Assembly (NCBI GenBank): GCA_017415805.1
Contig: JAFQEC010000018.1
Coordinates: forward strand, 1-64,000
Direction: 5' to 3'
DNA length: 64,000 nt
Origin: Clostridia bacterium
Lineage (GTDB): Bacteria > Bacillota > Clostridia > Oscillospirales > CAG-272
Position 1 is the stretch's first letter; every line of letters starts with the position of its first letter. Shown here in pieces: positions 1 through 64,000 of the stretch. Under the pieces are notes generated by a model. The model was not told the DNA's origin, searched no databases, and worked only from the letters and a program-made list of their open reading frames with translations. The position numbers and the translations under genes were made by a program.

Positions 1-2046
1 CCCCCCCCCGCAACCGTGGAGGAGTACGATATTGCCACCTACGAGGGTGACGCCTATCTTGGCGTGGACTGCGGCTCCACCACCACCAAGCTCGTGCTGA
101 TGAGCGCGGACAAGAAGATCCTTTATACCTATTACAATTCCAACAAGGGCAATCCCGTCGGCATCGTGCGCGAGCAGCTTTGCGAGATCTACCGTCTCAT
201 GGGCGAGCGCATCCGCATCCGCGGCAGTGCCGTTACGGGCTACGGCGAGGAGCTGATCCGCAACGCCTTCCATCTGGATCACGGCCTTGTCGAGACCATG
301 GCCCACTTCACCGCCGCGCGCCACTTTGCGCCGAGCGTCGACTTTATCCTCGACATCGGCGGTCAGGACATCAAGTGCTTCCAGATCAAGAACGGCGCGA
401 TCGACAGCATCATGCTCAACGAGGCCTGCTCGTCGGGCTGTGGCTCGTTTATCGAGACCTTTGCACGCTCGCTTGGCTACGAGGCTGAGGAGTTTGCCAC
501 GCTCGGGCTTTTTGCCAAAGCTCCCGTGGATCTCGGCTCGCGCTGTACCGTCTTTATGAATTCCTCGGTCAAGCAGGCGCAAAAGGACGGCGCGACCGTG
601 GGCGACATTTCGGCAGGCCTTTCGGCCTCGGTCGTGAAGAATGCCATTTATAAGGTCATTCGTGCCGCCAGCGCGGACGAGCTGGGACAGAACATCGTGG
701 TGCAGGGCGGCACGTTCCTCAACGACGCCGTGCTTCGCAGCTTTGAGCGCGAGCTTGGGCGCAACGTCACGCGTCCTGCGATCGCGGGTCTGATGGGCGC
801 GTACGGTGCGGCACTGTTTGCACGCAAAAACCGTGCCGAGTGCTCCACGCTCCTCTCTCCCGAGGAGCTGGCCGCCTTCACGCACACCTCGCGTGCCACG
901 GTCTGCAAGGGCTGCACCAACCGCTGCAATATCACGGTCAACACCTTTGCCGACGGCGGCAAATTCGTCTCGGGCAACAAGTGCGAGAAGGGTGCGGGGC
1001 TTCGCCCCTCGGACAATCCCCTGCCCAATCTGCACGCCTTCAAGCGCGACCGCTTTGCCGCACTCACTCCAACCGAGGGCACGCGCGGTATCACGGTGGG
1101 ACTGCCGCTGGCACTCGGCATGTACGAGCTGGGGCCGTTCTGGTACGAGCTGTTCCGTGCGCTGGGCTTTGGCGTGCGCACCTCGGGCTTCTCCAGCCGC
1201 AAGATCTATGCAAAGGGCCAGTACAGCATCCCCTCGGACACCGCCTGCTACCCCGCCAAGATCATGCACGGCCACATCGAGGAGCTGATCGAGCAGGGCG
1301 TGGACGCGATCTTCTATCCGTGCCTCACGCGCAACGTCAACGAGCACGTGGCGGACAACCACTACAACTGCCCCGTGGTCGCCTACTACCCCGAGGTGCT
1401 GGTGCACAATATGGATTCGCTGGCATCCACGCGGTTTTTGTATCCTTATCTTAATATCAACGACAAAAAGGAGCTCGCACGCGAGCTCACCGCCTTCCTC
1501 AACGATGCATTCGGCGGCTTTACGCGGCAAGAGGTCACCAAAGCGGTGACGAGTGCGGCACGCGCGTACGACGCGCACATGCGTGCCATCCGTGCCGAGG
1601 GCGCGCGCGCCATAGAATTTGCCAAGCGCGAGCACAAGCGACTGATGGTGCTGTGCGGCAGACCCTATCACATTGACCCCGAGATCGGACACGGCATTGA
1701 CAAGCTGGCAACGACCCTTGGCTTTGTGGTGGTCACCGAGGATGCGGTGGCGCATCTTGCATCCGCACCCGTGCGCACCTTCGTGCTCAATCAGTGGACC
1801 TACCACGCGCGGCTTTACAACGCCGCACGCTTCGTCACCGAGACCGAGGGTGCAGAGCTGGTGCAGCTGGTCTCCTTCGGATGCGGCATCGACGCCATCA
1901 CCACCGACGAGGTGCGTGAGATCCTGGAGGACGGCGGCAAGCTCTACACCCAGATCAAGATCGACGAGATCACCAATCTCGGTGCCGTTACCATCCGTCT
2001 GCGCAGTCTGCTCGGCGCACTTGAGGGCCAGGGAAAGGAGGCTTGA
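1..2046 (+). CDS. acyl-CoA dehydratase activase (BadF/BadG/BcrA/BcrD ATPase family), 5'-truncated by window edge
   Basis: The frame is open from base 1 (Pro-Pro-Pro-Ala-Thr before the GTG at 16), so the true start lies upstream. From codon 16 the protein shows an ASKHA ATPase fold: phosphate loop DCGSTTTK (about residues 18-25), then DIGGQD and a Cys-containing NEACSSGCGS loop where activases bind a [4Fe-4S] cluster. A Cys-rich DUF2229-like half follows (CKGCTNRC, later GNKCEKG). Family members drive ATP-dependent electron transfer to 2-hydroxyacyl-CoA dehydratases; the long Clostridial forms are about 1400 residues with two ATPase domains, and this looks like the second one plus DUF2229. The next gene starts 2 nt after the stop and carries the remaining dehydratase-like part. 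Substrate cannot be told. Confidence 0.85.
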   Translation, partial: PPPATVEEYDIATYEGDAYLGVDCGSTTTKLVLMSADKKILYTYYNSNKGNPVGIVREQLCEIYRLMGERIRIRGSAVTGYGEELIRNAFHLDHGLVETMAHFTAARHFAPSVDFILDIGGQDIKCFQIKNGAIDSIMLNEACSSGCGSFIETFARSLGYEAEEFATLGLFAKAPVDLGSRCTVFMNSSVKQAQKDGATVGDISAGLSASVVKNAIYKVIRAASADELGQNIVVQGGTFLNDAVLRSFERELGRNVTRPAIAGLMGAYGAALFARKNRAECSTLLSPEELAAFTHTSRATVCKGCTNRCNITVNTFADGGKFVSGNKCEKGAGLRPSDNPLPNLHAFKRDRFAALTPTEGTRGITVGLPLALGMYELGPFWYELFRALGFGVRTSGFSSRKIYAKGQYSIPSDTACYPAKIMHGHIEELIEQGVDAIFYPCLTRNVNEHVADNHYNCPVVAYYPEVLVHNMDSLASTRFLYPYLNINDKKELARELTAFLNDAFGGFTRQEVTKAVTSAARAYDAHMRAIRAEGARAIEFAKREHKRLMVLCGRPYHIDPEIGHGIDKLATTLGFVVVTEDAVAHLASAPVRTFVLNQWTYHARLYNAARFVTETEGAELVQLVSFGCGIDAITTDEVREILEDGGKLYTQIKIDEITNLGAVTIRLRSLLGALEGQGKEA

Positions 2047-2048
2047 GC

Positions 2049-3338
2049 ATGGCACACGAACGTGTTTTATTTACCAAGGAAATGAAGAAGGACTACACCA
2101 TCCTTCTGCCGAATATGCTCCCCGTGCACTTCAAGCTGCTGGAGAAGATCTTTAACTCGCACGGTTACCGCGCGGTACTGCTGGAGAACAACGACCGCGC
2201 GGTGATCGAGGCGGGGCTCAAATACGTACACAACGACACCTGCTACCCCGCGCTGCTCATCATCGGGCAGTTCATCAGCGCCCTGCAAAGCGGCAAATAC
2301 GACCCGAACAAGACCGCACTCCTACTCACACAAACGGGCGGCGGCTGCCGTGCCTCAAACTACGTACCGCTGCTACGCAAGGCGCTGGCAAAGGCGGGCT
2401 TTGCACAGATCCCCGTGATTTCCCTGAACATCGCGGGGCTGGAGAAGAACCCCGGCTTCAAGCTCACACTGGGGCTGCTCAAACGCATTTTGTACGGCGT
2501 GTACTACGGCGATCTGCTGCTCTCACTGGTCAATCAGTGCCGCCCCTACGAGTGCACAAAGGGCGCCACTAAGGCACTGGCCGACAAATGGGTGGAGTAC
2601 CTGGCCGACCAGATGAGCGAGGGGAAATCGGTCAACTACAAAACCGTGCGCGCGACCTATATTGAGATCCTGCGCGACTTTGAAGCACTCCCGCGTACCG
2701 CACAAAAGAAGGTGCGCGTGGGGATCGTTGGCGAGATCTTCGTGAAATTCTCGCCGCTTGGCAACAACGACCTTGAAAACTTCCTTGTGGCCGAGGGTGC
2801 AGAGCCCGTGCTTGCGGGCTTGCAGGACTTTTTGATGTATACCCTCAACGCCTCGGTGGTGGACACACGCCTGTACGGCATCAACAAGACCAAGGGACGC
2901 ATCATGAAAAAGCTCTACGATTTCCTGCACAAAAAGCAGCTGGAGTTCATACGGCTCTACCGCGAGAACAGCTCCTTCATCCCCCCCACGGACTTTGAAA
3001 AGACGCGCGCCGCCATCCGCGGCTACATCAACGAGGGCGTGCAGATGGGTGAGGGCTGGCTGCTCACCGCCGAGATGCTGGAGCTCATCGAGAGTGGCGT
3101 GAAGAACGTGATCTGCACCCAGCCCTTCGGGTGCTTGCCCAATCATATCGTGGGCAAGGGCATGATGAAGGTCATTCGCGAGCACCATCCCAACGTGAAT
3201 CTCGTCGCCATCGACTACGATTCCAGTGCCTCGCGCATCAATCAGGAAAACCGCCTCAAGCTCATGCTGGCAAACGCCGCACGCGATCTGGAAAACGGAG
3301 CGACTGCGCCCCAAGAGGCCCCCGAGCTTGTACATTAA
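2049..3338 (+). CDS. 2-hydroxyacyl-CoA dehydratase-like protein (activase C-terminal part as a separate gene)
   Basis: A 429-residue protein matching the C-terminal dehydratase-subunit-like region that is usually fused to long Clostridial activases. Visible hallmarks are GGGCRASNY near residue 97 and a C-terminal CTQPFGCLPNHI followed by an IDYDSSASRINQENR stretch; the cysteines are candidate Fe-S ligands. ATG at 2049 is chosen because AAAGGAGG (2034-2041) sits 7 nt upstream; the in-frame TTG at 2043 would overlap the ribosome binding site. It lies in a different frame from the activase and has its own strong RBS, so this is a real two-gene arrangement rather than a sequencing frameshift. A strong terminator follows directly. 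Confidence 0.8.
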   Translation: MAHERVLFTKEMKKDYTILLPNMLPVHFKLLEKIFNSHGYRAVLLENNDRAVIEAGLKYVHNDTCYPALLIIGQFISALQSGKYDPNKTALLLTQTGGGCRASNYVPLLRKALAKAGFAQIPVISLNIAGLEKNPGFKLTLGLLKRILYGVYYGDLLLSLVNQCRPYECTKGATKALADKWVEYLADQMSEGKSVNYKTVRATYIEILRDFEALPRTAQKKVRVGIVGEIFVKFSPLGNNDLENFLVAEGAEPVLAGLQDFLMYTLNASVVDTRLYGINKTKGRIMKKLYDFLHKKQLEFIRLYRENSSFIPPTDFEKTRAAIRGYINEGVQMGEGWLLTAEMLELIESGVKNVICTQPFGCLPNHIVGKGMMKVIREHHPNVNLVAIDYDSSASRINQENRLKLMLANAARDLENGATAPQEAPELVH

Positions 3339-3340
3339 AA

Positions 3341-3371
3341 AAGAACCTCGCCGCCGGCGAGGTTCTTTTTT
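3341..3371 (+). terminator. intrinsic terminator of the activase operon
   Basis: A perfect 12-bp stem (AAGAACCTCGCC with its complement) closes a 3-nt loop and runs into a T6 tract, immediately after the stop codon at 3338. Confidence 0.93.
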
Positions 3372-3429
3372 GATTCGCGCTTTTTTGCACGCCTGCATAC
3401 ACTGAAAAGGAAGAAAGGAGCGTGACTTC

Positions 3430-3651
3430 ATGCAACTGGACCGCAAAATGTTAAACAAGCTCTTGGCACTGAATGACCGCCAGCTGCAGGCCCTGATCGA
3501 CAAGCTTGCACACGACTACGGGCTTGATCTCTCGCAGCTCTCGGGTGGAAGCAAGGATCTGAGTGCATTGCGTGCCGCACTGCGTAACGCAAGTGACGGC
3601 GATCTTTTGAAGCTTGCCGAGCAGCTCAAAAGCGGGGGCTTTTCGGGATGA
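3430..3651 (+). CDS. small hypothetical protein, first of a three-gene operon
   Basis: 73 residues, predicted soluble and helical, with a hydrophobic-heptad start (MLNKLLALNDRQLQALIDKLA) and a Gly/Ser tail. GAAAGGAG lies 7-9 nt upstream of the ATG. The stop overlaps the next start by 4 nt (ATGA), so the two are probably translationally coupled. I do not recognise the family. The leucine-rich N-terminal half could form an amphipathic helix or short coiled coil. Confidence 0.7.
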   Translation: MQLDRKMLNKLLALNDRQLQALIDKLAHDYGLDLSQLSGGSKDLSALRAALRNASDGDLLKLAEQLKSGGFSG

Positions 3652-3908
3652 ATGACGCCGAGAAAATGCCACGCGAGGGCGAGGGCCTGCCCGACGAGGA
3701 GTTCTCCGAGCTGATGCAAAGCATCTCCACCATGGCGCCGCTGGTGCGCGGCCTTACGGGCGGCAAGGGCGGCGGCAAATGCTCACGGCGCGAGGGACTG
3801 CTCCTCGCGCTCAAGCCCTATCTCTCGCCCGCACGGTGCGAGGTGGCGGATTATCTCATCCGCATCGGGCGCTTGCAGGAGATGCTTGGCAACTTGCGCT
3901 CGCTTTGA
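3648..3908 (+). CDS. small hypothetical protein, second of a three-gene operon
   Basis: 86 residues. It has an acidic N-terminus, a GGKGGGKC glycine-rich centre (about residues 38-45) and a helical C-terminus containing LKPYLSPARCEVADYLIRIGRLQEML. No signal peptide is visible. The ATG overlaps the upstream stop (ATGA) and the next gene follows after an 11-nt gap with its own AGGAGGTGAG. The helical C-terminal stretch resembles small unannotated Clostridial proteins encoded beside Pro-rich membrane-tail proteins, but no function can be assigned. Confidence 0.65.
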   Translation: MNDAEKMPREGEGLPDEEFSELMQSISTMAPLVRGLTGGKGGGKCSRREGLLLALKPYLSPARCEVADYLIRIGRLQEMLGNLRSL

Positions 3909-3919
3909 GGAGGTGAGAT

Positions 3920-4333
3920 ATGTACATCCAACCGCATCGCGATTCCCCACTGGAGCTCCCCGTTACGGTGCCGCGCGATTACAGCGGCCACACCTTCCGC
4001 GCACCACCCACACCGCCGCCCCGAGACGAGCCGCCGCCCGAGGAGCAGGTAGAGGTACTTGCCGACGCACCAAGCGTGACCGAGGAAGCCGCAAGCGATC
4101 CGCAAGCAGCCCAACCAGACACCGCCGAGGCCGCGCCCTGCGGCGGCACGCCGCAGGAAAAGGGGTTTTTGTCTCGCATTCCCCTTCTCTCCTCGCTTCT
4201 GCCGCCCAAGCGCAGCGGCAAGCATGAGGGGGAGCTGCCCGAATGGGCGATCATCGGTCTTGTGTTGATCCTGCTCACAGACGAGACCAGCGACATTCTC
4301 CCCTTTTTGCTGTTGCTGTTGCTCTGGGACTGA
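3920..4333 (+). CDS. hypothetical proline-rich protein with a C-terminal hydrophobic tail
   Basis: 137 residues: a Pro-rich low-complexity N-terminal half (TPPPRDEPPPEEQ, about residues 31-43), a middle region ending in a basic KRSGKH, and two short hydrophobic segments at the C-terminus (WAIIGLVLILL and ILPFLLLLLLWD) separated by a charged DETSD turn. That is consistent with a hairpin membrane anchor or tail anchoring. RBS AGGAGGTGAG lies 4 nt upstream of the ATG. It is the last gene before a perfect palindromic terminator. In this organism a spore- or envelope-associated role is possible, but that is inference only. Confidence 0.65.
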   Translation: MYIQPHRDSPLELPVTVPRDYSGHTFRAPPTPPPRDEPPPEEQVEVLADAPSVTEEAASDPQAAQPDTAEAAPCGGTPQEKGFLSRIPLLSSLLPPKRSGKHEGELPEWAIIGLVLILLTDETSDILPFLLLLLLWD

Positions 4334-4370
4334 AAATCACCCCCACATCACGTGATGTGGGGGTGATTTT
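4333..4370. terminator. bidirectional terminator, perfect 38-nt palindrome
   Basis: A 19-bp perfect inverted repeat with no unpaired loop bases in DNA, A4 at one end and T4 at the other. It sits between the plus-strand stop at 4333 and the minus-strand stop at 4377 and can serve both transcripts. Confidence 0.9.
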
Positions 4371-4376
4371 GCCGTT

Positions 4377-7300
4377 TTAAGACAAGACCTCTTTTTCGTC
4401 GGTGAGGTTATTGTGGATCACCGTCGCGTTCTGCGCGATATAGCCGTGGTCTGTTCCGCCCGCGGTCAGCACGAGCGCGGACGGATTCCAGATCTCCTTG
4501 ATGTTACAGCTGGTGAACGCATCGTAGGCAATGCTTGTCAGACTCTCGGAGAGCTTGATGTGCGTAAGCGATCTGCAGTACGCAAACGCGCCGCTTTTGA
4601 TGGTCTGCACCTTTGCGTTCAGCACGATCTCCTTGATGCTGCTACAGCTGGAGAACGCATCGTTCTCAACCGTGACGATATTTGCACCAAAGGTGACGGT
4701 CTCAAGCCCCGTACAGTTATAGAATGCGCGGTACGGCACGGCGGTAAGACCGTTGCCCAGCACCACCGATTTGAGCGTGGTATTCGTCAAGGCGGTCACG
4801 CCAAAGACCTCTTGGCCCATTTCCGTAACCGAATCGGGGATCACCACCGACACGAGTGCCGTGCCGTTGAAGGCATACGCCCCAATGGTAAGCAAAGACG
4901 TGGGCGGGAAGGTCACAGATGCCAGTGCGGAGCAGTTGCGGAATGCGAACTCGCCGATGGCGGTTACACCGTTGGGCATGGTGACCGCGGTAATGCTTGT
5001 ATTGCCGTAGAATGCACAGTTTCCGACCGTATAGGTCTTTCCACCCTCCAGCGTGGGCAGCGTGATCGCGGTATCACTTCCCACATATTTGACAAGAGTG
5101 TATACGCCATCCACAACGGCAAACTTGTACTCCCCGACGGTCTGGATGATGCTGGGCGCCGTTGCCGACGTATGCACCGCCAAAAGGTTTCTGCTAATGC
5201 CGCCTATATTTTGCACGCTGAGCGCGGACAGGTTGTACAGCTCCACGAAGCCGCCGTTGGTATAGAACGGGGTGCCTCCCGTAACGGTGGTAACGGTAGA
5301 AGGTAAGGTAAAGGACAGCACGTTGTTGCAGCCCTCAAGCGCGCAGTCTCCGATCTCGGTGAGACCCTCGGGAAGGATGATCTGCTCCAGATTTGCACAG
5401 TAGCGCAACGCGTCAATGGTCAGCTTCTTGGTATTGGTTACGGTCAGCTTTTTGAGGGACGCGGGCACGTAGGTCTGGTTCTTCTTCGCGTCGGGTCGCT
5501 CGTTGTTGGTGCTTGAGCGATAGAAGATCTGGTACAGGCAGGATTTGTTCCATCCGGTATTCAGATTGCTGCCGACAAAGGGAACGGTCAGCTCCTCCAG
5601 CTGATTGCAGCCGACGAAGATACCCTCCATATACGCGACGTTCTTTCCGATCACGGCCTTTTTCAGGGGCGTATTTTCAAAGGCACCGTCCATGATATTG
5701 ATCACCGAATCGGGAACGGTGATCTCGGTAAGCCCGCTTCCCTTAAAGGACTGCATACCGATATACGTAACATTGGAAGGAATTTCCATCGACGTAAGGC
5801 CCGTACATCCCATGAATACATACGGCATGATCTTCTCTGCCTTTATCGACCACGTGACATCGGAAAGGGCGGTACAGTTCGCAAAGGCGTAATTGCCGAC
5901 CGAGGTCACGCTGCTCGGAATACGGATCGCCGTGATCTTCGTATAACGGAACGCAGATGCGCCGATCGTGGTAACCGTGGCAGGGATGGTCACGCTCGTG
6001 ACGTGCCTGGATGTGTTAAACGCGCTCTCGCCGATGGCCGTGATGGTGTATCCCCCATAGGTTGCGGGGATCTCCACCGCAAAGACCGTGGTTTTTACCT
6101 TCACGGCGGTGAGGGTTGCCGTGGTGGAATCAATGGGCACGATCGTGAACACGACGTCGGGCTCGATCCATTTTGCATACAAACGCACGGTTTTGCGCTC
6201 GCTTGCATCAATGCTGGTAACTCGGGTCGCAAAGTTGGATTCGAGATACCAGCCGTCAAACTCAAAGCCCGCCCTCGTGGGATCGTACAGCGTGATGATG
6301 CCGTCCAGGTGCGTGTAGCTGCGCGGGTTTTGGCTATTGTTCGTGCCGCCGTTGAGGGTATAGCTGACGGTATATTTCCTCGCTTCCCACTTGGCGTAGA
6401 GTGTCAGGTTCGTTGCCTGTGCACCGAGCACGCTCACCCGATTCTGGAACGCGCTGTCCGAATACCAGCCTTCAAACGCATAGTCTGCGCGGTACTCGGG
6501 ATTGTACAGTTCAAAATTGTCCAGCACGGTGTAGGTCGCGGGGTTTTGCGTATTGTTCGTACCGCCGTTCATCACGTATTGAACCGTGAACGGAATACCC
6601 GTCCACTTGGCGTACACCGTGATCGGCTCCTTCCTTGAGGCTGAAATCTCGGTGATGGGCACAGTCAAGCCGATGTCCGCATACCAGCCCACGAACTGCA
6701 AGCCCGTACAGGTGGGAGCTTGGAGCGTGAGCGTGCCGTCCAGATGCGTATAATACGCAGGGTTCGTGCCGTTATCCACCGTCAGGCTCTGCGCGTTGAA
6801 TACGTAGTTGATATTGTACTTGACCGGCTCCCAAGCGGCCACCAGCGTAAAGCTCTCGGTGATCGGGGAGCTCAGATCAAAGGAATTGCCGCCCTTGGTC
6901 CAGCCCATAAAGCGATAATCGTCTCTTTGCGGCTCGGACAACGTCAGATGATCGCCGTTCCATACCGTATAGGTGCTCTCACAGCCCGTGCCGCCGCCCA
7001 ACTCCACCGTCACGGTAAAGCGACGCTTCACGGTCAGCGTAGCCGACATGGATTCCTGCGAGAGCACGATGCTCGGATCGGTGCTTGTAAAATGCGCGGT
7101 AACGGTATACGTTCCCTCGTCGCGGATCTCGGCAGGCTCGGACGTATAGGTGACGCTCACGTACGCGGGGAGCGTGCCCTGCACGGCAGGAATGGCGATC
7201 GGCTCGCCCGTGTAGGCCAGCGTTGCGTCGCCAAACGAAACGCCGTCAAAGGCATAATCCGCGGGCGTGATGACCAGCGTGACGCTCTTGGTGAGGGTCT

Positions 7301-7643
7301 GGTATCCGTCCAGCGAGATCTTTACCGTGAGCGTATAGGTGCCTGCGGCAAAGTCCGAGGGCAGACCCTCTAACTGCACGGTTGCACCCTGCGGGAGATT
7401 CTCGATCGAATCCTTGATCTCCTGCTCCACCGAATTTCCCGTATAGGAAAACGTAAAGCTGTCCGCCGTAAACGTAACACCCTCGATCACGGGCAGAGGG
7501 GTCGCGTCGCTCGGATCTCCGCCCTGCGGTGGGGCGGCGGGCGTCTGGGGCTCTGCGGCGCACGCCGCCAGCAGGCAAAGCACGGCGACAAGCAGCAAAG
7601 CAAAAAGAACGCGAGCAAATGAGCTTTTTCTTGAATCCTTCAT
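4377..7643 (-). CDS. surface lipoprotein with InlB-type B repeats and BspA-type leucine-rich repeats
   Basis: 1088 residues. An N-terminal basic region and hydrophobic segment end in the lipobox LAAC (Cys28), predicting lipid anchoring outside the membrane. Next come about two MBG-like beta-grasp repeats (about 50-210), then four Listeria-Bacteroides (Flg_new) repeats recognisable by FxGWY and LYAKW motifs (about 210-495), then a long array of BspA-type LRR_5 repeats (for example AFxNCTALxxVTxP) to the end. Such proteins are adhesins or glycan/host-contact proteins in gut bacteria. There is no LPXTG or S-layer domain, so the lipid is the likely anchor. AAAAGGAGC precedes the ATG and a TTGACA/TAGAAT promoter lies upstream. 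Base composition is like that of its neighbours. Confidence 0.9.
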   Translation of the reverse strand: MKDSRKSSFARVLFALLLVAVLCLLAACAAEPQTPAAPPQGGDPSDATPLPVIEGVTFTADSFTFSYTGNSVEQEIKDSIENLPQGATVQLEGLPSDFAAGTYTLTVKISLDGYQTLTKSVTLVITPADYAFDGVSFGDATLAYTGEPIAIPAVQGTLPAYVSVTYTSEPAEIRDEGTYTVTAHFTSTDPSIVLSQESMSATLTVKRRFTVTVELGGGTGCESTYTVWNGDHLTLSEPQRDDYRFMGWTKGGNSFDLSSPITESFTLVAAWEPVKYNINYVFNAQSLTVDNGTNPAYYTHLDGTLTLQAPTCTGLQFVGWYADIGLTVPITEISASRKEPITVYAKWTGIPFTVQYVMNGGTNNTQNPATYTVLDNFELYNPEYRADYAFEGWYSDSAFQNRVSVLGAQATNLTLYAKWEARKYTVSYTLNGGTNNSQNPRSYTHLDGIITLYDPTRAGFEFDGWYLESNFATRVTSIDASERKTVRLYAKWIEPDVVFTIVPIDSTTATLTAVKVKTTVFAVEIPATYGGYTITAIGESAFNTSRHVTSVTIPATVTTIGASAFRYTKITAIRIPSSVTSVGNYAFANCTALSDVTWSIKAEKIMPYVFMGCTGLTSMEIPSNVTYIGMQSFKGSGLTEITVPDSVINIMDGAFENTPLKKAVIGKNVAYMEGIFVGCNQLEELTVPFVGSNLNTGWNKSCLYQIFYRSSTNNERPDAKKNQTYVPASLKKLTVTNTKKLTIDALRYCANLEQIILPEGLTEIGDCALEGCNNVLSFTLPSTVTTVTGGTPFYTNGGFVELYNLSALSVQNIGGISRNLLAVHTSATAPSIIQTVGEYKFAVVDGVYTLVKYVGSDTAITLPTLEGGKTYTVGNCAFYGNTSITAVTMPNGVTAIGEFAFRNCSALASVTFPPTSLLTIGAYAFNGTALVSVVIPDSVTEMGQEVFGVTALTNTTLKSVVLGNGLTAVPYRAFYNCTGLETVTFGANIVTVENDAFSSCSSIKEIVLNAKVQTIKSGAFAYCRSLTHIKLSESLTSIAYDAFTSCNIKEIWNPSALVLTAGGTDHGYIAQNATVIHNNLTDEKEVLS

Positions 7644-7697
7644 AAGATGCTCCTTTTCTAAAATGGAATCGGATTTCCTTTTATAAATTCCAAGTAC

Positions 7698-7726
7698 ATT
7701 CTATCATTTTTTCGTGATGATGTCAA
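7698..7726 (-). promoter_or_regulatory. sigma-A promoter for the surface lipoprotein
   Basis: On the minus strand TTGACA (7721-7726) and TAGAAT (7698-7703) are separated by exactly 17 nt, about 55 nt upstream of the ATG at 7643. Confidence 0.8.
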
Positions 7727-7729
7727 ACG

Positions 7730-9652
7730 TCACTCCAGCTCAAACGCGCCCGTATAGAGCTGATAGTACACGCCGCGCTCGGCGATGAGCTTCGCGTGGT
7801 CGCCGCGCTCGATGATACGACCGTGATCCAGCACCATAATGACGTCGGAGTTCTGCACGGTCGAGAGGCGGTGCGCGATGACAAACACGGTTCTGCCCTC
7901 CATGAGCTTATCCATGCCGCGCTGCACGATGGCCTCGGTGCGCGTGTCGATCGACGAGGTGGCCTCGTCCAGGATCATCACAGGGGGGTCTGCCACGGCG
8001 GCGCGCGCAATGGCAATGAGCTGGCGCTGGCCCTGCGAGAGGTTGGCGCCGTTGTTGGCAAGCTCGGTCTCATAGCCCGCGGGCAGACGCGTGATGAAAT
8101 CGTCCGCACCCGCCAGCTTCGCGGCGGCAATGCACTCCTCATCGGTGGCATCCAGTCGCCCGTAGCGGATATTGTCCATTACCGACCCTGTAAAGAGATT
8201 GGTCTCCTGCAAGACGATGCCGAGCGAGCGGCGCAGATCGTCCTTTTTGATCTTATTGATATTGATGCCGTCGTAGCGAATCTTGCCGTCGGCAATATCG
8301 TAAAAGCGGTTGATCAGGTTGGTGATGGTGGTCTTGCCCGCGCCCGTCGCACCGACGAACGCCACCTTCTGCCCGGGCTCGGCATACACCGAAACATCGC
8401 GCAAAACGGGCTTACCCTCCTCGTAGGCGAAATCCACCTCGGTGAGGCGCACGTCACCGCGCAGCAGCGTATAGGTGACGGTGCCGTCTGCCTGATGGGG
8501 GTGCTTCCACGCCCATTTGCCCGTGCGGTGATCGGCCTCGGTCACGTTGCCGTCGGCATCCACCTCGGCATGCACCAGCGTCACGTAGCCCTCGTCGGCC
8601 TCGGGCTGCTCATCCATGAGCGAGAACAGACGCGAGCCGCCCGCCATACCCATGACGACGGCGTTGATCTGCTGGGAGGCCTGGTTGACGTTGCCCGTGA
8701 ACTGCTTGGCCATGTTGAGAAACGGCACCACGATGCTGATGGTGAATACGGGGAACGCACCCAGCGCAAGATTGGAAACGTTGGAGAGCAGGAAAATACC
8801 GCCCGTGACCGCCATAATAACGTACAATATATTACCGATATTACCGATGATGGGCCCGAGCGTATTGGCAAAGGCGTGGGCCTTTGCGCTGTCGGCATAG
8901 AGCGCGTCGTTGATGGCGTCAAAATCCTTGGCCGACTGCTCCTCGTGATTGAAGACCTTGATGACCTTCTGGCCGTTCATCATCTCCTGAATAAAGCCCT
9001 CAGCGCGACCCATCGCACGCTGCTGACGGACGAAGTACTTGGCAGAGCCCCCCGCGATCTTGCGTGCAGCGAACACCATGACCACCACACCGCAAAGCAA
9101 CACCAGCGTCATCCAGATGCTGAAATACAGCATCACGAAGAACACCGAGAGCAGCACCACGATGCATTGCAAGAGCGAAGGGAGCGATTGCGAGACCAGC
9201 TCGCGCAACGCGTCGATATCGTTGGTGTAGTGCGACATGATATCGCCGTGCTTGTGTGTGTCAAAATAGCGGATCGGCAGGTCCTGCATTTTTTCAAACA
9301 TCGTGCGGCGGAGCTTGCACAAAAAGCCCTGTGTAATGACGGCCATGAGCTGCGTTTGCAGGATGATCGCCACCCATGAAATGGCGTAAAACACGCCGAG
9401 CAGAATAACCTTGGGAACGATGACCTTGGCGGCCGCCTCCCAGCCGATATTGCCGTTCACGCTCGTCTCGATCTCGGCGATCACCTGCTGCATAAATACA
9501 GGGGGCAGCGCCGCCGTCACGGCCGAGATCAGAATGCACACAACGGTGATGGGCATGAGCACGGGATAGTAGCCAAAGAGCATTTTCAGCACGCGCCCGA
9601 GCACCTTGGGGCTGGCCTTGGGGCGGCGCGGCATTGTATTTTGCTTACTCAT
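7730..9652 (-). CDS. ABC exporter subunit with canonical nucleotide-binding site (heterodimeric half-transporter)
   Basis: 640 residues: an N-terminal six-helix exporter domain, then an ATPase domain with Walker A GATGAGKTT, signature LSQGQRQ, Walker B MILDEATSSID with the catalytic Glu, and switch His in VIAHRLST. An extra segment of about 60 residues (acidic, including the DADGNVTEADHRTG stretch) is inserted between the membrane and ATPase domains. ATG at 9652 is chosen over the GTG at 9661 because GGGAGG lies 8 nt upstream of it; it overlaps the upstream gene stop as ATGAGTAA, implying coupling. With the preceding gene it should form an asymmetric multidrug or lipid exporter. Substrate unknown. 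Confidence 0.93.
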   Translation of the reverse strand: MSKQNTMPRRPKASPKVLGRVLKMLFGYYPVLMPITVVCILISAVTAALPPVFMQQVIAEIETSVNGNIGWEAAAKVIVPKVILLGVFYAISWVAIILQTQLMAVITQGFLCKLRRTMFEKMQDLPIRYFDTHKHGDIMSHYTNDIDALRELVSQSLPSLLQCIVVLLSVFFVMLYFSIWMTLVLLCGVVVMVFAARKIAGGSAKYFVRQQRAMGRAEGFIQEMMNGQKVIKVFNHEEQSAKDFDAINDALYADSAKAHAFANTLGPIIGNIGNILYVIMAVTGGIFLLSNVSNLALGAFPVFTISIVVPFLNMAKQFTGNVNQASQQINAVVMGMAGGSRLFSLMDEQPEADEGYVTLVHAEVDADGNVTEADHRTGKWAWKHPHQADGTVTYTLLRGDVRLTEVDFAYEEGKPVLRDVSVYAEPGQKVAFVGATGAGKTTITNLINRFYDIADGKIRYDGININKIKKDDLRRSLGIVLQETNLFTGSVMDNIRYGRLDATDEECIAAAKLAGADDFITRLPAGYETELANNGANLSQGQRQLIAIARAAVADPPVMILDEATSSIDTRTEAIVQRGMDKLMEGRTVFVIAHRLSTVQNSDVIMVLDHGRIIERGDHAKLIAERGVYYQLYTGAFELE

Positions 9653-11381
9653 GGTCGGCACCTCCCTTGGTCTGCTGTGCGTGGATCTCGCGGTAGATCT
9701 CGCACGAGGCGATCAGCTCGTCGTGCTTGCCCGCGGCCGCCACCGCGCCGTTCTCCATCACAAGGATGAGATCCGCATCCTCCACAGAGGCCACGCGCTG
9801 TGCGATGATGATCTTGGTGGTCTCGGGGATAAAGGAGCGAAAGCCCGCGCGGATCTGCGCGTCGGTCTTGGTATCGACCGCACTGGTCGAGTCGTCCAAA
9901 ATCAGAATCTTGGGCTTTTTGAGCAGTGCACGCGCAATGCAAAGGCGCTGCTTCTGGCCGCCCGACACATTGGTGCCGCCCTGCTCGATATAGGTATCGT
10001 ACCCGTCGGGGAAGGAGGAGACAAATTCATCGGCCTGCGCAAGGCGACAAGCCTCGATCAGCTCCTCGTCGGTGGCATCGGGGTTGCCCCAGCGCAGATT
10101 TTCCTTGATCGTGCCCGAGAACAGCAGATTCTTTTGCAGCACCATGGCAACGGCATCGCGCAGTGCTTCCAGATCGTATTCACGCACGTCCACGCCACCC
10201 ACACGCACGCGACCCTCGGTCACGTCGTACAGGCGCGGGATCAACTGCACCAGCGAGCTCTTGCCCGAGCCCGTGCCACCGATCACGCCCACGGTCATAC
10301 CCGAGGCGATGTGCAGATCAATATTCGACAGGGCGTTGCGCTTGGCCTTGGCAGAGTATTTGAAGTTCACGCCGTCAAAGTCGATCGAGCCGTCCGCCAC
10401 GGCCATAACGGCATCCTCGGGGCTTGCAAGCGAGGGTTCCTCGCGCAGCACCTCGTCGATACGCTTCATCGACTCGGCGGACATCGTCAGGATCACGTAG
10501 ATCATCGAGAGCATCATCAGCGACATGAGCACCTGCATGCCGTAGGTCAGCATGGCCGAGAGCTCACCCACGCCAAGCTCGCCCACCGAGATGATGAGGC
10601 GCGAGCCGATGAGCAGCACAAAGATCATGTTAAAATACAGGCAGAACTGCATGATGGGGCGATTCCACGCCACGATACGCTCGGCACGGGTGAAATCTCC
10701 GCGGATGTTCTCGGCCGCCGCACCGAACTTCTGCTTTTCATATTCCTCGCGCGAGAATCCCTTGACCACGCGCATGCCGCGCACGTTCTCCTCGATCGAC
10801 TCGTTGAGGTGATCGTACTTGCGGAACACACTGCGAAAGGCGGGCATCGCCTTTTTGCCCACCAGCCAAAGTCCCACGGCCAGCACGGGGATGATAACAA
10901 CGAAGGTCATGGCCAGGGTGCCGCCCATCACGAACGCCATTACCACCGAGAAGATCAGCATCAACGGTGAGCGAATGGCGGTGCGAATGACCATCATATA
11001 AGACATTTGCACGTTCTGCACGTCGGTGGTCATACGGGTGACCAGCGAGGTAGACGAAAACTTATCCACATTCTCAAAGGAAAACGCACCGATGCGCCCG
11101 TAAAGATCGTGGCGCAGATTGCGCGCAAAGCCCGACGAGGCCTTGGCACAGCAATACCCCGCAATACCGCCGCAGGCAAGCGAGGCAAACGCCATGGCCG
11201 CAAGCACGATGCCCATCTTGATGACCTCGCTGAGCTCCGCACCGCGCTGGATCTCGTTGACAAGGCCCGCAGTGATGAACGGGATCAGCGTTTCAATGAT
11301 CGCTTCGCACGTGATAAAGATCAGCGTGAGGACCGTTGGCTTTTTGAATTCCCGCACGCTTCCAAGCAACCGTTTGAACAT
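9645..11381 (-). CDS. ABC exporter subunit with degenerate nucleotide-binding site (heterodimeric half-transporter)
   Basis: 578 residues with a six-helix exporter domain and an ATPase domain: Walker A GGTGSGKSS, signature VSGGQKQ. The catalytic Glu after Walker B is Asp (LILDDSTSAVD) and the switch His is Gln (IIIAQRVAS). These substitutions mark the degenerate site of heterodimeric exporters such as TM287/288 or BmrC/BmrD, and the downstream partner carries the intact residues. The start at ATG 11381 (MFKRLLGSV) matches the family N-terminus and has AAAGGGG upstream; the longer reading to 11528 crosses the promoter and is rejected. First gene of a two-gene operon. Confidence 0.93.
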   Translation of the reverse strand: MFKRLLGSVREFKKPTVLTLIFITCEAIIETLIPFITAGLVNEIQRGAELSEVIKMGIVLAAMAFASLACGGIAGYCCAKASSGFARNLRHDLYGRIGAFSFENVDKFSSTSLVTRMTTDVQNVQMSYMMVIRTAIRSPLMLIFSVVMAFVMGGTLAMTFVVIIPVLAVGLWLVGKKAMPAFRSVFRKYDHLNESIEENVRGMRVVKGFSREEYEKQKFGAAAENIRGDFTRAERIVAWNRPIMQFCLYFNMIFVLLIGSRLIISVGELGVGELSAMLTYGMQVLMSLMMLSMIYVILTMSAESMKRIDEVLREEPSLASPEDAVMAVADGSIDFDGVNFKYSAKAKRNALSNIDLHIASGMTVGVIGGTGSGKSSLVQLIPRLYDVTEGRVRVGGVDVREYDLEALRDAVAMVLQKNLLFSGTIKENLRWGNPDATDEELIEACRLAQADEFVSSFPDGYDTYIEQGGTNVSGGQKQRLCIARALLKKPKILILDDSTSAVDTKTDAQIRAGFRSFIPETTKIIIAQRVASVEDADLILVMENGAVAAAGKHDELIASCEIYREIHAQQTKGGADHE

Positions 11382-11432
11382 AAATTCCCCTTTCTGCCGA
11401 CACGCGGCATACTTTGTAATTTTAACTCTATA

Positions 11433-11461
11433 ATTATAGCTTATATTCAAAATAAAGTCAA
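11433..11461 (-). promoter_or_regulatory. sigma-A promoter for the ABC exporter operon
   Basis: Minus-strand TTGACT (11456-11461) and a perfect TATAAT (11433-11438) with 17-nt spacing, about 50 nt before the ATG. No operator palindrome is obvious. Confidence 0.88.
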
Positions 11462-11510
11462 GAAAATGAAATGTAAACAAAAGTTGCATCCTTAAAGCAT
11501 TTTTGGCGCA

Positions 11511-11543
11511 AAAAAACGGCGCTCCCATACAGGAGAGCGCCGT
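11511..11543 (-). terminator. terminator of the MocR regulator gene
   Basis: Minus-strand hairpin with stem ACGGCGCTC(T)CC closed by a TGTAT loop and followed by T7. It separates the mocR-type gene from the ABC exporter promoter. Confidence 0.88.
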
Positions 11544-11554
11544 GCCTTATGGCA

Positions 11555-12928
11555 TTAAAGAAGAGCCGCAAGACGCGCGATGCCCGCCGCGAGCTGCTCG
11601 GGGCCAACACCCGAATAATTGCACACGATGGTGTGCGTATCGGGGCTCTGGCCGTCGATGCGGTAATCCTGCAAAAACGCGGCACGGATATCGGCGCGGC
11701 GAAGCAGCGCACGCAACGCGTCGTCTGTGCGTGCCGTGCGGATCTCCAGGAGAAAATGCAATCCCGCATCGGCCTCCTTAATGGTGATATACTCCGCAAA
11801 GGGCGCGGCACGCAGGCACGCGATGACGGCATCGCGCCGTGCACGGTAGAAGGTGCGCATGCGCCGCAGGTGCTTTTCAAAGTATCCCCCCGACAAAAAG
11901 CGGGCCAGCGCGTACTGCTCAAAGGCGGGAACGGGGCAGGAATAAAAGCCGAGCCGCGTGCGCCAGATCTCCAGCAGCGGCAAGGGCAGCACCATATAGC
12001 TGATACGTATTGAGGGGGCAATGGTTTTGGAAAAGGTGTTCACATAAATGACGCGCCCCGTGCGGTCCATGCCGAATAAGGGGGGGATCGGTCGCCCCTG
12101 ATGGCGAAATTCGCTGTCGTAATCGTCCTCGACGATATAGCGATCCGCTTGCTCCGCCCAGTGCAGCAGCGCACGGCGGCGCGCCACGGGCATCACCGCC
12201 CCTGTCGGGAAATGGTGATTGGGTGAAATGTGAAGCACCGAGGCATCGCTTTGCGCCAGTGCCGTATCGGACACGCCCCCCTCGTCCACGGGGATCGGGC
12301 GAATTTTCACCCCGTTGAGGCGGTAAATGCGTGCGATCTTGCTGTGCCCGGGGTTTTCCAGACCGTACACGCGCTCACGCCCCAGCAATTGCAGCAGGAG
12401 CGAATAGAGATACTCGGTCCCCGCGCCGATCACGATCTGTGCGGGCGAGACCGCCATGCCGCGCACCGCACACAGATAGTCGGCGATCGCGGCGGTCAGG
12501 GCGGGCGCACCCGATGAGGGTATGGGCGCGAGCAGGCGACTATCCTCCTCGGAGAGCACCTGCCGCATCAAGCGCGACCAGAGTGCAAAGGGAAACTGCG
12601 CCGCGTCGGGGGCGTTTGCCACAAGATCCAGCGCGGCAACACGCTCGCAGTGCTCCGCGGTCTGCACGGGGGGGACCGAGGGCGCGAGCGTAGGGGGTAG
12701 AGCGAGTGCAAAATATCCGCTGCGCTCGCGCGCTTCGATATACCCCTCCGCGATCAGCTGCTCGTAGGCGTTTTGCACGGTGGTCACGCTGATGCCGTGG
12801 TGCTCGGCGAGACGCCGCTTCGAGGGAAGGCGCGCGCCCGGTGCGATCGCGCCCGAGAGCAAATCGGCACGCAGTGCGGCACACAGCGTGTCACAAAGCC
12901 TGCCCTTTTCCAGATCGTAGGTGCGCAA
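11555..12928 (-). CDS. MocR/GntR-family PLP-dependent transcriptional regulator
   Basis: 457 residues. The N-terminal winged helix (about 1-75) has the GntR pattern LPSKRRLAEHHGISVTTVQNAY; an aminotransferase class I-like domain fills the rest, with the PLP lysine in NTFSKTIAPSIR and a preceding VEDDYDSEFR motif. MocR proteins sense amino-acid or vitamin B6 ligands through the PLP fold and regulate nearby or pdx genes. The start is taken as TTG 12928 (MRTYDLEKG) because a GAAAGGGGGG Shine-Dalgarno lies 5-6 nt upstream; the TTG at 12949 would sit upstream of that site. Flanked by terminators, so probably monocistronic. The target is not evident. Confidence 0.88.
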   Translation of the reverse strand: MRTYDLEKGRLCDTLCAALRADLLSGAIAPGARLPSKRRLAEHHGISVTTVQNAYEQLIAEGYIEARERSGYFALALPPTLAPSVPPVQTAEHCERVAALDLVANAPDAAQFPFALWSRLMRQVLSEEDSRLLAPIPSSGAPALTAAIADYLCAVRGMAVSPAQIVIGAGTEYLYSLLLQLLGRERVYGLENPGHSKIARIYRLNGVKIRPIPVDEGGVSDTALAQSDASVLHISPNHHFPTGAVMPVARRRALLHWAEQADRYIVEDDYDSEFRHQGRPIPPLFGMDRTGRVIYVNTFSKTIAPSIRISYMVLPLPLLEIWRTRLGFYSCPVPAFEQYALARFLSGGYFEKHLRRMRTFYRARRDAVIACLRAAPFAEYITIKEADAGLHFLLEIRTARTDDALRALLRRADIRAAFLQDYRIDGQSPDTHTIVCNYSGVGPEQLAAGIARLAALL

Positions 12929-12951
12929 CGCGCTCCCCCCCTTTCTCAAAG

Positions 12952-12973
12952 CCCCCGAACAGCTGTTCGGGGG
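12952..12973 (-). terminator. perfect palindrome between acyl-CoA synthetase and mocR genes (probable weak terminator)
   Basis: CCCCCGAAC and its complement around a central AGCT form a 22-nt perfect palindrome 16 nt after the synthetase stop. The minus-strand 3' side is only CTTTGAG, so the T-tract is poor; it could alternatively be an operator overlapping the mocR leader. Confidence 0.5.
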
Positions 12974-12988
12974 TTGTTTTATCCTGTG

Positions 12989-14638
12989 TTATTCTGTTGT
13001 AAGTGCCGTGCGCAGGATGCGTCCTGCGGCATCGCGTGCAAAGGGCTTTTCCACCAACGCAACTGCACCGATGCGCTTGTGCGCGGGGAGCGCGGCGTTG
13101 ACCTCGTCGACCCATTCCCCGATCGCATGCTCCAGCAGCTCGTCGGTGGCCTCGGCACCCATCATGGCGTCAAACGCGCTGCGGTCGGGCAGGATCTGCG
13201 CCACAGGCTGATAGTCCTTGCCCTTTGCGTCGGGGGCGGCAACGACCGCCACTTCTCTCACCAATGTACCGCGCGCGAGCAGGATCTCCAGCTCCTCGGG
13301 CGAGACCACGCGGCCGCCTGCTACGCGGATCCCGTTTTGCTTGCGCCCGATGACGTGCAACAGGCCGTCGGCATCGATATAACCGAAATCACCCGTATAG
13401 AACCAGCCGTCGCGCAACGCCTCGGCGGTGCGGGCCTCGTCGCCAAGGTAGCCCGACATGACGTTCGGGCCCTTGCAGCGGATCTCACCGTAGCCGTCGG
13501 GCTGCACGTTGTAGATGTCCAGCATACAGTCGGGGAGCGCACGCCCCGCCGTGCCGCTTTTTTGACAGCCGTCCGCGCACAAAGCCGCCAGTGCGGCGCA
13601 CTCGGTCACGGCATAGCCCTGCAGTGCAAGAATGCCGAACTCCGACAGCCCCTCCTGCACGGAGGGGTCAATATTACCGCCTAAGATCAGCATGCGCGAG
13701 AGCTTGCCGCCAAGCAGGGCGCGCTCGCGTGCCAGCATACGCTCGCGTACGATGCGTCCGAGGGCAGGAAGGCGCACGGCCTGTGCCACCGCAGTGGTAC
13801 GGCGTAAGCGCTTTTCCGCACCGTGATCCGCGATATCACGACAAAGTCGCTCGTAGATCGCTTCGGCAAGATAGGGCACGCTCACCATACAGGTGGGTGC
13901 CGTCCGGCGCAGATCGCGCAGCAGATGCGGCAAGCCCTCTCCCAGGACTACGGTAGCCCCCAGCGAGAGGGGGGACAGCATGCCGCAAATATACTCATAG
14001 GCGTGTGAGAGGGGGAGAACCGATAAAAACACATCGTCACGGTCGATCGCGGTCATGCGCGCGATGCCAAAGAGCGTGTGGCAGATGTTGGCATGGGAGA
14101 GCATCACGCCCTTGGCACTGCCCATGGTCAGAAAGACCGCGGCCGTTGCGTGTGCATCCAGGGGCTGCGCCCACGCGCTCTCCCCTGCCGTCACGCGCTC
14201 GCGCCCGGAGTCGATGCACGCGGAAAGCTCCTCCAGCGTAAGCACCCGTACCCCCTCAAGAGTGGGGAGCTGTGCGGCGCGCGCGGCGTCACAGAGCACG
14301 GCTGTAGCGCCCATTCGCGTGGTGATGGCCGCCACACGCGCGGCATCCAGCGCGGCATCTGCGGGAACGGGAACGCCTGCGCCCGTAAGGAGCGCGAGGT
14401 GCGCGCGCACGCACGCAACGCTCTTTTTCGCCCAGATCACCACGCGTGCGTCGGGGGGCAGCAGTGCCCTCAGCGCGGTGCAAAGCGCCTCGGTCTCCTC
14501 GCACAAAAGACCGAAGGAGATATCCTGATAAATGCCGTCCCGCTTTTCGCGAAGGGCGGTCTTGGTGCCGCCACGGCGCGCGACGGCTCGGAGCATCTCA
14601 CGCAGATCGGAAAATGCCCGCAGCTCTTTTTTTGCCAT
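12989..14638 (-). CDS. AMP-binding acyl-CoA synthetase/ligase with a shortened P-loop
   Basis: 549 residues with the adenylate-forming fold. Seen: core motif GYAVTECAAL (usual GYGLTE), YTGDFGYIDADGLLHVIGRKQN (motifs A7/A8), and a C-terminal subdomain. The ATP phosphate loop that normally reads TSGTTGxPKG is TMGSAKGVMLSH here (about residues 171-182), three residues shorter and lacking the Thr-Thr-Gly. Homologues activate fatty acids to acyl-CoA or acyl-ACP via acyl-AMP. The shortened loop may reduce activity or mark a divergent subclass. RBS GGAGGTGTGG overlaps the end of yifB, 14 nt upstream, so the two are probably cotranscribed. Confidence 0.85.
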   Translation of the reverse strand: MAKKELRAFSDLREMLRAVARRGGTKTALREKRDGIYQDISFGLLCEETEALCTALRALLPPDARVVIWAKKSVACVRAHLALLTGAGVPVPADAALDAARVAAITTRMGATAVLCDAARAAQLPTLEGVRVLTLEELSACIDSGRERVTAGESAWAQPLDAHATAAVFLTMGSAKGVMLSHANICHTLFGIARMTAIDRDDVFLSVLPLSHAYEYICGMLSPLSLGATVVLGEGLPHLLRDLRRTAPTCMVSVPYLAEAIYERLCRDIADHGAEKRLRRTTAVAQAVRLPALGRIVRERMLARERALLGGKLSRMLILGGNIDPSVQEGLSEFGILALQGYAVTECAALAALCADGCQKSGTAGRALPDCMLDIYNVQPDGYGEIRCKGPNVMSGYLGDEARTAEALRDGWFYTGDFGYIDADGLLHVIGRKQNGIRVAGGRVVSPEELEILLARGTLVREVAVVAAPDAKGKDYQPVAQILPDRSAFDAMMGAEATDELLEHAIGEWVDEVNAALPAHKRIGAVALVEKPFARDAAGRILRTALTTE

Positions 14639-14652
14639 GCCTCCACACCTCC

Positions 14653-16197
<1,545 letters not shown>

Positions 16198-16231
16198 ACG
16201 CTCACCCCCTTGTGTAAAGATTATTGCTTAT

Positions 16232-16260
16232 AGTATACCATATATTCCCTTATTTTGCAA
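16232..16260 (-). promoter_or_regulatory. sigma-A promoter for yifB
   Basis: Minus-strand TTGCAA (16255-16260) and TATACT (16232-16237) are 17 nt apart, about 35 nt upstream of the GTG start. Confidence 0.85.
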
Positions 16261-16270
16261 CCGATGCGGA

Positions 16271-16304
16271 CAAGAAAAACCGCCGTTCGCTTGGCGAACG
16301 GCGG
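16271..16304 (-). terminator. terminator of the nucleotidyltransferase gene
   Basis: An 11-bp stem (CCGCCGTTCGC and complement) with a 3-nt loop is followed on the minus strand by GTTTTTCTTG, just past the stop at 16313. Confidence 0.9.
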
Positions 16305-16312
16305 GGGTTGTT

Positions 16313-17224
16313 TTATTTTCCGTAGAGATTGGACTGATAGACGCCCTGCTCGTACAGGCGGCGGAAGGATTCCACCACGGCCGCCTTGTCCTCACGGTAG
16401 GTCACGCCGAACCAGCGGTCATGCGTGGGGATCACACGCACGGTGGCACGGCCGTTTCGAATCAGGCTGTCGATCACGATGGGCAGAAGGTACTCGGCCT
16501 TGTAATCCCCCTCGGGGATGGCGGCAAGGAACTTGGGGAAGCCCTCGACCAGCTCGTCCAAAAACTCGGGGGTCAGTGCCCACATGTTCATCGAGACGAT
16601 CGAATCGGCATCCACGGGCACGCGCAGACCGTCCTTCTCGGAGGCGGCGCCGTCCGCGGTGGGGATCAGGCCGTGCGTCTCGGTCACACCGACAAGATTG
16701 CCCTCGGCATCCACGCGGCAAAGCCCGCGCGACACACCGCCGTTCTCGCTCAGGGTATTCTTCAAAATAAAGCCGGGCATACAGAAGGCGTTTTTCTTAC
16801 CCGCATTCTCCACAAGGAAATCGTGCGCGATACGAAAGCCCTCCTTGCCGTAGTAATCGTCGGCATTGATCACCAAAAAGGGCTCGTTCACAATGCCCCG
16901 GCAGGCAAGCACCGCCTGTCCTGTTCCCCAGGGCTTTTTACGCTCGGGCGGGCAGGTAAAGCCCTCGGGCAGATCGTCCTTTTCCTGAAAGGCATAGGCT
17001 ACAGGGCAGATCTTCTCAATGCGGTTGCCGATAATGGCACGGAAATCCTCCTCAAGATCGTGACGGATGATAAATACTACGCGGTCAAATCCTGCCTCCA
17101 GTGCATCGTGGATCGAATAATCCATAATGATCTCGCCATTGGGGCCAACGGGCTCAAGCTGCTTGATGCCGCCACCAAAGCGCGAGCCGATACCCGCAGC
17201 CATAATTACAAGACTGGTTTTCAT
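16313..17224 (-). CDS. sugar-phosphate-type nucleotidyltransferase (NTP_transferase family)
   Basis: 303 residues beginning MKTSLVIMAAGIGSRFGGGIKQ, the nucleotide-binding loop of the NTP_transferase (GT-A like) fold. A PWGTGQAVLAC motif (about 99-109) and the metal-binding NADDYYG (about 120-126) follow. Related enzymes form NDP-sugars or modified NDP-alditols from NTP and a sugar phosphate, but the variant metal motif DDYYG and the lack of a clear sugar signature prevent naming the substrate. RBS AGGAGG with 7-nt spacing supports ATG 17224. It has its own promoter and terminator, so it is monocistronic. Confidence 0.85.
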   Translation of the reverse strand: MKTSLVIMAAGIGSRFGGGIKQLEPVGPNGEIIMDYSIHDALEAGFDRVVFIIRHDLEEDFRAIIGNRIEKICPVAYAFQEKDDLPEGFTCPPERKKPWGTGQAVLACRGIVNEPFLVINADDYYGKEGFRIAHDFLVENAGKKNAFCMPGFILKNTLSENGGVSRGLCRVDAEGNLVGVTETHGLIPTADGAASEKDGLRVPVDADSIVSMNMWALTPEFLDELVEGFPKFLAAIPEGDYKAEYLLPIVIDSLIRNGRATVRVIPTHDRWFGVTYREDKAAVVESFRRLYEQGVYQSNLYGK

Positions 17225-17277
17225 ATCATATCCTCCTTTTTTCGCCTGTCGCTTATGCGAATTGCTCGATCATACTT

Positions 17278-17306
17278 ATTATAACACAATTTTTTTGTAA
17301 TTGCAA
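17278..17306 (-). promoter_or_regulatory. sigma-A promoter for the nucleotidyltransferase
   Basis: Minus-strand TTGCAA (17301-17306) and perfect TATAAT (17278-17283), 17-nt spacing, preceded by TGTGT giving an extended -10. Confidence 0.9.
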
Positions 17307-17348
17307 GTTTGAAATTATCTCATTTCGGATCAAAAGCATATACGAGCC

Positions 17349-17377
17349 TTGCAAAAGCCGTAAATCTGTGCTACAAT
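17349..17377 (+). promoter_or_regulatory. sigma-A promoter for the MBOAT/AlgX-like operon
   Basis: TTGCAA (17349-17354) and TACAAT (17372-17377) with 17-nt spacing and TGTGC before the -10, 40 nt upstream of the ATG at 17417. Confidence 0.88.
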
Positions 17378-17416
17378 ATTTGTATATCGCCGCATTTTGT
17401 CGGAAAGGAGAAGGCC

Positions 17417-18796
17417 ATGCAGCTCTCAGGTGCACTGTTTTTGTTTTTGTTTTTGCCACTCTCCTTCCTTCTCGCCCTGCCCGTGCCGCGCGCCTGGCGC
17501 CCCGCCGCCCTCGCGCTGCTCTCGGCCCTCTGGTACGTGCTTGCCAATTGGCACAACCCGTGGGGCATGACGCTTGTGGCAGTCCTCGTGCTTCTCACGT
17601 CGCTGCTCGCACTCCACCCTGCGCGCAAAGGCAAGCGCGCGTGGCTTGCCCTTGGCGTGGGGCTTCCACTCGGCATTCTGGTGGCGGCACGCACCGTCAT
17701 CGAATACACCGCGCTCCCCTTTGTTTATCCCATGGGGCTCGGGTTTCTCACGCTTGGTGCGATCTCGGTGGCTGTTGACGCCTACCGCGGCGACACCGAG
17801 CGCCGACCCGTGCCGGAGACCGCGGGCTATCTGCTCTTTTTCCCTGCTCTTACCATGGGCCCCGTGCTGCGCCACAAGGATTTTGTAGCCGCACCGCGCA
17901 CCGTTTGCTTTTCCCTTTCCGATTTTTGCTTGGGCATCCGCCTTTATATGGCAGGATTTATCAAGCGGCTTGTCGCGGCGGCCACACTCTACCGCGCGCT
18001 GGAGCAGATCCTCGGCTACGCAGACAGCCTCCCCTTGATCGCGCTGCTTTTTCTCTTACCGTTTGCCTACTTTTTCTTTTATTTCTTTGTATCGGGCAGC
18101 TCGGATCTGGCGCGCGGCGTTTCCGCCATGTACGGGGTGCGCACACAGGACGAGCTCTCCATGCTCACAGCCACCTCTCCCGACCGCATGCTCACAGGGG
18201 CTCTGGGCTCCTTGCATGCGTATCTCACGGATTATGTCGGCACTCCCCTTCGCCGCCTTTGCGGTCGCGCAGGTCAGCCGATCGCGGCGCTTGCCACGGT
18301 TGCGCTGACGGTCCTGTTCTTCCGCACGCGCGCAGAGCTTTTGCTGCTCGCACTCCCCCTTTTGCTCTCGGCTGTACTGAGCGCAAGGGGTGCGCATGCA
18401 CAGCGCCGTATCACACGCATCCTCTTGTGTGTGCTTTCGGCAATCTTGTGCGCGGGGCTGATGCTGGCTCTCCTGTTTGATACACCGTTCTCGCTCTTTT
18501 CTCTCTTCGGCGCGCCGCTCTCGGAATCCGCACACTTCCTGTATTATGTCTTTGGATCGGTCTCAAGCACACGCTATCTTATTTTGAGCACGTGCCTGCT
18601 GGTATGCTATCTGATCGCAACACGCCTTGCGCCGCACACAAAAAGGGGGCGGTCTCGGTTGCGCACCGCGGCACTGCTCGCGGAATGGATACTGCTGTTC
18701 GTCGGCTTTGCGCTGGCACTGCTCTATTTTATGCCTCAATTCCCGCAATATGCCGATCATCTCGCCCCGTCACCGCTGATTTTGGGAGGTGCCTGA
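17417..18796 (+). CDS. divergent MBOAT-family membrane protein (AlgI-like)
   Basis: 459 residues, about ten hydrophobic segments. AlgI-type landmarks align in order: MGLGFLTLGAISVAVDAYRG (about 106-125), FFPALTMGPVLRHKDF (141-156), FCLGIRLYMAGFIKRL (170-185), SGSSDLARGVSAMYG (226-240) and SLHAYLTDYVGTPLRR (265-280) carrying the first conserved His (His267). The second invariant His, normally in a W-H-G motif about 40-60 residues later, is not visible. MBOATs of this class transfer acetyl groups across the membrane to exported glycans together with AlgX/AlgJ/DltD partners, and such a partner follows directly. ATG 17417 has AGGAG 6 nt upstream; the longer frame from 17309 is not used. Confidence 0.82.
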   Translation: MQLSGALFLFLFLPLSFLLALPVPRAWRPAALALLSALWYVLANWHNPWGMTLVAVLVLLTSLLALHPARKGKRAWLALGVGLPLGILVAARTVIEYTALPFVYPMGLGFLTLGAISVAVDAYRGDTERRPVPETAGYLLFFPALTMGPVLRHKDFVAAPRTVCFSLSDFCLGIRLYMAGFIKRLVAAATLYRALEQILGYADSLPLIALLFLLPFAYFFFYFFVSGSSDLARGVSAMYGVRTQDELSMLTATSPDRMLTGALGSLHAYLTDYVGTPLRRLCGRAGQPIAALATVALTVLFFRTRAELLLLALPLLLSAVLSARGAHAQRRITRILLCVLSAILCAGLMLALLFDTPFSLFSLFGAPLSESAHFLYYVFGSVSSTRYLILSTCLLVCYLIATRLAPHTKRGRSRLRTAALLAEWILLFVGFALALLYFMPQFPQYADHLAPSPLILGGA

Positions 18797-19912
18797 ATGG
18801 AAAACACACAAGCAAAGCAACCGCTTCTTCCCCTGATCTTTTGCGTGCTCTTCATCGGCGTGGTGCTCAGCTGCTCGGTCTTTTTCCTCACGCACACCTT
18901 CATTCAGCCAAGCGGCGCCGAATCCGAGCAGTGCTATGACGGAAGTGCGATCGAGGGGGATTCCTTCTTTGCGCGCTTTCGCCGTGCGGTCTATCAAAAC
19001 GAGTCTCTGCTCTCCTTTATCAGCGAGTGTGAGTACCGCGTGCTGAACACTGTGAACAGCTCTGACGTTCTTGTGGGCAAGGAGGATTTTCTCTTTGCCA
19101 CAGACGACCCCGAAACGGGCTATAGCTATTTACAGGATTACATCGGAAAGGCGACCTTCACCGAGGAGGAATCGGCCGCGATCCTCGCGGAGCTGCAGCG
19201 CAGGCGGGCATTTTATGAGCAAAAGGGGGCAGAATACCTTTTGGTGGTGCTTCCGAACGCCCAGACCGTATACAGTGAATACATGCCCGGTTATCTGGGC
19301 AACATCCACCCCGACACGCGTCTTGCGGTTCTGGAGCGCTATCTGAAGCAAAACGGCTATGCCTCGTTTGTCAATCCCACCGAGGAGCTTGAGCGCCACA
19401 AATCCGACGGCGTGCTTTACAACAACACCGAAAACTCCCTCAACGCGCGTGGCTTGTATTATGTGTATCTCTCGATCTGCTCCCGCTTTGACAACGAGGT
19501 TCTGCAACACATCACTCCCATTTCGCGCGCACGCCTAAGCTTCTTTGAGCACCGCACCGCAGGCAAGGACATCGCGCGACGCGTGGGCCTTTCCGACGTG
19601 GTGCAAAACCGCACCGTCTCGCTCTCGGGTGACACCCAGCTGCGCTACCGCTATCTCTTCAACACGGGGCTTTGCTCCAAGACCGTTAAAATGGATTACA
19701 GCATGGATCAGATCGACTCCCCCTCGCTTTTGCTGCAATTCACGGGAACGTGGGAGCGCTCGCAGATCGAGCCCTTCTTTTCCAACACCTTTACAACCGT
19801 TACCTATCAAACAAATCTGGAGCAAAATGACGCCATTTATGAGAGAGCAACCCCCTCGGTGGTGATCCAGTTTTTGTACGAAAACGAGCTTTCACTGCTC
19901 CTGCCGCAATAA
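18797..19912 (+). CDS. AlgX/AlgJ-like SGNH-fold partner with substituted catalytic residues
   Basis: 371 residues. An N-terminal signal anchor (about 10-32) is followed by an AlgX/AlgJ-like domain: VLVGKEDFLFA (91-101), LLVVLPNAQTVYSEYMP (148-164), and a C-terminal PSVVIQFLYENEL. The catalytic Asp-Thr-His-Trp motif appears as Thr-Glu-Asn-Ser-Leu (Glu212, Ser214), and the nucleophile position (usual DSF) reads TGTW (about 316-319) before IEPFFSNTFTTVTY. The fold is therefore kept while the Ser, Asp and His appear replaced. It starts directly at the MBOAT stop, with GGGAGGTG as RBS. A non-catalytic glycan-binding or scaffold role is possible; a misaligned triad is the alternative. Confidence 0.75.
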   Translation: MENTQAKQPLLPLIFCVLFIGVVLSCSVFFLTHTFIQPSGAESEQCYDGSAIEGDSFFARFRRAVYQNESLLSFISECEYRVLNTVNSSDVLVGKEDFLFATDDPETGYSYLQDYIGKATFTEEESAAILAELQRRRAFYEQKGAEYLLVVLPNAQTVYSEYMPGYLGNIHPDTRLAVLERYLKQNGYASFVNPTEELERHKSDGVLYNNTENSLNARGLYYVYLSICSRFDNEVLQHITPISRARLSFFEHRTAGKDIARRVGLSDVVQNRTVSLSGDTQLRYRYLFNTGLCSKTVKMDYSMDQIDSPSLLLQFTGTWERSQIEPFFSNTFTTVTYQTNLEQNDAIYERATPSVVIQFLYENELSLLLPQ

Positions 19913-19923
19913 AAGGAGGAACT

Positions 19924-20598
19924 ATGGCACACTGGCTGGATACGGTGTGCGCGGACTTCGATTACGCCATTCTCTCGGCCATCCGCGCCTTCGCCCAAGC
20001 AACAAACGGCATTTTCACAACGCCCATGCACGTGGTCAGCTTTTTGGCACACGACGGCATTTGCATGATCCTGCTGGGGCTCCTGCTCCTTTGCTTCCGC
20101 AAGACGCGGCGCACAGGGCTTTGCGTATGCGGCGCGATCCTCGTCGGCGCCCTGATCACCAACGTGGCACTCAAAAACATCGTGGCGCGTCCGCGCCCCT
20201 ATGCCGACACCGCAAGGCTTTATTATGAATGGTGGCAAAGCGTAGGCGCACCGCTGGAAAGCGACCTTTCCTTTCCCTCGGGGCACACCACCGCAACCAT
20301 GGCGGCCATGAGCGGTATTTTTCTCACCACCAAAAAGAAATACAGCTGGACGGTCTATATTTTCGTGGCGCTGATGGGCTTCTCGCGCATGTATTTGATG
20401 GTACACTATCCCACCGACGTGCTGGGCGGACTGCTCGCGGGTGCGATCGGCGCGATTTTGTCGTATCTTGCGGTGCGCGTCATCTGGATGTGGATCGAGG
20501 CGCATCAAGACAATCGTTTCTGCCGGTTCGTGCGGAGCTTTGACCCGATCGAGGCTCTGCGTGCACGGCGCGCGGCCAAGCGTGCAAGCAACAAATAA
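19924..20598 (+). CDS. PAP2-family membrane phosphatase
   Basis: 224 residues with about six membrane segments and all three PAP2 signatures: KNIVARPRPY (about 82-91), FPSGHTT (about 118-124) and SRMYLMVHYPTDV (about 153-165), including both catalytic His. Family members dephosphorylate undecaprenyl pyrophosphate, phosphatidylglycerol phosphate or phosphatidate on the outer membrane face. It is third in the operon after the MBOAT/AlgX-like pair, 11 nt downstream, with AAAGGAGG as RBS. The context suggests lipid-carrier recycling for an envelope glycan pathway, which is inference. Confidence 0.9.
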   Translation: MAHWLDTVCADFDYAILSAIRAFAQATNGIFTTPMHVVSFLAHDGICMILLGLLLLCFRKTRRTGLCVCGAILVGALITNVALKNIVARPRPYADTARLYYEWWQSVGAPLESDLSFPSGHTTATMAAMSGIFLTTKKKYSWTVYIFVALMGFSRMYLMVHYPTDVLGGLLAGAIGAILSYLAVRVIWMWIEAHQDNRFCRFVRSFDPIEALRARRAAKRASNK

Positions 20599-20604
20599 GA
20601 CTGA

Positions 20605-20643
20605 AACGGGGTGCGGAAACTGCGGTTTTCGCACCCCGTTTTG
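20605..20643 (+). terminator. terminator of the MBOAT-PAP2 operon
   Basis: A 16-bp stem with one G-T pair, starting AACGGGGTGCG, around a TGCG tetraloop and ending in a T4 run, 7 nt after the PAP2 stop. Confidence 0.92.
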
Positions 20644-20686
20644 CGCGCTCGCGCGCACTTGTATGTAAAGAATTTTTACGCAGGTC

Positions 20687-20715
20687 TTGTCTCGCGCGCG
20701 AAAATGTGTTATAAT
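20687..20715 (+). promoter_or_regulatory. sigma-A promoter for plsY operon
   Basis: TTGTCT (20687-20692), 17-nt spacer ending in TGTGT, perfect TATAAT (20710-20715); the ATG is 49 nt downstream. Confidence 0.9.
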
Positions 20716-20764
20716 ACATTTATCATGGGGGAATGTTCCCATGTGAAAATACGGAGGTATCTAT

Positions 20765-21580
20765 ATGACCTTTCAACACTTTTTGATCTGGGGTATTCAC
20801 GAGGCCTTTGATAACGGATTGCTACGTACGGTCCTCGCACGCGGTTCCTTTGGCGAGGTGGGTCGCGCCGCACTCATCGGCTGCGCCTTTGCGCTTTGCA
20901 TCATTCTGCCCTATCTGCTGGGCAGTGTCAACTTTGCACTGGTGATCTCGCGCGTGTTCTACCACGACGATATCCGCAAACACGGCAGCGGTAACGCGGG
21001 CGCTACCAACATGTGGCGCACCTACGGCTTCGGCGCATTTGCCGCATCCTTCCTGTGTGACGGCTTCAAGGGCGTGGTCTCGATCCTGTTTGCCTGCCTT
21101 GTATTCGGCCACCCCGAAGCCGAAGGTCTCTTCTTTTTGCAGGTCACCGCGTGTTACCTTGCCATGTTCTTCTGCATCATCGGGCACGTGTTCCCCTGCT
21201 TCTCGCACTTCCGCGGCGGCAAGGGTATTGCCACCGTTGCACTGTGCATCGTTGTACTCAACCCGGCAGCCTTTGTGCTCCTGTTCCCGCTTTACATCGT
21301 GCTGGTGGCCCTCACACGCTACATCTCGTTCGGCTCGGTGGTCTGCATCCTGCTTTATCCGTTGGTCGTTTCCGCACTGGACGGCATGACCGCGCACTAC
21401 GGTGTCAACACCATCTTCGCATTTCTGATCGCCATGCTCATCACCTGGTGCCACCGCGAAAACATCAAGCGCATCATGAACCGCACCGAGCGCAAGCTCA
21501 CCTTCGGCAAGAAAAAAGCGGCCGCGGCCACATCCGAGACGCCAAGCGCCGCATCGGAAGCCGATGAGGAGCAGGCGTGA
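20765..21580 (+). CDS. plsY: glycerol-3-phosphate acyltransferase PlsY
   Basis: 271 residues, a polytopic membrane protein. Seen: LPYLLGSVNFALVISR, then HGSGNAGATNMWRTYG (usual SGNPGATN) and GHVFPCFSHFRGGKGIAT, the acyl-phosphate and G3P binding loops. PlsY transfers acyl groups from acyl-phosphate to glycerol-3-phosphate in the first step of phospholipid synthesis. It is longer than the usual ~200 residues: about 35 extra at the N-terminus including an additional hydrophobic stretch, and an Ala/Glu-rich tail after residue 245. CGGAGG lies upstream of the ATG. The stop overlaps the next gene (GTGA). Confidence 0.93.
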   Translation: MTFQHFLIWGIHEAFDNGLLRTVLARGSFGEVGRAALIGCAFALCIILPYLLGSVNFALVISRVFYHDDIRKHGSGNAGATNMWRTYGFGAFAASFLCDGFKGVVSILFACLVFGHPEAEGLFFLQVTACYLAMFFCIIGHVFPCFSHFRGGKGIATVALCIVVLNPAAFVLLFPLYIVLVALTRYISFGSVVCILLYPLVVSALDGMTAHYGVNTIFAFLIAMLITWCHRENIKRIMNRTERKLTFGKKKAAAATSETPSAASEADEEQA

Positions 21581-22734
21581 GAGTCTATACCGATATGGCG
21601 GCACTGTGCATGCTGGCCGCCCGCACCGAAACGCTAAAAAAAGTCGTCTTTTCCCGCCCCGTTGACGGGGAAATCACGCGCGCCACGGGCGTGCTCTGCC
21701 GCGTAGGCGGGCAGGTGGTGCTACAAATCGAAACCCTGCACAGCGACCACAAGGCCACGCACGAGAACCTCTCGCTCACCCGCGAGACCGAGGAGCTGCT
21801 GGCCGCGCGCATTCCGCGCTTTGCCCAGGTGAATCTGCTCACAAGCGCAGGAGATTGCGAATGCCGCCACAGCAAAAAGGGCGTGGTGGTTTTGTTGGGC
21901 GCGGACAAGCTTCGCCGCCGTCTGGAGGCAGGTGCAGAAACCGTGCACATTGGCGGCAATAACAAGGAAAAGCAATACATTCTCTCGGGCAAGGAGCCCT
22001 TTTTGCAGCTGCTGAAGGTCTCGGACGCGAACGGTCGCGTTTACGATCGCCGTGGCGCGAAGTTCCGTCAAATCAACCGCTTTTTGGAGCTCATCCGCGA
22101 CGTGCAGCCCGCACTCCCCGAGGGCAAATTGCGCATTGTGGATCTGTGCTGCGGCAAAAGCTATCTTTCCTTTGCCGTTTACCATTATTTCGCAAATATC
22201 CTCGGGCGCGAGGTCTCGATGACGGGTGTGGATCTCAAGAGCGACGTCATTGATTACTGCAACAACGTGGCGCAAAAATGCGGTTTTTCGGGACTGGAAT
22301 TTCTCTGCGGCAACGTGGCAAAATACGAATCCGCGGACAAACCCGATCTCGTGGTCTCGCTCCACGCCTGTGACACGGCAACCGACCTTGTGCTGGGCAA
22401 GGCTATGGCCTGGGGCGCACGCGTCATTCTCTCTACCCCCTGCTGCCACCACGAGCTCAATCACACGCTGAATTGCCCCGCGCTGGACTTCGTTGCCGAG
22501 CATTCGATGCTGCGCCAAAAGCTCTGCGATGCCGCGACCGACGCCCTGCGCCTTAAGCTCCTGGAATCCAACGGCTACGACGTGGCAGCACTGGAGCTGA
22601 TCGACCCCGATGACACCCCCAAGAACATTATGCTGCGCGCCCTGCGCCGTGCCGACGCCGATGCCGACACCGAGGCAAAACGCCGCGCCCGTGCCGAATA
22701 CGAGGCCGCACGCGCCTTCTTGCTTGGGAATTAA
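21577..22734 (+). CDS. class I SAM-dependent methyltransferase (PF13679-like)
   Basis: 385 residues. An N-terminal domain of about 185 residues contains HIGGNNKEKQYILSG. A Rossmann-type methyltransferase domain follows with SAM loop VDLCCGKSYLSFAVYHYF (about 189-206), acidic strand VDLKSDVIDYC, and a D-TATDLVLGKAM/STPCCHHEL region that could bind the substrate. PF13679 proteins are putative nucleic-acid or protein methyltransferases; the substrate is unknown. The GTG start overlaps the plsY stop by 4 nt with AGGAG upstream. Being next to ttcA, an RNA-modification role is possible but unproven. Confidence 0.8.
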   Translation: MRVYTDMAALCMLAARTETLKKVVFSRPVDGEITRATGVLCRVGGQVVLQIETLHSDHKATHENLSLTRETEELLAARIPRFAQVNLLTSAGDCECRHSKKGVVVLLGADKLRRRLEAGAETVHIGGNNKEKQYILSGKEPFLQLLKVSDANGRVYDRRGAKFRQINRFLELIRDVQPALPEGKLRIVDLCCGKSYLSFAVYHYFANILGREVSMTGVDLKSDVIDYCNNVAQKCGFSGLEFLCGNVAKYESADKPDLVVSLHACDTATDLVLGKAMAWGARVILSTPCCHHELNHTLNCPALDFVAEHSMLRQKLCDAATDALRLKLLESNGYDVAALELIDPDDTPKNIMLRALRRADADADTEAKRRARAEYEAARAFLLGN

Positions 22735-22746
22735 GGGGGAAACGGT

Positions 22747-23517
22747 ATGGAATTACGCCGTATTTTGAGCTACGCCCGCCGCGCGGTGGACGACTACCAA
22801 ATGATCGAAGAGGGCGACCGTATCGCGGTGGGCATCTCGGGCGGAAAGGACTCGCTCGCGCTGCTCTGCGCCCTCGCGGGGCTTCGCCGCTTTTACGCCA
22901 AGCGCTTTGAGCTGATGGCCATCACCATTGATATGGGCTTTCCAACGCCCGTGGACTACGCGCCCATTGAGGCGCTGTGCCGTGAGCTGGACGTACCCTA
23001 TCACATCAAAAAGACCGATATTGCCACCATTATTTTTGACATCCGCAAGGAAAAAAGCCCCTGCGCGCTGTGCTCCAAGATGCGCCGGGGTGTGCTGCAC
23101 AACACCGCGCGGGAGCTCGGGTGCAACACCGTGGCACTGGGACATCACTTTGACGACGTGGTGAATACCTTTATGCTCAACCTCTTTTACGAGGGGCGGC
23201 TTGGGTGCTTTGAGCCGATCTCGTATCTCGACCGCGCCAAGGTCAAGATCATTCGGCCTCTCTTATACATGCCCGAAAAGGATGTACGCTACTTCGCCAA
23301 GCGCGAAGAGCTGCCCGTGATCGCCTCTCCCTGCCCCGCCGACGGGAACACCGAGCGCGCGAATATGGAAAAGCTGATGATGGATCTGGAGAAGATGAGC
23401 AAGGGGCTTCGCCAGCGTGTGTTTTGCGCCATCCAGAAGGGCGAGATCGACGGCTTCCGTCGCTTCCCCAAGCGTCCGCCCCGCTTGGCGATCCCCGACG
23501 AGGGCGACAAGCAATGA
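22747..23517 (+). CDS. ttcA: TtcA-family tRNA 2-thiolation protein
   Basis: 256 residues: PP-loop GISGGKDS (about 29-36), the CxxC of Fe-S TtcA enzymes in CALCSKMRRG (about 104-113), GHHFDDVVNTFMLNLFY, and a third Cys in ASPCPADG that can complete the cluster site. TtcA adenylates and thiolates C32 of tRNA using a [4Fe-4S] cluster. Length and motif order agree with the family, although Firmicute homologues may modify other positions. GGGGGAAACGGT precedes the ATG, 12 nt after the methyltransferase stop; last gene of the operon. Confidence 0.87.
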   Translation: MELRRILSYARRAVDDYQMIEEGDRIAVGISGGKDSLALLCALAGLRRFYAKRFELMAITIDMGFPTPVDYAPIEALCRELDVPYHIKKTDIATIIFDIRKEKSPCALCSKMRRGVLHNTARELGCNTVALGHHFDDVVNTFMLNLFYEGRLGCFEPISYLDRAKVKIIRPLLYMPEKDVRYFAKREELPVIASPCPADGNTERANMEKLMMDLEKMSKGLRQRVFCAIQKGEIDGFRRFPKRPPRLAIPDEGDKQ

Positions 23518-23528
23518 TGCAAAAGAAA

Positions 23529-23560
23529 AATGCCACAGACTGCTGTCTGTGGCATTTTTT
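23529..23560. terminator. bidirectional terminator between ttcA and the HAD gene
   Basis: A 12-bp stem (AATGCCACAGAC and complement) with a TGCT loop, A-rich on the left and T6 on the right. The HAD stop codon (23559-23561) lies in the T tract. Confidence 0.92.
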
Positions 23561-24269
23561 ATGCGTTTTGCTCCACGAATCGCAAAAGATCGTCAAAGCC
23601 GCCCTGCGGATAGGCCGAGAGGTCAAGCCCCTCTTTGTTGATCAGACAACGCGGCATTAAGAACACCTGCATCCCCGCGGCGCGGGCCGCCTCCATATCC
23701 TCGCTCACGTTGTTGCCCACCATCAGGCAGTCGGCAGGGTCGAGCGAGAGACGCCGACAAAGCTCGGTGTAATACATGGGATTGGGCTTGGCGTAATTGA
23801 AGTTTTCATAAGTGGTGACAAGGAGAAAATCCTCGCGCGAGAGCCCCGCCCACTCGATGCGCTGCTTTGTGGCGATCGACGGGAACAGCGGATTGGTGGC
23901 CAGCACAAGCCTCAACCCCTTTTCCTTCAGGGCGCGCACGGCCCGTGCGGCATCGGGGTCGCACACGCAAGCATCCTTTGCGCGCGCGAAGTCCACGTGG
24001 TAAAATTCATCAAAATAACGCTCGTGCTCGGCTACGGCATCCCCGAACACGCCCCTGAAATAATCCCAGAAGGCCTGCTCGTTGGTGCGTGTGCCGTCAT
24101 TGCGCACCATGCACTTGGTGCCGTTCCAGATCTCGGCGGTCAGCGTGGAGGGATCGTAGCCATGGGGCTGCATCCACTGCGTGAGGTAGCCGAAATAGGT
24201 TTTCATAAAAAGCCCCTCGTCCATCGGGAGCAGGGTGCCATCCAGGTCAAAGAAAACCGCGCGGATCAT
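23559..24269 (-). CDS. HAD-superfamily hydrolase
   Basis: 236 residues with the four HAD motifs: DLDGT at 8-12 (nucleophile Asp8), LATNP (motif II, about 121), Lys in YAKPNP (motif III), and MVGNNVSEDMEAA (motif IV, about 180-192). A helical C1-type cap lies between motifs I and II. This pattern fits phosphoglycolate-phosphatase-like small-molecule phosphatases; the substrate cannot be inferred. RBS AAAAGGAGAAAGC precedes the ATG. Probably monocistronic. Confidence 0.88.
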   Translation of the reverse strand: MIRAVFFDLDGTLLPMDEGLFMKTYFGYLTQWMQPHGYDPSTLTAEIWNGTKCMVRNDGTRTNEQAFWDYFRGVFGDAVAEHERYFDEFYHVDFARAKDACVCDPDAARAVRALKEKGLRLVLATNPLFPSIATKQRIEWAGLSREDFLLVTTYENFNYAKPNPMYYTELCRRLSLDPADCLMVGNNVSEDMEAARAAGMQVFLMPRCLINKEGLDLSAYPQGGFDDLLRFVEQNA

Positions 24270-24353
24270 GCTTTCTCCTTTTCCAACTTTTAGATTTGAT
24301 TTTTCCGAATTCCGAGATCTTAATTTCTAATTTTTCGCAAAGAACCGTTCAAA

Positions 24354-24860
24354 TCACTCCGAAACGATCTCCATGGTCTCGATCACAACAGGGGTCATGG
24401 GCACATCCTGCATATAAAAGCCGTAATTGCCCGTTTCCACACTCGCGATCCGATCAATAATCTCGTCACCCTCGATGACCTTGCCAAAGCCTGCGTACTG
24501 CCCGTCCAGATGGGGCGCGGCCGCGTGCATCACAAAAAACTGCGAGGAAGCGGAGTTGGGATCGCTCGTGCGCGCCATGGACAGCACACCGCGTGTGTGG
24601 CGCAGTGTATTGGTGCGACAGCCGTTGGCGGCAAATTCGCCGCGAATGGCGGTCGTTTCCTTATGCTCCATTTCCTCGGTGTAGCCACCGCCCTGCAGCA
24701 TAAAGCCACGGATCACGCGGTGAAAGATCAGGCCGTCAAAAAAATTCTTCTTGATCAGCGACAGGAAATTGGCAACCGTGAGGGGTGCCTGCTCGGGATA
24801 GAGCTCGGCGGTCATAGTGCCGTAATTCTTTACATGAATCTTAATAATGGGGTGGTTCAT
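24354..24860 (-). CDS. cyclophilin-type peptidyl-prolyl cis-trans isomerase
   Basis: 168 residues, cytosolic (no signal peptide). Cyclophilin landmarks: FHRVIRGFMLQGG (catalytic Arg in FHRV, about 46-58), GVLSMAR, ASSQFFVM (about 104-111) and LDGQYAGFGKV. The usual core Trp is replaced in this small bacterial class. It catalyses X-Pro isomerisation during folding. AAAAGGAG lies 7 nt upstream of the ATG. It is followed by a short gap and the HAD gene on the same strand. Confidence 0.94.
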   Translation of the reverse strand: MNHPIIKIHVKNYGTMTAELYPEQAPLTVANFLSLIKKNFFDGLIFHRVIRGFMLQGGGYTEEMEHKETTAIRGEFAANGCRTNTLRHTRGVLSMARTSDPNSASSQFFVMHAAAPHLDGQYAGFGKVIEGDEIIDRIASVETGNYGFYMQDVPMTPVVIETMEIVSE

Positions 24861-24948
24861 CGTTCTTCTCCTTTTTCATATTTACAGTGCCGGGGCGCGT
24901 CCGCCGCAGCTCACGGCAGGCGTCTTGTTTTTTCTCTGCGCAAAACAG

Positions 24949-25332
24949 TCAAGCACGATCTTCCTCGCGGCCATATGCCAGTGCAAACAGCTCTGCCGCA
25001 CGGGTCATATTACCCGAAAGATGCAGGTAGCCAAACAGCGCCTCCATACCCGTTGCCGCGCGATATTCCGCAACCGTTGCGTGCTTGGGCGTGCCCGTGT
25101 GGCCGATATTGCGCCCGCGGCGAAAGACCGCCTGCTCCTGCTCGGTGAGATGGGGCGCAAGGCGCTCCATGGCGCGTGCCTGCATGGGGGCGCGCACATA
25201 ATCCAGCGCGTGCGCATTGAGCGACTTGGAGGAGGAGTAGCCCTCTTGCACCAGGTGCTCGCGCACCAAAAGCTCCAGCACCGCATCACCGAGGTACGCC
25301 AGCGCCGTGGTACTGACCGTATGCAGATCCAT
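24949..25332 (-). CDS. mrnC: Mini-ribonuclease 3
   Basis: 127 residues, an RNase III catalytic domain without a dsRNA-binding domain. Seen: LAYLGDAVLELLVREHL (about 9-25, catalytic acidic residues), ARAMERLAPHLTEQEQAVFRRGRN and a C-terminal EALFGYLHLSGN. MrnC processes 23S rRNA ends in Firmicutes. Start ATG 25332 is chosen because GAAAGGA is 7-8 nt upstream; the ATG at 25341 directly abuts that site. It is usually found next to cysS or rlmB; here it is separate, with its own promoter. Confidence 0.92.
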   Translation of the reverse strand: MDLHTVSTTALAYLGDAVLELLVREHLVQEGYSSSKSLNAHALDYVRAPMQARAMERLAPHLTEQEQAVFRRGRNIGHTGTPKHATVAEYRAATGMEALFGYLHLSGNMTRAAELFALAYGREEDRA

Positions 25333-25415
25333 TCTGTCCATCCTTTCGATCGGCCCTGCGCGATGCCCGGTTTTGCCGTTAAGCGTTTGCGCAAGCCATA
25401 AAATACCGTATCCTA

Positions 25416-25444
25416 ATGATACCACAACAGGGCGTGTTTGGCAA
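25416..25444 (-). promoter_or_regulatory. sigma-A promoter for mrnC
   Basis: Minus-strand TTGCCA (25439-25444) and TATCAT (25416-25421), 17-nt spacing ending in TGTGG. Confidence 0.7.
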
Positions 25445-25539
25445 GCCATGATCACACATTTTTCATAAAAATCGGATTTTTTCGCACTCCCACCATCGGC
25501 ATCGGTCGGGCGTGTTTGGCGGCGCGCGCATCCGCATAA

Positions 25540-25577
25540 AGCACCGCCCACTCCCTCAACGGGGAGTGGGCGGTGCT
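25540..25577 (-). terminator. large hairpin terminator after the small lipoprotein gene
   Basis: A 17-bp GC-rich stem (AGCACCGCCCACTCCC...) around a 4-nt loop directly follows the stop at 25581. The T-tract is short (TTTATG), so the call rests mainly on stem strength. Confidence 0.75.
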
Positions 25578-25580
25578 GCT

Positions 25581-26300
25581 TTATTCGGCTGTAAAGCGCA
25601 GACTGGCGGCGTACAGCGCCTCGTTATCGTCGCCCACGGTCACTGCCTGCCAGCGCGCGATCGACCCTTGGAAGGTCACGGTCTGCAGATCGCTGCAGGC
25701 GGCAAACGCACCCGCCGCCACACGCGTGAGGTTGGCATGCAGTACAAGACTGCTGCCGCTGCGCCCGGGCGGGCAGTAGAGCAGCACGCGCCCATCCTTG
25801 CTGTAAAGCGCACCGTCTGACTCGAGAAAGCTACCGTTGCTCGCGCTGATTTGCAGGTATGCAAGACGCGTGCAGCCCGCAAAGGATTCAGCCGACAGGA
25901 CCCTTACACTCGAGGGGATCTCGATCGCACCCACGATGCTGCCCGAAAAGGCATAGGGCAATATCTCGGTCACCGTATCTCCCGCAGGGCTTTGCGGCGG
26001 GATCAGAATACACGCCGCCGTGCAGCTCCCGACCCCCGCAACGGCGCAGGTGCCGTCTCCGTTGCTGCGATAACGCAGCCCCTCGCTGTATGTTTTGTCT
26101 ACCGTAGTGCCCCCACTCTCGCTCTCCGTCTTTGTCGGTCTCTGTGCTTGGGTTGGCGGCGAGCTCTCATTCTCGCTCGGGGCACTCTGCTCGGGTGCGC
26201 CGTCGGCGGCATCGACCCGTGTGCCGTTTCCCATGGCAACACAGCCGCAGATGATCACGCACAAAAGCGCAAGACAGCCTAGCATTTTCCACATCTTCAT
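25581..26300 (-). CDS. small secreted protein/lipoprotein with BspA-type leucine-rich repeats
   Basis: 239 residues. A hydrophobic leader ends IICGC (Cys20), an imperfect lipobox with Cys at -2. A Ser/Thr/Glu-rich linker (about 35-70) follows, then two or three LRR_5 repeats: ILPYAFSGSIVGAIEIPSSV, LSAESFAGCTRLAYLQIS and VAAGAFAACSDLQTVTF. It is a miniature relative of the large BspA-type lipoprotein at 4377-7643. Function is unknown, presumably cell-surface. A second in-frame ATG two codons on is an alternative start. Confidence 0.82.
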   Translation of the reverse strand: MKMWKMLGCLALLCVIICGCVAMGNGTRVDAADGAPEQSAPSENESSPPTQAQRPTKTESESGGTTVDKTYSEGLRYRSNGDGTCAVAGVGSCTAACILIPPQSPAGDTVTEILPYAFSGSIVGAIEIPSSVRVLSAESFAGCTRLAYLQISASNGSFLESDGALYSKDGRVLLYCPPGRSGSSLVLHANLTRVAAGAFAACSDLQTVTFQGSIARWQAVTVGDDNEALYAASLRFTAE

Positions 26301-26336
26301 TTTTTCTCCTCCTTGCCCCCGTTTGGGTGTGCCCCG

Positions 26337-26366
26337 ATATTACCACAGCCAAAGCCGCGCGGTCAA
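26337..26366 (-). promoter_or_regulatory. probable promoter for the small BspA-type lipoprotein
   Basis: Minus-strand TTGACC (26361-26366) and TAATAT (26337-26342) with 18-nt spacing ending in TGTGG. Confidence 0.65.
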
Positions 26367-26565
26367 GCCCTATTCGCTCGTCAAAATGCGACGGCGCGGC
26401 GGTAAAAAAAGAGGTCTTAGGCAGCATTTCGTCGCTTGAAGGGCGCAGCGTGCAGGAGAAGCCCGTTTTTTGCGACCGAAACTTTCGCCGCGCCGTCATA
26501 GGCGTCACCCATAATTTTTTACATTTTTAACACGGTTTTTTCGCGGCTTGACGTGCCCCCTCACC

Positions 26566-26595
26566 TTGACATCGCGTGCGCGATTATGCTATGAT
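26566..26595 (+). promoter_or_regulatory. sigma-A promoter for the SGNH-dusB-murI operon
   Basis: Consensus TTGACA (26566-26571), 18-nt spacer, TATGAT (26590-26595); the ATG is 38 nt further on. Confidence 0.8.
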
Positions 26596-26633
26596 AATAA
26601 GGGAATGACTTTCAAAAAAGCGAGGTTGCGATC

Positions 26634-27278
26634 ATGAAGCTTCTGTTCATCGGGAACAGCCATACCTATTACAACGCCATGCCCGATACCGTACATCGCC
26701 TCTTGGAGGCCACGGGGCAAAAGAGTCACGTTACGATGCTCAGCGCGGGCGGCAAAAGCCTTACCTACCACGCATCCGACCCTGCGGCTCTGTTCAATAT
26801 CCGCTGTGGAAAATACGATGCGGTCATCGCACAGGACCGCGCCTCGGGCTTTGATGCCGCCTCCTTCCGAGACGGCGCGAAGGCCCTGAAGGAGCTGGCC
26901 GACAAGGCGCTCTCGCGCTTCTTTCTCTATATGCCCTGGGCCGCGCGCGACAATCGCGCGGCGCAAGCACCCATGACCGAGGCCTATCACGGCTTTTGCC
27001 GCGCCAACGGCTGCTCGTTTGCACCCGCAGGCGAGGTCTTTTCACGGCTGCTGCTGACGCAATCCCCCGATCTGCTCTATCGCGAGGACGGCAATCACGC
27101 CACCCCCGTGGGTAGCTATGCGGCGGCGGTTTCGATCTTCTACGTCATCACAGGGCGCAAGCGCATCCTGCGCGTAGAGGAGATCGAGGACCCGGGTGTG
27201 CGGCAGGGCATCCCGGCCGAGCTTTGCCAACGCATCCACACCGAGGCGTGCCACATGGCGCGCCTGTATAACGGCTGA
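26634..27278 (+). CDS. SGNH/GDSL-like hydrolase
   Basis: 214 residues, no signal peptide. It opens with LLFIGNSHTYYNAMP, the SGNH block I with Ser (about residue 9) in GNSHT, and ends with REDGNHATPVGSYAAA, the block V Asp and His. An oxyanion Gly is likely in SAGGKSL; the block III Asn is less clear. Similar GNSHT-type proteins are uncharacterised esterases. The stop and the dusB start overlap (TGATG), so it is cotranscribed with tRNA and cell-wall genes. Substrate unknown. Confidence 0.82.
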   Translation: MKLLFIGNSHTYYNAMPDTVHRLLEATGQKSHVTMLSAGGKSLTYHASDPAALFNIRCGKYDAVIAQDRASGFDAASFRDGAKALKELADKALSRFFLYMPWAARDNRAAQAPMTEAYHGFCRANGCSFAPAGEVFSRLLLTQSPDLLYREDGNHATPVGSYAAAVSIFYVITGRKRILRVEEIEDPGVRQGIPAELCQRIHTEACHMARLYNG

Positions 27279-28294
27279 TGTCGGTCTCGTTTGGGGGCGT
27301 CACGCTGCGGCACGGGCTGATGCTGGCGCCCATGGCGGGTGCGACCGATCTTTCGTTTCGCGAGCTTTGCCGATTGCACGGGGCGGAATACACCGTCACC
27401 GAGATGATCTCGGCCAAGGCGCTGGTGCTGGAGCAGGGCTCGCGCCGCACCAAGGTGCATCGTACCGCACAGCTCGCCACCGTGACGCAGGTGGAAGCCC
27501 CCACCGCCATACAGATCTTCGGGCACGAGCCCACGGTCATGGCCGAGGCGGCGCGGCTGCTTGCCTCGGGCGAATACGCAGGTGCGGTCAGTACCGCGCT
27601 CCCCGTGGCCATTGACATCAATATGGGCTGCCCTGTTCCCAAGATCGTAAACAACGGTGAGGGAAGTGCGCTGATGAAGCAGCCCGATGTTGCCGTGGCG
27701 ATCGTGCGCGCCGTCAAGGCGGCCGTGAAGCTGCCCGTAACGGTCAAGCTGCGGGCCGGCTGGGACTCCGAACACCGCAACGCCCCCGAGCTTGCACAGC
27801 GCTTAGAGGATGCAGGCGCCGACCTTCTTTGCGTACACGGGCGCACGCGCCAGCAGTTTTACGAGCCGTCGAGCGACAACCGCATCATCCGTGCCGTTAA
27901 AACGGCAGTGTCGATCCCCGTTATCGGAAACGGCGATCTGTGCTGCGCGGCCGACGTCACGCGTATGATAGAAGAAACGGGGTGCGACGGTGTGATGATC
28001 GGGCGTGGCGCACTCGGAAACCCCTTTGTGTTCCGTGAGGTGTGCGCTGCATTGGAGCATCGCCCCTATACGCCGCCCACCATGCACGAGCGTATGGATA
28101 CCGCGCTGGCGCACGCGTGTGATATGATCGCGCGAAAGGGTGAGCGCATCGCGCTTGCCGAGGTGCGCAAGCATATGGCGTGGTACTGCCGCGGTGTGCG
28201 AGGTGCTGCCGCCGTGCGCAACGCGCTGATGCGCGCCGAATCGCTTGCGGCCATCCGCGAGGCCTTGCAGGGCCTTTTGGAGATCGATCTGTGA
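27278..28294 (+). CDS. dusB: tRNA-dihydrouridine synthase (DusB type)
   Basis: 338 residues, FMN-dependent TIM barrel. Seen: LMLAPMAGATDLSFRELC, IQIFGHEP, DINMGCPVPKIVNNGEGSALM with the catalytic Cys in GCP, VHGRTRQQFY, and the FMN phosphate region IGNGDLCCAADV / MIGRGALGNPF. The C-terminal helical RNA-binding domain (RKHMAWYCRGVRGAAAVR) is present. It reduces specific uridines in tRNA using NADPH. The start overlaps the upstream stop by 1 nt. Length is typical. Confidence 0.95.
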   Translation: MSVSFGGVTLRHGLMLAPMAGATDLSFRELCRLHGAEYTVTEMISAKALVLEQGSRRTKVHRTAQLATVTQVEAPTAIQIFGHEPTVMAEAARLLASGEYAGAVSTALPVAIDINMGCPVPKIVNNGEGSALMKQPDVAVAIVRAVKAAVKLPVTVKLRAGWDSEHRNAPELAQRLEDAGADLLCVHGRTRQQFYEPSSDNRIIRAVKTAVSIPVIGNGDLCCAADVTRMIEETGCDGVMIGRGALGNPFVFREVCAALEHRPYTPPTMHERMDTALAHACDMIARKGERIALAEVRKHMAWYCRGVRGAAAVRNALMRAESLAAIREALQGLLEIDL

Positions 28295-28334
28295 GAGCAA
28301 CGTCTCATCGGATGAAGGAATCGAGGTAAACGGT

Positions 28335-28913
28335 ATGAAAAAACGCATACTTTGTCTGTTGCTTGCACTCGTTTTGTGCGCAAGTCTGTTTGCTTGCAAG
28401 AAGCAAGAACCGACCGATCCGCCCATCGGCGCCACTCCCGGAAGTCCGGATCAGATCCCCGAGAGCGAGCTCGACCCCGAGCGTTATCTTGCCGAGCACG
28501 GCTACCCTCAAGGCTTCGCCCTGACCTTTTCCTATGGGCGTGAGGGTGAGCGCGGCAAGGGCTTTGAAACCGCCGCAAGCAGGGTGTACGACGGCATCCT
28601 GAGCTACCCCCACGATTATTCGGCACTTTTGGAGACGCTCCACAACGAAATGCTGACCGCCAAGGTCTACGAGATCCATGCACTGCATGCCGACATGACG
28701 GGCTTCGCCCTCTCGGGCGGCACGCTCACCGCACCCCTTGACAATATCACCTATGCGATCACCTTCACCACAAGCGAGGGCACGTACGCCATCCTGACCG
28801 ATACGCTGGCGCTGGAGACCTATTCCGAAAACCCCCATATTTCCAGCCTGAACGTGCTGATTACCAGCTTTCGCTCGCTGACCGAGCAGCATCTGGCTGC
28901 TGCTACCGCGTGA
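28335..28913 (+). CDS. small lipoprotein of unknown function
   Basis: 192 residues. The signal peptide MKKRILCLLLALVLCASLFAC has lipobox LFAC (Cys21), so it should be lipid-anchored outside the cell. A Pro-rich linker precedes a mixed alpha/beta domain with no recognised motif (ITYAITFTTSEGTYAILTDTLA suggests a beta-sheet core). GAGGTAAACGGT precedes ATG 28335. Its stop overlaps the murI GTG start (GTGA). It lies between dusB and murI in one operon; function unknown. Confidence 0.8.
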   Translation: MKKRILCLLLALVLCASLFACKKQEPTDPPIGATPGSPDQIPESELDPERYLAEHGYPQGFALTFSYGREGERGKGFETAASRVYDGILSYPHDYSALLETLHNEMLTAKVYEIHALHADMTGFALSGGTLTAPLDNITYAITFTTSEGTYAILTDTLALETYSENPHISSLNVLITSFRSLTEQHLAAATA

Positions 28914-29689
28914 AGACACTCACCGCCCCCATTGCCGTATTCGACTCGGGCGCAGGGGGCATTGGTGTTCTGCAAGAGGTACAACGCATGCTTCCCCATG
29001 AAAATCTGTTTTACTTCGGTGACTCCGCCATGGCCCCTTACGGCGAGCGGAGCACCCCCGAGGTGCGCGAGCTTGTCCTTCGACATGCCGCGCACCTTTT
29101 GCGTTTTTCCAAGGCGCTGGTGCTGGCGTGCAACACCGCGACCGCCATCGCGGCAGAGCCCTTGCGCGCACGCTATCCCCAAATCCCCATCATCGGCATG
29201 GAGCCCGCCCTGCGCCCCGCGGTGCACGTGTGCACGCATCCGCACGTGTTGGTGCTCGCCACCGCGGCCACACTGCGAGAGAAAAAATTTGCGAGCCTGC
29301 TACAGGACTGTGCGAAAAACGCCACCGTCACGGCACTTGCCGCCCCGGGGATCGTGCGTTTGGTCGAGGCAAACGCCGCAGACAGCCCCGAAATGGACGC
29401 CTATCTCGCCGCGCTTCTCGCACCGCTGACGCAGCCGCCCGATGCGGTGGTGCTGGGATGCACGCACTTTCCCTTCGCACTCCCCGCCTTTCGCCGCGTG
29501 CTGGGTGCACGTGTGCCCGTGTTTGACGGTGCGCACGGCACGGCGCGCCAGACCGCGCGCCGCCTCTCGGCCACGGGGCTTTGCAATCCGCAAGGTGCGC
29601 GCGGTGCGGTGCTCCTCGCGTCCAGTCACGCGGCGGCCTTGCCGCTTTACCGACGGCTGCTTGCGCAAAAATCCCCCGATACGGTATGA
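28910..29689 (+). CDS. murI: glutamate racemase
   Basis: 259 residues. Asp/Glu racemase signatures: VFDSGAGGIGVLQEV (about 9-23), the first catalytic Cys in LACNTATA (about 72-79), and the second in VLGCTHFPF (about 180-188) followed by the His. It makes D-glutamate for peptidoglycan. GTG start overlapping the lipoprotein stop by 4 nt. The last codons and the stop lie inside the bidirectional terminator hairpin. Confidence 0.95.
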   Translation: MKTLTAPIAVFDSGAGGIGVLQEVQRMLPHENLFYFGDSAMAPYGERSTPEVRELVLRHAAHLLRFSKALVLACNTATAIAAEPLRARYPQIPIIGMEPALRPAVHVCTHPHVLVLATAATLREKKFASLLQDCAKNATVTALAAPGIVRLVEANAADSPEMDAYLAALLAPLTQPPDAVVLGCTHFPFALPAFRRVLGARVPVFDGAHGTARQTARRLSATGLCNPQGARGAVLLASSHAAALPLYRRLLAQKSPDTV

Positions 29690-29717
29690 AAACCGCATCG
29701 GGGGATTTGTTATTTTT
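29669..29717. terminator. bidirectional terminator overlapping the 3' end of murI
   Basis: The 12-bp stem (AAATCCCCCGAT and complement) begins within the murI coding sequence, its loop holds the TGA stop (29687-29689), and T-rich sequence follows. The radical SAM gene ends at 29710 on the opposite strand and can use the same structure. Confidence 0.85.
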
Positions 29718-30561
29718 GTCGGTAGGCGTGAGCCTGTATGTAGCCGCAACGGCGGCAGAGCGATTCCACGGCGCGGTGCGCTCCAAAGCCCTCGTATAGC
29801 GCGCGGGCGCGCGGTGAGGAGAGGATCGCGTCCAGCTCGCTCTCGTGTAAATTGCCAAGCGCCAGTCGCCCCTCGGCATCCAGACAGCAGGGCACGACCG
29901 TGCCGTCTGCCAGCACGCCGATCTGATCGCGCAGCGCATAGCAAAAGCAAGGCGCGTCGGGCGGCAGCGCGGACGCATCGGGATGGGGCCACGCAAAACG
30001 CGTACCCCACTCCAAAAACAGACGCTCTGCCATGCGGTAGCCGCTGCGGATCTCACCCCATTCGCCGTCAAATTCCGCATGCAAGCGCGCCAGGATCGGC
30101 GCGTTCTCGCGCTCGTATGCCGTGCCGCCTACATTCCACAGCCGCAGCACCGTGATAATACCGCGTGCGGCCGCGCGGCGCGCGAAGTCGATGCAATGAT
30201 CAAAATAGTGCGGATCGGCAAAGGCCGCGTTGGCGGCAGGAGCGTGCAAGGAAATGCTGATCTTGTGAAAGGGCGCACCCAGCAGTCCTTCCCCAACCGC
30301 CCCCAGCCGTGTGCCGTTGGTGGTCAGCATGGGGCGAAAGCCCTTCTCGCGCGCACGCCGTGCAAAATCTGCAAGCAGGGGATGCGTGGTCGGCTCTCCC
30401 ATCAAATGAAAGTAAAGGTAGCGCACGCGGCCCGTCAAGCGGTCGGTAAGACGCTCAAATTCGTCCTCGCTCATGCGCCGCGGCGCGCGCGCCGTTCCCG
30501 CACAAAAATCACACGCAAGATTACACGTGTTCGTGATCTCCAAAAAGGCCTTGTCCAGCAT
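29710..30561 (-). CDS. radical SAM/SPASM-like protein
   Basis: 283 residues. CxxxCxxC cluster motif in EITNTCNLACDFCAG (about 9-23) followed by HLMGEPTTHP and LTTNGT, all radical SAM hallmarks. The C-terminal part carries a SPASM-like Cys set: CFCYALRDQIGVLADGTVVPCCLDAEG and CRRCGY. SPASM proteins modify peptides or activate enzymes through auxiliary Fe-S clusters; no precursor peptide is seen nearby, so the substrate is unknown. Start ATG 30561 has AAGGGGG 8 nt upstream; the longer frame to 30660 lacks an RBS. Confidence 0.88.
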   Translation of the reverse strand: MLDKAFLEITNTCNLACDFCAGTARAPRRMSEDEFERLTDRLTGRVRYLYFHLMGEPTTHPLLADFARRAREKGFRPMLTTNGTRLGAVGEGLLGAPFHKISISLHAPAANAAFADPHYFDHCIDFARRAAARGIITVLRLWNVGGTAYERENAPILARLHAEFDGEWGEIRSGYRMAERLFLEWGTRFAWPHPDASALPPDAPCFCYALRDQIGVLADGTVVPCCLDAEGRLALGNLHESELDAILSSPRARALYEGFGAHRAVESLCRRCGYIQAHAYRQK

Positions 30562-30710
30562 GCTCTGCCCCCTTACTCTTGATACGATCATTGTAGCACA
30601 CCCGCCACGCACCGTCAAGGCGGATGGATGAAAACGCCCCTTATACCCGAAATTTTTCAACCTCGCGCATTGTCTTGCCGATACTGTGGCGGCGTTCGGT
30701 TTCCTTCTGT

Positions 30711-30749
30711 AAAAACGCGCACCGCGGCAATACCGCGGTGCGCGTTTTT
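30711..30749. terminator. bidirectional hairpin, left copy of a repeated element
   Basis: A 17-bp stem (AAAAACGCGCACCGCGG and complement) with a CAATA loop and T5 tail. The 32 nt at 30712-30743 are identical to 31346-31377. The stop of the minus-strand gene (30748-30750) is in the T run. Confidence 0.9.
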
Positions 30750-31041
30750 ATTTCACCTCTCTGCTTTTTGCAATCCGTTTTGCCCTTTGTCTAATCCTTC
30801 CCCGTCGAACAAAAAATTTAATCACAAAAACGATTCCATCAAAAAGTAGCCACACCGGCAAACGAAAAAGATCTATTAAGAAATAACCATTTTTCGCGAA
30901 AAGCACATCCGTCGCCACCACAATTCGCTTAAACTGCCCACAATGGTCACAAAATTCCACTCCCCATGTCAACTCTACCTGATATTTTGAATAATCCGTG
31001 TTGTGTATTTCGTTCCAACAATCCAAGCAAAACTCCGACAC
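30748..31041 (-). CDS. hypothetical zinc-ribbon-like protein with a C-terminal membrane segment
   Basis: 97 residues. CLDCWNEIH near the N-terminus and CDHCGQF (about 31-37) form a possible four-Cys zinc site; GYFLIDLFRLPVWLLFDGIVFVIKFFV (about 52-78) is a likely membrane segment followed by a very basic tail. It starts at GTG 31041 with GGGGGGTGA upstream. Divergent from an XRE regulator across a shared control region; A/T-rich codon use differs from its neighbours and suggests transfer. Function unknown. Confidence 0.65.
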   Translation of the reverse strand: MSEFCLDCWNEIHNTDYSKYQVELTWGVEFCDHCGQFKRIVVATDVLFAKNGYFLIDLFRLPVWLLFDGIVFVIKFFVRRGRIRQRAKRIAKSREVK

Positions 31042-31065
31042 CTACTCACCCCCCATTTCATTTTA

Positions 31066-31103
31066 GGTCAATTTAACCCTGATCTCAATAGGGAAATTTG
31101 ACA
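31066..31103. promoter_or_regulatory. imperfect inverted repeat between divergent genes (putative XRE operator)
   Basis: GGTCAATTTAACCCT (31066-31080) and AGGGAAATTTGACA (31090-31103) are near complements separated by 9 nt, between the GTG at 31041 and the ATG at 31126. Confidence 0.5.
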
Positions 31104-31125
31104 TAATTATATTTGGGTGATGAAA

Positions 31126-31344
31126 ATGAACAGATTGAAACAGCTTCGCAAAGCGAAGGGATACACACAAATTACCATTCAAATGCTGACAGGCATCGAC
31201 CAGAGCGATTATTCGAAAATCGAGAGTGGAAAGCGTTATTTCACCTTTGAGCAATGCCGAAAGCTTGCCTTGGCACTGGATACGAGCATGGATTATCTAG
31301 CAGAGATTACGGATGAAAAAGCCCCCTATCCACGCAAAAAATAA
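31126..31344 (+). CDS. XRE-family helix-turn-helix regulator
   Basis: 72 residues almost entirely made of one HTH_3 domain: LKQLRKAKGYTQITIQMLTGIDQSDYSKIESGKRYFTFEQCRKLALAL, with the usual recognition helix and SGKR turn. It likely represses itself and the divergent gene. ATG 31126 is preferred (GGGTGA upstream); ATG 31120 and GTG 31117 are in-frame alternatives. AT-rich like its partner. The stop is directly followed by the right copy of the repeated hairpin. Confidence 0.82.
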   Translation: MNRLKQLRKAKGYTQITIQMLTGIDQSDYSKIESGKRYFTFEQCRKLALALDTSMDYLAEITDEKAPYPRKK

Positions 31345-31345
31345 C

Positions 31346-31386
31346 AAAACGCGCACCGCGGCAATACCGCGGTGCGCTTGCTTTTT
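31346..31386. terminator. bidirectional hairpin, right copy of the repeated element
   Basis: Same stem-loop core as at 30711-30749, followed by TTGCTTTTT on the plus strand. It lies between the XRE stop and the stop of the minus-strand MBL gene. Confidence 0.88.
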
Positions 31387-31399
31387 ATGTATATTTTCT

Positions 31400-32503
31400 T
31401 TATTTCCACGCATCGGGACAGGCTCGGCTTTGCTTGAACCAATCCCATTCCTTTAACACCTTGTCCTCGCCCGAGCAGACGACGCTCACGCCGCTTTTGT
31501 CGGTCAGGATCACGATGTTTCCGTTCATTGAGGTAAAGGTTCCCTTGTCGTAATCCAGACACAGCGTGGTAACGTATACGCGGTCGGTATAGGGTGCCAC
31601 GCGATCCACAAACGCCTGCGTGGGAAAGGTGTTGGCATTGTTGCTCGTATACTCGGTTGCGCCCGCGCAGCAGCACACGCACACGATCTCGGGCTTGATC
31701 ACCGAGAGCAGCTCCTCTGAGGACGAGGTTTTGGAGCCGTGGTGCCCTGCCTTGTAGACCGTGACCTCGGGCAGATCGTTGCGCGCCACAAGCTCGGCCT
31801 CGCCGTCCTCCTCAAGGTCGCCCGTAAAGAGATAACTGTCATCTCCGTAGGTAAAGAGGGTGCAGACCGAATAATTGTTCTCGTGCGCGCTCTTTTCGTG
31901 ATAGTACTTATTATCCAGTACCGTCATCGAAATGCCGCTGCCAAGATCAAACACGTCCTTTTCTTGGTCAATACATTCCTTGGCGGTATAATGCTCGGTT
32001 TTGCCGTCGTCGATCTCGGCCTGGCGCTCCAGCAGATAGCGTCCGTACATATTGGAGCTGCCCTTGTTCTCTTGATTGGTTTCGGCAAAGTCAATGATCG
32101 TGCCAACCTCATACAGGTCAAAAATACTGCCGTCGGTGACCGAAAAGCCCGCATAGTGATCCTGATGCGCGTGCGTAACGATCACGTATTCGAGCGTGCC
32201 GTCGGTCACGTACTGATCAATGTAGGCCTTGATGGTGGCCACGCTTGCAGGGCGCGAGCCCGCGTCGATGAGAATATCGTTCTCACCCGCTTTGATGTAG
32301 GTGCAATCGCCCGTGTACTTGTTGCCAAGCTCCAGGAAATGGATCTGTAGCTCACCCGACACCACGGTGCGCGGCGGCTCGTCGCTGTGATAGGTCAGCG
32401 CGTCGTAGGTGATCGCGCCCAAAACACCCACCGCGCAGCCTGCGATCAGGCACGCGATGGCAAGAAAAACCGTCAAGCCACGCGAAAATTTCTTTTTACT
32501 CAT
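31400..32503 (-). CDS. membrane-anchored metallo-beta-lactamase-fold hydrolase (ComEC C-terminal type)
   Basis: 367 residues. One N-terminal membrane anchor (LTVFLAIACLIAGCAVGVLGAI) places the catalytic domain outside. Metal motifs: THAHQDHYAGF (HxHxDH), FTGDLEEDGE and GHHGSKTSSS, as in the ComEC/Rec2 hydrolase domain that degrades a DNA strand or acts on phosphodiesters. The ComEC channel domain is absent. ATG 32503 overlaps the upstream stop (ATGAGTAA) with GAGGAGG 9 nt upstream; the earlier ATG directly abuts the RBS. Translationally coupled to the Ig-like membrane protein. Confidence 0.87.
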   Translation of the reverse strand: MSKKKFSRGLTVFLAIACLIAGCAVGVLGAITYDALTYHSDEPPRTVVSGELQIHFLELGNKYTGDCTYIKAGENDILIDAGSRPASVATIKAYIDQYVTDGTLEYVIVTHAHQDHYAGFSVTDGSIFDLYEVGTIIDFAETNQENKGSSNMYGRYLLERQAEIDDGKTEHYTAKECIDQEKDVFDLGSGISMTVLDNKYYHEKSAHENNYSVCTLFTYGDDSYLFTGDLEEDGEAELVARNDLPEVTVYKAGHHGSKTSSSEELLSVIKPEIVCVCCCAGATEYTSNNANTFPTQAFVDRVAPYTDRVYVTTLCLDYDKGTFTSMNGNIVILTDKSGVSVVCSGEDKVLKEWDWFKQSRACPDAWK

Positions 32504-32984
32504 AGATGCCATCCTCCTCGGTCGCGATCACCGTAAAGGTGCGAATGCGGCGGATCTGTCCGTTTGGCGCATTCTCGCCGAATTTGATGCAATCTACGGT
32601 GTAAACGATGGTATACGTCCCCTCCTTGTCGGTGGGTATCACGTACTTGCCCTCGGCATTCTTTTGCAGAGCCGTCTCGACCGACAGCTTGCCCGAGACG
32701 TCACGCCCGAAGCAATAGGCCTCCACGCCCTCCTCGGCGTACACGTATTCCTCACCCAGTGCCACGGTGTAGTGGCTCTCGCCCACCAGCACAAAGCGGT
32801 CGTTGCGCGAGAGCAAGAGCACCGCGCACGCGCCAACGGCAATGCCGACCGCCGCACACAGCACCGCGATCACCTTTGTGGCGGTGTGCAGACGCTTCCA
32901 TTTCCCCTTTGCCTTGCGCTTCGCCTGCCTCTCGGCCTTATCTGCCAGCGCTTCTTCCGGGCTCTTTTGCTTTTTCGTTGCCAT
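32496..32984 (-). CDS. membrane-anchored Ig-like domain protein
   Basis: 162 residues: a Lys/Arg/Glu-rich N-terminal cytosolic helix (1-32), a membrane segment (VIAVLCAAVGIAVGACAVLLL, about 38-58), then an extracellular beta-domain resembling bacterial Ig-like DUF5011 repeats (YTVALGEEYVYAEEGVEAYCFGRDVSG and GTYTIVYTVDC). Two Cys could form a disulfide. First gene of a two-gene operon with the MBL-fold hydrolase; probably a surface partner or scaffold. Function inferred only from context. Confidence 0.75.
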   Translation of the reverse strand: MATKKQKSPEEALADKAERQAKRKAKGKWKRLHTATKVIAVLCAAVGIAVGACAVLLLSRNDRFVLVGESHYTVALGEEYVYAEEGVEAYCFGRDVSGKLSVETALQKNAEGKYVIPTDKEGTYTIVYTVDCIKFGENAPNGQIRRIRTFTVIATEEDGIYE

Positions 32985-33029
32985 ATCTGCTCCTTTCCGA
33001 TTTTTCCTTTACAGGGAGATCATGCTACT

Positions 33030-33059
33030 ATTATAGCGGATTTTCCATACCGTTGTCAA
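33030..33059 (-). promoter_or_regulatory. sigma-A promoter for the Ig-like/MBL operon
   Basis: Minus-strand consensus TTGACA (33054-33059) and perfect TATAAT (33030-33035), 18-nt spacing. Confidence 0.9.
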
Positions 33060-33061
33060 GG

Positions 33062-33094
33062 TAAAAAATGGGGCCTGCGTTTTTTTGCAGGCCC
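33062..33094 (-). terminator. terminator of the plsC-DUF308 operon
   Basis: 8-bp stem GGGCCTGC with complement, A-rich loop, followed on the minus strand by CATTTTTTAC. It lies just past the stop at 33100 and overlaps the -35 region of the next operon's promoter. Confidence 0.85.
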
Positions 33095-33099
33095 TCGGG

Positions 33100-33672
33100 T
33101 CACAGCAGATTCTCAAATTTTTCGTTCTTTTTGGCGCGGATGCGCACCGTCCCCATCGTGTTCCAGACGTTCTCCCCGCCATCCAGCAGCAGCGCGAGGC
33201 CCACAAGCCACACAAGATTCCAGCGCACACAGGTGAGCAGCACCGCAACGCCCAGCAGCAGTACCGCCACGGCGGCTGTCAGCAGCCCCCACCAGTGCTT
33301 CATGCCAAAGGCGCGTGCATCAAACGCGGTCTGGAACTTGAGCAGCGCATCCAGCACCACGTAAAAGCCCACCGCCAGCGGCAGCACCGACCAGATCTCC
33401 TTGGGGTAGATAAAAATGAGCGTGCCGAGAATGATCAAAAATGCGCCGATCGCCAGATCGTACTGAAATGCAAGACGGTACAGGTCGTTGGCAAAATAGC
33501 CGAGCAATCGCGCAATTCCCATCACCACAAAGCCCGCGCCGATGATCCAGCGCGCCGCGGCGGTGGTGATCTCCTCGGGGACGACCATGATGAACAGCCC
33601 CGCCAGCAAAAAGCATGCGGACACGGCAACATGAATCACTCTGGCTTCTTTGACGATATCGGATCTTTTCAT
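33100..33672 (-). CDS. DUF308 (HdeD-like) membrane protein
   Basis: 190 residues with about six hydrophobic segments in the paired pattern of DUF308: GLFIMVVPEEITTAAARWIIGAGFVVMGIARL, LIILGTLIFIYPKEIWSVLPLAVGFYVVLDAL and LLLGVAVLLTCVRWNLVWLVGLALLLDG. HdeD is linked to acid resistance in enterobacteria; Firmicute members are uncharacterised. The ATG overlaps the plsC stop (ATGA), so the two are coupled. A membrane-stress role is inference. Confidence 0.88.
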   Translation of the reverse strand: MKRSDIVKEARVIHVAVSACFLLAGLFIMVVPEEITTAAARWIIGAGFVVMGIARLLGYFANDLYRLAFQYDLAIGAFLIILGTLIFIYPKEIWSVLPLAVGFYVVLDALLKFQTAFDARAFGMKHWWGLLTAAVAVLLLGVAVLLTCVRWNLVWLVGLALLLDGGENVWNTMGTVRIRAKKNEKFENLL

Positions 33673-34352
33673 TTACTCTGCCGCCTCCTTTCCTTTCTTT
33701 GGCGTCTGCGCCCTCGTTTGTTGTGCAGATAGTCGCGCAGTGCCACGGTTTTTTCAAACAGGATGCGCGTTTGCTCCTCCTGATATTCGCGGGTCATCCC
33801 CTCCTCGCCCGGGTCCTCGGGGGTATAGGGCACGCCCACCACCACGCGCAAGCGCTTGAAGAACGGGCGGTCATAGCGTCCCTCCATGTACATGGGCAGG
33901 ATCTGCGCGTCGGTGCTGTGCCAGAGCAGCAGAAATCCGGGGCGGAAGGCGCGCATCTCGTCACCCGGCACGGCCATCCCCTCGGGGAAGATCAGCACGC
34001 TGTCCCCACCCTCGATCACCTTTTTGGAATTGCGCAGCCACGCCACCGAGCTGCGCTCGATCGGGATGCTGTATCCTGCGTGCAAAAGCGGGCGCAAATA
34101 CCACTTGCGGTACCAGCGCCTGGCCGCGAGCGAATGGATGCGCTCACGCCAGTAGAGCACCGAGATCACCGCACCGTCGCAGCCGCGCAGATGATTGCAG
34201 GTCAGCACCGTGGGCTTGCCCAGACGCCGACGGGGTGAGTCGGGCGAGGAATAGTAGATCTTTGGGCGGTATAACAGATGCGTCAGGATCGACAGAACCA
34301 GTCGGGCGAACAGAACCCAACAGGCATCCAAAAAACGCAAGAGCCTTTTCAT
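33669..34352 (-). CDS. plsC: lysophospholipid/1-acylglycerol-3-phosphate acyltransferase (PlsC-like)
   Basis: 227 residues. HX4D catalytic motif in CNHLRGCDGAV (about 52-62), IPIERSSVAWLRNS (block II region), FPEGMAVPGDEMR (block III) and ILPMYMEG (block IV). An N-terminal membrane segment and a strongly basic C-terminus are present. It acylates lysophosphatidic acid or a related acceptor. ATG 34352 is preferred over GTG 34358 (AGAGG 5 nt upstream). It follows a tetR gene and a perfect palindrome that may control it. Confidence 0.88.
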   Translation of the reverse strand: MKRLLRFLDACWVLFARLVLSILTHLLYRPKIYYSSPDSPRRRLGKPTVLTCNHLRGCDGAVISVLYWRERIHSLAARRWYRKWYLRPLLHAGYSIPIERSSVAWLRNSKKVIEGGDSVLIFPEGMAVPGDEMRAFRPGFLLLWHSTDAQILPMYMEGRYDRPFFKRLRVVVGVPYTPEDPGEEGMTREYQEEQTRILFEKTVALRDYLHNKRGRRRQRKERRRQSK

Positions 34353-34463
34353 AAACACCTCTTAAGTAAATTCGCGGAACTCTTGTTTACAAGCAATTTC
34401 CGATTCGATCTTTTTCATCATAGCGGCAAGACCGTGTGCCGTCTTTGGGTAAATCAGTATCGG

Positions 34464-34480
34464 TGACCGAAAATCGGTCA
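34464..34480. promoter_or_regulatory. perfect palindrome TGACCGA-N3-TCGGTCA (putative TetR operator)
   Basis: Seven-bp arms around 3 nt, just past the tetR stop (34485) and about 110 nt upstream of plsC. No T-tract follows on either strand, which argues against a terminator. Confidence 0.55.
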
Positions 34481-34484
34481 AAAA

Positions 34485-35033
34485 TCACAATTTGTCTGAA
34501 AGCATACTTGCTTCTACGGCGCGCAGGATCTGTGAGAGGGCACGCTTGGTCTCCTCTGCGTCGGCACCGTGCTCCTCACGCAGCCACGTGAGCACCGTGC
34601 CAAAGAAGGCGTGACGCACAAGGACCGTGGCCGTCCTTTGCAGGGGCGGCGCGCTCGGTGCGGTGGCGGCCCTTGTCAGGCAAGCCGAGATGAGTCGGTC
34701 AAGATCTGCGGCAAAATAGCGCTCCAATCCGTCATATCCCTGCGAGATCAAAAGCGTGCGCAGCACACGCGGGTGGCTCTTGGAGAACTGCACGAAAAGG
34801 TCAAAAAAGGCAAGCAGAGTGGTGTCCAGCGGCTCGCCGTCGGGCAGGCGGTCAAAGACCCCGTGACAGATCTCCTCCAGAACGGCATAAACATCCTGAA
34901 AATAATAATAGAAGGTGTTGCGATTGACACCGCAATCGTCCACGATATCTCGAACCGTGATCTTATCCAGCGGCTTCTTGGCCGCAACGTGCAAGAACGA
35001 CTCCACGATCGCCCGCTTGGTAAACGATGGCAT
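34485..35033 (-). CDS. TetR/AcrR-family transcriptional regulator
   Basis: 182 residues. The N-terminal HTH (about 1-45) reads TKRAIVESFLHVAAKKPLDKITVRDIVDDCGVNRNTFYYYFQDV, typical of TetR proteins of the DhaS/YfiR subgroup. The C-terminal helical ligand domain shows no known ligand signature. ATG 35033 has AAAAAAGGAGGGTGCGT upstream; the frame extending to 35243 crosses a promoter. Neighbours are plsC-DUF308 downstream and a diacylglycerol-kinase-like gene divergently upstream, so envelope-lipid control is plausible (inference). Confidence 0.9.
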   Translation of the reverse strand: MPSFTKRAIVESFLHVAAKKPLDKITVRDIVDDCGVNRNTFYYYFQDVYAVLEEICHGVFDRLPDGEPLDTTLLAFFDLFVQFSKSHPRVLRTLLISQGYDGLERYFAADLDRLISACLTRAATAPSAPPLQRTATVLVRHAFFGTVLTWLREEHGADAEETKRALSQILRAVEASMLSDKL

Positions 35034-35163
35034 ACGCACCCTCCTTTTTTCAGTATTTCTATCAGTATACCATAAAAAACAAATTCCCGCAAGTGCTTTT
35101 GGGCACGCGCGTGCATTTTCCGTAGCATTTTGCGCGCAAATGCCACACAGAAGCGCGCTGCAC

Positions 35164-35192
35164 TTGCAAAATGCGCGCTTTTGTGCTATACT
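35164..35192 (+). promoter_or_regulatory. sigma-A promoter for the diacylglycerol-kinase-like gene
   Basis: TTGCAA (35164-35169) and TATACT (35187-35192), 17-nt spacing, TGTGC preceding the -10. Confidence 0.85.
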
Positions 35193-35241
35193 GTTTTCGT
35201 TATGGGTCGCACCCATGCAATCAAAACGGGGGGTTTTGCCC

Positions 35242-36195
35242 ATGAAGCATATTTTTGTTTACAATCCCGCGGCAGGACAGCATTTTGGCGGAGCACTGGA
35301 CGACCTGCGCGCAAAGCTCAAGGAATACGATGGCCGCATCGACTATGAGATCTACGTCACAACGGGAAAGGGCGATGCCACCGCATTTGTCAAGCGCCGC
35401 GCCGACGAGGAGCCTGATACCGCCCTTCGCTTTTACGCCTGCGGCGGTGACGGAACCGCCAACGAGGTGCTGCACGGCGTCATCGGCCACACCAACGCCA
35501 GCATGACCTGCTACCCCTGCGGCAGCGGAAACGATTTCGTGAAATACTACGGTGGCGCCGACTCCTTTTTGGATCTGGATGCCCTGATCGCAGGAGCAGA
35601 GACCGAGATCGACGTGATGCGTATTGACGACCGTTACTCCATGAACGTGACGAATTTCGGCTTTGATACCGCCGTGGTCAAGACCATGGAAAGGGTGCGC
35701 CACAAAAAGCTGCTCGGCGGCAATAACGCCTATACCACGGGCATTGTGACCGCCCTGCTCAGGTCCATGAGGACCGCATGCACCGTCGAGGTGGACGGTG
35801 AGGCGATCAATGACGGCGAGTGCCTTTTGTGCACCGTTTCCAACGGGCGTTACGTGGGCGGATCGTTTTGCTGCGCGCCGCGCTCGGTCAACGACGACGG
35901 ACTGTTGGAGGTCTGCCTTGTACGGCCGCTCTCGCGTCTCACCTTCTTCCAGCTGATCGGCAGATACAAAAAGGGGACACTTCTGGACAATCCCAAGTAC
36001 CGCAAGTACATCACCTACCGCCGTGGAAAAAGCATTCACGTGCATGCGCCCGAGGGCTTCTCCTTCTGTTTGGACGGCGAGCTGATCGAAAAGAACGACT
36101 TTACCATTGAGGTCTGTCCCAAAGCCTTGCGCTTTGCCGTGCCTGCAACGAAATCACCTGCCAAGGCAGAGGAAAAAGAGCCTGCGACGGTATAA
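35242..36195 (+). CDS. diacylglycerol/lipid kinase (DAGK catalytic family)
   Basis: 317 residues, DgkB/YegS-like. Seen: IFVYNPAAGQ at the start, ACGGDGTANEVLHGV (about 72-86), PCGSGNDFVKYYG (about 98-110), and the C-terminal beta-sandwich with FSFCLDGELIEKNDF. DgkB phosphorylates diacylglycerol to phosphatidate, recycling lipid left by lipoteichoic-acid synthesis. ACGGGGGG lies upstream of ATG 35242. An acidic/Lys tail of about 18 residues is extra. Next to tetR and plsC it fits a phosphatidate-recycling neighbourhood. Confidence 0.92.
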   Translation: MKHIFVYNPAAGQHFGGALDDLRAKLKEYDGRIDYEIYVTTGKGDATAFVKRRADEEPDTALRFYACGGDGTANEVLHGVIGHTNASMTCYPCGSGNDFVKYYGGADSFLDLDALIAGAETEIDVMRIDDRYSMNVTNFGFDTAVVKTMERVRHKKLLGGNNAYTTGIVTALLRSMRTACTVEVDGEAINDGECLLCTVSNGRYVGGSFCCAPRSVNDDGLLEVCLVRPLSRLTFFQLIGRYKKGTLLDNPKYRKYITYRRGKSIHVHAPEGFSFCLDGELIEKNDFTIEVCPKALRFAVPATKSPAKAEEKEPATV

Positions 36196-36225
36196 AAAAA
36201 GCCACTCAACCGAGTGGCTTTTTTG
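36196..36225. terminator. bidirectional terminator shared by the DAGK gene and the P-type ATPase gene
   Basis: AAAAGCCACTC, a 4-nt loop, and its complement ending in T6. The stop codon of the minus-strand ATPase (36206-36208) lies in the stem-loop, so both genes end in one structure. Confidence 0.92.
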
Positions 36226-38119
36226 CTTGTACGCGCAACGCGCGCATGGAGTTGAGAATGGCGAGCACCGCAACGCCCACGTCGGCAAAAATGGCCAGCG
36301 GCATCTGCCACGCACCAAGCAAGCCGAGCGCACTGCAAGCGAGGATCGCGCCCTTGACCCCAAGGGCCAGCACAATATTCTGGCGCACGATCCCCAGCGT
36401 GCGGCGCGCATGGCGCACGGCCGTGGCAAGCTTGCGCGGATCGTCATCCATGAGCACCACGTCGGCCGCCTCAATGGCGGCATCGGCACCCAACGCGCCC
36501 ATCGCGATCCCCACATCGGCGCGCGTGAGCACGGGCGCGTCGTTGATGCCATCGCCCACGAAGGCGAGCGTCCCCTTGCGCGGAGTGGCGAGCAGGGTCT
36601 CGACCTCCACCACCTTATCGGCGGGCAAAAGCTCGGCACGCCACTCGGAAATGCCAAGTGCGGCGGCAGTCTCGGCGGCCGCGGCGCGGCGATCCCCCGT
36701 GAGCATCACGGTGCGGCGCACGCCGCATTGCCGCAACGCGGCGATCGCCGCGGCCGCCCCCAGCTTGACGGCATCCGATATGACAATATGGCCAAGATAA
36801 GCCCCGTCACGGGCCACAAAAACAACACTTCCGACGCTCGAAACGGCGGGCGGCTCCACATCGACCGCGCGCATCAGCGCGGCGTTGCCGACCGCGACGG
36901 CGGCACCGTCCAGCACCGCCTGCACGCCCTTGCCCGCGATCTCGCTGACCTGCGTCACCTGCGGCAGATCGGCTTCCCCCGCCGCACGCACCACGGCCTT
37001 GGCAACGGGATGGTTTGACTGCGCCTCAACAGCAGCCGCCAGTAAAAGCAGTGCCTCGTGCGAGATCCCGCGTGACACGATCTCGGTCACGGTAAAGCTC
37101 CCCTTTGTCAGCGTGCCTGTTTTATCAAACACCGCGATCTCGGTGCGCGCCAGCGCCTCCAGATAATTCGAGCCCTTGATCAGCACCCCCATACGGGACG
37201 CTCCACCGATTCCCCCGAAGAAGGCCAGCGGCACCGAGATCACCAGCGCGCAGGGGCAGGAGATGACCAGAAAGCTCAAGGCCCGTGCAAGCCAGCGTGC
37301 GAAGTGGCCTGCAAAATCTCCCGCGAGCAGCGGGGGTAAAAACGCCAGCATGACCGCCGCGATGACCACGGACGGGGTGTAAAATCGCGCAAAGCGCGTG
37401 ATGAAGCGCTCGCTTCTCGACTTGCGCGCGGCCGACTCCTCGACCAATTGCAAAATACGCGCCACCGTGGACTGTGCATAAGCGCGCGTCACACGCACAC
37501 GGATCATACCGCTGATATTGGTGCATCCGCTGATCACCGTGTCCCCCACCGAGGCAAAGCGAGGCGCGGCCTCACCCGTGAGCGCAAGCGTGTTGATCTC
37601 CGATTCCCCCTCTAAAACGATACCGTCCAGGGGGATCCTCTCACCCGCGCGCACCGCGATCACCTCGCCCACGGCCACCGCATCGGGCGCGACCTCCAGC
37701 TCCGCACCGTTGCGCACAACGCGCGCGGTATCGGGGCGAATGCTCATGAGTGCCGCGATCGAGCGACGGCTCTTACCCACCGCCACGCTCTGGAACAGCT
37801 CGCCCGTCTGGTAAAAGATCATCACGAACACCGCCTCGGCAAATTCGGGCTCGGCTGCGGGCAAAAAGCCCATGCCAAGCGCGCCCAGCGTAGCCAGTGC
37901 CATGAGAAAATTCTCGTCAAAGACCTGCCCGTGCACAAGATTTCGCCCCGCCTTGCGCAGAACGTCAAGGCCCACCAGCAAATATGCGGGCAGAAATACC
38001 ATCAGCTGCCAGCCCAGTGCCGCCTTTGCGAGCAGCGTATGCGTGAGCACCACGGCCGCCGCCAGCAACAGTGCCGCGCCGAGAATGCGGTAAAACGCAC
38101 GCCTTTGCCGCCGTGTCAC
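36206..38119 (-). CDS. P1B-type heavy-metal-transporting ATPase (Zn/Cd/Co class)
   Basis: 637 residues lacking an N-terminal metal-binding domain. P-type landmarks: TGEA (181-184), membrane SCPCALVISVP with the CPC metal site (288-290), phosphorylation DKTGTLT (Asp332), and hinge GDGINDAPVL (near 545). The CPC class with DKTGTLTKG and a cognate CadC-like repressor supports export of Zn, Cd or Pb. The missing HMA domain is encoded by the gene just upstream, whose stop overlaps the ATPase start (ATGA), so two polypeptides replace the usual fusion. Confidence 0.93.
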   Translation of the reverse strand: MTRRQRRAFYRILGAALLLAAAVVLTHTLLAKAALGWQLMVFLPAYLLVGLDVLRKAGRNLVHGQVFDENFLMALATLGALGMGFLPAAEPEFAEAVFVMIFYQTGELFQSVAVGKSRRSIAALMSIRPDTARVVRNGAELEVAPDAVAVGEVIAVRAGERIPLDGIVLEGESEINTLALTGEAAPRFASVGDTVISGCTNISGMIRVRVTRAYAQSTVARILQLVEESAARKSRSERFITRFARFYTPSVVIAAVMLAFLPPLLAGDFAGHFARWLARALSFLVISCPCALVISVPLAFFGGIGGASRMGVLIKGSNYLEALARTEIAVFDKTGTLTKGSFTVTEIVSRGISHEALLLLAAAVEAQSNHPVAKAVVRAAGEADLPQVTQVSEIAGKGVQAVLDGAAVAVGNAALMRAVDVEPPAVSSVGSVVFVARDGAYLGHIVISDAVKLGAAAAIAALRQCGVRRTVMLTGDRRAAAAETAAALGISEWRAELLPADKVVEVETLLATPRKGTLAFVGDGINDAPVLTRADVGIAMGALGADAAIEAADVVLMDDDPRKLATAVRHARRTLGIVRQNIVLALGVKGAILACSALGLLGAWQMPLAIFADVGVAVLAILNSMRALRVQAKKPLG

Positions 38120-38346
38120 GCGTCATCCCCCATCAAAATACGGCAATCGGGCTCAATTTTGCGGCAGATCTTTTGCGCCTGCTTCAAAACCTTCTTAAAA
38201 TCGGCATCCGCCGCCTCCAGCGTCAGCCGTTGCGTGAGGAAATTGACCGAAACATCGATCACACCCTCCAGCCGTCGGATCCCCTCCTCCATGCGCGCGG
38301 CACAATGCGCGCAGTCCAGCTCCTCGAGCTCAAATGTTTTTCTCAT
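38116..38346 (-). CDS. free-standing heavy-metal-associated (HMA) domain protein
   Basis: 76 residues forming one ferredoxin-like HMA domain. The metal motif is LDCAHCAARME (Cys12 and Cys15 by position), where family members usually have GMTCxxC. It could act as a soluble metallochaperone or an in-trans N-terminal domain for the downstream ATPase, with which it overlaps by 4 nt. Second gene of the cadC-HMA-ATPase operon. Confidence 0.88.
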   Translation of the reverse strand: MRKTFELEELDCAHCAARMEEGIRRLEGVIDVSVNFLTQRLTLEAADADFKKVLKQAQKICRKIEPDCRILMGDDA

Positions 38347-38359
38347 ACCGTTGTCCCCC

Positions 38360-38722
38360 TTACTCTAAAATATGCTCCATACCTTGCCCGAGCACGGTGT
38401 GCACGTGATCGTCGGCCAATCGGTAGAATACGGCCTTTCCTTCACGGCGGCTCTCCACCAGATTTGCCGCGCGCAAAATGCGCAGCTGATGCGAGATCGC
38501 CGAGACCGTCATGCCAAGCAGACTTGCGAGATCACACACGCAAAGCTCGGATTCGTGCAGCGCATACAGAATGCGGATGCGCGTGCTGTCGCCAAATACG
38601 CGAAACAGCTCCGAGAGATCCGTCAGCTGCTCCTCATTGGGCATTTTCCCCCGTACACGTCCCACCGTGTCGGCATGCGCGTGCAGAAATTCACAGGCTT
38701 CGGCTCCTTGCAGATTCTCCAT
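38360..38722 (-). CDS. ArsR/SmtB-family metal-sensing repressor (CadC-like)
   Basis: 120 residues. Winged HTH with ELFRVFGDSTRIRILYALHESELCVCDLASLLGMTVSAISHQLRILRAANLV. The alpha-3 metal site motif ELCVCDL is present, and a C-terminal ADDHVHTVLGQGMEHI gives an alpha-5-type site (Asp, His, His, Glu). CadC/SmtB proteins release DNA on binding Cd, Pb or Zn. It leads the operon and sits behind a promoter overlapped by a three-half-site GTTCAA operator. Confidence 0.93.
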   Translation of the reverse strand: MENLQGAEACEFLHAHADTVGRVRGKMPNEEQLTDLSELFRVFGDSTRIRILYALHESELCVCDLASLLGMTVSAISHQLRILRAANLVESRREGKAVFYRLADDHVHTVLGQGMEHILE

Positions 38723-38734
38723 CCTTCATCCTCC

Positions 38735-38760
38735 GTTCAAACAATTGAACACTTGTTCAA
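38735..38760. promoter_or_regulatory. CadC-type operator with three GTTCAA/TTGAAC half-sites
   Basis: Half-sites GTTCAA (38735-38740), TTGAAC (38745-38750) and GTTCAA (38755-38760) alternate orientation every 10 nt, producing two overlapping palindromes (GTTCAA-N4-TTGAAC and TTGAACA-N2-TGTTCAA) between the -10 box and the cadC-like ATG. Confidence 0.8.
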
Positions 38761-38764
38761 GTGT

Positions 38765-38793
38765 ATGGTAGCATATCTCTCTCGTTTTGTCAA
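38765..38793 (-). promoter_or_regulatory. sigma-A promoter of the metal-resistance operon
   Basis: Minus-strand TTGACA (38788-38793) and TACCAT (38765-38770) at 17 nt. The -10 is weak; the operator begins 4 nt downstream. Confidence 0.75.
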
Positions 38794-38854
38794 GTCTTGC
38801 ATACAAATTTTCCGTGAGATTTTTCGATTTGCGCACGAAAAACGCCCCACCCCC

Positions 38855-38883
38855 TTGCATTACGGCACAAAATGCGGTAAAAT
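38855..38883 (+). promoter_or_regulatory. sigma-A promoter for prfC
   Basis: TTGCAT (38855-38860), 17-nt spacer, TAAAAT (38878-38883), 31 nt before the ATG. Confidence 0.75.
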
Positions 38884-38914
38884 ATAGTGTAATTGTAAAA
38901 ATTGGAGAGAACTC

Positions 38915-40513
38915 ATGGACGAACGCACACAACGCGAAATTGAGCGTCGGCGCACCTTTGCGATCATCTCGCACCCCGACGCAGGTAAAACCACACTCAC
39001 CGAAAAGCTGCTGCTCTACGGCGGAGCGATCCAATCCGCGGGCTCGGTCAAGGGCAAGCAAAGCGACAAGCACGCCGTATCAGACTGGATGGAGCTGGAG
39101 AAGCAGCGCGGCATTTCGGTCACCTCCTCGGTGATGCAGTTCTCGTACAGCGGCTACTGCATCAACATTCTGGATACCCCCGGGCACCAGGACTTTTCAG
39201 AGGACACCTACCGCACGCTCATGGCGGCCGACAGCGCGGTGATGGTGATCGACGCGGCCAAGGGCATCGAGCCCCAGACGCGCAAGCTCTTTCACGTCTG
39301 CGCCAAGCGCGGCATCCCGATCTTTACCTTTATCAACAAGCTCGACCGCGAGGCCCGCGATCCCTTTGACCTCTTGGACGAGCTCGAGCGCGAGTTCGGC
39401 ATCGGCACGTACCCCATGAACTGGCCGATCAGCTGCGGCGTGATCTTCAAGGGCGTGTTTGACCGCCGCGCGCGCTGCATCCACACCTTTGACAACTTCC
39501 ACGGCGGCCGTAATCGCCTTTCCACCATCGAGTGCGACATCACCGACACCGCCAAGCTCGACGAGCTCATCGGTGAGAATCTGCGCGCGGAGCTGGTGGA
39601 GCAGATCGAGCTGCTGGACGGTGCAAGCTTTGATTTTGACATGGATGCGATCGCGCACGGAAAGCTCAGCCCCGTGTTCTTCGGCTCGGCACTCAACAAC
39701 TTCGGCGTAGAGGACTTTTTGGAGAGCTTTCTGCAAATGACCACCGCGCCCCTTTCCCGCAAGACCGACACGGGCGAGACCGTCGATCCCTTTGACGACG
39801 GCTTCTCGGCCTTCGTATTCAAAATTCAAGCAAATATGAACAAGGCGCACCGCGACCGCATCGCGTTTTTGCGCATCTGCTCGGGCAAGTTCAACCGCGG
39901 AGAGGAGTACTATCATATGCAGGGCGGCAAGCCCATCAAGCTCGCCCAGCCCCAGCAGATGATGGCCGAGGAGCGCGAGGGCATCAGCGAGGCCTTTGCG
40001 GGCGACATCATCGGCGTGTTTGACCCCGGCATCTTCTCGATCGGTGACACGGTCTGCGCAAAATCGCGCAAGGTGCGCTTCTCGGGCGTGCCGACCTTTG
40101 CCCCCGAGCATTTTGCCATGATCGAGCAGATCGACGCGATGAAGCGCAAGCAGTTCGCCAAGGGCATGAATCAGATCGCGCAGGAAGGCGCCATTCAGAT
40201 CTTTTTCGAGCCCGACGCGGGCATGGAGCGCGTGGTGGTAGGTGTGATCGGCATGCTGCAATACGACGTGCTCAAGTTCCGCATGAAATCCGAGTACGGC
40301 GTGGACTATCTGCACCGCGATCTCCCCTATCAGTTTATCCAACGCATCGTCAAGAGCGATAAGGACACCGCGCGGCTGGATCTGGCCTCGGACACCAAGC
40401 GCATCTTGGACGTGCACGGCAACGAATATCTGGTCTTTACGGGCCGCTGGAGCGTGCAATGGGCGCTGGACCACAACGAGGGGCTTGTGCTTGAGGATTT
40501 CGACCGTATGTAA
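38915..40513 (+). CDS. prfC: peptide chain release factor 3
   Basis: 532 residues, a translational GTPase of full RF3 length. G1 loop SHPDAGKTT (19-27), switch I SDWMELEKQRGISVTSSVMQF, G3 DTPGHQDFSEDTYRTL, G4 NKLDREARDP. Domains II and III match RF3 (GGKPIKLAQPQQMMAEERE; FRMKSEYGVDY). RF3 releases RF1/RF2 from the ribosome after termination. TTGGAGAG precedes the ATG. Monocistronic. Confidence 0.96.
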   Translation: MDERTQREIERRRTFAIISHPDAGKTTLTEKLLLYGGAIQSAGSVKGKQSDKHAVSDWMELEKQRGISVTSSVMQFSYSGYCINILDTPGHQDFSEDTYRTLMAADSAVMVIDAAKGIEPQTRKLFHVCAKRGIPIFTFINKLDREARDPFDLLDELEREFGIGTYPMNWPISCGVIFKGVFDRRARCIHTFDNFHGGRNRLSTIECDITDTAKLDELIGENLRAELVEQIELLDGASFDFDMDAIAHGKLSPVFFGSALNNFGVEDFLESFLQMTTAPLSRKTDTGETVDPFDDGFSAFVFKIQANMNKAHRDRIAFLRICSGKFNRGEEYYHMQGGKPIKLAQPQQMMAEEREGISEAFAGDIIGVFDPGIFSIGDTVCAKSRKVRFSGVPTFAPEHFAMIEQIDAMKRKQFAKGMNQIAQEGAIQIFFEPDAGMERVVVGVIGMLQYDVLKFRMKSEYGVDYLHRDLPYQFIQRIVKSDKDTARLDLASDTKRILDVHGNEYLVFTGRWSVQWALDHNEGLVLEDFDRM

Positions 40514-40584
40514 ATTCCGATTTTTTGTTATATTTTTTCTAATTTCTTTATTTTATTTTCCAAATATTCGAACAATTTTTCCTT

Positions 40585-40625
40585 TATAACAAAAGGGCAG
40601 AGCGACGCTCTGCCCTTTTGTTATA
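40585..40625. terminator. bidirectional terminator between prfC and the 144-residue unknown gene
   Basis: A 20-bp perfect stem (TATAACAAAAGGGCAGAGCG with its complement) around one loop base. The minus-strand stop (40621-40623) is inside its right arm. The 60 nt between prfC and the hairpin are AT-rich and empty. Confidence 0.88.
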
Positions 40626-41055
40626 AAAATTCCCGCATATCGGTGGCCAGCTTTTCCTCGAGATGGATCAGCCGCTTGGCAATGTCCTTGGCAAACTCCT
40701 CGGCCGCTTTGTACTGATTCAAATAGCGATTCAGGGATTTGACGCCCATATTACAGCCGTCGGTCATCAGGTCTGCTATGGTATGGTCGGATTTGTGCAT
40801 CGCCAGCTTGACCTCGGTCTTCATCCACGACATCCCCTTTGCCACAGGGCTCGGATTTTTGCCGTTGTCCCCAAAGCGATCCAGCTCCTCGGTAATTTCA
40901 CGCTTTAATTTTTCGTGCTCGTCCTTACAGGCGTTCAAATGCTGTTTTAATCCCTCTGCGCGCACATACGGCAGCACATCGTCAATGGATGCAACGCCCA
41001 TTTTCACACCCGCATCACATTCGCGCAAAAGCTTTATGGTATCCGGCTCGATCAT
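40621..41055 (-). CDS. hypothetical all-helical protein (four-helix-bundle-like)
   Basis: 144 residues, no signal peptide, almost entirely charged amphipathic helices (for example LKQHLNACKDEHEKLKREITEELDRFG and NRYLNQYKAAEEFAKDIAKRLIHLEEKL). The pattern resembles ferritin-like or DUF2383-type bundles, with His/Glu residues (MHKSDHTIADLMTDG) that could bind metal, but a canonical di-iron ExxH pair is not clear. It has an AGAGGAGGACC RBS. Isolated between terminators. Function unknown. Confidence 0.7.
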   Translation of the reverse strand: MIEPDTIKLLRECDAGVKMGVASIDDVLPYVRAEGLKQHLNACKDEHEKLKREITEELDRFGDNGKNPSPVAKGMSWMKTEVKLAMHKSDHTIADLMTDGCNMGVKSLNRYLNQYKAAEEFAKDIAKRLIHLEEKLATDMREFL

Positions 41056-41144
41056 GTTACGGTCCTCCTCTTTTTTTAGAAAGTATGCCCGAGCGTTGGC
41101 GGTTTATACCCGTGCCGCGCGAAAAGCTGATTTCCACGGGCATT

Positions 41145-41184
41145 AAAAAGGGCGCGGCGCACCTCGTCACAAGGCGCGCCGCGC
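41145..41184 (-). terminator. terminator at the end of the metF-metH operon
   Basis: A 12-bp GC-rich stem (GCGCGGCGCGCC with one mismatch) and 9-nt loop followed on the minus strand by CCTTTTTAAT, about 12 nt after the metH stop. Confidence 0.88.
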
Positions 41185-41195
41185 GATCGTATCGC

Positions 41196-43601
41196 TTATG
41201 TGCTTTCCTTTGCAATCTGCTCGGCATAGCGCACCGCACCCATGGCGTCGTGTGCGTAATGATCCGCACCGATGGCATCGGCATATTCCTTGGTGAGCAC
41301 AGCACCGCCGACCATGATCTTGCACCACGGCGCCTGCGCGCGCAACGCGCGCACGGTCTGCTCCATGGCAGGCACGGTGGTCGTCATCAGGGCCGAGAGA
41401 CCCACGAGCGGCGCATGTGTACACACCACGGCCTCCACCACGCGCTCGGGCGCCACATCGCGGCCGAGATCGGTCACGGCAAAGCCGTAATTCTCCAAAA
41501 GAAGCTTCACGATGTTTTTGCCAATGTCGTGAATATCCCCCCGAACGGTCGCGATCACCACCGCACACCGACTCGGCTCGGCAGCGCCTTGCATCTGCGA
41601 TCGGATCTGCTCAAAGGCAGCCTTGGCGGCCTCGGCACTCATCAAAAGCTGGGGGAGATACACACTCTTTTTTTCAAAGCCCTCTCCCACGGCGTTGAGC
41701 GCGGGAATGATCTCGTCCTGTATGACGGTAAGTGGCGCAACGGTCTGCAAAAGCGAGGATGTCAGCAACGCAGCGCGGTCCTTCAGACCCTTGCCGATGG
41801 CATGCTGCAGCTCCGAGCCGAATTCCATACCGGCCGCCGCGCTTGCCGCGACCTGTACAGGGGCGGCGGCTTGCGGCTGTGCCGTGGCAAACGCAACATA
41901 GTCGGTGCAGTTCTCATCCTGCGCGGCCAGCACGCGATAGGCAAAATAGGTCTTCATCATCTCGGCAGAATACGGGTTCATGATGGCGGCCGAGAGTCCC
42001 TCTCCCAGCGCCAGCGCAAAGAAGGTACTGTTGACAGCGTCGCGCGCGGGCAGTCCAAAGGAAACGTTGGAAACACCAAGCGAGGCATGGCAGCCGAGCT
42101 CCGTGCGGATCATCCGAACCGCGCGCAGCGTCTCCACGGCGGCGGCAGGATCGGCACTGACCGTGAGCGCCAGCGGATCAAAGATCAGATCCTTTTTGTC
42201 AATACCGTGCTTGGCTGCCTCGGCAAGAATACGGCGCGCAATTTCCACGCGCTCCTCGGCGCGCGGCGGAATACCGCTCTCATCCAGCGTGAGTGCCACC
42301 ACAAGTCCGCCGTACTTCTTCGCCAACGGGAAGACCGCGTCCATGCTCTCCTGCTTGCCGTTTACCGAATTGATCATCGCCTTTCCGTTGTAGCGGCGCA
42401 GTGCGGCCTCCATCGCCACGGGATCCGAGGTGTCGATCTGCAAGGGCAGGTCGAGAATGGCCTGTAGCTCACAGACAGCATCCGTGAGCATACGCACCTC
42501 GTCGATCTCGGGCAGCCCCACGTTCACATCCAGCACGTGCACGCCCCGTTCCTCCTGCGAGAGGCCTTCGGCACGCACGTAGTCCATATCGCCTGCACGA
42601 AGCGCCTCCTTAAAGCGCTTCTTGCCCGTTGGATTGATGCGCTCGCCGATCAGAACAGGGGCTTTGTCAAAAACCACCGCATGCGTGTACGAGGATACGC
42701 AGGTGATCTGCTTTTTTTCGATCGGCACGGGTGCAATGCTCGCCCCCCGCGCGCGCAACACCGCAATATGCGCGGGCGTGGTGCCGCAGCAGCCGCCCAC
42801 CGCGCGCACACCGCAGCGCACGAGGTCACACACCTCGTCGGCAAACACCGTCGGGGTCACGTCGTACACCGTCTTGCCGTCCGTTACGCGCGGTAGCCCT
42901 GCATTGGGCTTGAGCAAAACGGGCACGCTTGCGCACTGCAAATACTGCTCGACCACACCGCGCAAGGCAGCAGGCCCCAGCGAGCAGTTGACGCCGACGG
43001 CGTCCGCGCCCATGCCCTCCAGCAGCGCAACCATCGCGGCAGGATCGGCACCCGTCATCAGCTTTCCGTCCGCGCCGTAGGCATTGGAAACGAACACGGG
43101 CAGGTCGCAGCTCTCCTTGGCGGCAAGCAGTGCCGCCTTGGTCTCGTAGCTGTCATTCATGGTCTCAATAAAGATCAGGTCCACGCCGTATCTGACACCC
43201 AGCCTCACGGTTTTTGCAAAAGCTGCAACCGCATCCTCAAAATCCAGGTCGCCGTACGGGCGTAGCATCCGTCCCGTCGGCCCGATGTCCAGCGCGACCC
43301 ATTTGGGCTGCGTGGCATGACTCTCGGCCGCGGCGGCGCGTGCATTCTCCACGGCCGCCTTGACGATGGCCTCCAGCTCCGCGTCCGAAAACTTCAGCGC
43401 ATTCGCGCCAAAGGTATTGGTACTCACTACGTGACTGCCGGCATCAAAATAGGCGCGATGCACAGCGCGGACCTGCGCCGCGTGCGTGAGATTCCAGCGC
43501 TCGGGCAGCTCCCCGGGGGCGAGCCCCGCCTCCTGTAAGAGCGTTCCCATGCCGCCATCCAGATACAAAATGTTTTGCTTCAAAAAATCGGTGATCTTCA
43601 T
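41196..43601 (-). CDS. metH: cobalamin-dependent methionine synthase without the activation domain
   Basis: 801 residues in MetH order: homocysteine-binding barrel (1 to about 290; zinc Cys in GVNCSLGP and GGCCGTTP), pterin-binding barrel (about 300-560; LDVNVGLPEID, INSVNGK), cap helices (about 590-680) and the cobalamin domain with DIHDIGKN (about 689-696, lower-ligand His near 691) and VGLSALMTTT. It transfers methyl from methyl-THF to homocysteine via B12. The C-terminal SAM-binding activation domain of E. coli MetH is missing and is encoded separately upstream. ATG 43601 follows GGGGGA; ATG 43613 is an alternative. Confidence 0.95.
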   Translation of the reverse strand: MKITDFLKQNILYLDGGMGTLLQEAGLAPGELPERWNLTHAAQVRAVHRAYFDAGSHVVSTNTFGANALKFSDAELEAIVKAAVENARAAAAESHATQPKWVALDIGPTGRMLRPYGDLDFEDAVAAFAKTVRLGVRYGVDLIFIETMNDSYETKAALLAAKESCDLPVFVSNAYGADGKLMTGADPAAMVALLEGMGADAVGVNCSLGPAALRGVVEQYLQCASVPVLLKPNAGLPRVTDGKTVYDVTPTVFADEVCDLVRCGVRAVGGCCGTTPAHIAVLRARGASIAPVPIEKKQITCVSSYTHAVVFDKAPVLIGERINPTGKKRFKEALRAGDMDYVRAEGLSQEERGVHVLDVNVGLPEIDEVRMLTDAVCELQAILDLPLQIDTSDPVAMEAALRRYNGKAMINSVNGKQESMDAVFPLAKKYGGLVVALTLDESGIPPRAEERVEIARRILAEAAKHGIDKKDLIFDPLALTVSADPAAAVETLRAVRMIRTELGCHASLGVSNVSFGLPARDAVNSTFFALALGEGLSAAIMNPYSAEMMKTYFAYRVLAAQDENCTDYVAFATAQPQAAAPVQVAASAAAGMEFGSELQHAIGKGLKDRAALLTSSLLQTVAPLTVIQDEIIPALNAVGEGFEKKSVYLPQLLMSAEAAKAAFEQIRSQMQGAAEPSRCAVVIATVRGDIHDIGKNIVKLLLENYGFAVTDLGRDVAPERVVEAVVCTHAPLVGLSALMTTTVPAMEQTVRALRAQAPWCKIMVGGAVLTKEYADAIGADHYAHDAMGAVRYAEQIAKEST

Positions 43602-43640
43602 GAAATCCCCCATCCGTCTTTCTGCCGCACTGCGGCAAGG

Positions 43641-44246
43641 TCAATCGCGCGCTCCGATGCCGATGAGCGCCGTCACCGACTTGGTGGGCGACATCAGCAG
43701 GCTCTCGTTTAAGGTAAGGCCGATCCTGCGCGGCGGATCGAGCAGGGCAAAAAACGCACGCTGTGTCTCCAGCGGCAGATCGCCGTACCCGGGGCTAAAG
43801 CGCGGACGAAGCACGCAGCCCATTTTGGCCGCATCTTCGGCAAGCTCGCGCGCGAAGGCGTCGCATACGGCCTCCACGGTGGCGGCACCGATCGCCTGCA
43901 ACAGCAGTGCCTTGGTGGGCGAGAGCGTGGCATACCGCGCGATCAGGCGGTCAAGCTCCAATCCCAGCGTTGCGGCAAACGCCACGGCACGCGTACATCC
44001 CGTCAGATTTTTTGCAAGCGACGCCGAGCAGGTCTGCAAAAAGCCCAGATCCAGCAGTGCGGCATAGCGCGTCACGGGCACCTCGCAGTAGCAAACGCGG
44101 CAATGAAGCCTGTCCGCCACCTCGACAAGGCACGCATCCAGTATCCGATCCAGACCCGGAGCATCTCCGCACACGCCTGCATAGCGAAGCACCTCTGCGC
44201 GTGCAACGGACGGCGTGGCGTATTCCCGAACCAATACCACTCCCAT
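43641..44246 (-). CDS. stand-alone methionine synthase activation-domain protein
   Basis: 201 residues matching the MetH C-terminal reactivation domain: RPRFSPGYGDLPLETQRAFFALLDPPRRIGLTLNESLLMSPTKSVTALIGIG carries the SAM-contacting RxxxGY motif. It presumably reactivates oxidised cob(II)alamin on MetH in trans using SAM and an electron donor. It starts on the last base of the metF stop (TGATG) and is followed after 39 nt by metH, matching the split MetH arrangement known in Clostridia. Confidence 0.88.
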   Translation of the reverse strand: MGVVLVREYATPSVARAEVLRYAGVCGDAPGLDRILDACLVEVADRLHCRVCYCEVPVTRYAALLDLGFLQTCSASLAKNLTGCTRAVAFAATLGLELDRLIARYATLSPTKALLLQAIGAATVEAVCDAFARELAEDAAKMGCVLRPRFSPGYGDLPLETQRAFFALLDPPRRIGLTLNESLLMSPTKSVTALIGIGARD

Positions 44247-45121
44247 CAGCCGAGAATATCCGAAAGGTTGGCAAGGATCGCAGCCGCCACGTCGGGCTTA
44301 TTCATCGAGTAGACGTGCACGTTGCAGATCCCGTTGGCGAACAGATCGATGATCTGATCGGTGGCATAGGCAATACCCGCCTGCTTCATGGCGGCAGGCG
44401 TTGTGCCGAACTTGTCCACCAGTGCCTTAAAGCGCTGCGGCATGAGCGACCCCGAGAGGCGAATGGCGCGCGCCACCTGATTGCCGTTGGTGATGGGCAT
44501 AACGCCCGGGATCACGGGCACAACAATCCCCGCCTCGCGGATCTTGTAGAGAAAATTATAAAACAAATTGTTGTCAAAAAACATCTGCGTGGTGAGAAAA
44601 TCACAGCCTGCATCCACCTTTTCCTTCAGGTAAAGGACGTCCTCGCGCTGATTGGCGCTCTCGGGATGCACCTCCGGGTAGCACGCACCGCCCACGCAGA
44701 ACTCGTCGCCATAGGATTTGAGCTCGCGCACAAGCTGGATCGCGTGCGTATAATCCCACCCGGAGCGGTCAGCCCCTGCCAATTCCGCAGGAATGTCGCC
44801 GCGCAGTGCCATCACGTTCTCGATCCCCGCCTCACGCAGCTGTGCGATCTTGGCCTGCACCGTTTCGCGCGTGGATGACACGCAGGTCAGATGCGCCAGC
44901 GTCGGCACGCCGTAGCGCTCCTTGATATTCTTGGCGATCTCCAGCGTATAACGGCTCGTTCCGCCGCCCGCGCCGTAGGTCACGCTCATAAACGAGGGCG
45001 TCAGTGCGGCGATCTGCTCGGTTGCCTCACGCACACTGTCAAAGGCCGTATCGTTCTTGGGCGGAAAGACCTCAAAGGAAAGCGAGAGCCCCTCTCGCCC
45101 TAAAAACTCGGATAATTTCAT
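44246..45121 (-). CDS. metF: methylenetetrahydrofolate reductase
   Basis: 291 residues, a TIM-barrel flavoprotein of usual length. Seen: LSFEVFPPKND with the catalytic Glu, SVTYGAGGG, HLTCVSSTRETV, ALRGDIP, GGACYPEVHPES, DFLTTQMFFDN and PVIPGVMPI. It makes 5-methyl-THF for the downstream methionine synthase. The ATG overlaps the rnmV stop by 4 nt (ATGA). Third-from-last gene of the long operon. Confidence 0.96.
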   Translation of the reverse strand: MKLSEFLGREGLSLSFEVFPPKNDTAFDSVREATEQIAALTPSFMSVTYGAGGGTSRYTLEIAKNIKERYGVPTLAHLTCVSSTRETVQAKIAQLREAGIENVMALRGDIPAELAGADRSGWDYTHAIQLVRELKSYGDEFCVGGACYPEVHPESANQREDVLYLKEKVDAGCDFLTTQMFFDNNLFYNFLYKIREAGIVVPVIPGVMPITNGNQVARAIRLSGSLMPQRFKALVDKFGTTPAAMKQAGIAYATDQIIDLFANGICNVHVYSMNKPDVAAAILANLSDILG

Positions 45122-45729
45122 CGTGCGTCCTCTCCTTCCACATCGTCTTTTTTCAGTGCTTCCACCGCGGCCTTGTATTCGTCATAGGTGGCGATCACAC
45201 GCAGCGCGGCAAGAAGCGCGTTCGGCGTCATGTCCGAGGGCAAGTCAAAGGCGGCAGCCAATGCCGCGCGGCGCGCGGCGGCGTTCGCACAGCCTGTGAG
45301 ACCGTCGGCAAAAAAATCGGCTTTGGAAAGCGGATTCTCGGTGCGCTCCTCTCCTTCGGCAAAGGGCTTGAGCAGCTCATACAAAAGTGCCGCGTCCTGT
45401 CCCTCCACACCCAGTGTCCCCTCGGCCGAGGGCGCGGCCTTGCGCGGCTCCTTGCCCGCGATACGGGGCACGTACAACGGAATCAGGCGATCGGGCGCGA
45501 CCGCCGATCCGATGTGTGCGCGGATCAGCGTACCCGCCCCGTCGGGGTCGGTCAGCACGATCAGGGGCGATTTCTGCGCCAGCGCGCGAAAGAGCGCCAG
45601 CTTCTCCTTTTTCTTGAAAAGCCCAAAGCCCTCGGTGGTGAGGATCTGGCCCTGCATCACCGCAAGCAAGCGCAAGCGGTCGTATTTCCCCTCTACGATC
45701 ACGGGGTACGGAATCTTCAGCTTTTCCAT
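45118..45729 (-). CDS. rnmV: ribonuclease M5-like TOPRIM protein
   Basis: 203 residues. TOPRIM motifs: VIVEGKYDRLRL (catalytic Glu, about 10-21) and VLTDPDGAGTLIR (DxD, about 58-70). The DUF4093 C-terminal domain expected in RNase M5 follows (FADGLTGCANAAARRAALAAAFDLPSDMTPNALLAAL). RNase M5 makes the final cut in 5S rRNA maturation in low-GC Gram-positives. It overlaps metF by 4 nt and follows uppP by 15 nt. Confidence 0.9.
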   Translation of the reverse strand: MEKLKIPYPVIVEGKYDRLRLLAVMQGQILTTEGFGLFKKKEKLALFRALAQKSPLIVLTDPDGAGTLIRAHIGSAVAPDRLIPLYVPRIAGKEPRKAAPSAEGTLGVEGQDAALLYELLKPFAEGEERTENPLSKADFFADGLTGCANAAARRAALAAAFDLPSDMTPNALLAALRVIATYDEYKAAVEALKKDDVEGEDAR

Positions 45730-45744
45730 ACCGTTCCCTACCTT

Positions 45745-46563
45745 TTAGATAAAATATGTCAGAAGCACCGCGCCGCCGAGCGCGATACGGTACGCGCCGA
45801 ACGCCCCAAACGAGTGGCGGCGCACAAAATCCATCAAAAATCGGATCACAGCAAGCGAGACCGCAAATGCCGTCAGCGTGCCGACGGCGATCAGCAGCAG
45901 CTCGTCGCGTGCGAGCAAATTTCCCTCGGCGAAAAACTTGACGGTTTTGAGGATTCCCGCACCTGCCATTGTGGGGATGCCGAGAAAAAAGGAAAACTCC
46001 GCCGCCACGGGGCGCGAGAGCCCCAGCAGCACACCGCCCAAGATCGTCGCGCCCGAGCGCGACGTGCCGGGGATGAGCGCGAGCAGTTGAAACAGTCCGA
46101 TGCCGAACGCCGTGCGCGGCGCGATGCTCTCGGTATCAAGCAAATACGGCGTACGCGCTCGACGCTCGATGATGAGAAACGCCACGCCGTACAGTATCAG
46201 CATCGCGGCCACCACGCGCGCGCGGTAAAAATGCGCGTCCAGCCAATCGTCCAGCAACAGGCCCAGCACCGCCGAGGGCAAAACGGCTACGAAAACCTTG
46301 CCCCAAAGCGCGCGCGTAGCGCGGCGCTCATCGGCCGTTTTTTTGCGCGAGAACGGGCCAAGCTTATGCCAAAACAGCACCGCGACCGCCAGGATCGCAC
46401 CGAGCTGGATCACCACCTCAAAAAGCTCAAACACGGCGGGGCGCATCGAAAAGGTGAGCACGTCACGCAACAGGATCAAATGCCCTGTTGAGGAGACGGG
46501 CAGCCACTCGGTCACGCCCTCCAGAATACCGAACAGGATCGCTCGCAAAATCTCTTGCCACAC
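45745..46563 (-). CDS. uppP: undecaprenyl-diphosphate phosphatase (BacA/UppP)
   Basis: 272 residues with about eight membrane segments. Signatures: EGVTEWLPVSSTGHLIL (about 15-31) and LIPGTSRSGATILGG (about 160-174), containing the catalytic Glu, His, Ser and Arg residues of the family. It recycles the peptidoglycan lipid carrier and gives bacitracin tolerance. ATG 46563 lies 33 nt after rarA on the same strand; there is no terminator between, so it is read in the same operon. Confidence 0.95.
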   Translation of the reverse strand: MWQEILRAILFGILEGVTEWLPVSSTGHLILLRDVLTFSMRPAVFELFEVVIQLGAILAVAVLFWHKLGPFSRKKTADERRATRALWGKVFVAVLPSAVLGLLLDDWLDAHFYRARVVAAMLILYGVAFLIIERRARTPYLLDTESIAPRTAFGIGLFQLLALIPGTSRSGATILGGVLLGLSRPVAAEFSFFLGIPTMAGAGILKTVKFFAEGNLLARDELLLIAVGTLTAFAVSLAVIRFLMDFVRRHSFGAFGAYRIALGGAVLLTYFI

Positions 46564-46596
46564 GCCAAAAGCCTCCTTCGCGCGGAACTCCGCGCA

Positions 46597-47859
46597 TCAA
46601 GATCTCTTTTTACCTCCCTCGGCGCGAATACGCGCGGCGTGCGCCGCAGCGGCCTGCTCGGTCTTGTTCTCGCCATACGCATAGTAGTGCTTGCCCGCCA
46701 AGTCGTTGGGCAGATACTGCTGCTGCACAAAATTGCAGGTATAGTCATGCGGATACTTGTAGCCGCGGAACAGCGGCGATTGCAAATGCGGCGGCACCTC
46801 GGCGCCAAGCCCCTGCTCAAGATCCTCGGCAGCTGCGGCTACGGCCATATACGCCGAGTTGGACTTGGGCGCGGTGGCCAGCAGCAGTGCCGCGTGTGCA
46901 AGCGGGATGCGTGCCTCGGGAAAGCCGAGCTCCATGGCCGATTCACAGCACGAGCGTACCACGGTGGCCGCCAGCGGATAGGCGAGGCCCACATCCTCGG
47001 ATGCGATGACCTGCAAGCGGCGGCACAGCGCGATCAGCTCGCCTGCGGCGCAGAGCTTTGCCACGTAGAAGGCCGTGGCGTCGGGGTCAGAGCCGCGGAT
47101 CGACTTTTGCAGGCAGGAGAGCAGATCGTAGTGCGCATCCTCGTTGAAATTGCCCACCGATACGCGAAAATCGTTGACATTCTCCTCGGTAATCGCACCC
47201 GTTCGGGGGGATCCGTCCCCCTCGCCGCCTGCGGCAAAGTAGGCATTCTCCAAAAGGCCGATGGCACGGCGCACGTCGCCGCGCACCGAGCCCGCAATGT
47301 ACGAGAGCACCTTGGCATCCGCCACGATCGCGCTGCCGTGCGCGCGGTTCAGATGCGCCAGCGCGCGCTCGAGCGCGGGGATCATCTCCGCCGCCCCCAC
47401 GGGCTTGAACTCAAAGAGAGACGAACGCGAGATGATGGCGTTGTAGATATAAAAATGAGGGTTTTCGGTGGTGGACGCGATCAGCGTCACGCGGCCGTCC
47501 TCCATATATTCCAAGAGGGACTGCTGCTGCTTGCGGTTAAAATACTGGATCTCGTCCAGATACAGCAAAATGCCGCCCGCGCCGAAAATATTTGCGGTCT
47601 CGGCCAGCACCTGCTTGACGTCGTTCAAGCTCGCAGAGGTACAGTTCAAGCGTCGGAAGGTCATGCCCGAGCGCGCGGCGATCACCGAGGCCGCCGTGGT
47701 CTTGCCCGTACCGGGCGGGCCGTAGAAGATCATATTCGTGATGCGCCCACTCTCCACCATGCGGCGCACCGCGCCGTTCTTACCGAACAGGTGGCTCTGC
47801 CCCACGATGGTGTCAAAGGAGTCGGGGCGCAGAATATCCGCTAATTGCTCGTTTCTCAT
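46597..47859 (-). CDS. rarA: replication-associated recombination protein A (RarA/MgsA)
   Basis: 420 residues. AAA+ core: Walker A GPPGTGKTT (about 48-56), Walker B LLYLDEIQYFN, sensor 1 STTENPHFYIYNAIISRSSLF, then the C-terminal tetramerisation/MgsA domain (DPDATAFYVAKLCAAGE; SPLFRGYKYPHDY). It acts at stalled replication forks. The ATG overlaps the U32 gene stop (ATGA). Length is typical. Confidence 0.95.
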   Translation of the reverse strand: MRNEQLADILRPDSFDTIVGQSHLFGKNGAVRRMVESGRITNMIFYGPPGTGKTTAASVIAARSGMTFRRLNCTSASLNDVKQVLAETANIFGAGGILLYLDEIQYFNRKQQQSLLEYMEDGRVTLIASTTENPHFYIYNAIISRSSLFEFKPVGAAEMIPALERALAHLNRAHGSAIVADAKVLSYIAGSVRGDVRRAIGLLENAYFAAGGEGDGSPRTGAITEENVNDFRVSVGNFNEDAHYDLLSCLQKSIRGSDPDATAFYVAKLCAAGELIALCRRLQVIASEDVGLAYPLAATVVRSCCESAMELGFPEARIPLAHAALLLATAPKSNSAYMAVAAAAEDLEQGLGAEVPPHLQSPLFRGYKYPHDYTCNFVQQQYLPNDLAGKHYYAYGENKTEQAAAAHAARIRAEGGKKRS

Positions 47860-49127
47860 ACCGTTTCCCCTTCTTTTTCATCCTCTCCTGCGCGCAGGAT
47901 GTCGCCCTCGTCGGCCGCGGCAGGCAGGCGTGCGTAAAACTCCATCAATGGGTGCGGCGCTGCTTCGATCGGCGTGCCCTCGGCGTCATACAGCTCGTCA
48001 AGCACGAACGGGATGCCCACGCGGCCGGGCACCAACAGCTCCACCGCGTTTCCCTTGACCGCCTTGTTGCGTTGCTTCATGCGGCACAGCACGCCGTCCG
48101 CGGTCTCGACCGCGATCCCATCGGGCGCTTCGCCGCGCGCCACGACCGTTGCCAAATATGCCTTTTCGCGGATATACCCGTTGTCGGCGCAAAGCTGAGG
48201 GTTCTCGCGCGGATCGTCGAACCAATAGCCCGTCGCGTAGGTGCGGTGCGAAACGCTCTCGACCTCGCGGTACCAACGCTCGTCAAACACGTACCGTTCG
48301 GGGTCCTTTTGATACGCGTCGATCACCATACGGTAGGCGTTGGTGATGACCGCCGTATAGTAGGCGCTCTTCATGCGCCCCTCGATCTTGAAGGACTCCA
48401 CCCCCGCCTCGATTAGCGCGGGGATGTGACGCAGGGTACACAGATCGCGCGAGGAAAGCAAAAAGGTGCCGTTCTCGTTCTCGATCACGGGAATGTGCTC
48501 ATCGGGGCGCTTTTCCTCCACGATGGTGTAATTCCAACGGCAGGGCTGTGTGCACGCACCGTGATTGGCATCGCGCCCCGTGAAGTGGTTGGAGAGCATG
48601 CACCGCCCGCTGTACGACACGCACATCGAGCCGTGCACGAAGGCCTCCAGCGAAACCGAGGGGTCGAGCGCTGCGCGGATGGCCTTGACCTCCTCCAGCC
48701 CCAGCTCCCTTGCCAGCACCAGACGCTCGGCACCAAGCGCCGCATAAGCGCGCGCCGCCGCGGGGCTGATGATGCTGGCCTGTGTGGAGACGTGGATCGG
48801 CATATCGGGCAGCAGCTCGCGCACGGTGGAGAGCACCCCAAGGTCGCTCACGATCACGGCGTCGGCACGGATCGCGCCGAGCAATTGCAAATATTCGCGC
48901 AGCCGCGTATACTCGTGTCCGCGCGGCAGAGTATTGACAGTAATGTAAAGTTTCTTGCCCCGTTCGTGGACATATTGCGCCGCTGCGGCCAGCTCCCCAT
49001 CCGAAAAGTTATCCGCCGCCGAGCGCATGCCGAAGGCGTGCCCCGCGAGATACACCGCGTCCGCGCCGTAGCGCAGTGCGGCGTGCAGCTTTTCCATATT
49101 GCCCGCAGGCGAGAGTAGTTCGGTCAT
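47856..49127 (-). CDS. U32-family protein (TrhP/RlhA-like RNA hydroxylation, formerly collagenase)
   Basis: 423 residues. U32 signature EAFVHGSMCVSYSGRCMLS (about 161-179) with further Cys in HGACTQPCRW, a likely Fe-S cluster set. The N-terminal TIM-barrel part starts LLSPAGNMEKLHAALRYGADAVYLAG. U32 proteins of this subgroup hydroxylate tRNA U34 or 23S rRNA using prephenate-derived chemistry; which RNA is targeted here is not known. First gene of the operon, preceded by a consensus promoter. Confidence 0.88.
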   Translation of the reverse strand: MTELLSPAGNMEKLHAALRYGADAVYLAGHAFGMRSAADNFSDGELAAAAQYVHERGKKLYITVNTLPRGHEYTRLREYLQLLGAIRADAVIVSDLGVLSTVRELLPDMPIHVSTQASIISPAAARAYAALGAERLVLARELGLEEVKAIRAALDPSVSLEAFVHGSMCVSYSGRCMLSNHFTGRDANHGACTQPCRWNYTIVEEKRPDEHIPVIENENGTFLLSSRDLCTLRHIPALIEAGVESFKIEGRMKSAYYTAVITNAYRMVIDAYQKDPERYVFDERWYREVESVSHRTYATGYWFDDPRENPQLCADNGYIREKAYLATVVARGEAPDGIAVETADGVLCRMKQRNKAVKGNAVELLVPGRVGIPFVLDELYDAEGTPIEAAPHPLMEFYARLPAAADEGDILRAGEDEKEGETV

Positions 49128-49180
49128 TTACGCGCGTCCTTTGCCTTTCCGAGCCGACAAGCGGCCTCATATTCTTCTTT

Positions 49181-49209
49181 ATTATAGTCGATTTCGCCGC
49201 TTCTGTCAA
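49181..49209 (-). promoter_or_regulatory. consensus sigma-A promoter for the U32-rarA-uppP-rnmV-metF-metH operon
   Basis: Minus-strand TTGACA (49204-49209), 17 nt, TATAAT (49181-49186). It is the only promoter seen for the seven genes down to 41196. Confidence 0.92.
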
Positions 49210-49226
49210 GAAAAAGCGGGCGACTC

Positions 49227-49256
49227 TTGACTTTGAGCGCGCATGCGTGTTATAAT
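49227..49256 (+). promoter_or_regulatory. sigma-A promoter for the GT87-like gene
   Basis: TTGACT (49227-49232), 18-nt spacer ending TGTGT? (GCGTGT), TATAAT (49251-49256), divergent from the U32 promoter 18 bp away. Confidence 0.88.
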
Positions 49257-49299
49257 ATCCTTATCTTCATTCTTATCTTATGAAAAAGGGGGTGCGCGT

Positions 49300-50562
49300 A
49301 TGTCGCAAAGGATCCGTTCGTGGCTTTGTGCCGCACGGGATCGCGCTCTGGGAATGCTCAAGCGCCGTGATCCTGTGGAATATTTCATCGCGCTCATGCT
49401 CCTTGCCATCTCGGGCTTTGCGCTCGCTTGCCTGATCGGTGGTGCAGATACCTTTATGGGGCTGTTTTTCCTTGGCGGTGAGGATCTGTTCATGGATTTC
49501 TTCCATTCGATCTGCGACGCCGCAAAGGGCGCAGCAGTCTATACCGAGCGCAAGGTCATCTATCCGCCGCTGGCCAATCTGATCCTGCTGCTGCTCTCGC
49601 GCACCGTGCCCGAGGCCTACTTGAACGTGCCCCCCAACGAGCTGCGCCATTCCTGGAACGCTTACCCTGCGGCGATCCTCACCTACGTTTACTTTTTCCT
49701 GTTCGCGCTTTTGGTACTGATGCTGCTCATCCACCGCGAGGAGCATCCGCAAAGCAAGCGCAGTCTGCTCACCTTCACCCTGATTTTGAGCTTTCCCGTT
49801 GTATTCCTCTTGGAGCGCGCCAACCTGGTGATCCTTTCCACCATCGCCTTGCTCATCTTTACACAAAATTATGACAGCGAAAGCCGCGCGAAGCGCGAGC
49901 TCGGACTTGTGATGCTGGCCGTCGCCGCCGCCCTCAAGCTCTATCCTGCGCTCTTTGGCGTGGTGCTTTTGCGCGACCGCCGTTGGCGCGAGCTTGGACG
50001 CGCTGTGCTCTACACGCTCCTTTTGCTCCTTCTCCCCTCGTTTTTCTTCGGCGGTCCGCAGTGCCTGTGGCTGGTGCTTCAAAACACCTTTGCCTACTCG
50101 GCGTACGCCGGGCAAAACGCAAACGGCTTTTTTGCACAGATCGGCCTGCCCGAGTGGACGGGGCGCGCCCTGCTTTTTGCAGGCTATACAATCGAGGTGG
50201 TGTTCCTCGTCCTCTCTACGCTTTTGCAACGCAAAAACTGGGTGGTCTGGGCGCTGAGCTCCGCGATCCTGATGACCGTGCCCTCGATCTTCGGCGCACA
50301 CAACTGGATCCTGTTCCTGCCCGCACTCCTTGCATTCCTACGCACCGAGAAGCAGCTGAAGGGGCTGAACTGGCTCTGTTTCTTCCTGCTCTCGATTCCC
50401 TTTTATATGTTCATTCCAAAGCCGTATCAGGACAACACCATGATCGTCTTTATTTCGCTCACCATCGCCGTCACGCTCTTCCTTACGCTCCGCCTTTTTG
50501 CCGATTGGCGCAAGGCACGCAACGCAACGCAAGCCGAAGGGGATCACGGCAACCTTGTTTGA
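49300..50562 (+). CDS. GT-C glycosyltransferase, GT87/DUF2029-like
   Basis: 420 residues, about ten membrane segments. An acidic LFMDFFHSICDA loop after the first membrane helix matches the catalytic loop of GT-C enzymes. The LLERANLVILSTIALL and AVAAALKLYPALFGVVLLRDRRWRE stretches are characteristic of GT87 mannosyltransferase-like proteins using polyprenyl-phosphate sugars. ATG 49300 has AAAGGGGG upstream; the frame from 49243 is not preceded by an RBS. Acceptor unknown. Monocistronic. Confidence 0.85.
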   Translation: MSQRIRSWLCAARDRALGMLKRRDPVEYFIALMLLAISGFALACLIGGADTFMGLFFLGGEDLFMDFFHSICDAAKGAAVYTERKVIYPPLANLILLLLSRTVPEAYLNVPPNELRHSWNAYPAAILTYVYFFLFALLVLMLLIHREEHPQSKRSLLTFTLILSFPVVFLLERANLVILSTIALLIFTQNYDSESRAKRELGLVMLAVAAALKLYPALFGVVLLRDRRWRELGRAVLYTLLLLLLPSFFFGGPQCLWLVLQNTFAYSAYAGQNANGFFAQIGLPEWTGRALLFAGYTIEVVFLVLSTLLQRKNWVVWALSSAILMTVPSIFGAHNWILFLPALLAFLRTEKQLKGLNWLCFFLLSIPFYMFIPKPYQDNTMIVFISLTIAVTLFLTLRLFADWRKARNATQAEGDHGNLV

Positions 50563-50576
50563 TACGTCCAAGCAAC

Positions 50577-50612
50577 AAAATCGGCGCGACCGAACGGTCG
50601 CGCCGATCTTTT
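50577..50612. terminator. bidirectional terminator between the GT87-like gene and niaR
   Basis: A 13-bp perfect stem ATCGGCGCGACCG with complement and AA loop, A4 on the left, CTTTTG on the right. Confidence 0.88.
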
Positions 50613-50617
50613 GTATA

Positions 50618-51130
50618 TCAGATCTCGGGAACGGTGTACCCGCGCCGCTCCAGCTCCGCCACGATGCGATCCAGAACCTCCTCGGAATCCGCACGAACGG
50701 TGTGGTAATGATATCCGCCCGTGATGTTCATAAGCTCGGTTGATTTTCCCGTTCGCACGCCCTCCAAAAACTGCTCGACCTGCCGTTTCGAGAAAATGTT
50801 CAGCGGTGCCGAGATCTTTCCGTAGACCTTGTGCCACACGAAAACGTCTGCCACAGAGCCCCCAAGCCCCACGATACAGCCCAGCTCATCCTCGGTCTGC
50901 TCGGTGGTGTGCTTGACCTTCACCACGCGCTCGGCAAGGGGGGATTTTTGCAGCACGTAGCCGTAATGCGTGGGCAGGATCTCATACCCTTGCCCCTTGA
51001 GCAGCGCAATATCCTGCACGATGATCTGTCTGGAAACGCCGAATTGCGCGGCCAACGAACTGCCCGACAGCGGCCCTTGCTGCGATAGCAGCTGCGCAAC
51101 GATTGCTCTTCTTCGCTCGATCGCCTTCAT
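50618..51130 (-). CDS. niaR: NiaR-type niacin-responsive transcriptional repressor
   Basis: 170 residues: N-terminal HTH_11 (RRRAIVAQLLSQQGPLSGSSLAAQFGVSRQIIVQDIALLKGQGYEI) and a C-terminal 3H domain (VKHTTEQTEDELGCIVGLGG, FVWHKVYGKISAPL, GGYHYHTVRA) whose His residues bind metal. NiaR represses NAD synthesis genes when nicotinic acid is present. It ends the nadABC operon, 8 nt after nadC, so it probably controls its own operon through the site at 54221-54238. Confidence 0.93.
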   Translation of the reverse strand: MKAIERRRAIVAQLLSQQGPLSGSSLAAQFGVSRQIIVQDIALLKGQGYEILPTHYGYVLQKSPLAERVVKVKHTTEQTEDELGCIVGLGGSVADVFVWHKVYGKISAPLNIFSKRQVEQFLEGVRTGKSTELMNITGGYHYHTVRADSEEVLDRIVAELERRGYTVPEI

Positions 51131-51138
51131 CGCTGCCC

Positions 51139-51990
51139 TCAGATCGCGTGCAGGTTCTTGAGCGAAAGATCCAGAATGGGAGCAGAGTGCGTGAGTGCGC
51201 CGCTGGAGATATAGTCCACGCCGATCTCCACCAGGCGTGCCACGTTTTCGCGCGTAACGTTGCCGCTGCACTCGGTCTCGGCCTTGCCTGCGCAAAGGCG
51301 CACCGCCTCCTTCATATCCTCCACGCTCATATTATCCAGCATGATGATATCCGCGCCTGCCTCCAGTGCCTCGCGCAGCATATCCAGGTTCTCCACCTCG
51401 ACCTCGATCTTGCGCACGAAGGGTGCGTACGCCTTGGCCATGGCGACCGCCTGCTTGACGCCGCCCGCCGCGCCGATGTGATTGTCCTTGAGCAGGATAC
51501 CGTCGCTGAGATTGAAGCGATGGTTGCAGCCGCCGCCCACCTTGACCGCGTATTTCTCAAACACGCGCATATTGGGCGTGGTCTTTCGGGTGTCCAGCAG
51601 CTTTGTGCGCGTGCCCTGCAAGAGATCGACAATGGCGCGCGTATAGGTGGCAATGCCGCTCATGCGCTGCAAATAGTTCAGCGCAGTGCGCTCGCCCGAG
51701 AGCAGCACGCGGATGTCGCCGCGCACCAGTGCCAGACGCTCGCCCTTGCTCACGCGGTCGCCGTCCTTGCAAAAGAAGGTGACCTCGGTCGCCGCATCCA
51801 GCAGATGAAACACACGCTCGAACACCGTAAGCCCCGCAATGATGCCGTCCTGCTTACAGATCAGCTCGACCTCGCCCGCGCAATACGTGGGCATGACCGA
51901 GTTGGTGGTGATGTCCTCACCGGTAATATCCTCGCGCAGAGCGCCGAGGATCTGCTCATCCGCATTTACCTTCATCGTGATGTCATTCAT
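51139..51990 (-). CDS. nadC: nicotinate-nucleotide pyrophosphorylase (quinolinate phosphoribosyltransferase)
   Basis: 283 residues. QAPRTase motifs: REDITGEDITT, LSGERTALNYLQRMSGIATYT, DTRKTTPNMR (PRPP/quinolinate contacts), KVGGGCNHRFNLSDGILLKDNHIG and the C-terminal SSGALTHSAPILDLSL. Makes nicotinate mononucleotide from quinolinate and PRPP. ATG 51990 overlaps the nadB stop by 8 nt (ATGAATGA); the longer frame to 52020 lies inside nadB. Confidence 0.96.
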   Translation of the reverse strand: MNDITMKVNADEQILGALREDITGEDITTNSVMPTYCAGEVELICKQDGIIAGLTVFERVFHLLDAATEVTFFCKDGDRVSKGERLALVRGDIRVLLSGERTALNYLQRMSGIATYTRAIVDLLQGTRTKLLDTRKTTPNMRVFEKYAVKVGGGCNHRFNLSDGILLKDNHIGAAGGVKQAVAMAKAYAPFVRKIEVEVENLDMLREALEAGADIIMLDNMSVEDMKEAVRLCAGKAETECSGNVTRENVARLVEIGVDYISSGALTHSAPILDLSLKNLHAI

Positions 51991-53263
51991 GGCTGTTTCT
52001 CTCCTTTTCGATTGCCGCAAGCACGGCCTTTTTATAGTCCTGTTGATAATTCACATACTGTGCTGCATCCACGCGGGGCTCCTCCCGTTGCGCGATCGGC
52101 GCATAGTCCTGTGCGATCTGCTGTGCCGCGCGCTTGGCGAACACCAGGCTCTCCAGCAGCGAGTTGCTGGCCAGTCGGTTGCGCCCATGCACGCCGTTGC
52201 ACGCGGTCTCGCCCGTTGCATACAGGCGCTCCATTGAGGTCTTGCTGTGCGCGTCCACGTCAATGCCGCCCATAAAGTAGTGCTGTGCGGGCACGACGGG
52301 GATGGCCTGGCGCGTAACGTCGTAGCCCTCCTGCAAGCAATGCTGCCAGATGTGCGGGAAATGCGCCTTGATCTCCTCGGTGGGGATGGGAGAAAGCGAG
52401 AGCCAGACGTGCCGACTCCCCTCCTTTTCCATCTGCTCGAAGATGGCATTCGCCACCACGTCACGGGGTAAAAGCTCATTGACGAAGCGCTCCCCCTTGG
52501 CGTTGAGCAGGATCGCGCCCTCGCCGCGCACCGATTCGGAGATCAGAAACGCGCGTCCCCCCTTCTCGGAATACAGCGTGGTGGGGTGGATCTGAATATA
52601 GTCGATATTCCGCAGTCGAACGCCGTGCCGCAGCGCCAGCGCCAGCGCGTCGCCTGTGAGGTGACGGTAGTTGGTGGAGTGGGGAAAGAGCCCCCCGATG
52701 CCCCCCGTCGCCAGCACCGTATAATCGGCCTGTATAGCGGAATATTGGCCCGCGGCATCAAAGCCCACGATGCCGTGACATTCGTTGCCCTCGCAGAGCA
52801 GATCCACCATGGTATAGTGCTCGATCAGCGTAATGTTTTCGCGCGCGCGCACCGCATCCAGCAGATGCGAGGTGATCTCCTTGCCCGTTTCGTCCTCGTG
52901 AAACAGGATGCGCGGGCGCGAATGTGCACCCTCGCGCGTATAGGCAAACGCATCGCCGTCCCTCTCAAACCGCGTGCCGACGGCCACCAGATCCGCGATC
53001 ACCTCACGCGAGGAACGGATCATGATATCCACCGACTCGGGGTTATTTTCGTAATGCCCCGCCTTCATCGTATCGGCAAAAAACGCGTCGTAGTCATCCT
53101 CGTCGGGCAGCACGCAGATGCCGCCCTGGGCAAGAAAGGAGTCACTTTCCGCAGCCTCGCTCTTGGTTACGATCAAAATTTGCTTCTCTCTCGGCAGCTG
53201 CAATGCGCAGTAAAGGCCCGCAACACCGCAGCCGACGATCACAATATCGGTCTTTTTCATCAT
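51983..53263 (-). CDS. nadB: L-aspartate oxidase
   Basis: 426 residues. FAD dinucleotide fold DIVIVGCGVAGLYCAL (about 5-20), SFLAQGGICVLPDEDDYDAFFADT, TGGIGGLFPHSTN, QIHPTTL and GRNRLASNSLLESLVFAKR match NadB/SdhA flavoproteins. Shorter than E. coli NadB because most of the C-terminal helical domain is absent, as in many Clostridia. It oxidises aspartate to iminoaspartate for NadA. ATG overlaps the nadA stop (ATGATG). Confidence 0.95.
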   Translation of the reverse strand: MMKKTDIVIVGCGVAGLYCALQLPREKQILIVTKSEAAESDSFLAQGGICVLPDEDDYDAFFADTMKAGHYENNPESVDIMIRSSREVIADLVAVGTRFERDGDAFAYTREGAHSRPRILFHEDETGKEITSHLLDAVRARENITLIEHYTMVDLLCEGNECHGIVGFDAAGQYSAIQADYTVLATGGIGGLFPHSTNYRHLTGDALALALRHGVRLRNIDYIQIHPTTLYSEKGGRAFLISESVRGEGAILLNAKGERFVNELLPRDVVANAIFEQMEKEGSRHVWLSLSPIPTEEIKAHFPHIWQHCLQEGYDVTRQAIPVVPAQHYFMGGIDVDAHSKTSMERLYATGETACNGVHGRNRLASNSLLESLVFAKRAAQQIAQDYAPIAQREEPRVDAAQYVNYQQDYKKAVLAAIEKERNSHE

Positions 53264-54177
53264 GATCCGGCAAGCTCCAGCATTTTCTCCAGCGGTCGAA
53301 GTGCGCCCTGCTGCACCTCTTGCGCCACCTCGATCTCGTTTTTCTCAGTCTCCAGCACATGCAGAACTCCCGCGGCGGTATTGCGCTTCATATCGGGGCA
53401 GCAGGGGCGCCGCTTCGGAAAATAAAAGTTCTTGTCGGGACTGTCACATTTGAGTTGAAATTCCACCCCGTCCTCGGTGCAAACGATGAACGAGTCGGCA
53501 GGGCTCGTCCGTGCAAACGCGATCAGCTCGGCCGTGCTTCCGATGTAATCCGCGTGCGCCAGCACCGCGCACTCGCACTCGGGGTGCGCGAGCACGACCG
53601 CGTCGGGGTGCGCTCGTTTTAGCTCTGCGAGCTGCACGGGATCAATGTCTGCGTGCACGGGGCAGCAGCCGTCGTTGAGGATAATGCTCTTCTCGGGCAC
53701 TTGCTCTGCCACAAAGCGACCCAGATTGCGGTCGGGGATGAAAAAGATGTTTCGGTTGGGCAGTGCACGCACGATCTTCACCGCGTTGGACGAGGTCACA
53801 CACACGTCACTCTGACACTTGAGTGCGGCGGTCGAATTGATGTAGCACACCACCGCAAGATCCTCGTAGCGCGCACGCATTTCGGCGATCTTCCCCTCTG
53901 CCACCATATGTGCCATGGGGCAATCCGCCGCGGGCTCGGGCATGAGCACCTTCTTTTCGGGGTTGAGGATCTTGGCACTCTCCCCCATAAAGCCCACACC
54001 GCAAAGCACGATCATGCGCGCGTCGGTCTTCTGTGCGATCTTGGCAAGATAGAAGGAGTCGCCCACGAAATCGGCAAGCTCCTGCGCCTCGCGCGGTGCG
54101 TAATAATGCGCCAGGATCACGGCATTTTTTTGCCGCTTCAGCTCCTCAACGCGCTCTTTTGTTTTCTGATCGATCAT
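53260..54177 (-). CDS. nadA: quinolinate synthase A
   Basis: 305 residues. Three-fold repeated NadA architecture with cluster cysteines in the AADCPMAH region (about 84), DGCCPVHADI (about 170) and RRPCCPDMKRNT (near 260). Also seen: ILAHYYAPREAQELADFVGDS and HPECECAVLAHADYIGST. It condenses iminoaspartate with dihydroxyacetone phosphate, using a [4Fe-4S] cluster. First gene of nadABC-niaR, with a NiaR-type operator inside its promoter. Confidence 0.96.
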   Translation of the reverse strand: MIDQKTKERVEELKRQKNAVILAHYYAPREAQELADFVGDSFYLAKIAQKTDARMIVLCGVGFMGESAKILNPEKKVLMPEPAADCPMAHMVAEGKIAEMRARYEDLAVVCYINSTAALKCQSDVCVTSSNAVKIVRALPNRNIFFIPDRNLGRFVAEQVPEKSIILNDGCCPVHADIDPVQLAELKRAHPDAVVLAHPECECAVLAHADYIGSTAELIAFARTSPADSFIVCTEDGVEFQLKCDSPDKNFYFPKRRPCCPDMKRNTAAGVLHVLETEKNEIEVAQEVQQGALRPLEKMLELAGS

Positions 54178-54212
54178 CCAATCACTTCCTTGGTACAGAA
54201 TAGAACCCGTTT

Positions 54213-54241
54213 ATTATAGCACACGTGTTTACATCTGTCAA
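54213..54241 (-). promoter_or_regulatory. consensus promoter of the nad operon
   Basis: Minus-strand TTGACA (54236-54241), 17 nt, TATAAT (54213-54218), about 35 nt before the nadA ATG. Confidence 0.93.
54221..54238. promoter_or_regulatory. putative NiaR operator between -35 and -10 of the nad promoter
   Basis: Imperfect palindrome: on the minus strand ACAGATGT-AA-ACACGTGT, resembling the ACA(C/G)(A/C)TGT-type half-sites known for NiaR. It fills the promoter spacer, so binding would block RNA polymerase. Confidence 0.75.
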
Positions 54242-54261
54242 GTTTTGTGTAAAGTTTTGTG

Positions 54262-54296
54262 CAAGAAAACGGGCATCGGATGATCCGATGCCCGTT
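54262..54296 (-). terminator. terminator downstream of tmk
   Basis: A 13-bp stem AACGGGCATCGGA with complement and 3-nt loop, followed on the minus strand by TTTTCTTGC; 44 nt past the tmk stop and upstream of the nad promoter. Confidence 0.85.
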
Positions 54297-54339
54297 CAAA
54301 TAATGAAATGTCGGTTCACAAATACGAAAGCCGCGCCCG

Positions 54340-54951
54340 TCAAAGAATTTCGCACACCGCGCGCCACACGCGCGCCGCCACCGTGTCGGGGTCGGCCGCG
54401 GCGTCCACGATCACCACGCGATCGTCCAGTGTTTCAAACACGCGCAGAAAGGTCGCGCGCACCGCCCCCAGCGTTTCCTCGGTTTCATAGATCTCGCGCG
54501 CCGCGCCGCGGCCACCGATCCGCTCCAGCGCCACACGGGGCGAGATATCCAGGAAAATGCAAAGATCGGGGCGGCGGATCTCGGGGCAGTCACAGTTCAT
54601 ACGGCGCACCCACTCGTAGTCTGTAAGGCTCCCCTGATAGGCAAGCGAGGAGTAGTAATAGCGATCCGATACCACGTCCTGTCCCTTGGCCAGCGCGGCG
54701 GCAATGCCGTTTTCGCCCACGTTGTGGTGGATACGGTCAAGCGTGAAGAGCGCCGCCATCTCACACGCCGTGCGCGGCTCTCTGCCCGCAAGCGCGGCGC
54801 GCAGCATTTTGCCGCTTGCACTGTCGGTGGGCTCTGCAGTGGAGAGCACCTCACGCCCGCGTGCTTGCAGCGCCTCGCAAAGGCGGCGGTGCTGGGTGGT
54901 CTTGCCACAGCCGTCAATGCCCTCAAAAACGATAAATTTTGCGTTACTCAT
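54340..54951 (-). CDS. tmk: thymidylate kinase
   Basis: 203 residues. P-loop EGIDGCGKTTQ (10-20), DRYYYSSLAYQG (about 96-107), an ISPRVALERIGGRG lid region, and the P-loop acidic residue pattern of the E. coli-like class. Phosphorylates dTMP. Normal length. Probably monocistronic, with terminator downstream. Confidence 0.95.
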   Translation of the reverse strand: MSNAKFIVFEGIDGCGKTTQHRRLCEALQARGREVLSTAEPTDSASGKMLRAALAGREPRTACEMAALFTLDRIHHNVGENGIAAALAKGQDVVSDRYYYSSLAYQGSLTDYEWVRRMNCDCPEIRRPDLCIFLDISPRVALERIGGRGAAREIYETEETLGAVRATFLRVFETLDDRVVIVDAAADPDTVAARVWRAVCEIL

Positions 54952-55052
54952 GCCCTCACCTCTGCGTTCGGAATCTATCCTTATTGTACCATACGCGCCC
55001 CCCCGTTGTCAACGAATCGGTATGCCGCTTTTTGTAATTTTTTCGGATCGCC

Positions 55053-55081
55053 TTGACAGCGCACACATCTTGTGCTACAAT
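55053..55081 (+). promoter_or_regulatory. sigma-A promoter for the fur-permease operon
   Basis: TTGACA (55053-55058), 17 nt, TACAAT (55076-55081), with TGTGC before the -10. Confidence 0.9.
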
Positions 55082-55082
55082 A

Positions 55083-55103
55083 TGAAAACGATTCCCATTT
55101 TCA
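55083..55103 (+). promoter_or_regulatory. Fur-family operator immediately after the -10 box
   Basis: TGAAAA-N9-TTTTCA (55083-55103) forms a partial palindrome that fits the degenerate hexamer array of Fur boxes. It covers the expected transcription start, suggesting autorepression by the downstream Fur-family protein. Confidence 0.6.
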
Positions 55104-55113
55104 AGGAGAGCTT

Positions 55114-55533
55114 ATGCAAAAAAAGCACTATCAAACCGCGGCACGCAGTGCCCTTTTGGCGTATCTTGCCACAAGCGGCGAGCATCCGCAAAGCGCCGAG
55201 GAGATCCGCACGGGGCTGGCCGCCGGCGGACACACCGTGGGTCAGAGCACGGTCTATCGCCTGCTCGCCGATCTGTGCGCGCGCGGCGCGGTCAAAAAAT
55301 ATCATGCAGGCAAAGAGGGTGAGGGCTTCGTCTATGCGTTCGTGGGCGCACATCAGCACTGCGAGCGACACCTGCACCTGCAATGCGTGCGCTGCGGTGC
55401 GGTGCGGCACCTCGAATGTGATTACAACACCCACCTCTCGGAGCATCTGCGCGCCGAGCACGGCTTTTTGGTGGACTGCGGCCGTTCGGTGCTCTTGGGA
55501 CTGTGCGCGAGCTGCACGGAGGTGAAGGCATGA
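55114..55533 (+). CDS. Fur-family metal-responsive regulator
   Basis: 139 residues: winged helix (AEEIRTGLAAGGHTVGQSTVYRLLADLCARGAVKKY), then the metal-binding half with the HQHCERHLHLQCVRCG cluster of His and Cys and a second CASC near the C-terminus, giving the structural four-Cys zinc site. Whether it senses Fe, Zn, Mn or peroxide cannot be told from the motifs. ATG 55114 has AAGGAGAG upstream. The stop overlaps the permease start (ATGA), so it most likely regulates that permease. Confidence 0.92.
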   Translation: MQKKHYQTAARSALLAYLATSGEHPQSAEEIRTGLAAGGHTVGQSTVYRLLADLCARGAVKKYHAGKEGEGFVYAFVGAHQHCERHLHLQCVRCGAVRHLECDYNTHLSEHLRAEHGFLVDCGRSVLLGLCASCTEVKA

Positions 55534-56399
55534 TCAACGGCGCTCATATTCTGCACATCGTATGGCACGCCCTGCTCGATTCGATCAAGCTGCTCCCCTT
55601 CCTGTTCCTTACCTATTTGCTCATGGAGCTCCTGGAGCACCGCGCGGGCGAGCGCGTGCGCGCCACGGTCGCGCGTGCAGGGCGCGCAGGGCCGCTGATC
55701 GGTGCGGGGCTGGGCCTCTTTCCCCAGTGCGGCTTTTCAGCCGCCATCGCGGGGCTTTACGCAGGGCGCGTGGTCACGCTCGGCACAGTCGTGGCGGTCT
55801 TTCTCTCGACCTCGGACGAGCTGATCCCCGTGGTGCTTGGCAGCGGCGTGCCGCTGTCGGCTCTTTTGAAGCTTCTTGCGCTCAAGCTCGGCATCTCCCT
55901 GCTCGCGGGCTTTGCAATCGACCTTGCTCTGCGCCGCCGCGTGGAGCTGCACGTGGGTGAGCTTTGCGACGATGAGCATTGCCACTGCGAGCGCGGCATC
56001 TGGCGCTCGGCGCTGCACCATACGCTCCATATCTTCGTTTTCATTTTGCTCATCAATCTCGTGCTCGGCGCGGCGCTGGAGCTCATCGGCGAGGCGCGCA
56101 TCGGTGCGTTTCTCGCGGCGGTGCCTGTGCTTGGCATCGCGCTCTCGGCGCTGGTGGGACTGATCCCCAACTGTGCCGCCTCGGTCGCCATCGTCACGCT
56201 CTGGGTCGAGGGGATCATCCCCGCAGGCGCCATGCTCGCAGGGTCTCTCACGGGTGCGGGTGCGGGGCTGCTCGTGCTCCTGCGCACCAACCGCCCACGG
56301 CGCGAGAACCTGCTCGCCGTCGGCATCCTGCTTGGCGTCGGCATCCTTTGCGGCTGCCTGCTTGACCTCACGGGGCTTGCGACCGCGATGGGGCTGTGA
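55530..56399 (+). CDS. ArsP_2/10-TM putative metal permease
   Basis: 289 residues with about eight to ten membrane segments. PF11449-like features: LGLFPQCGFSAAIAGLYAGRVVTLGT (about 69-94), STSDELIPVVLG, and LIPNCAASVAIVTLWVEGIIPAGAM in the second half. An internal loop has a metal-ligand cluster ELCDDEHCHCERG (about 146-158). Annotated relatives are putative manganese or heavy-metal exporters. Coupled to the Fur-family gene; metal specificity unknown. Confidence 0.85.
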   Translation: MINGAHILHIVWHALLDSIKLLPFLFLTYLLMELLEHRAGERVRATVARAGRAGPLIGAGLGLFPQCGFSAAIAGLYAGRVVTLGTVVAVFLSTSDELIPVVLGSGVPLSALLKLLALKLGISLLAGFAIDLALRRRVELHVGELCDDEHCHCERGIWRSALHHTLHIFVFILLINLVLGAALELIGEARIGAFLAAVPVLGIALSALVGLIPNCAASVAIVTLWVEGIIPAGAMLAGSLTGAGAGLLVLLRTNRPRRENLLAVGILLGVGILCGCLLDLTGLATAMGL

Positions 56400-56403
56400 T
56401 CGT

Positions 56404-56910
56404 ATGGAGCAGAATTTGCCGCAGAGAAAGCATCTGCGATGGAAATATTTTGATTATAACGCATCGGGCTTCTATTTCATCACCATTTGCACAAGGGATC
56501 GGCAGATGCTGCTCTCTCGAATTGTAGGGACAGGCGTCCTCGACTGTCCGCATGTGCAATTGACATCATACGGTCAAATAGCGGAAAAACAGCTCAAACA
56601 GCTCGATGACTTCTACAAAAGCATCGCCGTCGAAAAATACGTGCTCATGCCCAACCACATTCATCTGATGTTGCGTGTGTCCGCTGGCGGACAGTCGAGG
56701 ACGCCTGTCCCTACGGGTGCAAATTCCACGGTTTCGCGCTTCGTTTCTACATTCAAGCGTTTCTGCAACAAGGAATACGGCCTAAACATTTGGCAAGCGC
56801 GCTTTCACGATCATGTGATACGAAACCAAACAGATTACGAGGAGCACCTGCGTTACATCTGCGAAAATCCCGCACGGTGGCGCGACGACGAGCTCTATTT
56901 TAAGAATTAA
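56404..56910 (+). CDS. REP-associated tyrosine transposase (RAYT/Y1_Tnp), with an internal inverted repeat
   Basis: 168 residues. HUH motif in YVLMPNHIHLML (about 79-90) and the catalytic Tyr in QTDYEEHLRYICENP (about 140-154), with NIWQARFHDHVIR before it: the Y1 transposase fold that nicks palindromic REP sequences. It starts 4 nt after the permease stop with no strong RBS, as if inserted at the operon's end or read through. The coding sequence contains a perfect 28-nt inverted repeat (56524-56551 and 56687-56714) encoding GTGVLDCP and GGQSRTPVPT. A terminator follows. Confidence 0.92.
   Translation: MEQNLPQRKHLRWKYFDYNASGFYFITICTRDRQMLLSRIVGTGVLDCPHVQLTSYGQIAEKQLKQLDDFYKSIAVEKYVLMPNHIHLMLRVSAGGQSRTPVPTGANSTVSRFVSTFKRFCNKEYGLNIWQARFHDHVIRNQTDYEEHLRYICENPARWRDDELYFKN
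56524..56714. repeat. 28-nt perfect inverted repeat inside the RAYT gene
   Basis: Left copy 56524-56551 begins GTAGGGACAGGCGTCC and ends CGACTGTCCGC; the right copy 56687-56714 is its exact reverse complement. Each copy is itself partly palindromic (GGACAG with CTGTCC), and the right copy extends to TGTCCGC-TG-GCGGACA. The intervening 135 nt encode the HUH motif. Confidence 0.9.
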
Positions 56911-56947
56911 AAAAGACCGACAGGCTATGTCTGTCGGTCTTTTTTTG
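56910..56947 (+). terminator. terminator after the RAYT gene
   Basis: A 14-bp stem AAAAAGACCGACAG with complement, 7-nt loop, and T8 run, starting at the stop codon. Confidence 0.93.
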
Positions 56948-56986
56948 CAAATAAAAAGCCAACTGTCGGATGACTGCAGTTGACTT

Positions 56987-57229
56987 TTATTGAATTTCTT
57001 GCTCGATATCGTCAAAGATCGGGCTGTCAAAGAAGGCGCGCAGGGTGATCTCCAGGCCATCGCAGAGCTTTTTGACAGAGACCACACCCGGATTTTGGCT
57101 TTTCTCGTTGAGCATGCTGTAAACCGTGGAAGGAGAAACGCCCGAAAGATTGGCCAGCGCATTGGTGGCAATGTTTCTTTCGTTACAAAGCTCCACAATT
57201 CTACGTGCAACCGCTTCTTTTGTGTTCAT
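56987..57229 (-). CDS. XRE-family helix-turn-helix regulator (SLOG-linked)
   Basis: 80 residues, one HTH_3 domain: AVARRIVELCNERNIATNALANLSGVSPSTVYSMLNEKSQNPGVVSVKKLCDGLEITLRAFF. It has a GAAAGGAGAGCAT leader. It is divergent from the SLOG-like gene across a control region with repeated CGATATATCCCACA sites, which it probably binds. AT-richer than neighbours, suggesting acquisition. Confidence 0.85.
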   Translation of the reverse strand: MNTKEAVARRIVELCNERNIATNALANLSGVSPSTVYSMLNEKSQNPGVVSVKKLCDGLEITLRAFFDSPIFDDIEQEIQ

Positions 57230-57268
57230 ATGCTCTCCTTTCCAAATTAATCTATCACTATTTTAGAC

Positions 57269-57341
57269 AAAAATGCGATATATCGTGTGGGATATATCGC
57301 ATTTTTCAAAAATATGTGTTATAATTACGATATATCCCACA
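57269..57341. promoter_or_regulatory. divergent control region with repeated CGATATATCCCACA sites
   Basis: A 16-bp perfect inverted repeat (arms 57269-57284 and 57291-57306, arm AAAAATGCGATATATC) with a 6-nt spacer, plus the motif CGATATATCCCACA present at 57328-57341 (+) and exactly inverted at 57286-57299. A TATAAT at 57320-57325 lies between. Probably operators of the XRE protein. Confidence 0.75.
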
Positions 57342-57356
57342 AAAAGGAGAAAGCGC

Positions 57357-57794
57357 ATGATTTGCACCTTCTTTGGACACAAGGACACTCCGATATACGA
57401 AATACGCTCCGCACTTAAAGCCGTCATCTCGGAGCTGATCGACAAAACGGGAGTTCTCACCTTTTATGTAGGAAATAACGGGAATTTCGATTTTGCGGTA
57501 CAGAGCATATTAAAGGAGCTCGCTTCGGAAAAGGAAAACATAAAATATTCTATCGTACTTTCCTTCATTGGTGAGCACGCGCTCAGCGGAGATCAGGATG
57601 TAACCGTCTTTCCGGAGGGGCTGGAAAAGACTCCTCCCAGATTTGCCATAAGCAAACGAAACGAGTGGCTGATTCAAAATTCTGACCTTGTCATTGCTTA
57701 TACCAAATACTCGTTTTCAAATTCCTGCAAATGGGTTGAAAAAGCAAAAAAGCGTGGATTGACCGTAATCAATCTGGCAATGCAACAACCATAA
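57357..57794 (+). CDS. SLOG/DUF1273-like nucleotide-binding-fold protein
   Basis: 145 residues beginning MICTFFGHKDTPIYE; a Rossmann-like alternation follows with TFYVGNNGNFDFAVQSIL (Gly-rich loop, about 37-54) and SDLVIAYTKYSFSNSCKWVEKAKKRG. It resembles DUF1273/YspA and other SLOG proteins that bind nucleotides or nucleotide signals. Start ATG 57357 has AAAAAGGAGAAAGC upstream. Paired with a divergent XRE regulator. AT-rich. Role unknown; SLOG sensors can belong to stress or defence modules, but no effector is adjacent. Confidence 0.75.
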   Translation: MICTFFGHKDTPIYEIRSALKAVISELIDKTGVLTFYVGNNGNFDFAVQSILKELASEKENIKYSIVLSFIGEHALSGDQDVTVFPEGLEKTPPRFAISKRNEWLIQNSDLVIAYTKYSFSNSCKWVEKAKKRGLTVINLAMQQP

Positions 57795-57819
57795 ATTGTT
57801 TCAAGATTTTTGAAGGGGT

Positions 57820-57866
57820 GCAGGGGGAACTTTTGCAAAAGTTCCCCCTGCCCTTTTCTTTTCCTT
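57820..57866. terminator. 32-nt perfect palindrome and T-rich tract between SLOG and spoIIE genes
   Basis: GCAGGGGGAACTTTTG followed by its exact complement (57820-57851), then CCCTTTTCTTTTCC. Acts as a terminator for the plus-strand gene and lies next to the spoIIE stop (57876). A similar palindrome is common as a dispersed element in related genomes (recollection, unverified). Confidence 0.8.
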
Positions 57867-57875
57867 CTCCACCCC

Positions 57876-60215
57876 TCACGCGCTGGCGCGCTCCTCGCCG
57901 GGGGCGGGGGCGCGGCAAATGCGGGTGATGAGAACCGAGAGATCATCGTTGCCCTGCTGTGTGGCACGGTTCAGAACCCTGCGCGCAAAGGCCTCGATAT
58001 TCCCATCCCATTCGGTGCGCAGCATGTCCGAGAGCCACGTACAATCCTCCTCGCCGCGCGTGATGCCGTCACTGACCTGCACGAGAATATCCCCCTCCTC
58101 GGGCGTGAAGCGGATGCGCTCGGCATCCAGCGACTCCAGGATCCCCACGGGTGCGGTACGCGAGTGAAAGCGCGTGACCTCACCGTTTCGCAAAAGAAAG
58201 CTGGGTGCGGCGCCGCATTTGAACAGCGAGGCCTCGCCGCGAATACGGTCGATCTCCAAAAGATCCACGGTGGTGCTGGTCTCGGACTCGCGCGTGCCGC
58301 GCGCCGCAAGAAAGCCGTTGAGCATGCGCAACGAGGTATCGGCGCGGTTGCCCGCGGCAAGCAGGCGCGAGAGGAAGGTCGACGCCAGTGCCGAGGTCAA
58401 CGCCGCGGCATTGCCGCTGCCCATCCCGTCACACAAGATCACATAATCATATCCTTCGTTGGAGACGGTCAGCACGGCATCACCGCAGTAGCGGCCGTCC
58501 TTGCCCTTGGCGCGCGTTTGCTTGACCGTTTCGGTCTCATAGCGCGTGCGCTCGGGAAAGACGAGATCGCTCACGCCGTCGCTCTCCTGCACTGTGGGAT
58601 CACCGAGAGAAAAGCGGCAATGCTGCTCCAGAATGGCGCGCAGCTCACGGAGCTTGAGATGGCGGCCGGGGAGCCGCACGCCGCGCAGGATCACCTGTCG
58701 GTGCGTTTTTCCGCACACCGAGGCCGATTCCAGTGTATAGCCGCTACGCACCAGACGCGAAAGGATCCGTTCCCCTGCCGCATGGTCACACACAAAGGCG
58801 GCGCGGTTCTCCTCCAGCACCTCGCCAAGCACCCGACCCATAGCGGCGTAATCCATCGCCACCACCGAGGTCTTGTCGCCGCGCAGCGCCTCCTCGGTGA
58901 GTCGCGTGCATCCGTCGTTGATGCCGTCCAGGATCTGCCCCATGCGCGCACAGCGCGCGGCAAGAGATGCGGGGATCTGCTCACTGCTCACCGCGCCGTG
59001 CGTATGCAGTCGCGTTCCAAGCGCGCTGACCGTAGCCGCAGTAGCGTGGTATTCGCTCCCCCAGCAAATATCGCGGTTGCGACAGCCGGGGCAGGCACTG
59101 TCAAAGGCGCGGTCGCACAAATTGCGCAGATCGACAAGCCCCGGACGGCGCAAGCGACTGCTCAACTCATAAAATGTACCCGAGAGGTCGAGAAACGCAC
59201 CCGAGATCTCACCAAAACGCTTTTCGTTTGCCGCCTGCTCCCCCACCTTGGCCGCCTGTGCCGCGGCACGGCGACGCGCCAGCGTGAGGTGGCGGTGCGG
59301 CACACCCTCTACCAAGCCCGCGCTGTCAAAGGCAAGATAAAGCGCACCTGCGGTGAGCAGTCCGGGGAGCAGGAGCGTGAGACCGTCGGCACGCCGAACG
59401 GCAAAGGCATACGCCGCGGCCGCCGCACAGCCCAGCAGGATCCCACCGCCGCGACTGCTTTTTTGCAAAAGCCCGTAGCAAAGGCCGCACAGCAAAAAGG
59501 CGGGCGCCATGCGCCAGTCAAAGCAAAGCCCCGCAAGGCCACCGCCAACCGCCCCCCACAGAATATCCCTGTGCGGCACCAACCAAAAGGCGAGGAGTGC
59601 ACAGGCCACCACCGAGGGGTAGATGCCGAAAAACGAGACACCGCGCACGGCAAAGACCGCCGTGAGAAAGAGCGCCGCCGCACCCGCCTCTCGACTGTAC
59701 GGAAAAAGCGTATCCTTCTTTTCAAACAGCCCGATATAAAGGAACGCCGCGAGGGGCGCGGCCAGAAGTGCGAGCAGGATCCCGAACAGATCGTAATAGC
59801 GGTAACCGCCCCGCACGATGGTGAAGATCCCTGCGCAAAACATCGCCAGCGTGGCACTTGCCACGCGGTAAAGCGGACGCTCGAACAAATACGGACGGCG
59901 GCGCCAATCCCCCTCGCCCGACAAATACGCCCCCAGTGCGCGCAGCAGCACCACGCCGCAAAGCGTCACCAGCGTCAGCCAATCGCGGACGATGATCGCA
60001 TACAGGGCGATCCCCCCTGCGATCGCGGGCGCATACACGGTCGCCGCGGCCGCAAGCGCCACGCCGAAGGGCTTGACTCCAAAGAGCAGCTCGGCACTGC
60101 CGATCAAGGCACCCAACGCCGCAAAGAGCAGGTGATAAAGAATCTGCTCCACAAGCTGCTCGCGATCTGCCCCCAGTCCCGTTGTTTTTGCGCGGGCGCG
60201 CACTTCCTTTTGCAT
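57876..60215 (-). CDS. spoIIE: stage II sporulation protein E
   Basis: 779 residues. An N-terminal block of about ten membrane helices (about 20-300), a central regulatory region with a Cys set ACPGCRNRDICWG (near 380), and a C-terminal PP2C phosphatase domain with DYVILCDGMGSGNAA (about 594-608), GAAPSFLLRNGEV and DGITRGEED. SpoIIE dephosphorylates SpoIIAA to activate sigma-F in the forespore and takes part in asymmetric division, so the organism is probably a spore-former. ATG 60215 has AGGGAGGTCAAAAC upstream; the frame further upstream is excluded. No clear Spo0A box was found. Confidence 0.95.
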   Translation of the reverse strand: MQKEVRARAKTTGLGADREQLVEQILYHLLFAALGALIGSAELLFGVKPFGVALAAAATVYAPAIAGGIALYAIIVRDWLTLVTLCGVVLLRALGAYLSGEGDWRRRPYLFERPLYRVASATLAMFCAGIFTIVRGGYRYYDLFGILLALLAAPLAAFLYIGLFEKKDTLFPYSREAGAAALFLTAVFAVRGVSFFGIYPSVVACALLAFWLVPHRDILWGAVGGGLAGLCFDWRMAPAFLLCGLCYGLLQKSSRGGGILLGCAAAAAYAFAVRRADGLTLLLPGLLTAGALYLAFDSAGLVEGVPHRHLTLARRRAAAQAAKVGEQAANEKRFGEISGAFLDLSGTFYELSSRLRRPGLVDLRNLCDRAFDSACPGCRNRDICWGSEYHATAATVSALGTRLHTHGAVSSEQIPASLAARCARMGQILDGINDGCTRLTEEALRGDKTSVVAMDYAAMGRVLGEVLEENRAAFVCDHAAGERILSRLVRSGYTLESASVCGKTHRQVILRGVRLPGRHLKLRELRAILEQHCRFSLGDPTVQESDGVSDLVFPERTRYETETVKQTRAKGKDGRYCGDAVLTVSNEGYDYVILCDGMGSGNAAALTSALASTFLSRLLAAGNRADTSLRMLNGFLAARGTRESETSTTVDLLEIDRIRGEASLFKCGAAPSFLLRNGEVTRFHSRTAPVGILESLDAERIRFTPEEGDILVQVSDGITRGEEDCTWLSDMLRTEWDGNIEAFARRVLNRATQQGNDDLSVLITRICRAPAPGEERASA

Positions 60216-60493
60216 GTTTTGACCTCCCTTGCGCGGAAATTTCTTTCGATCCGCGGTTTTTTCTCTATTGTAACCCCGTCGCGGCACAAAAAGCGTCGCA
60301 CGGCGCGGTCAAAACAGGCAAGAAAATGCACGCAAAATGCAGACCCGCCCAAAAAAGGGAGAAAAAAGCACGCGGCAGTCGAATCGGGGCGAACGATTTT
60401 TTGCAAAACAGGGAATATTTTTCAAAAGATACTGTTCGGCGCGCAATTTTTGTGCTATACTGGAGGAAAGAAACGAAAAGGAGGGCAAACGGG
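60216..60493. promoter_or_regulatory. intergenic region between spoIIE and a SLOG gene
   Basis: Contains a TACAAT-type -10 for spoIIE on the minus strand (around 60268-60273) without a convincing -35, and an extended -10 TGCTATACT (60453-60461) for the plus-strand gene. No repeat or RNA structure was recognised. Confidence 0.45.
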
Positions 60494-60973
60494 TTGAAAA
60501 TCTGCTGCTTTACCGGTCACCGCACCCTGTTGCCCGAAACGGCGCGCGCGCTGACCGCCGCGCTCGATCGCATGCTCGAGGGGCTGGTGCGCGCGGGCTT
60601 TACCGAATTCCGCACGGGTGGCGCGCGCGGCTTTGATACGCTGGCGGCGCTTCGGGTGCTGGCGCTGCGCGAGAAATATCCCGATTGCCGTCTCTCACTA
60701 CTGCTCCCCTGCCGCGATCAGGCGAAATTCTGGACGCTCGGCGAGCGCATGCTGTTCGCAGATATTCAAAAAAAGGCCGATCGGGTCACGGTCCTTCAGG
60801 AGCACTACACGCCCGACTGTATGTATGCGCGCAACCGCGCGCTGGTGGACGGTTGCGATCTGTGCGTGGCGTATCTCACCGAAAACCGCGGCGGTACGCT
60901 CTACACCTGCTCGTACGCTCTGCGCAAGGGCGTTGCTCTGCGCAACCTCGCGGACGAGCTCCCCGAGATCTGA
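60494..60973 (+). CDS. DUF1273/YspA-like SLOG-family protein
   Basis: 159 residues, MKICCFTGHRTLL at the start. DUF1273-type landmarks: FTGHR, EFRTGGARGFDTLAA (about 41-55), LPCRDQAKFW, and YMARNRALVDGCDLCVAYLTENRGGTLYTCSYALRKG-like core with the order YARNRALVDGCD, GGTLYTC. The TTG at 60494 is the best start (AGGAGG about 8-10 nt upstream; no ATG in frame). It is a paralogue of the SLOG protein at 57357-57794 but has host-like composition. Presumed nucleotide-binding; function unknown. Confidence 0.82.
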   Translation: MKICCFTGHRTLLPETARALTAALDRMLEGLVRAGFTEFRTGGARGFDTLAALRVLALREKYPDCRLSLLLPCRDQAKFWTLGERMLFADIQKKADRVTVLQEHYTPDCMYARNRALVDGCDLCVAYLTENRGGTLYTCSYALRKGVALRNLADELPEI

Positions 60974-60978
60974 ATACC

Positions 60979-61010
60979 AAAAGAGGCAAGCCGCGGCTCG
61001 CCTCTTTTCT
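60979..61010 (+). terminator. terminator after the DUF1273-like gene
   Basis: AAAAGAGGC with an inner AGCCGCGGCT palindrome and complementary GCCTCTTTT, ending CTTTC. Confidence 0.85.
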
Positions 61011-61015
61011 TTCGC

Positions 61016-61043
61016 AAAAAAGACGGCAGTCCGCCGTCTTTTT
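61016..61043 (-). terminator. terminator of the pfkA-ldh operon
   Basis: 11-12 bp stem AAAAAGACGGC, 5-nt loop, complement; the minus-strand transcript ends in T6. It abuts the ldh stop. Confidence 0.9.
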
Positions 61044-61990
61044 CATTCAATGTCCAGCTCGTCGATCACCCTGTGCAGACAATCGGCGCTGTGCTGCATT
61101 TTTTTGACCTCCTCGGGCGTGAGATCCGACACAATACGCGCCTTCACACCCTCGTCGCCCACAACGGTGAGCATGCTCATGCACACACCGTCGATCCCGT
61201 ATTCACCGCGCAGCATGGTAGAGACGGTCAACACGGTGTCGTTTCGCCCGAACACACACTTGCAGATGTGAACGGCCGCAACCGCCACTGCATAAAAGGT
61301 TGCCCCCTTGCGTGCAATGATCTGCGCGCCCGAGGTGCGCACGTACGCCTCGATCTCGGCGTGATCCAGCATAACGGGTACACCCTTGATCGCGCCGAAG
61401 GTCTCGCAGTATCGGTTCAGCGAAACGCTGGATACCGTCGCCTGCGACCACGGGATAAACGAGGAATCGCCGTGCTCTCCGAACACGTGTGCGTGCACAT
61501 TCTGCTTGCTGATCTCGAGCTTGCTCGCAATACAGGAGCGCAGCCGTGCCGTATCCAGGATCGTGCCCGAGCCCAGAATATGGCTCTCGGGAACGTTGGT
61601 CAGCTTATGAAAGGCGTAGGTCATCACGTCCACGGGGTTGCTGACGATCAGATAGATCGCGTTAGGGGCATATTTTGTGATCTTGGGGGCGATCTCCTTG
61701 AGAATATCCACGTTGGCCTGCGCCAGCTGTAAGCGGGTCTGATCCGGCTTGCGGGCAAATCCCATGGTGATCACCACAATATCCGAGTCCGCCGCATCCG
61801 AGTAGTCGCCCGCGTGCACCTGCGTGCCCGCATAAAACGGAGCACCCTGTGCAATATCCATCGCCTCGCCCTCTGCCTTTTCCTGTCGGATATCGATCAT
61901 TAAAATCTCATTGGCTATCCCCTCGATCGCAAGCGTGTACGCGATTGTGGCGCCCACGTTCCCTGCACCGATTATCGTGACCTTTCGCAT
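61043..61990 (-). CDS. ldh: L-lactate/malate dehydrogenase family protein, annotated as L-lactate dehydrogenase
   Basis: 315 residues. NAD fold VTIIGAGNVGATIAYTL (4-20), carboxylate-binding Arg in LDTARLR (about 145-151), and catalytic His173 in FGEHGDSSFIPWS. Overall it is LDH-like (VSNPVDVMTY, GSGTILDTARLR). In the substrate loop, GFARKPDQTRL (77-87) has Arg80 where canonical LDHs have Gln102 and malate dehydrogenases have Arg. The substrate could therefore be pyruvate or oxaloacetate. It is 12 nt downstream of pfkA and probably cotranscribed, which favours fermentative lactate formation. Confidence 0.85.
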   Translation of the reverse strand: MRKVTIIGAGNVGATIAYTLAIEGIANEILMIDIRQEKAEGEAMDIAQGAPFYAGTQVHAGDYSDAADSDIVVITMGFARKPDQTRLQLAQANVDILKEIAPKITKYAPNAIYLIVSNPVDVMTYAFHKLTNVPESHILGSGTILDTARLRSCIASKLEISKQNVHAHVFGEHGDSSFIPWSQATVSSVSLNRYCETFGAIKGVPVMLDHAEIEAYVRTSGAQIIARKGATFYAVAVAAVHICKCVFGRNDTVLTVSTMLRGEYGIDGVCMSMLTVVGDEGVKARIVSDLTPEEVKKMQHSADCLHRVIDELDIE

Positions 61991-62002
61991 TGTCTCCTCC
62001 TT

Positions 62003-63079
62003 TTACTTGCTGGTCTGTGCCACCATCCGATAGATCGTTTCAACCTCCTTGCGGCGCTTTTGTGCCAGCTTCTCCATTGCCGCGATCTGCTCGGCACTGA
62101 ACGCATCGAGGTCGCCGGGCATCAATTTATTCTTGTAGTAGCGGTCTGCGATCAGGGCATAGTTGATATCGACCGCCTCGATCCTCCCGTCGATCTCGCA
62201 AATCACAAGATTGCTCTTGCCCTGTAGCAGCATCTCCACCGCGTGTACACCCATGACCGATGCGGTATAGCGGTCACGCAAGCTGGGCTTGCCGCCGCGC
62301 ACCACGTGTGCGAAGCGTGCAAATCTGGTCTCCACCCCTGTCTCGGTCTCGATCTTCTTGGCCAGCACCTCGCCGTATTTCTTACCGTCCTCGGTGCGTA
62401 CCCCCTCGCTCACGATCACAAGAAAGCCACGCTTGCCGTTCTCGGCAAGGGTACGGATGCGCGTAATGGTCTCTGCCTCGTCGAAGGGGATCTCGGGAAT
62501 AACCGCCGCAACCGCACCCGACGCCAGCGCCGTGCCCAGTGCAATGGCACCGCAATCGCGACCCATGACCTCGACCACGTTACAGCGCGCGTGCGACTCG
62601 CAGGTGTCGCGCAGACAGTCGATCATCTGGATAGCCGTGTTCATCGCGGAGTCAAAGCCAATGGTATAGTCGGTTGCGGTAATGTCGTTGTCGATGGTAC
62701 CGGGCAGACCGATGGTGGGAATGCCGCGATTGGTCAGATCGGTGGCGCCGCGGAAGGTACCGTCACCGCCCACGGCCACGATCGCGTCGATCTCATGGCG
62801 GCGGCAGGTGTCGATGGCCTTTTGCATGCCCTGCTCGGTCTTGAACTCTGTGCAGCGGTTGGAATACAGCATCGTACCGCCGCGCGAGATGATATTGGAT
62901 ACGGTTCGGGGCGTGATCGGAATGATGTGATCCTTGATCAGGCCCGAATAGCCACCGATAATGCCCACGACCTCAACGCCCTCGTCCAGTGCCTTACGTG
63001 CAACGGTACGGATCGCGGCGTTCATGCCGGGCGCATCACCGCCCGAGGTCAATATACCGATCTTGCGAAATTTTTTCAT
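62003..63079 (-). CDS. pfkA: 6-phosphofructokinase
   Basis: 358 residues. GILTSGGDAPGMNAAIR (about 8-24), VGGDGTFRGA (ATP-type Gly at the position where PPi enzymes have Asp), LPGTIDNDITATDYTIGFDSAMN with the catalytic Asp, VEVMGRDCG, and GGKPSLRDR. It is longer than the E. coli enzyme at the C-terminus. Converts fructose-6-phosphate to the 1,6-bisphosphate. Start ATG 63079 has AAGGAAAAC upstream; the frame to 63145 overlaps the promoter. Confidence 0.94.
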   Translation of the reverse strand: MKKFRKIGILTSGGDAPGMNAAIRTVARKALDEGVEVVGIIGGYSGLIKDHIIPITPRTVSNIISRGGTMLYSNRCTEFKTEQGMQKAIDTCRRHEIDAIVAVGGDGTFRGATDLTNRGIPTIGLPGTIDNDITATDYTIGFDSAMNTAIQMIDCLRDTCESHARCNVVEVMGRDCGAIALGTALASGAVAAVIPEIPFDEAETITRIRTLAENGKRGFLVIVSEGVRTEDGKKYGEVLAKKIETETGVETRFARFAHVVRGGKPSLRDRYTASVMGVHAVEMLLQGKSNLVICEIDGRIEAVDINYALIADRYYKNKLMPGDLDAFSAEQIAAMEKLAQKRRKEVETIYRMVAQTSK

Positions 63080-63135
63080 GTTTTCCTTCTTTCCCCGTTC
63101 CTGGCTCGAACGGCTATCAAATGCAGCGTGATGAC

Positions 63136-63165
63136 ATTGTAACATGTCGGTTTTGTACTGCTCAA
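63136..63165 (-). promoter_or_regulatory. sigma-A promoter for pfkA-ldh
   Basis: Minus-strand TTGAGC (63160-63165) and TACAAT (63136-63141), 18-nt spacing. Confidence 0.7.
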
Positions 63166-63182
63166 ATCAATATATGTTTTTA

Positions 63183-64000
63183 TTAGCCTTCCCCGTTTTT
63201 TGCGATTTTAGTTTCCAGATAGTGCAGCACGTCCAGAATTGCGTTGGTCGCGGCCACCGTGCGGATGTACGCGCGGTCGCGCAAGGGGGAGAGCGAAAGG
63301 CGACGGCACACCGTTCCGCACGCGCCGTCCACGGCGATATAGACCGTGCCCACGGGGTCTTGCGCCGTGCCGCCGTCAGGGCCTGCGTAGCCCGTGGTCG
63401 CTACAGCGAGATCGGTGCAAAGGTGCGCGCGTGCACCGCGCGCCATCTGAATGGCAACCTGCTCACTCACCACAGTATATTTCGCAACCGTATCGGGTGA
63501 TACATCCAGCAAGGCGTATTTTTCGCGTGTCTGATAGGTCACAGCACCCCCTGCCACCACGGCCGAGGCGCCGGGAATATCGGTCAATCGCTTGGCGATC
63601 AGCCCACCCGTGCAGGATTCGGCACTGGCAACGCTCAGACCGCGATCGGCAAGTGCCGCGATCAGCGCGGCCTCGGGAGATGCCACGTCCACGCCGTAAA
63701 TATGCGCACCGACGGGCGTTTTGCGGATCTGTGCCACCGCCTCGTCGCAAAGTGCCGCGGCACTTGCCCGATCAGCGGCGCGCGCCGTCACGCGCAGGCG
63801 CACCTCGCCCGCCACACAGTAGGGGGCAACGGTGGGATTGACCGATTCCAGTAGCGCGCGGGGCAGTGCCGCCTCCACGGCGGATTCCCCCATGCCCGCG
63901 ATCTGCACGTTGCGGCTGAACAGGATCGCATCACAGCGCGGGTGCAAATACGGCTCGACCTGCTCGCAAAAGATGGGCTCCAGCTCGCGGGGCGGCCCCG
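63183..64000 (-). CDS. cinA: CinA-like protein, N-terminal part cut by the window edge
   Basis: The frame is open to base 64000, where residues GPPRELEPIFCEQVEPYL match the end of the CinA MoCF-biosynthesis-like domain (PGPPxEM). The C-terminal PncC/CinA domain is complete: LSVASAESCTGGLIAKRLTDIPGAS with the catalytic Ser, GGAVTYQTREKYALLDV, and ATTGYAGPDGG. This domain deamidates NMN and salvages pyridine nucleotide; the N-terminal domain hydrolyses ADP-ribose in some species. Start not visible, so length unknown. Confidence 0.9.
   Translation of the reverse strand, partial: GPPRELEPIFCEQVEPYLHPRCDAILFSRNVQIAGMGESAVEAALPRALLESVNPTVAPYCVAGEVRLRVTARAADRASAAALCDEAVAQIRKTPVGAHIYGVDVASPEAALIAALADRGLSVASAESCTGGLIAKRLTDIPGASAVVAGGAVTYQTREKYALLDVSPDTVAKYTVVSEQVAIQMARGARAHLCTDLAVATTGYAGPDGGTAQDPVGTVYIAVDGACGTVCRRLSLSPLRDRAYIRTVAATNAILDVLHYLETKIAKNGEG

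Follow-up and report, generated by a model that had tools for sequence, protein, structure and literature searches.

The RAYT gene at 56404-56910 of the window (the whole 64-kb stretch of DNA that was analysed) contains two inverted copies of one REP within its own reading frame. From the sequences compared here, we consider that these are probably the cognate pair of a REPtron, internalised and kept as a cis substrate. The features of the locus are as follows:

56404-56910, + strand: RAYT (TnpAREP) gene from the ORF list, 168 aa, ATG start at 56404
56524-56551, + strand: REP1, a GTAG-tagged hairpin with a 26-nt core (56524-56549) plus 2 nt
56552-56686, + strand: spacer of 135 nt between REP1 and REP2, the HUH-motif segment, with the NHIH codons at 56653-56664
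56687-56714, - strand: REP2, the opposite-strand copy of REP1, core 56689-56714
56909-56945, + strand: probable intrinsic terminator of the RAYT gene, a 15-bp inverted repeat with a T-run just past the stop

The internal REPs and their host gene

As the preliminary description had it, the segments 56524-56551 and 56687-56714 are perfect 28-nt reverse complements and both lie within the RAYT ORF. Each is a hairpin in its own right, consisting of GTAG, GGACAG.G.CG, the loop TCCT and CG.A.CTGTCC with one G.A mismatch; the arms, earlier called REP-like, are complete GTAG-tagged REP hairpins. The earlier reading that both stay in frame around the HUH codons also holds, REP1 coding for residues 41-49 (VGTGVLDCP) and REP2 for residues 96-104, with the NHIH codons (residues 84-87) between them. 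In the predicted structure the REP1 peptide occupies a beta-hairpin turn (model residues 42-49) and the REP2 peptide a low-confidence loop (pLDDT <50) that connects the HUH strand to the following helix. A chance repeat is ruled out by an arithmetic estimate, which puts a perfect 28-nt inverted repeat in ~500 nt at the order of 1e-12, together with dinucleotide shuffles of the window, in which no such repeat arose. A repeat imposed by a conserved peptide is likewise ruled out, since the arms code for unrelated, variable peptides and their DNA is conserved far above the rest of the gene.

The gene product carries the motifs NHIH (the HUH motif, residues 84-87), WQ (130-131) and YICENP, and Tyr151 within the last is presumed to be the catalytic tyrosine. 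Against NCBIfam NF047646 (REP_Tyr_transpos) it scores 69.9 bits with a cut-off of 80, and is thus related to this family but unassigned by the model; its score for Pfam Y1_Tnp falls just under the cut-off, with 30 of 36 close relatives matching Y1_Tnp. The nearest solved structure by sequence is 4er8, the E. coli TnpAREP (E 3.7e-7). This is also the best match of the predicted fold (pLDDT 80.3; Z 12.6, rmsd 2.9 over 128 residues), and as modelled the protein has the fold of a TnpAREP. Residues H85, H87, Y151, N155 and P156, as well as Q131, are invariant among 36 homologues. The HuH signature of TnpAREP subclass 2.4 (NH[IFV]H plus WQ) is present as NHIH with W130 and Q131, and the class 2 tyrosine signature Y---NP as YICENP, in which E replaces the first N of the consensus YIxNNP. 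The window RAYT also shares with this subclass the presence of in-frame REPs within the gene and of GTAG REPs of the same family elsewhere in the genome. A genome search for the 28-nt sequence, as proposed earlier, found copies outside the RAYT gene: an exact one (C26:35092), one with 1 mismatch (C37:2070), one with 2 mismatches (C27:4690) and further diverged copies. The exact and 1-mismatch copies are covered by no ORF of at least 80 aa.

A scan of the 64-kb window for GTAG hairpins found no REP besides REP1 and REP2. The inverted REPs on both flanks that mark a classical REPtron are thus absent within the window. The next 16 kb of the contig contains exactly two GTAG hairpins, both inside the second RAYT of this genome (G000), L007 (C12:76725-77219; L008 12725-13219), which is on the same contig as the window RAYT. 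The internal REPs of L007 occupy the same two sites and have different sequences. They form a pair of a different type, whose arms share one motif class yet differ from each other (GGGAGG versus GGGCGG stems).

It is very improbable that the REP-encoded peptides are what matters, that is, that their loops help the enzyme to recognise the same REP and the target so writes part of its own reader. Both segments do belong to loops of the catalytic core, and one of them immediately precedes the helix that contacts the REP hairpin in E. coli TnpAREP (PMC8266576). However, the site-2 loop is modelled at a pLDDT below 50, the core is kept in REP-less relatives, and the main text of Quentin 2018 (PMC6006769) models the variable region away from the DNA.

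As regards the neighbourhood (55072-57229 of the window), the RAYT start codon lies 4 nt past the stop of a putative heavy-metal exporter gene (ArsP_2), which itself overlaps a Fur-family gene, and RAYT may be the last gene of an ArsP_2/Fur-family operon. A small Cro/C1-type regulator gene lies directly downstream of RAYT on the opposite strand. Next to the HTH regulator, at 57357-57794, is a small protein that matches the YpsA SLOG family weakly (under the cut-off).

Fixed sites in relatives and REPs on the flanks

For comparison, 110 homologues were drawn from related genomes and from GTDB species. The genome_contigs set was found partly through the REP-encoded peptide VLDCPHVQ, and therefore the family and order sets provide the unbiased test; some genes are common to several sets, and duplicates were removed for the count of internal against flanking REPs. 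A REP is present at both sites, in inverted orientation, in 100 of the 110 homologues, and the arrangement recurs in almost every relative from the order. Site-1 REPs are in frame 0 in every case (110/110) and site-2 REPs share one frame in 103/105. Alignment and predicted structure place site 1 in the turn past the first core strand and site 2 in the loop past the HUH strand. Outgroups without REPs (Leptolinea, Spirosoma, E. coli rayT and L248) are shorter at both sites, and therefore the REPs are insertions; they are ancestral in the clade of the window RAYT. Plasmids and phages hold only distant relatives, which serve as empty-site outgroups, and in viral contigs no relatives of the window RAYT were found.

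The nucleotide alignment of homologues that had been suggested earlier does reveal a conserved repeat, although it is conserved as a matched pair whose sequence varies from gene to gene and not as a fixed sequence. According to the preliminary description, a lack of copies elsewhere in the genome together with a lack of conservation in homologues would have spoken against a REP origin; both genomic copies and conservation were found.

Within 400 nt of the gene, REPs occur on both sides in 2 of 146 intact pair-bearing genes compared with 9 of 21 genes lacking the pair (Fisher 6e-8, uncorrected for phylogeny; for the order alone not significant at P = 0.15, with only 8 genes without the pair). 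Of 19 genes outside the order, one has the internal pair; a flanking REP accompanies 12 of the 13 intact genes that lack it. Four genes (L288, L306, L257 and L291) are nested among pair-bearers on the tree; their internal REPs have been lost or have decayed and REPs are found outside, as dimers on both sides in L288 and L306. L291 also has one in-frame stop. The upstream REPs of L248, whose empty-site gene is intact, fall below the automatic threshold and were found by inspection. Exceptions are L037, L204, L205 and L296, in which a single internal REP is retained and no flanking REP was detected. L121 and L124 may represent intermediates with one arm. Taken together, the sequence comparisons suggest that the internal pair takes the place of the REPs that usually flank the gene, as a matter of near exclusivity and not as a strict rule.

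Matching of the two arms and REPs elsewhere

The two arms of a gene have the same stem type in 94 of 100 genes, compared with a mean of 24.9 and a maximum of 40 when partners were shuffled in 10,000 trials. In the family set, which was collected with a whole-family profile instead of REP peptides, arms match in 48 of 52 genes (shuffles: mean 10.7, maximum 21), and in other families of the order they match in 17 of 19. Variable stem positions agree between arms in 97-99% of cases versus 49-60% expected, and the purine-purine stem mismatch is kept in every case. Agreement at loop position 17 is 0.67 versus 0.64 expected; this position changes near-randomly on the tree and is weak evidence for or against copying from arm to arm.

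On a gene tree computed without the REP codons, stem-type changes number 23 at site 1 and 21 at site 2, whereas the joint label requires only 24. This is indicative of type changes that are mostly paired, and only indicative because branch support is modest, many branches being weakly supported; a comparison of independent pairs on single stem types yielded few supported pairs. The paralogues L053 and L059, from one MAG, are 80% identical outside the REPs, and the several REP positions that differ between them are the same in both arms; a similar pattern is seen in L064 and L072. Genes of the same type that are 60% identical elsewhere have REP DNA that is 97-98% identical, and the REP-coded peptides of the two sites are mutually unrelated and highly variable. 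Thus the internal REP segments appear, by sequence comparison, to be conserved for DNA rather than for peptide, and the clade of the window RAYT is a clear case of such apparent conservation within a coding region.

A clade (L227, L229, L232-L235, L238, L240 and L252) has stably unlike arms, GCGAAC...GTTCGC at site 1 and GCGACC...GGTCGC at site 2. Since this clade keeps two unlike arms, arm identity is not required, and the internal pair can be a fixed heterodimer. Separately, a RAYT of G022 (C59:99207-99417) has a chimeric site-1 REP, its left half of one type and its right half of another (GTAGGGACAGGCGTCCTCGGCGACCC), which is possibly the trace of a partial replacement.

The preliminary description had also proposed that the mRNA folds into a 28-bp stem that hides the HUH codons and limits expression. 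Such a stem is indeed predicted, with the 135-nt spacer as its loop: the fold of the whole ORF has all 28 inter-arm pairs at a mean probability of 0.9995, and the predicted inter-arm duplex has -63 kcal/mol compared with about -22 for two local hairpins. Nevertheless regulation of this kind, in which slowed translation or cutting by RNase III would limit the transposase, is an improbable main reason for the repeat. Intact relatives exist without the stem (L288, L306 and L257), the inter-arm spacer varies among relatives and some genes have tandem copies. Mismatches between arms have no bias towards G-U wobble (14 vs 12). Moreover, each arm keeps its own hairpin and purine mismatch, both superfluous for an inter-arm stem, and the genomic dimers would be left unexplained.

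The same genomes also harbour scattered REPs of the internal types, and these frequently form plus/minus dimers resembling the internal pair. Two REP families were compared across 146 family genomes with and without RAYT; they occur in 32/71 versus 3/75 and in 18/71 versus 2/75 genomes, respectively (Fisher P 3e-9 and 6e-5, uncorrected for kinship). The REP of RAYT L226 is found in 1 of the 146 genomes, its own (G409), with two copies in the gene and three elsewhere, two of which form a dimer.

Template switching readily occurs between inverted repeats a short distance apart, and the arms could in principle be passive passengers, two old in-frame insertions without cis function whose identity is maintained by such switching or by gene conversion. 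The wide variation of the peptides and their position in loops, one of low model confidence, would fit this, as would intact empty-site relatives such as L248 and the tandem extra REPs stacked at the same sites in some genes (three and two in L110). We nonetheless consider it unlikely. It fails to predict either the replacement of flanking REPs or the decay of the internal copies where REPs lie outside, and equally the match between the internal type and the REP families of the genome. Loop position 17, unmatched between arms, also counts against it, weakly, as the position is fast-changing. Passive insertion could explain a part of what is seen, since in-frame REPs occur in other genes. The earlier suggestion that the repeat is ancestral sequence converted to identity survives in part: the insertions are ancestral in the clade and the arms have been kept alike through type changes.

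A pair probably kept in cis and its known counterparts

We return to the internalised cognate pair as the preferred reading. The REP pair, external to the gene in ordinary REPtrons, would have moved into the ORF at two protein loops, both of which would tolerate about nine extra residues. It would then have been retained because the enzyme needs a REP pair in cis or multiplies through one. Single-stranded REP hairpins formed in its own gene would be the nearest substrate of the RAYT, and neither recombination nor transfer could part a template so placed from the enzyme; the function of the flanking REPs would thereby pass to the internal pair. The substrates of the E. coli TnpAREP are GTAG hairpins in single-stranded DNA; the enzyme binds them, requires the mismatch in their stem and cuts adjacent to the REP (PMC8266576). 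From this and the anatomy of the locus, we infer that the window RAYT binds and cuts the REPs within its own gene, and that the two arms are kept alike by selection for a cis substrate. The earlier idea that the gene may carry its own substrate gains support in that the arms are REPs with further copies in the genome, and the pair may be called an apparent substrate. For the clade as a whole, we give even weight to a stronger form, in which the REPtron has been turned inside out: an obligatory cis pair sits in two coding loops, enzyme and substrate are one unit, and a switch of REP family replaces both copies together. Against the cis-substrate reading stand the exceptions named above (L037, L204, L205 and L296) and the stably unlike arms of one clade.

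Matched pairs that replace the outside pair suggest that enzyme and target are held in one physical unit and cannot be parted. This touches on how REPs spread and on why RAYTs persist for long without copying themselves. The matched internal pair provides a handle on the REP recognised by a RAYT that can be read from the gene alone, and offers a sequence rule for assigning REP families to RAYTs in genomes. Similarly, natural type switches, and decay where REPs lie outside, give a handle on the need for a REP pair in cis.

RAYT group 4 was reportedly defined by Bertels in 2017. The group corresponds to TnpAREP subclass 2.4, which the window RAYT resembles, as far as the main text of PMC6006769 describes it, in its HUH and Y motifs, GTAG REPs and in-frame REPs in the gene. 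Subclass 2.4 has its highest frequency in Cyanobacteria and Bacteroidota. The bare phenomenon of in-frame REPs in subclass 2.4 genes is already known, the main text of Quentin 2018 (PMC6006769) giving such insertions as a unique feature of this subclass. However, the insertions described there lie generally between HuH and Y and occur in addition to flanking REPs, whereas here the flanking pair appears to be replaced. The main text of PMC6006769 makes no mention of two fixed inverted sites, of arms that match or change jointly, or of a replaced flanking pair. In the RAYT/REP texts consulted, this main text among them, we found no description of fixed paired sites, of arms changing together or of an internal pair in place of the flanking one.

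The classical REPtron (Nunvar 2010, PMC2817692) likewise combines one RAYT with an inverted cognate REP pair, RAYT and REP change together and REP abundance tracks RAYT. Here, by contrast, the ORF itself holds the pair, and nearby REPs on both flanks are near-absent (2/146). Intragenic GTAG/CGTC REPs and Rickettsia palindromic elements (Di Nocera 2013, PMC3733652) are also in-frame palindromes tolerated in loops of gene products, but they reside in unrelated genes, whereas the palindromes here form a conserved pair in the RAYT gene itself. REPINs, the inverted REP dimers of Bertels and Rainey (2011), similarly have two REPs with GTAG ends outward, and intergenic copies of the families seen here likewise form plus/minus dimers; the internal pair differs in having a spacer of at least 135 nt, which encodes the enzyme's catalytic core. 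In G018 (93% complete), 78 REPs belonging to two related types are spread over many contigs, frequently paired as inverted dimers, and no RAYT of the window kind was found in this genome, so that these are REPs without a detected cognate enzyme. In G371 there are five plus/minus dimers of internal REP families, the RAYT pair included.
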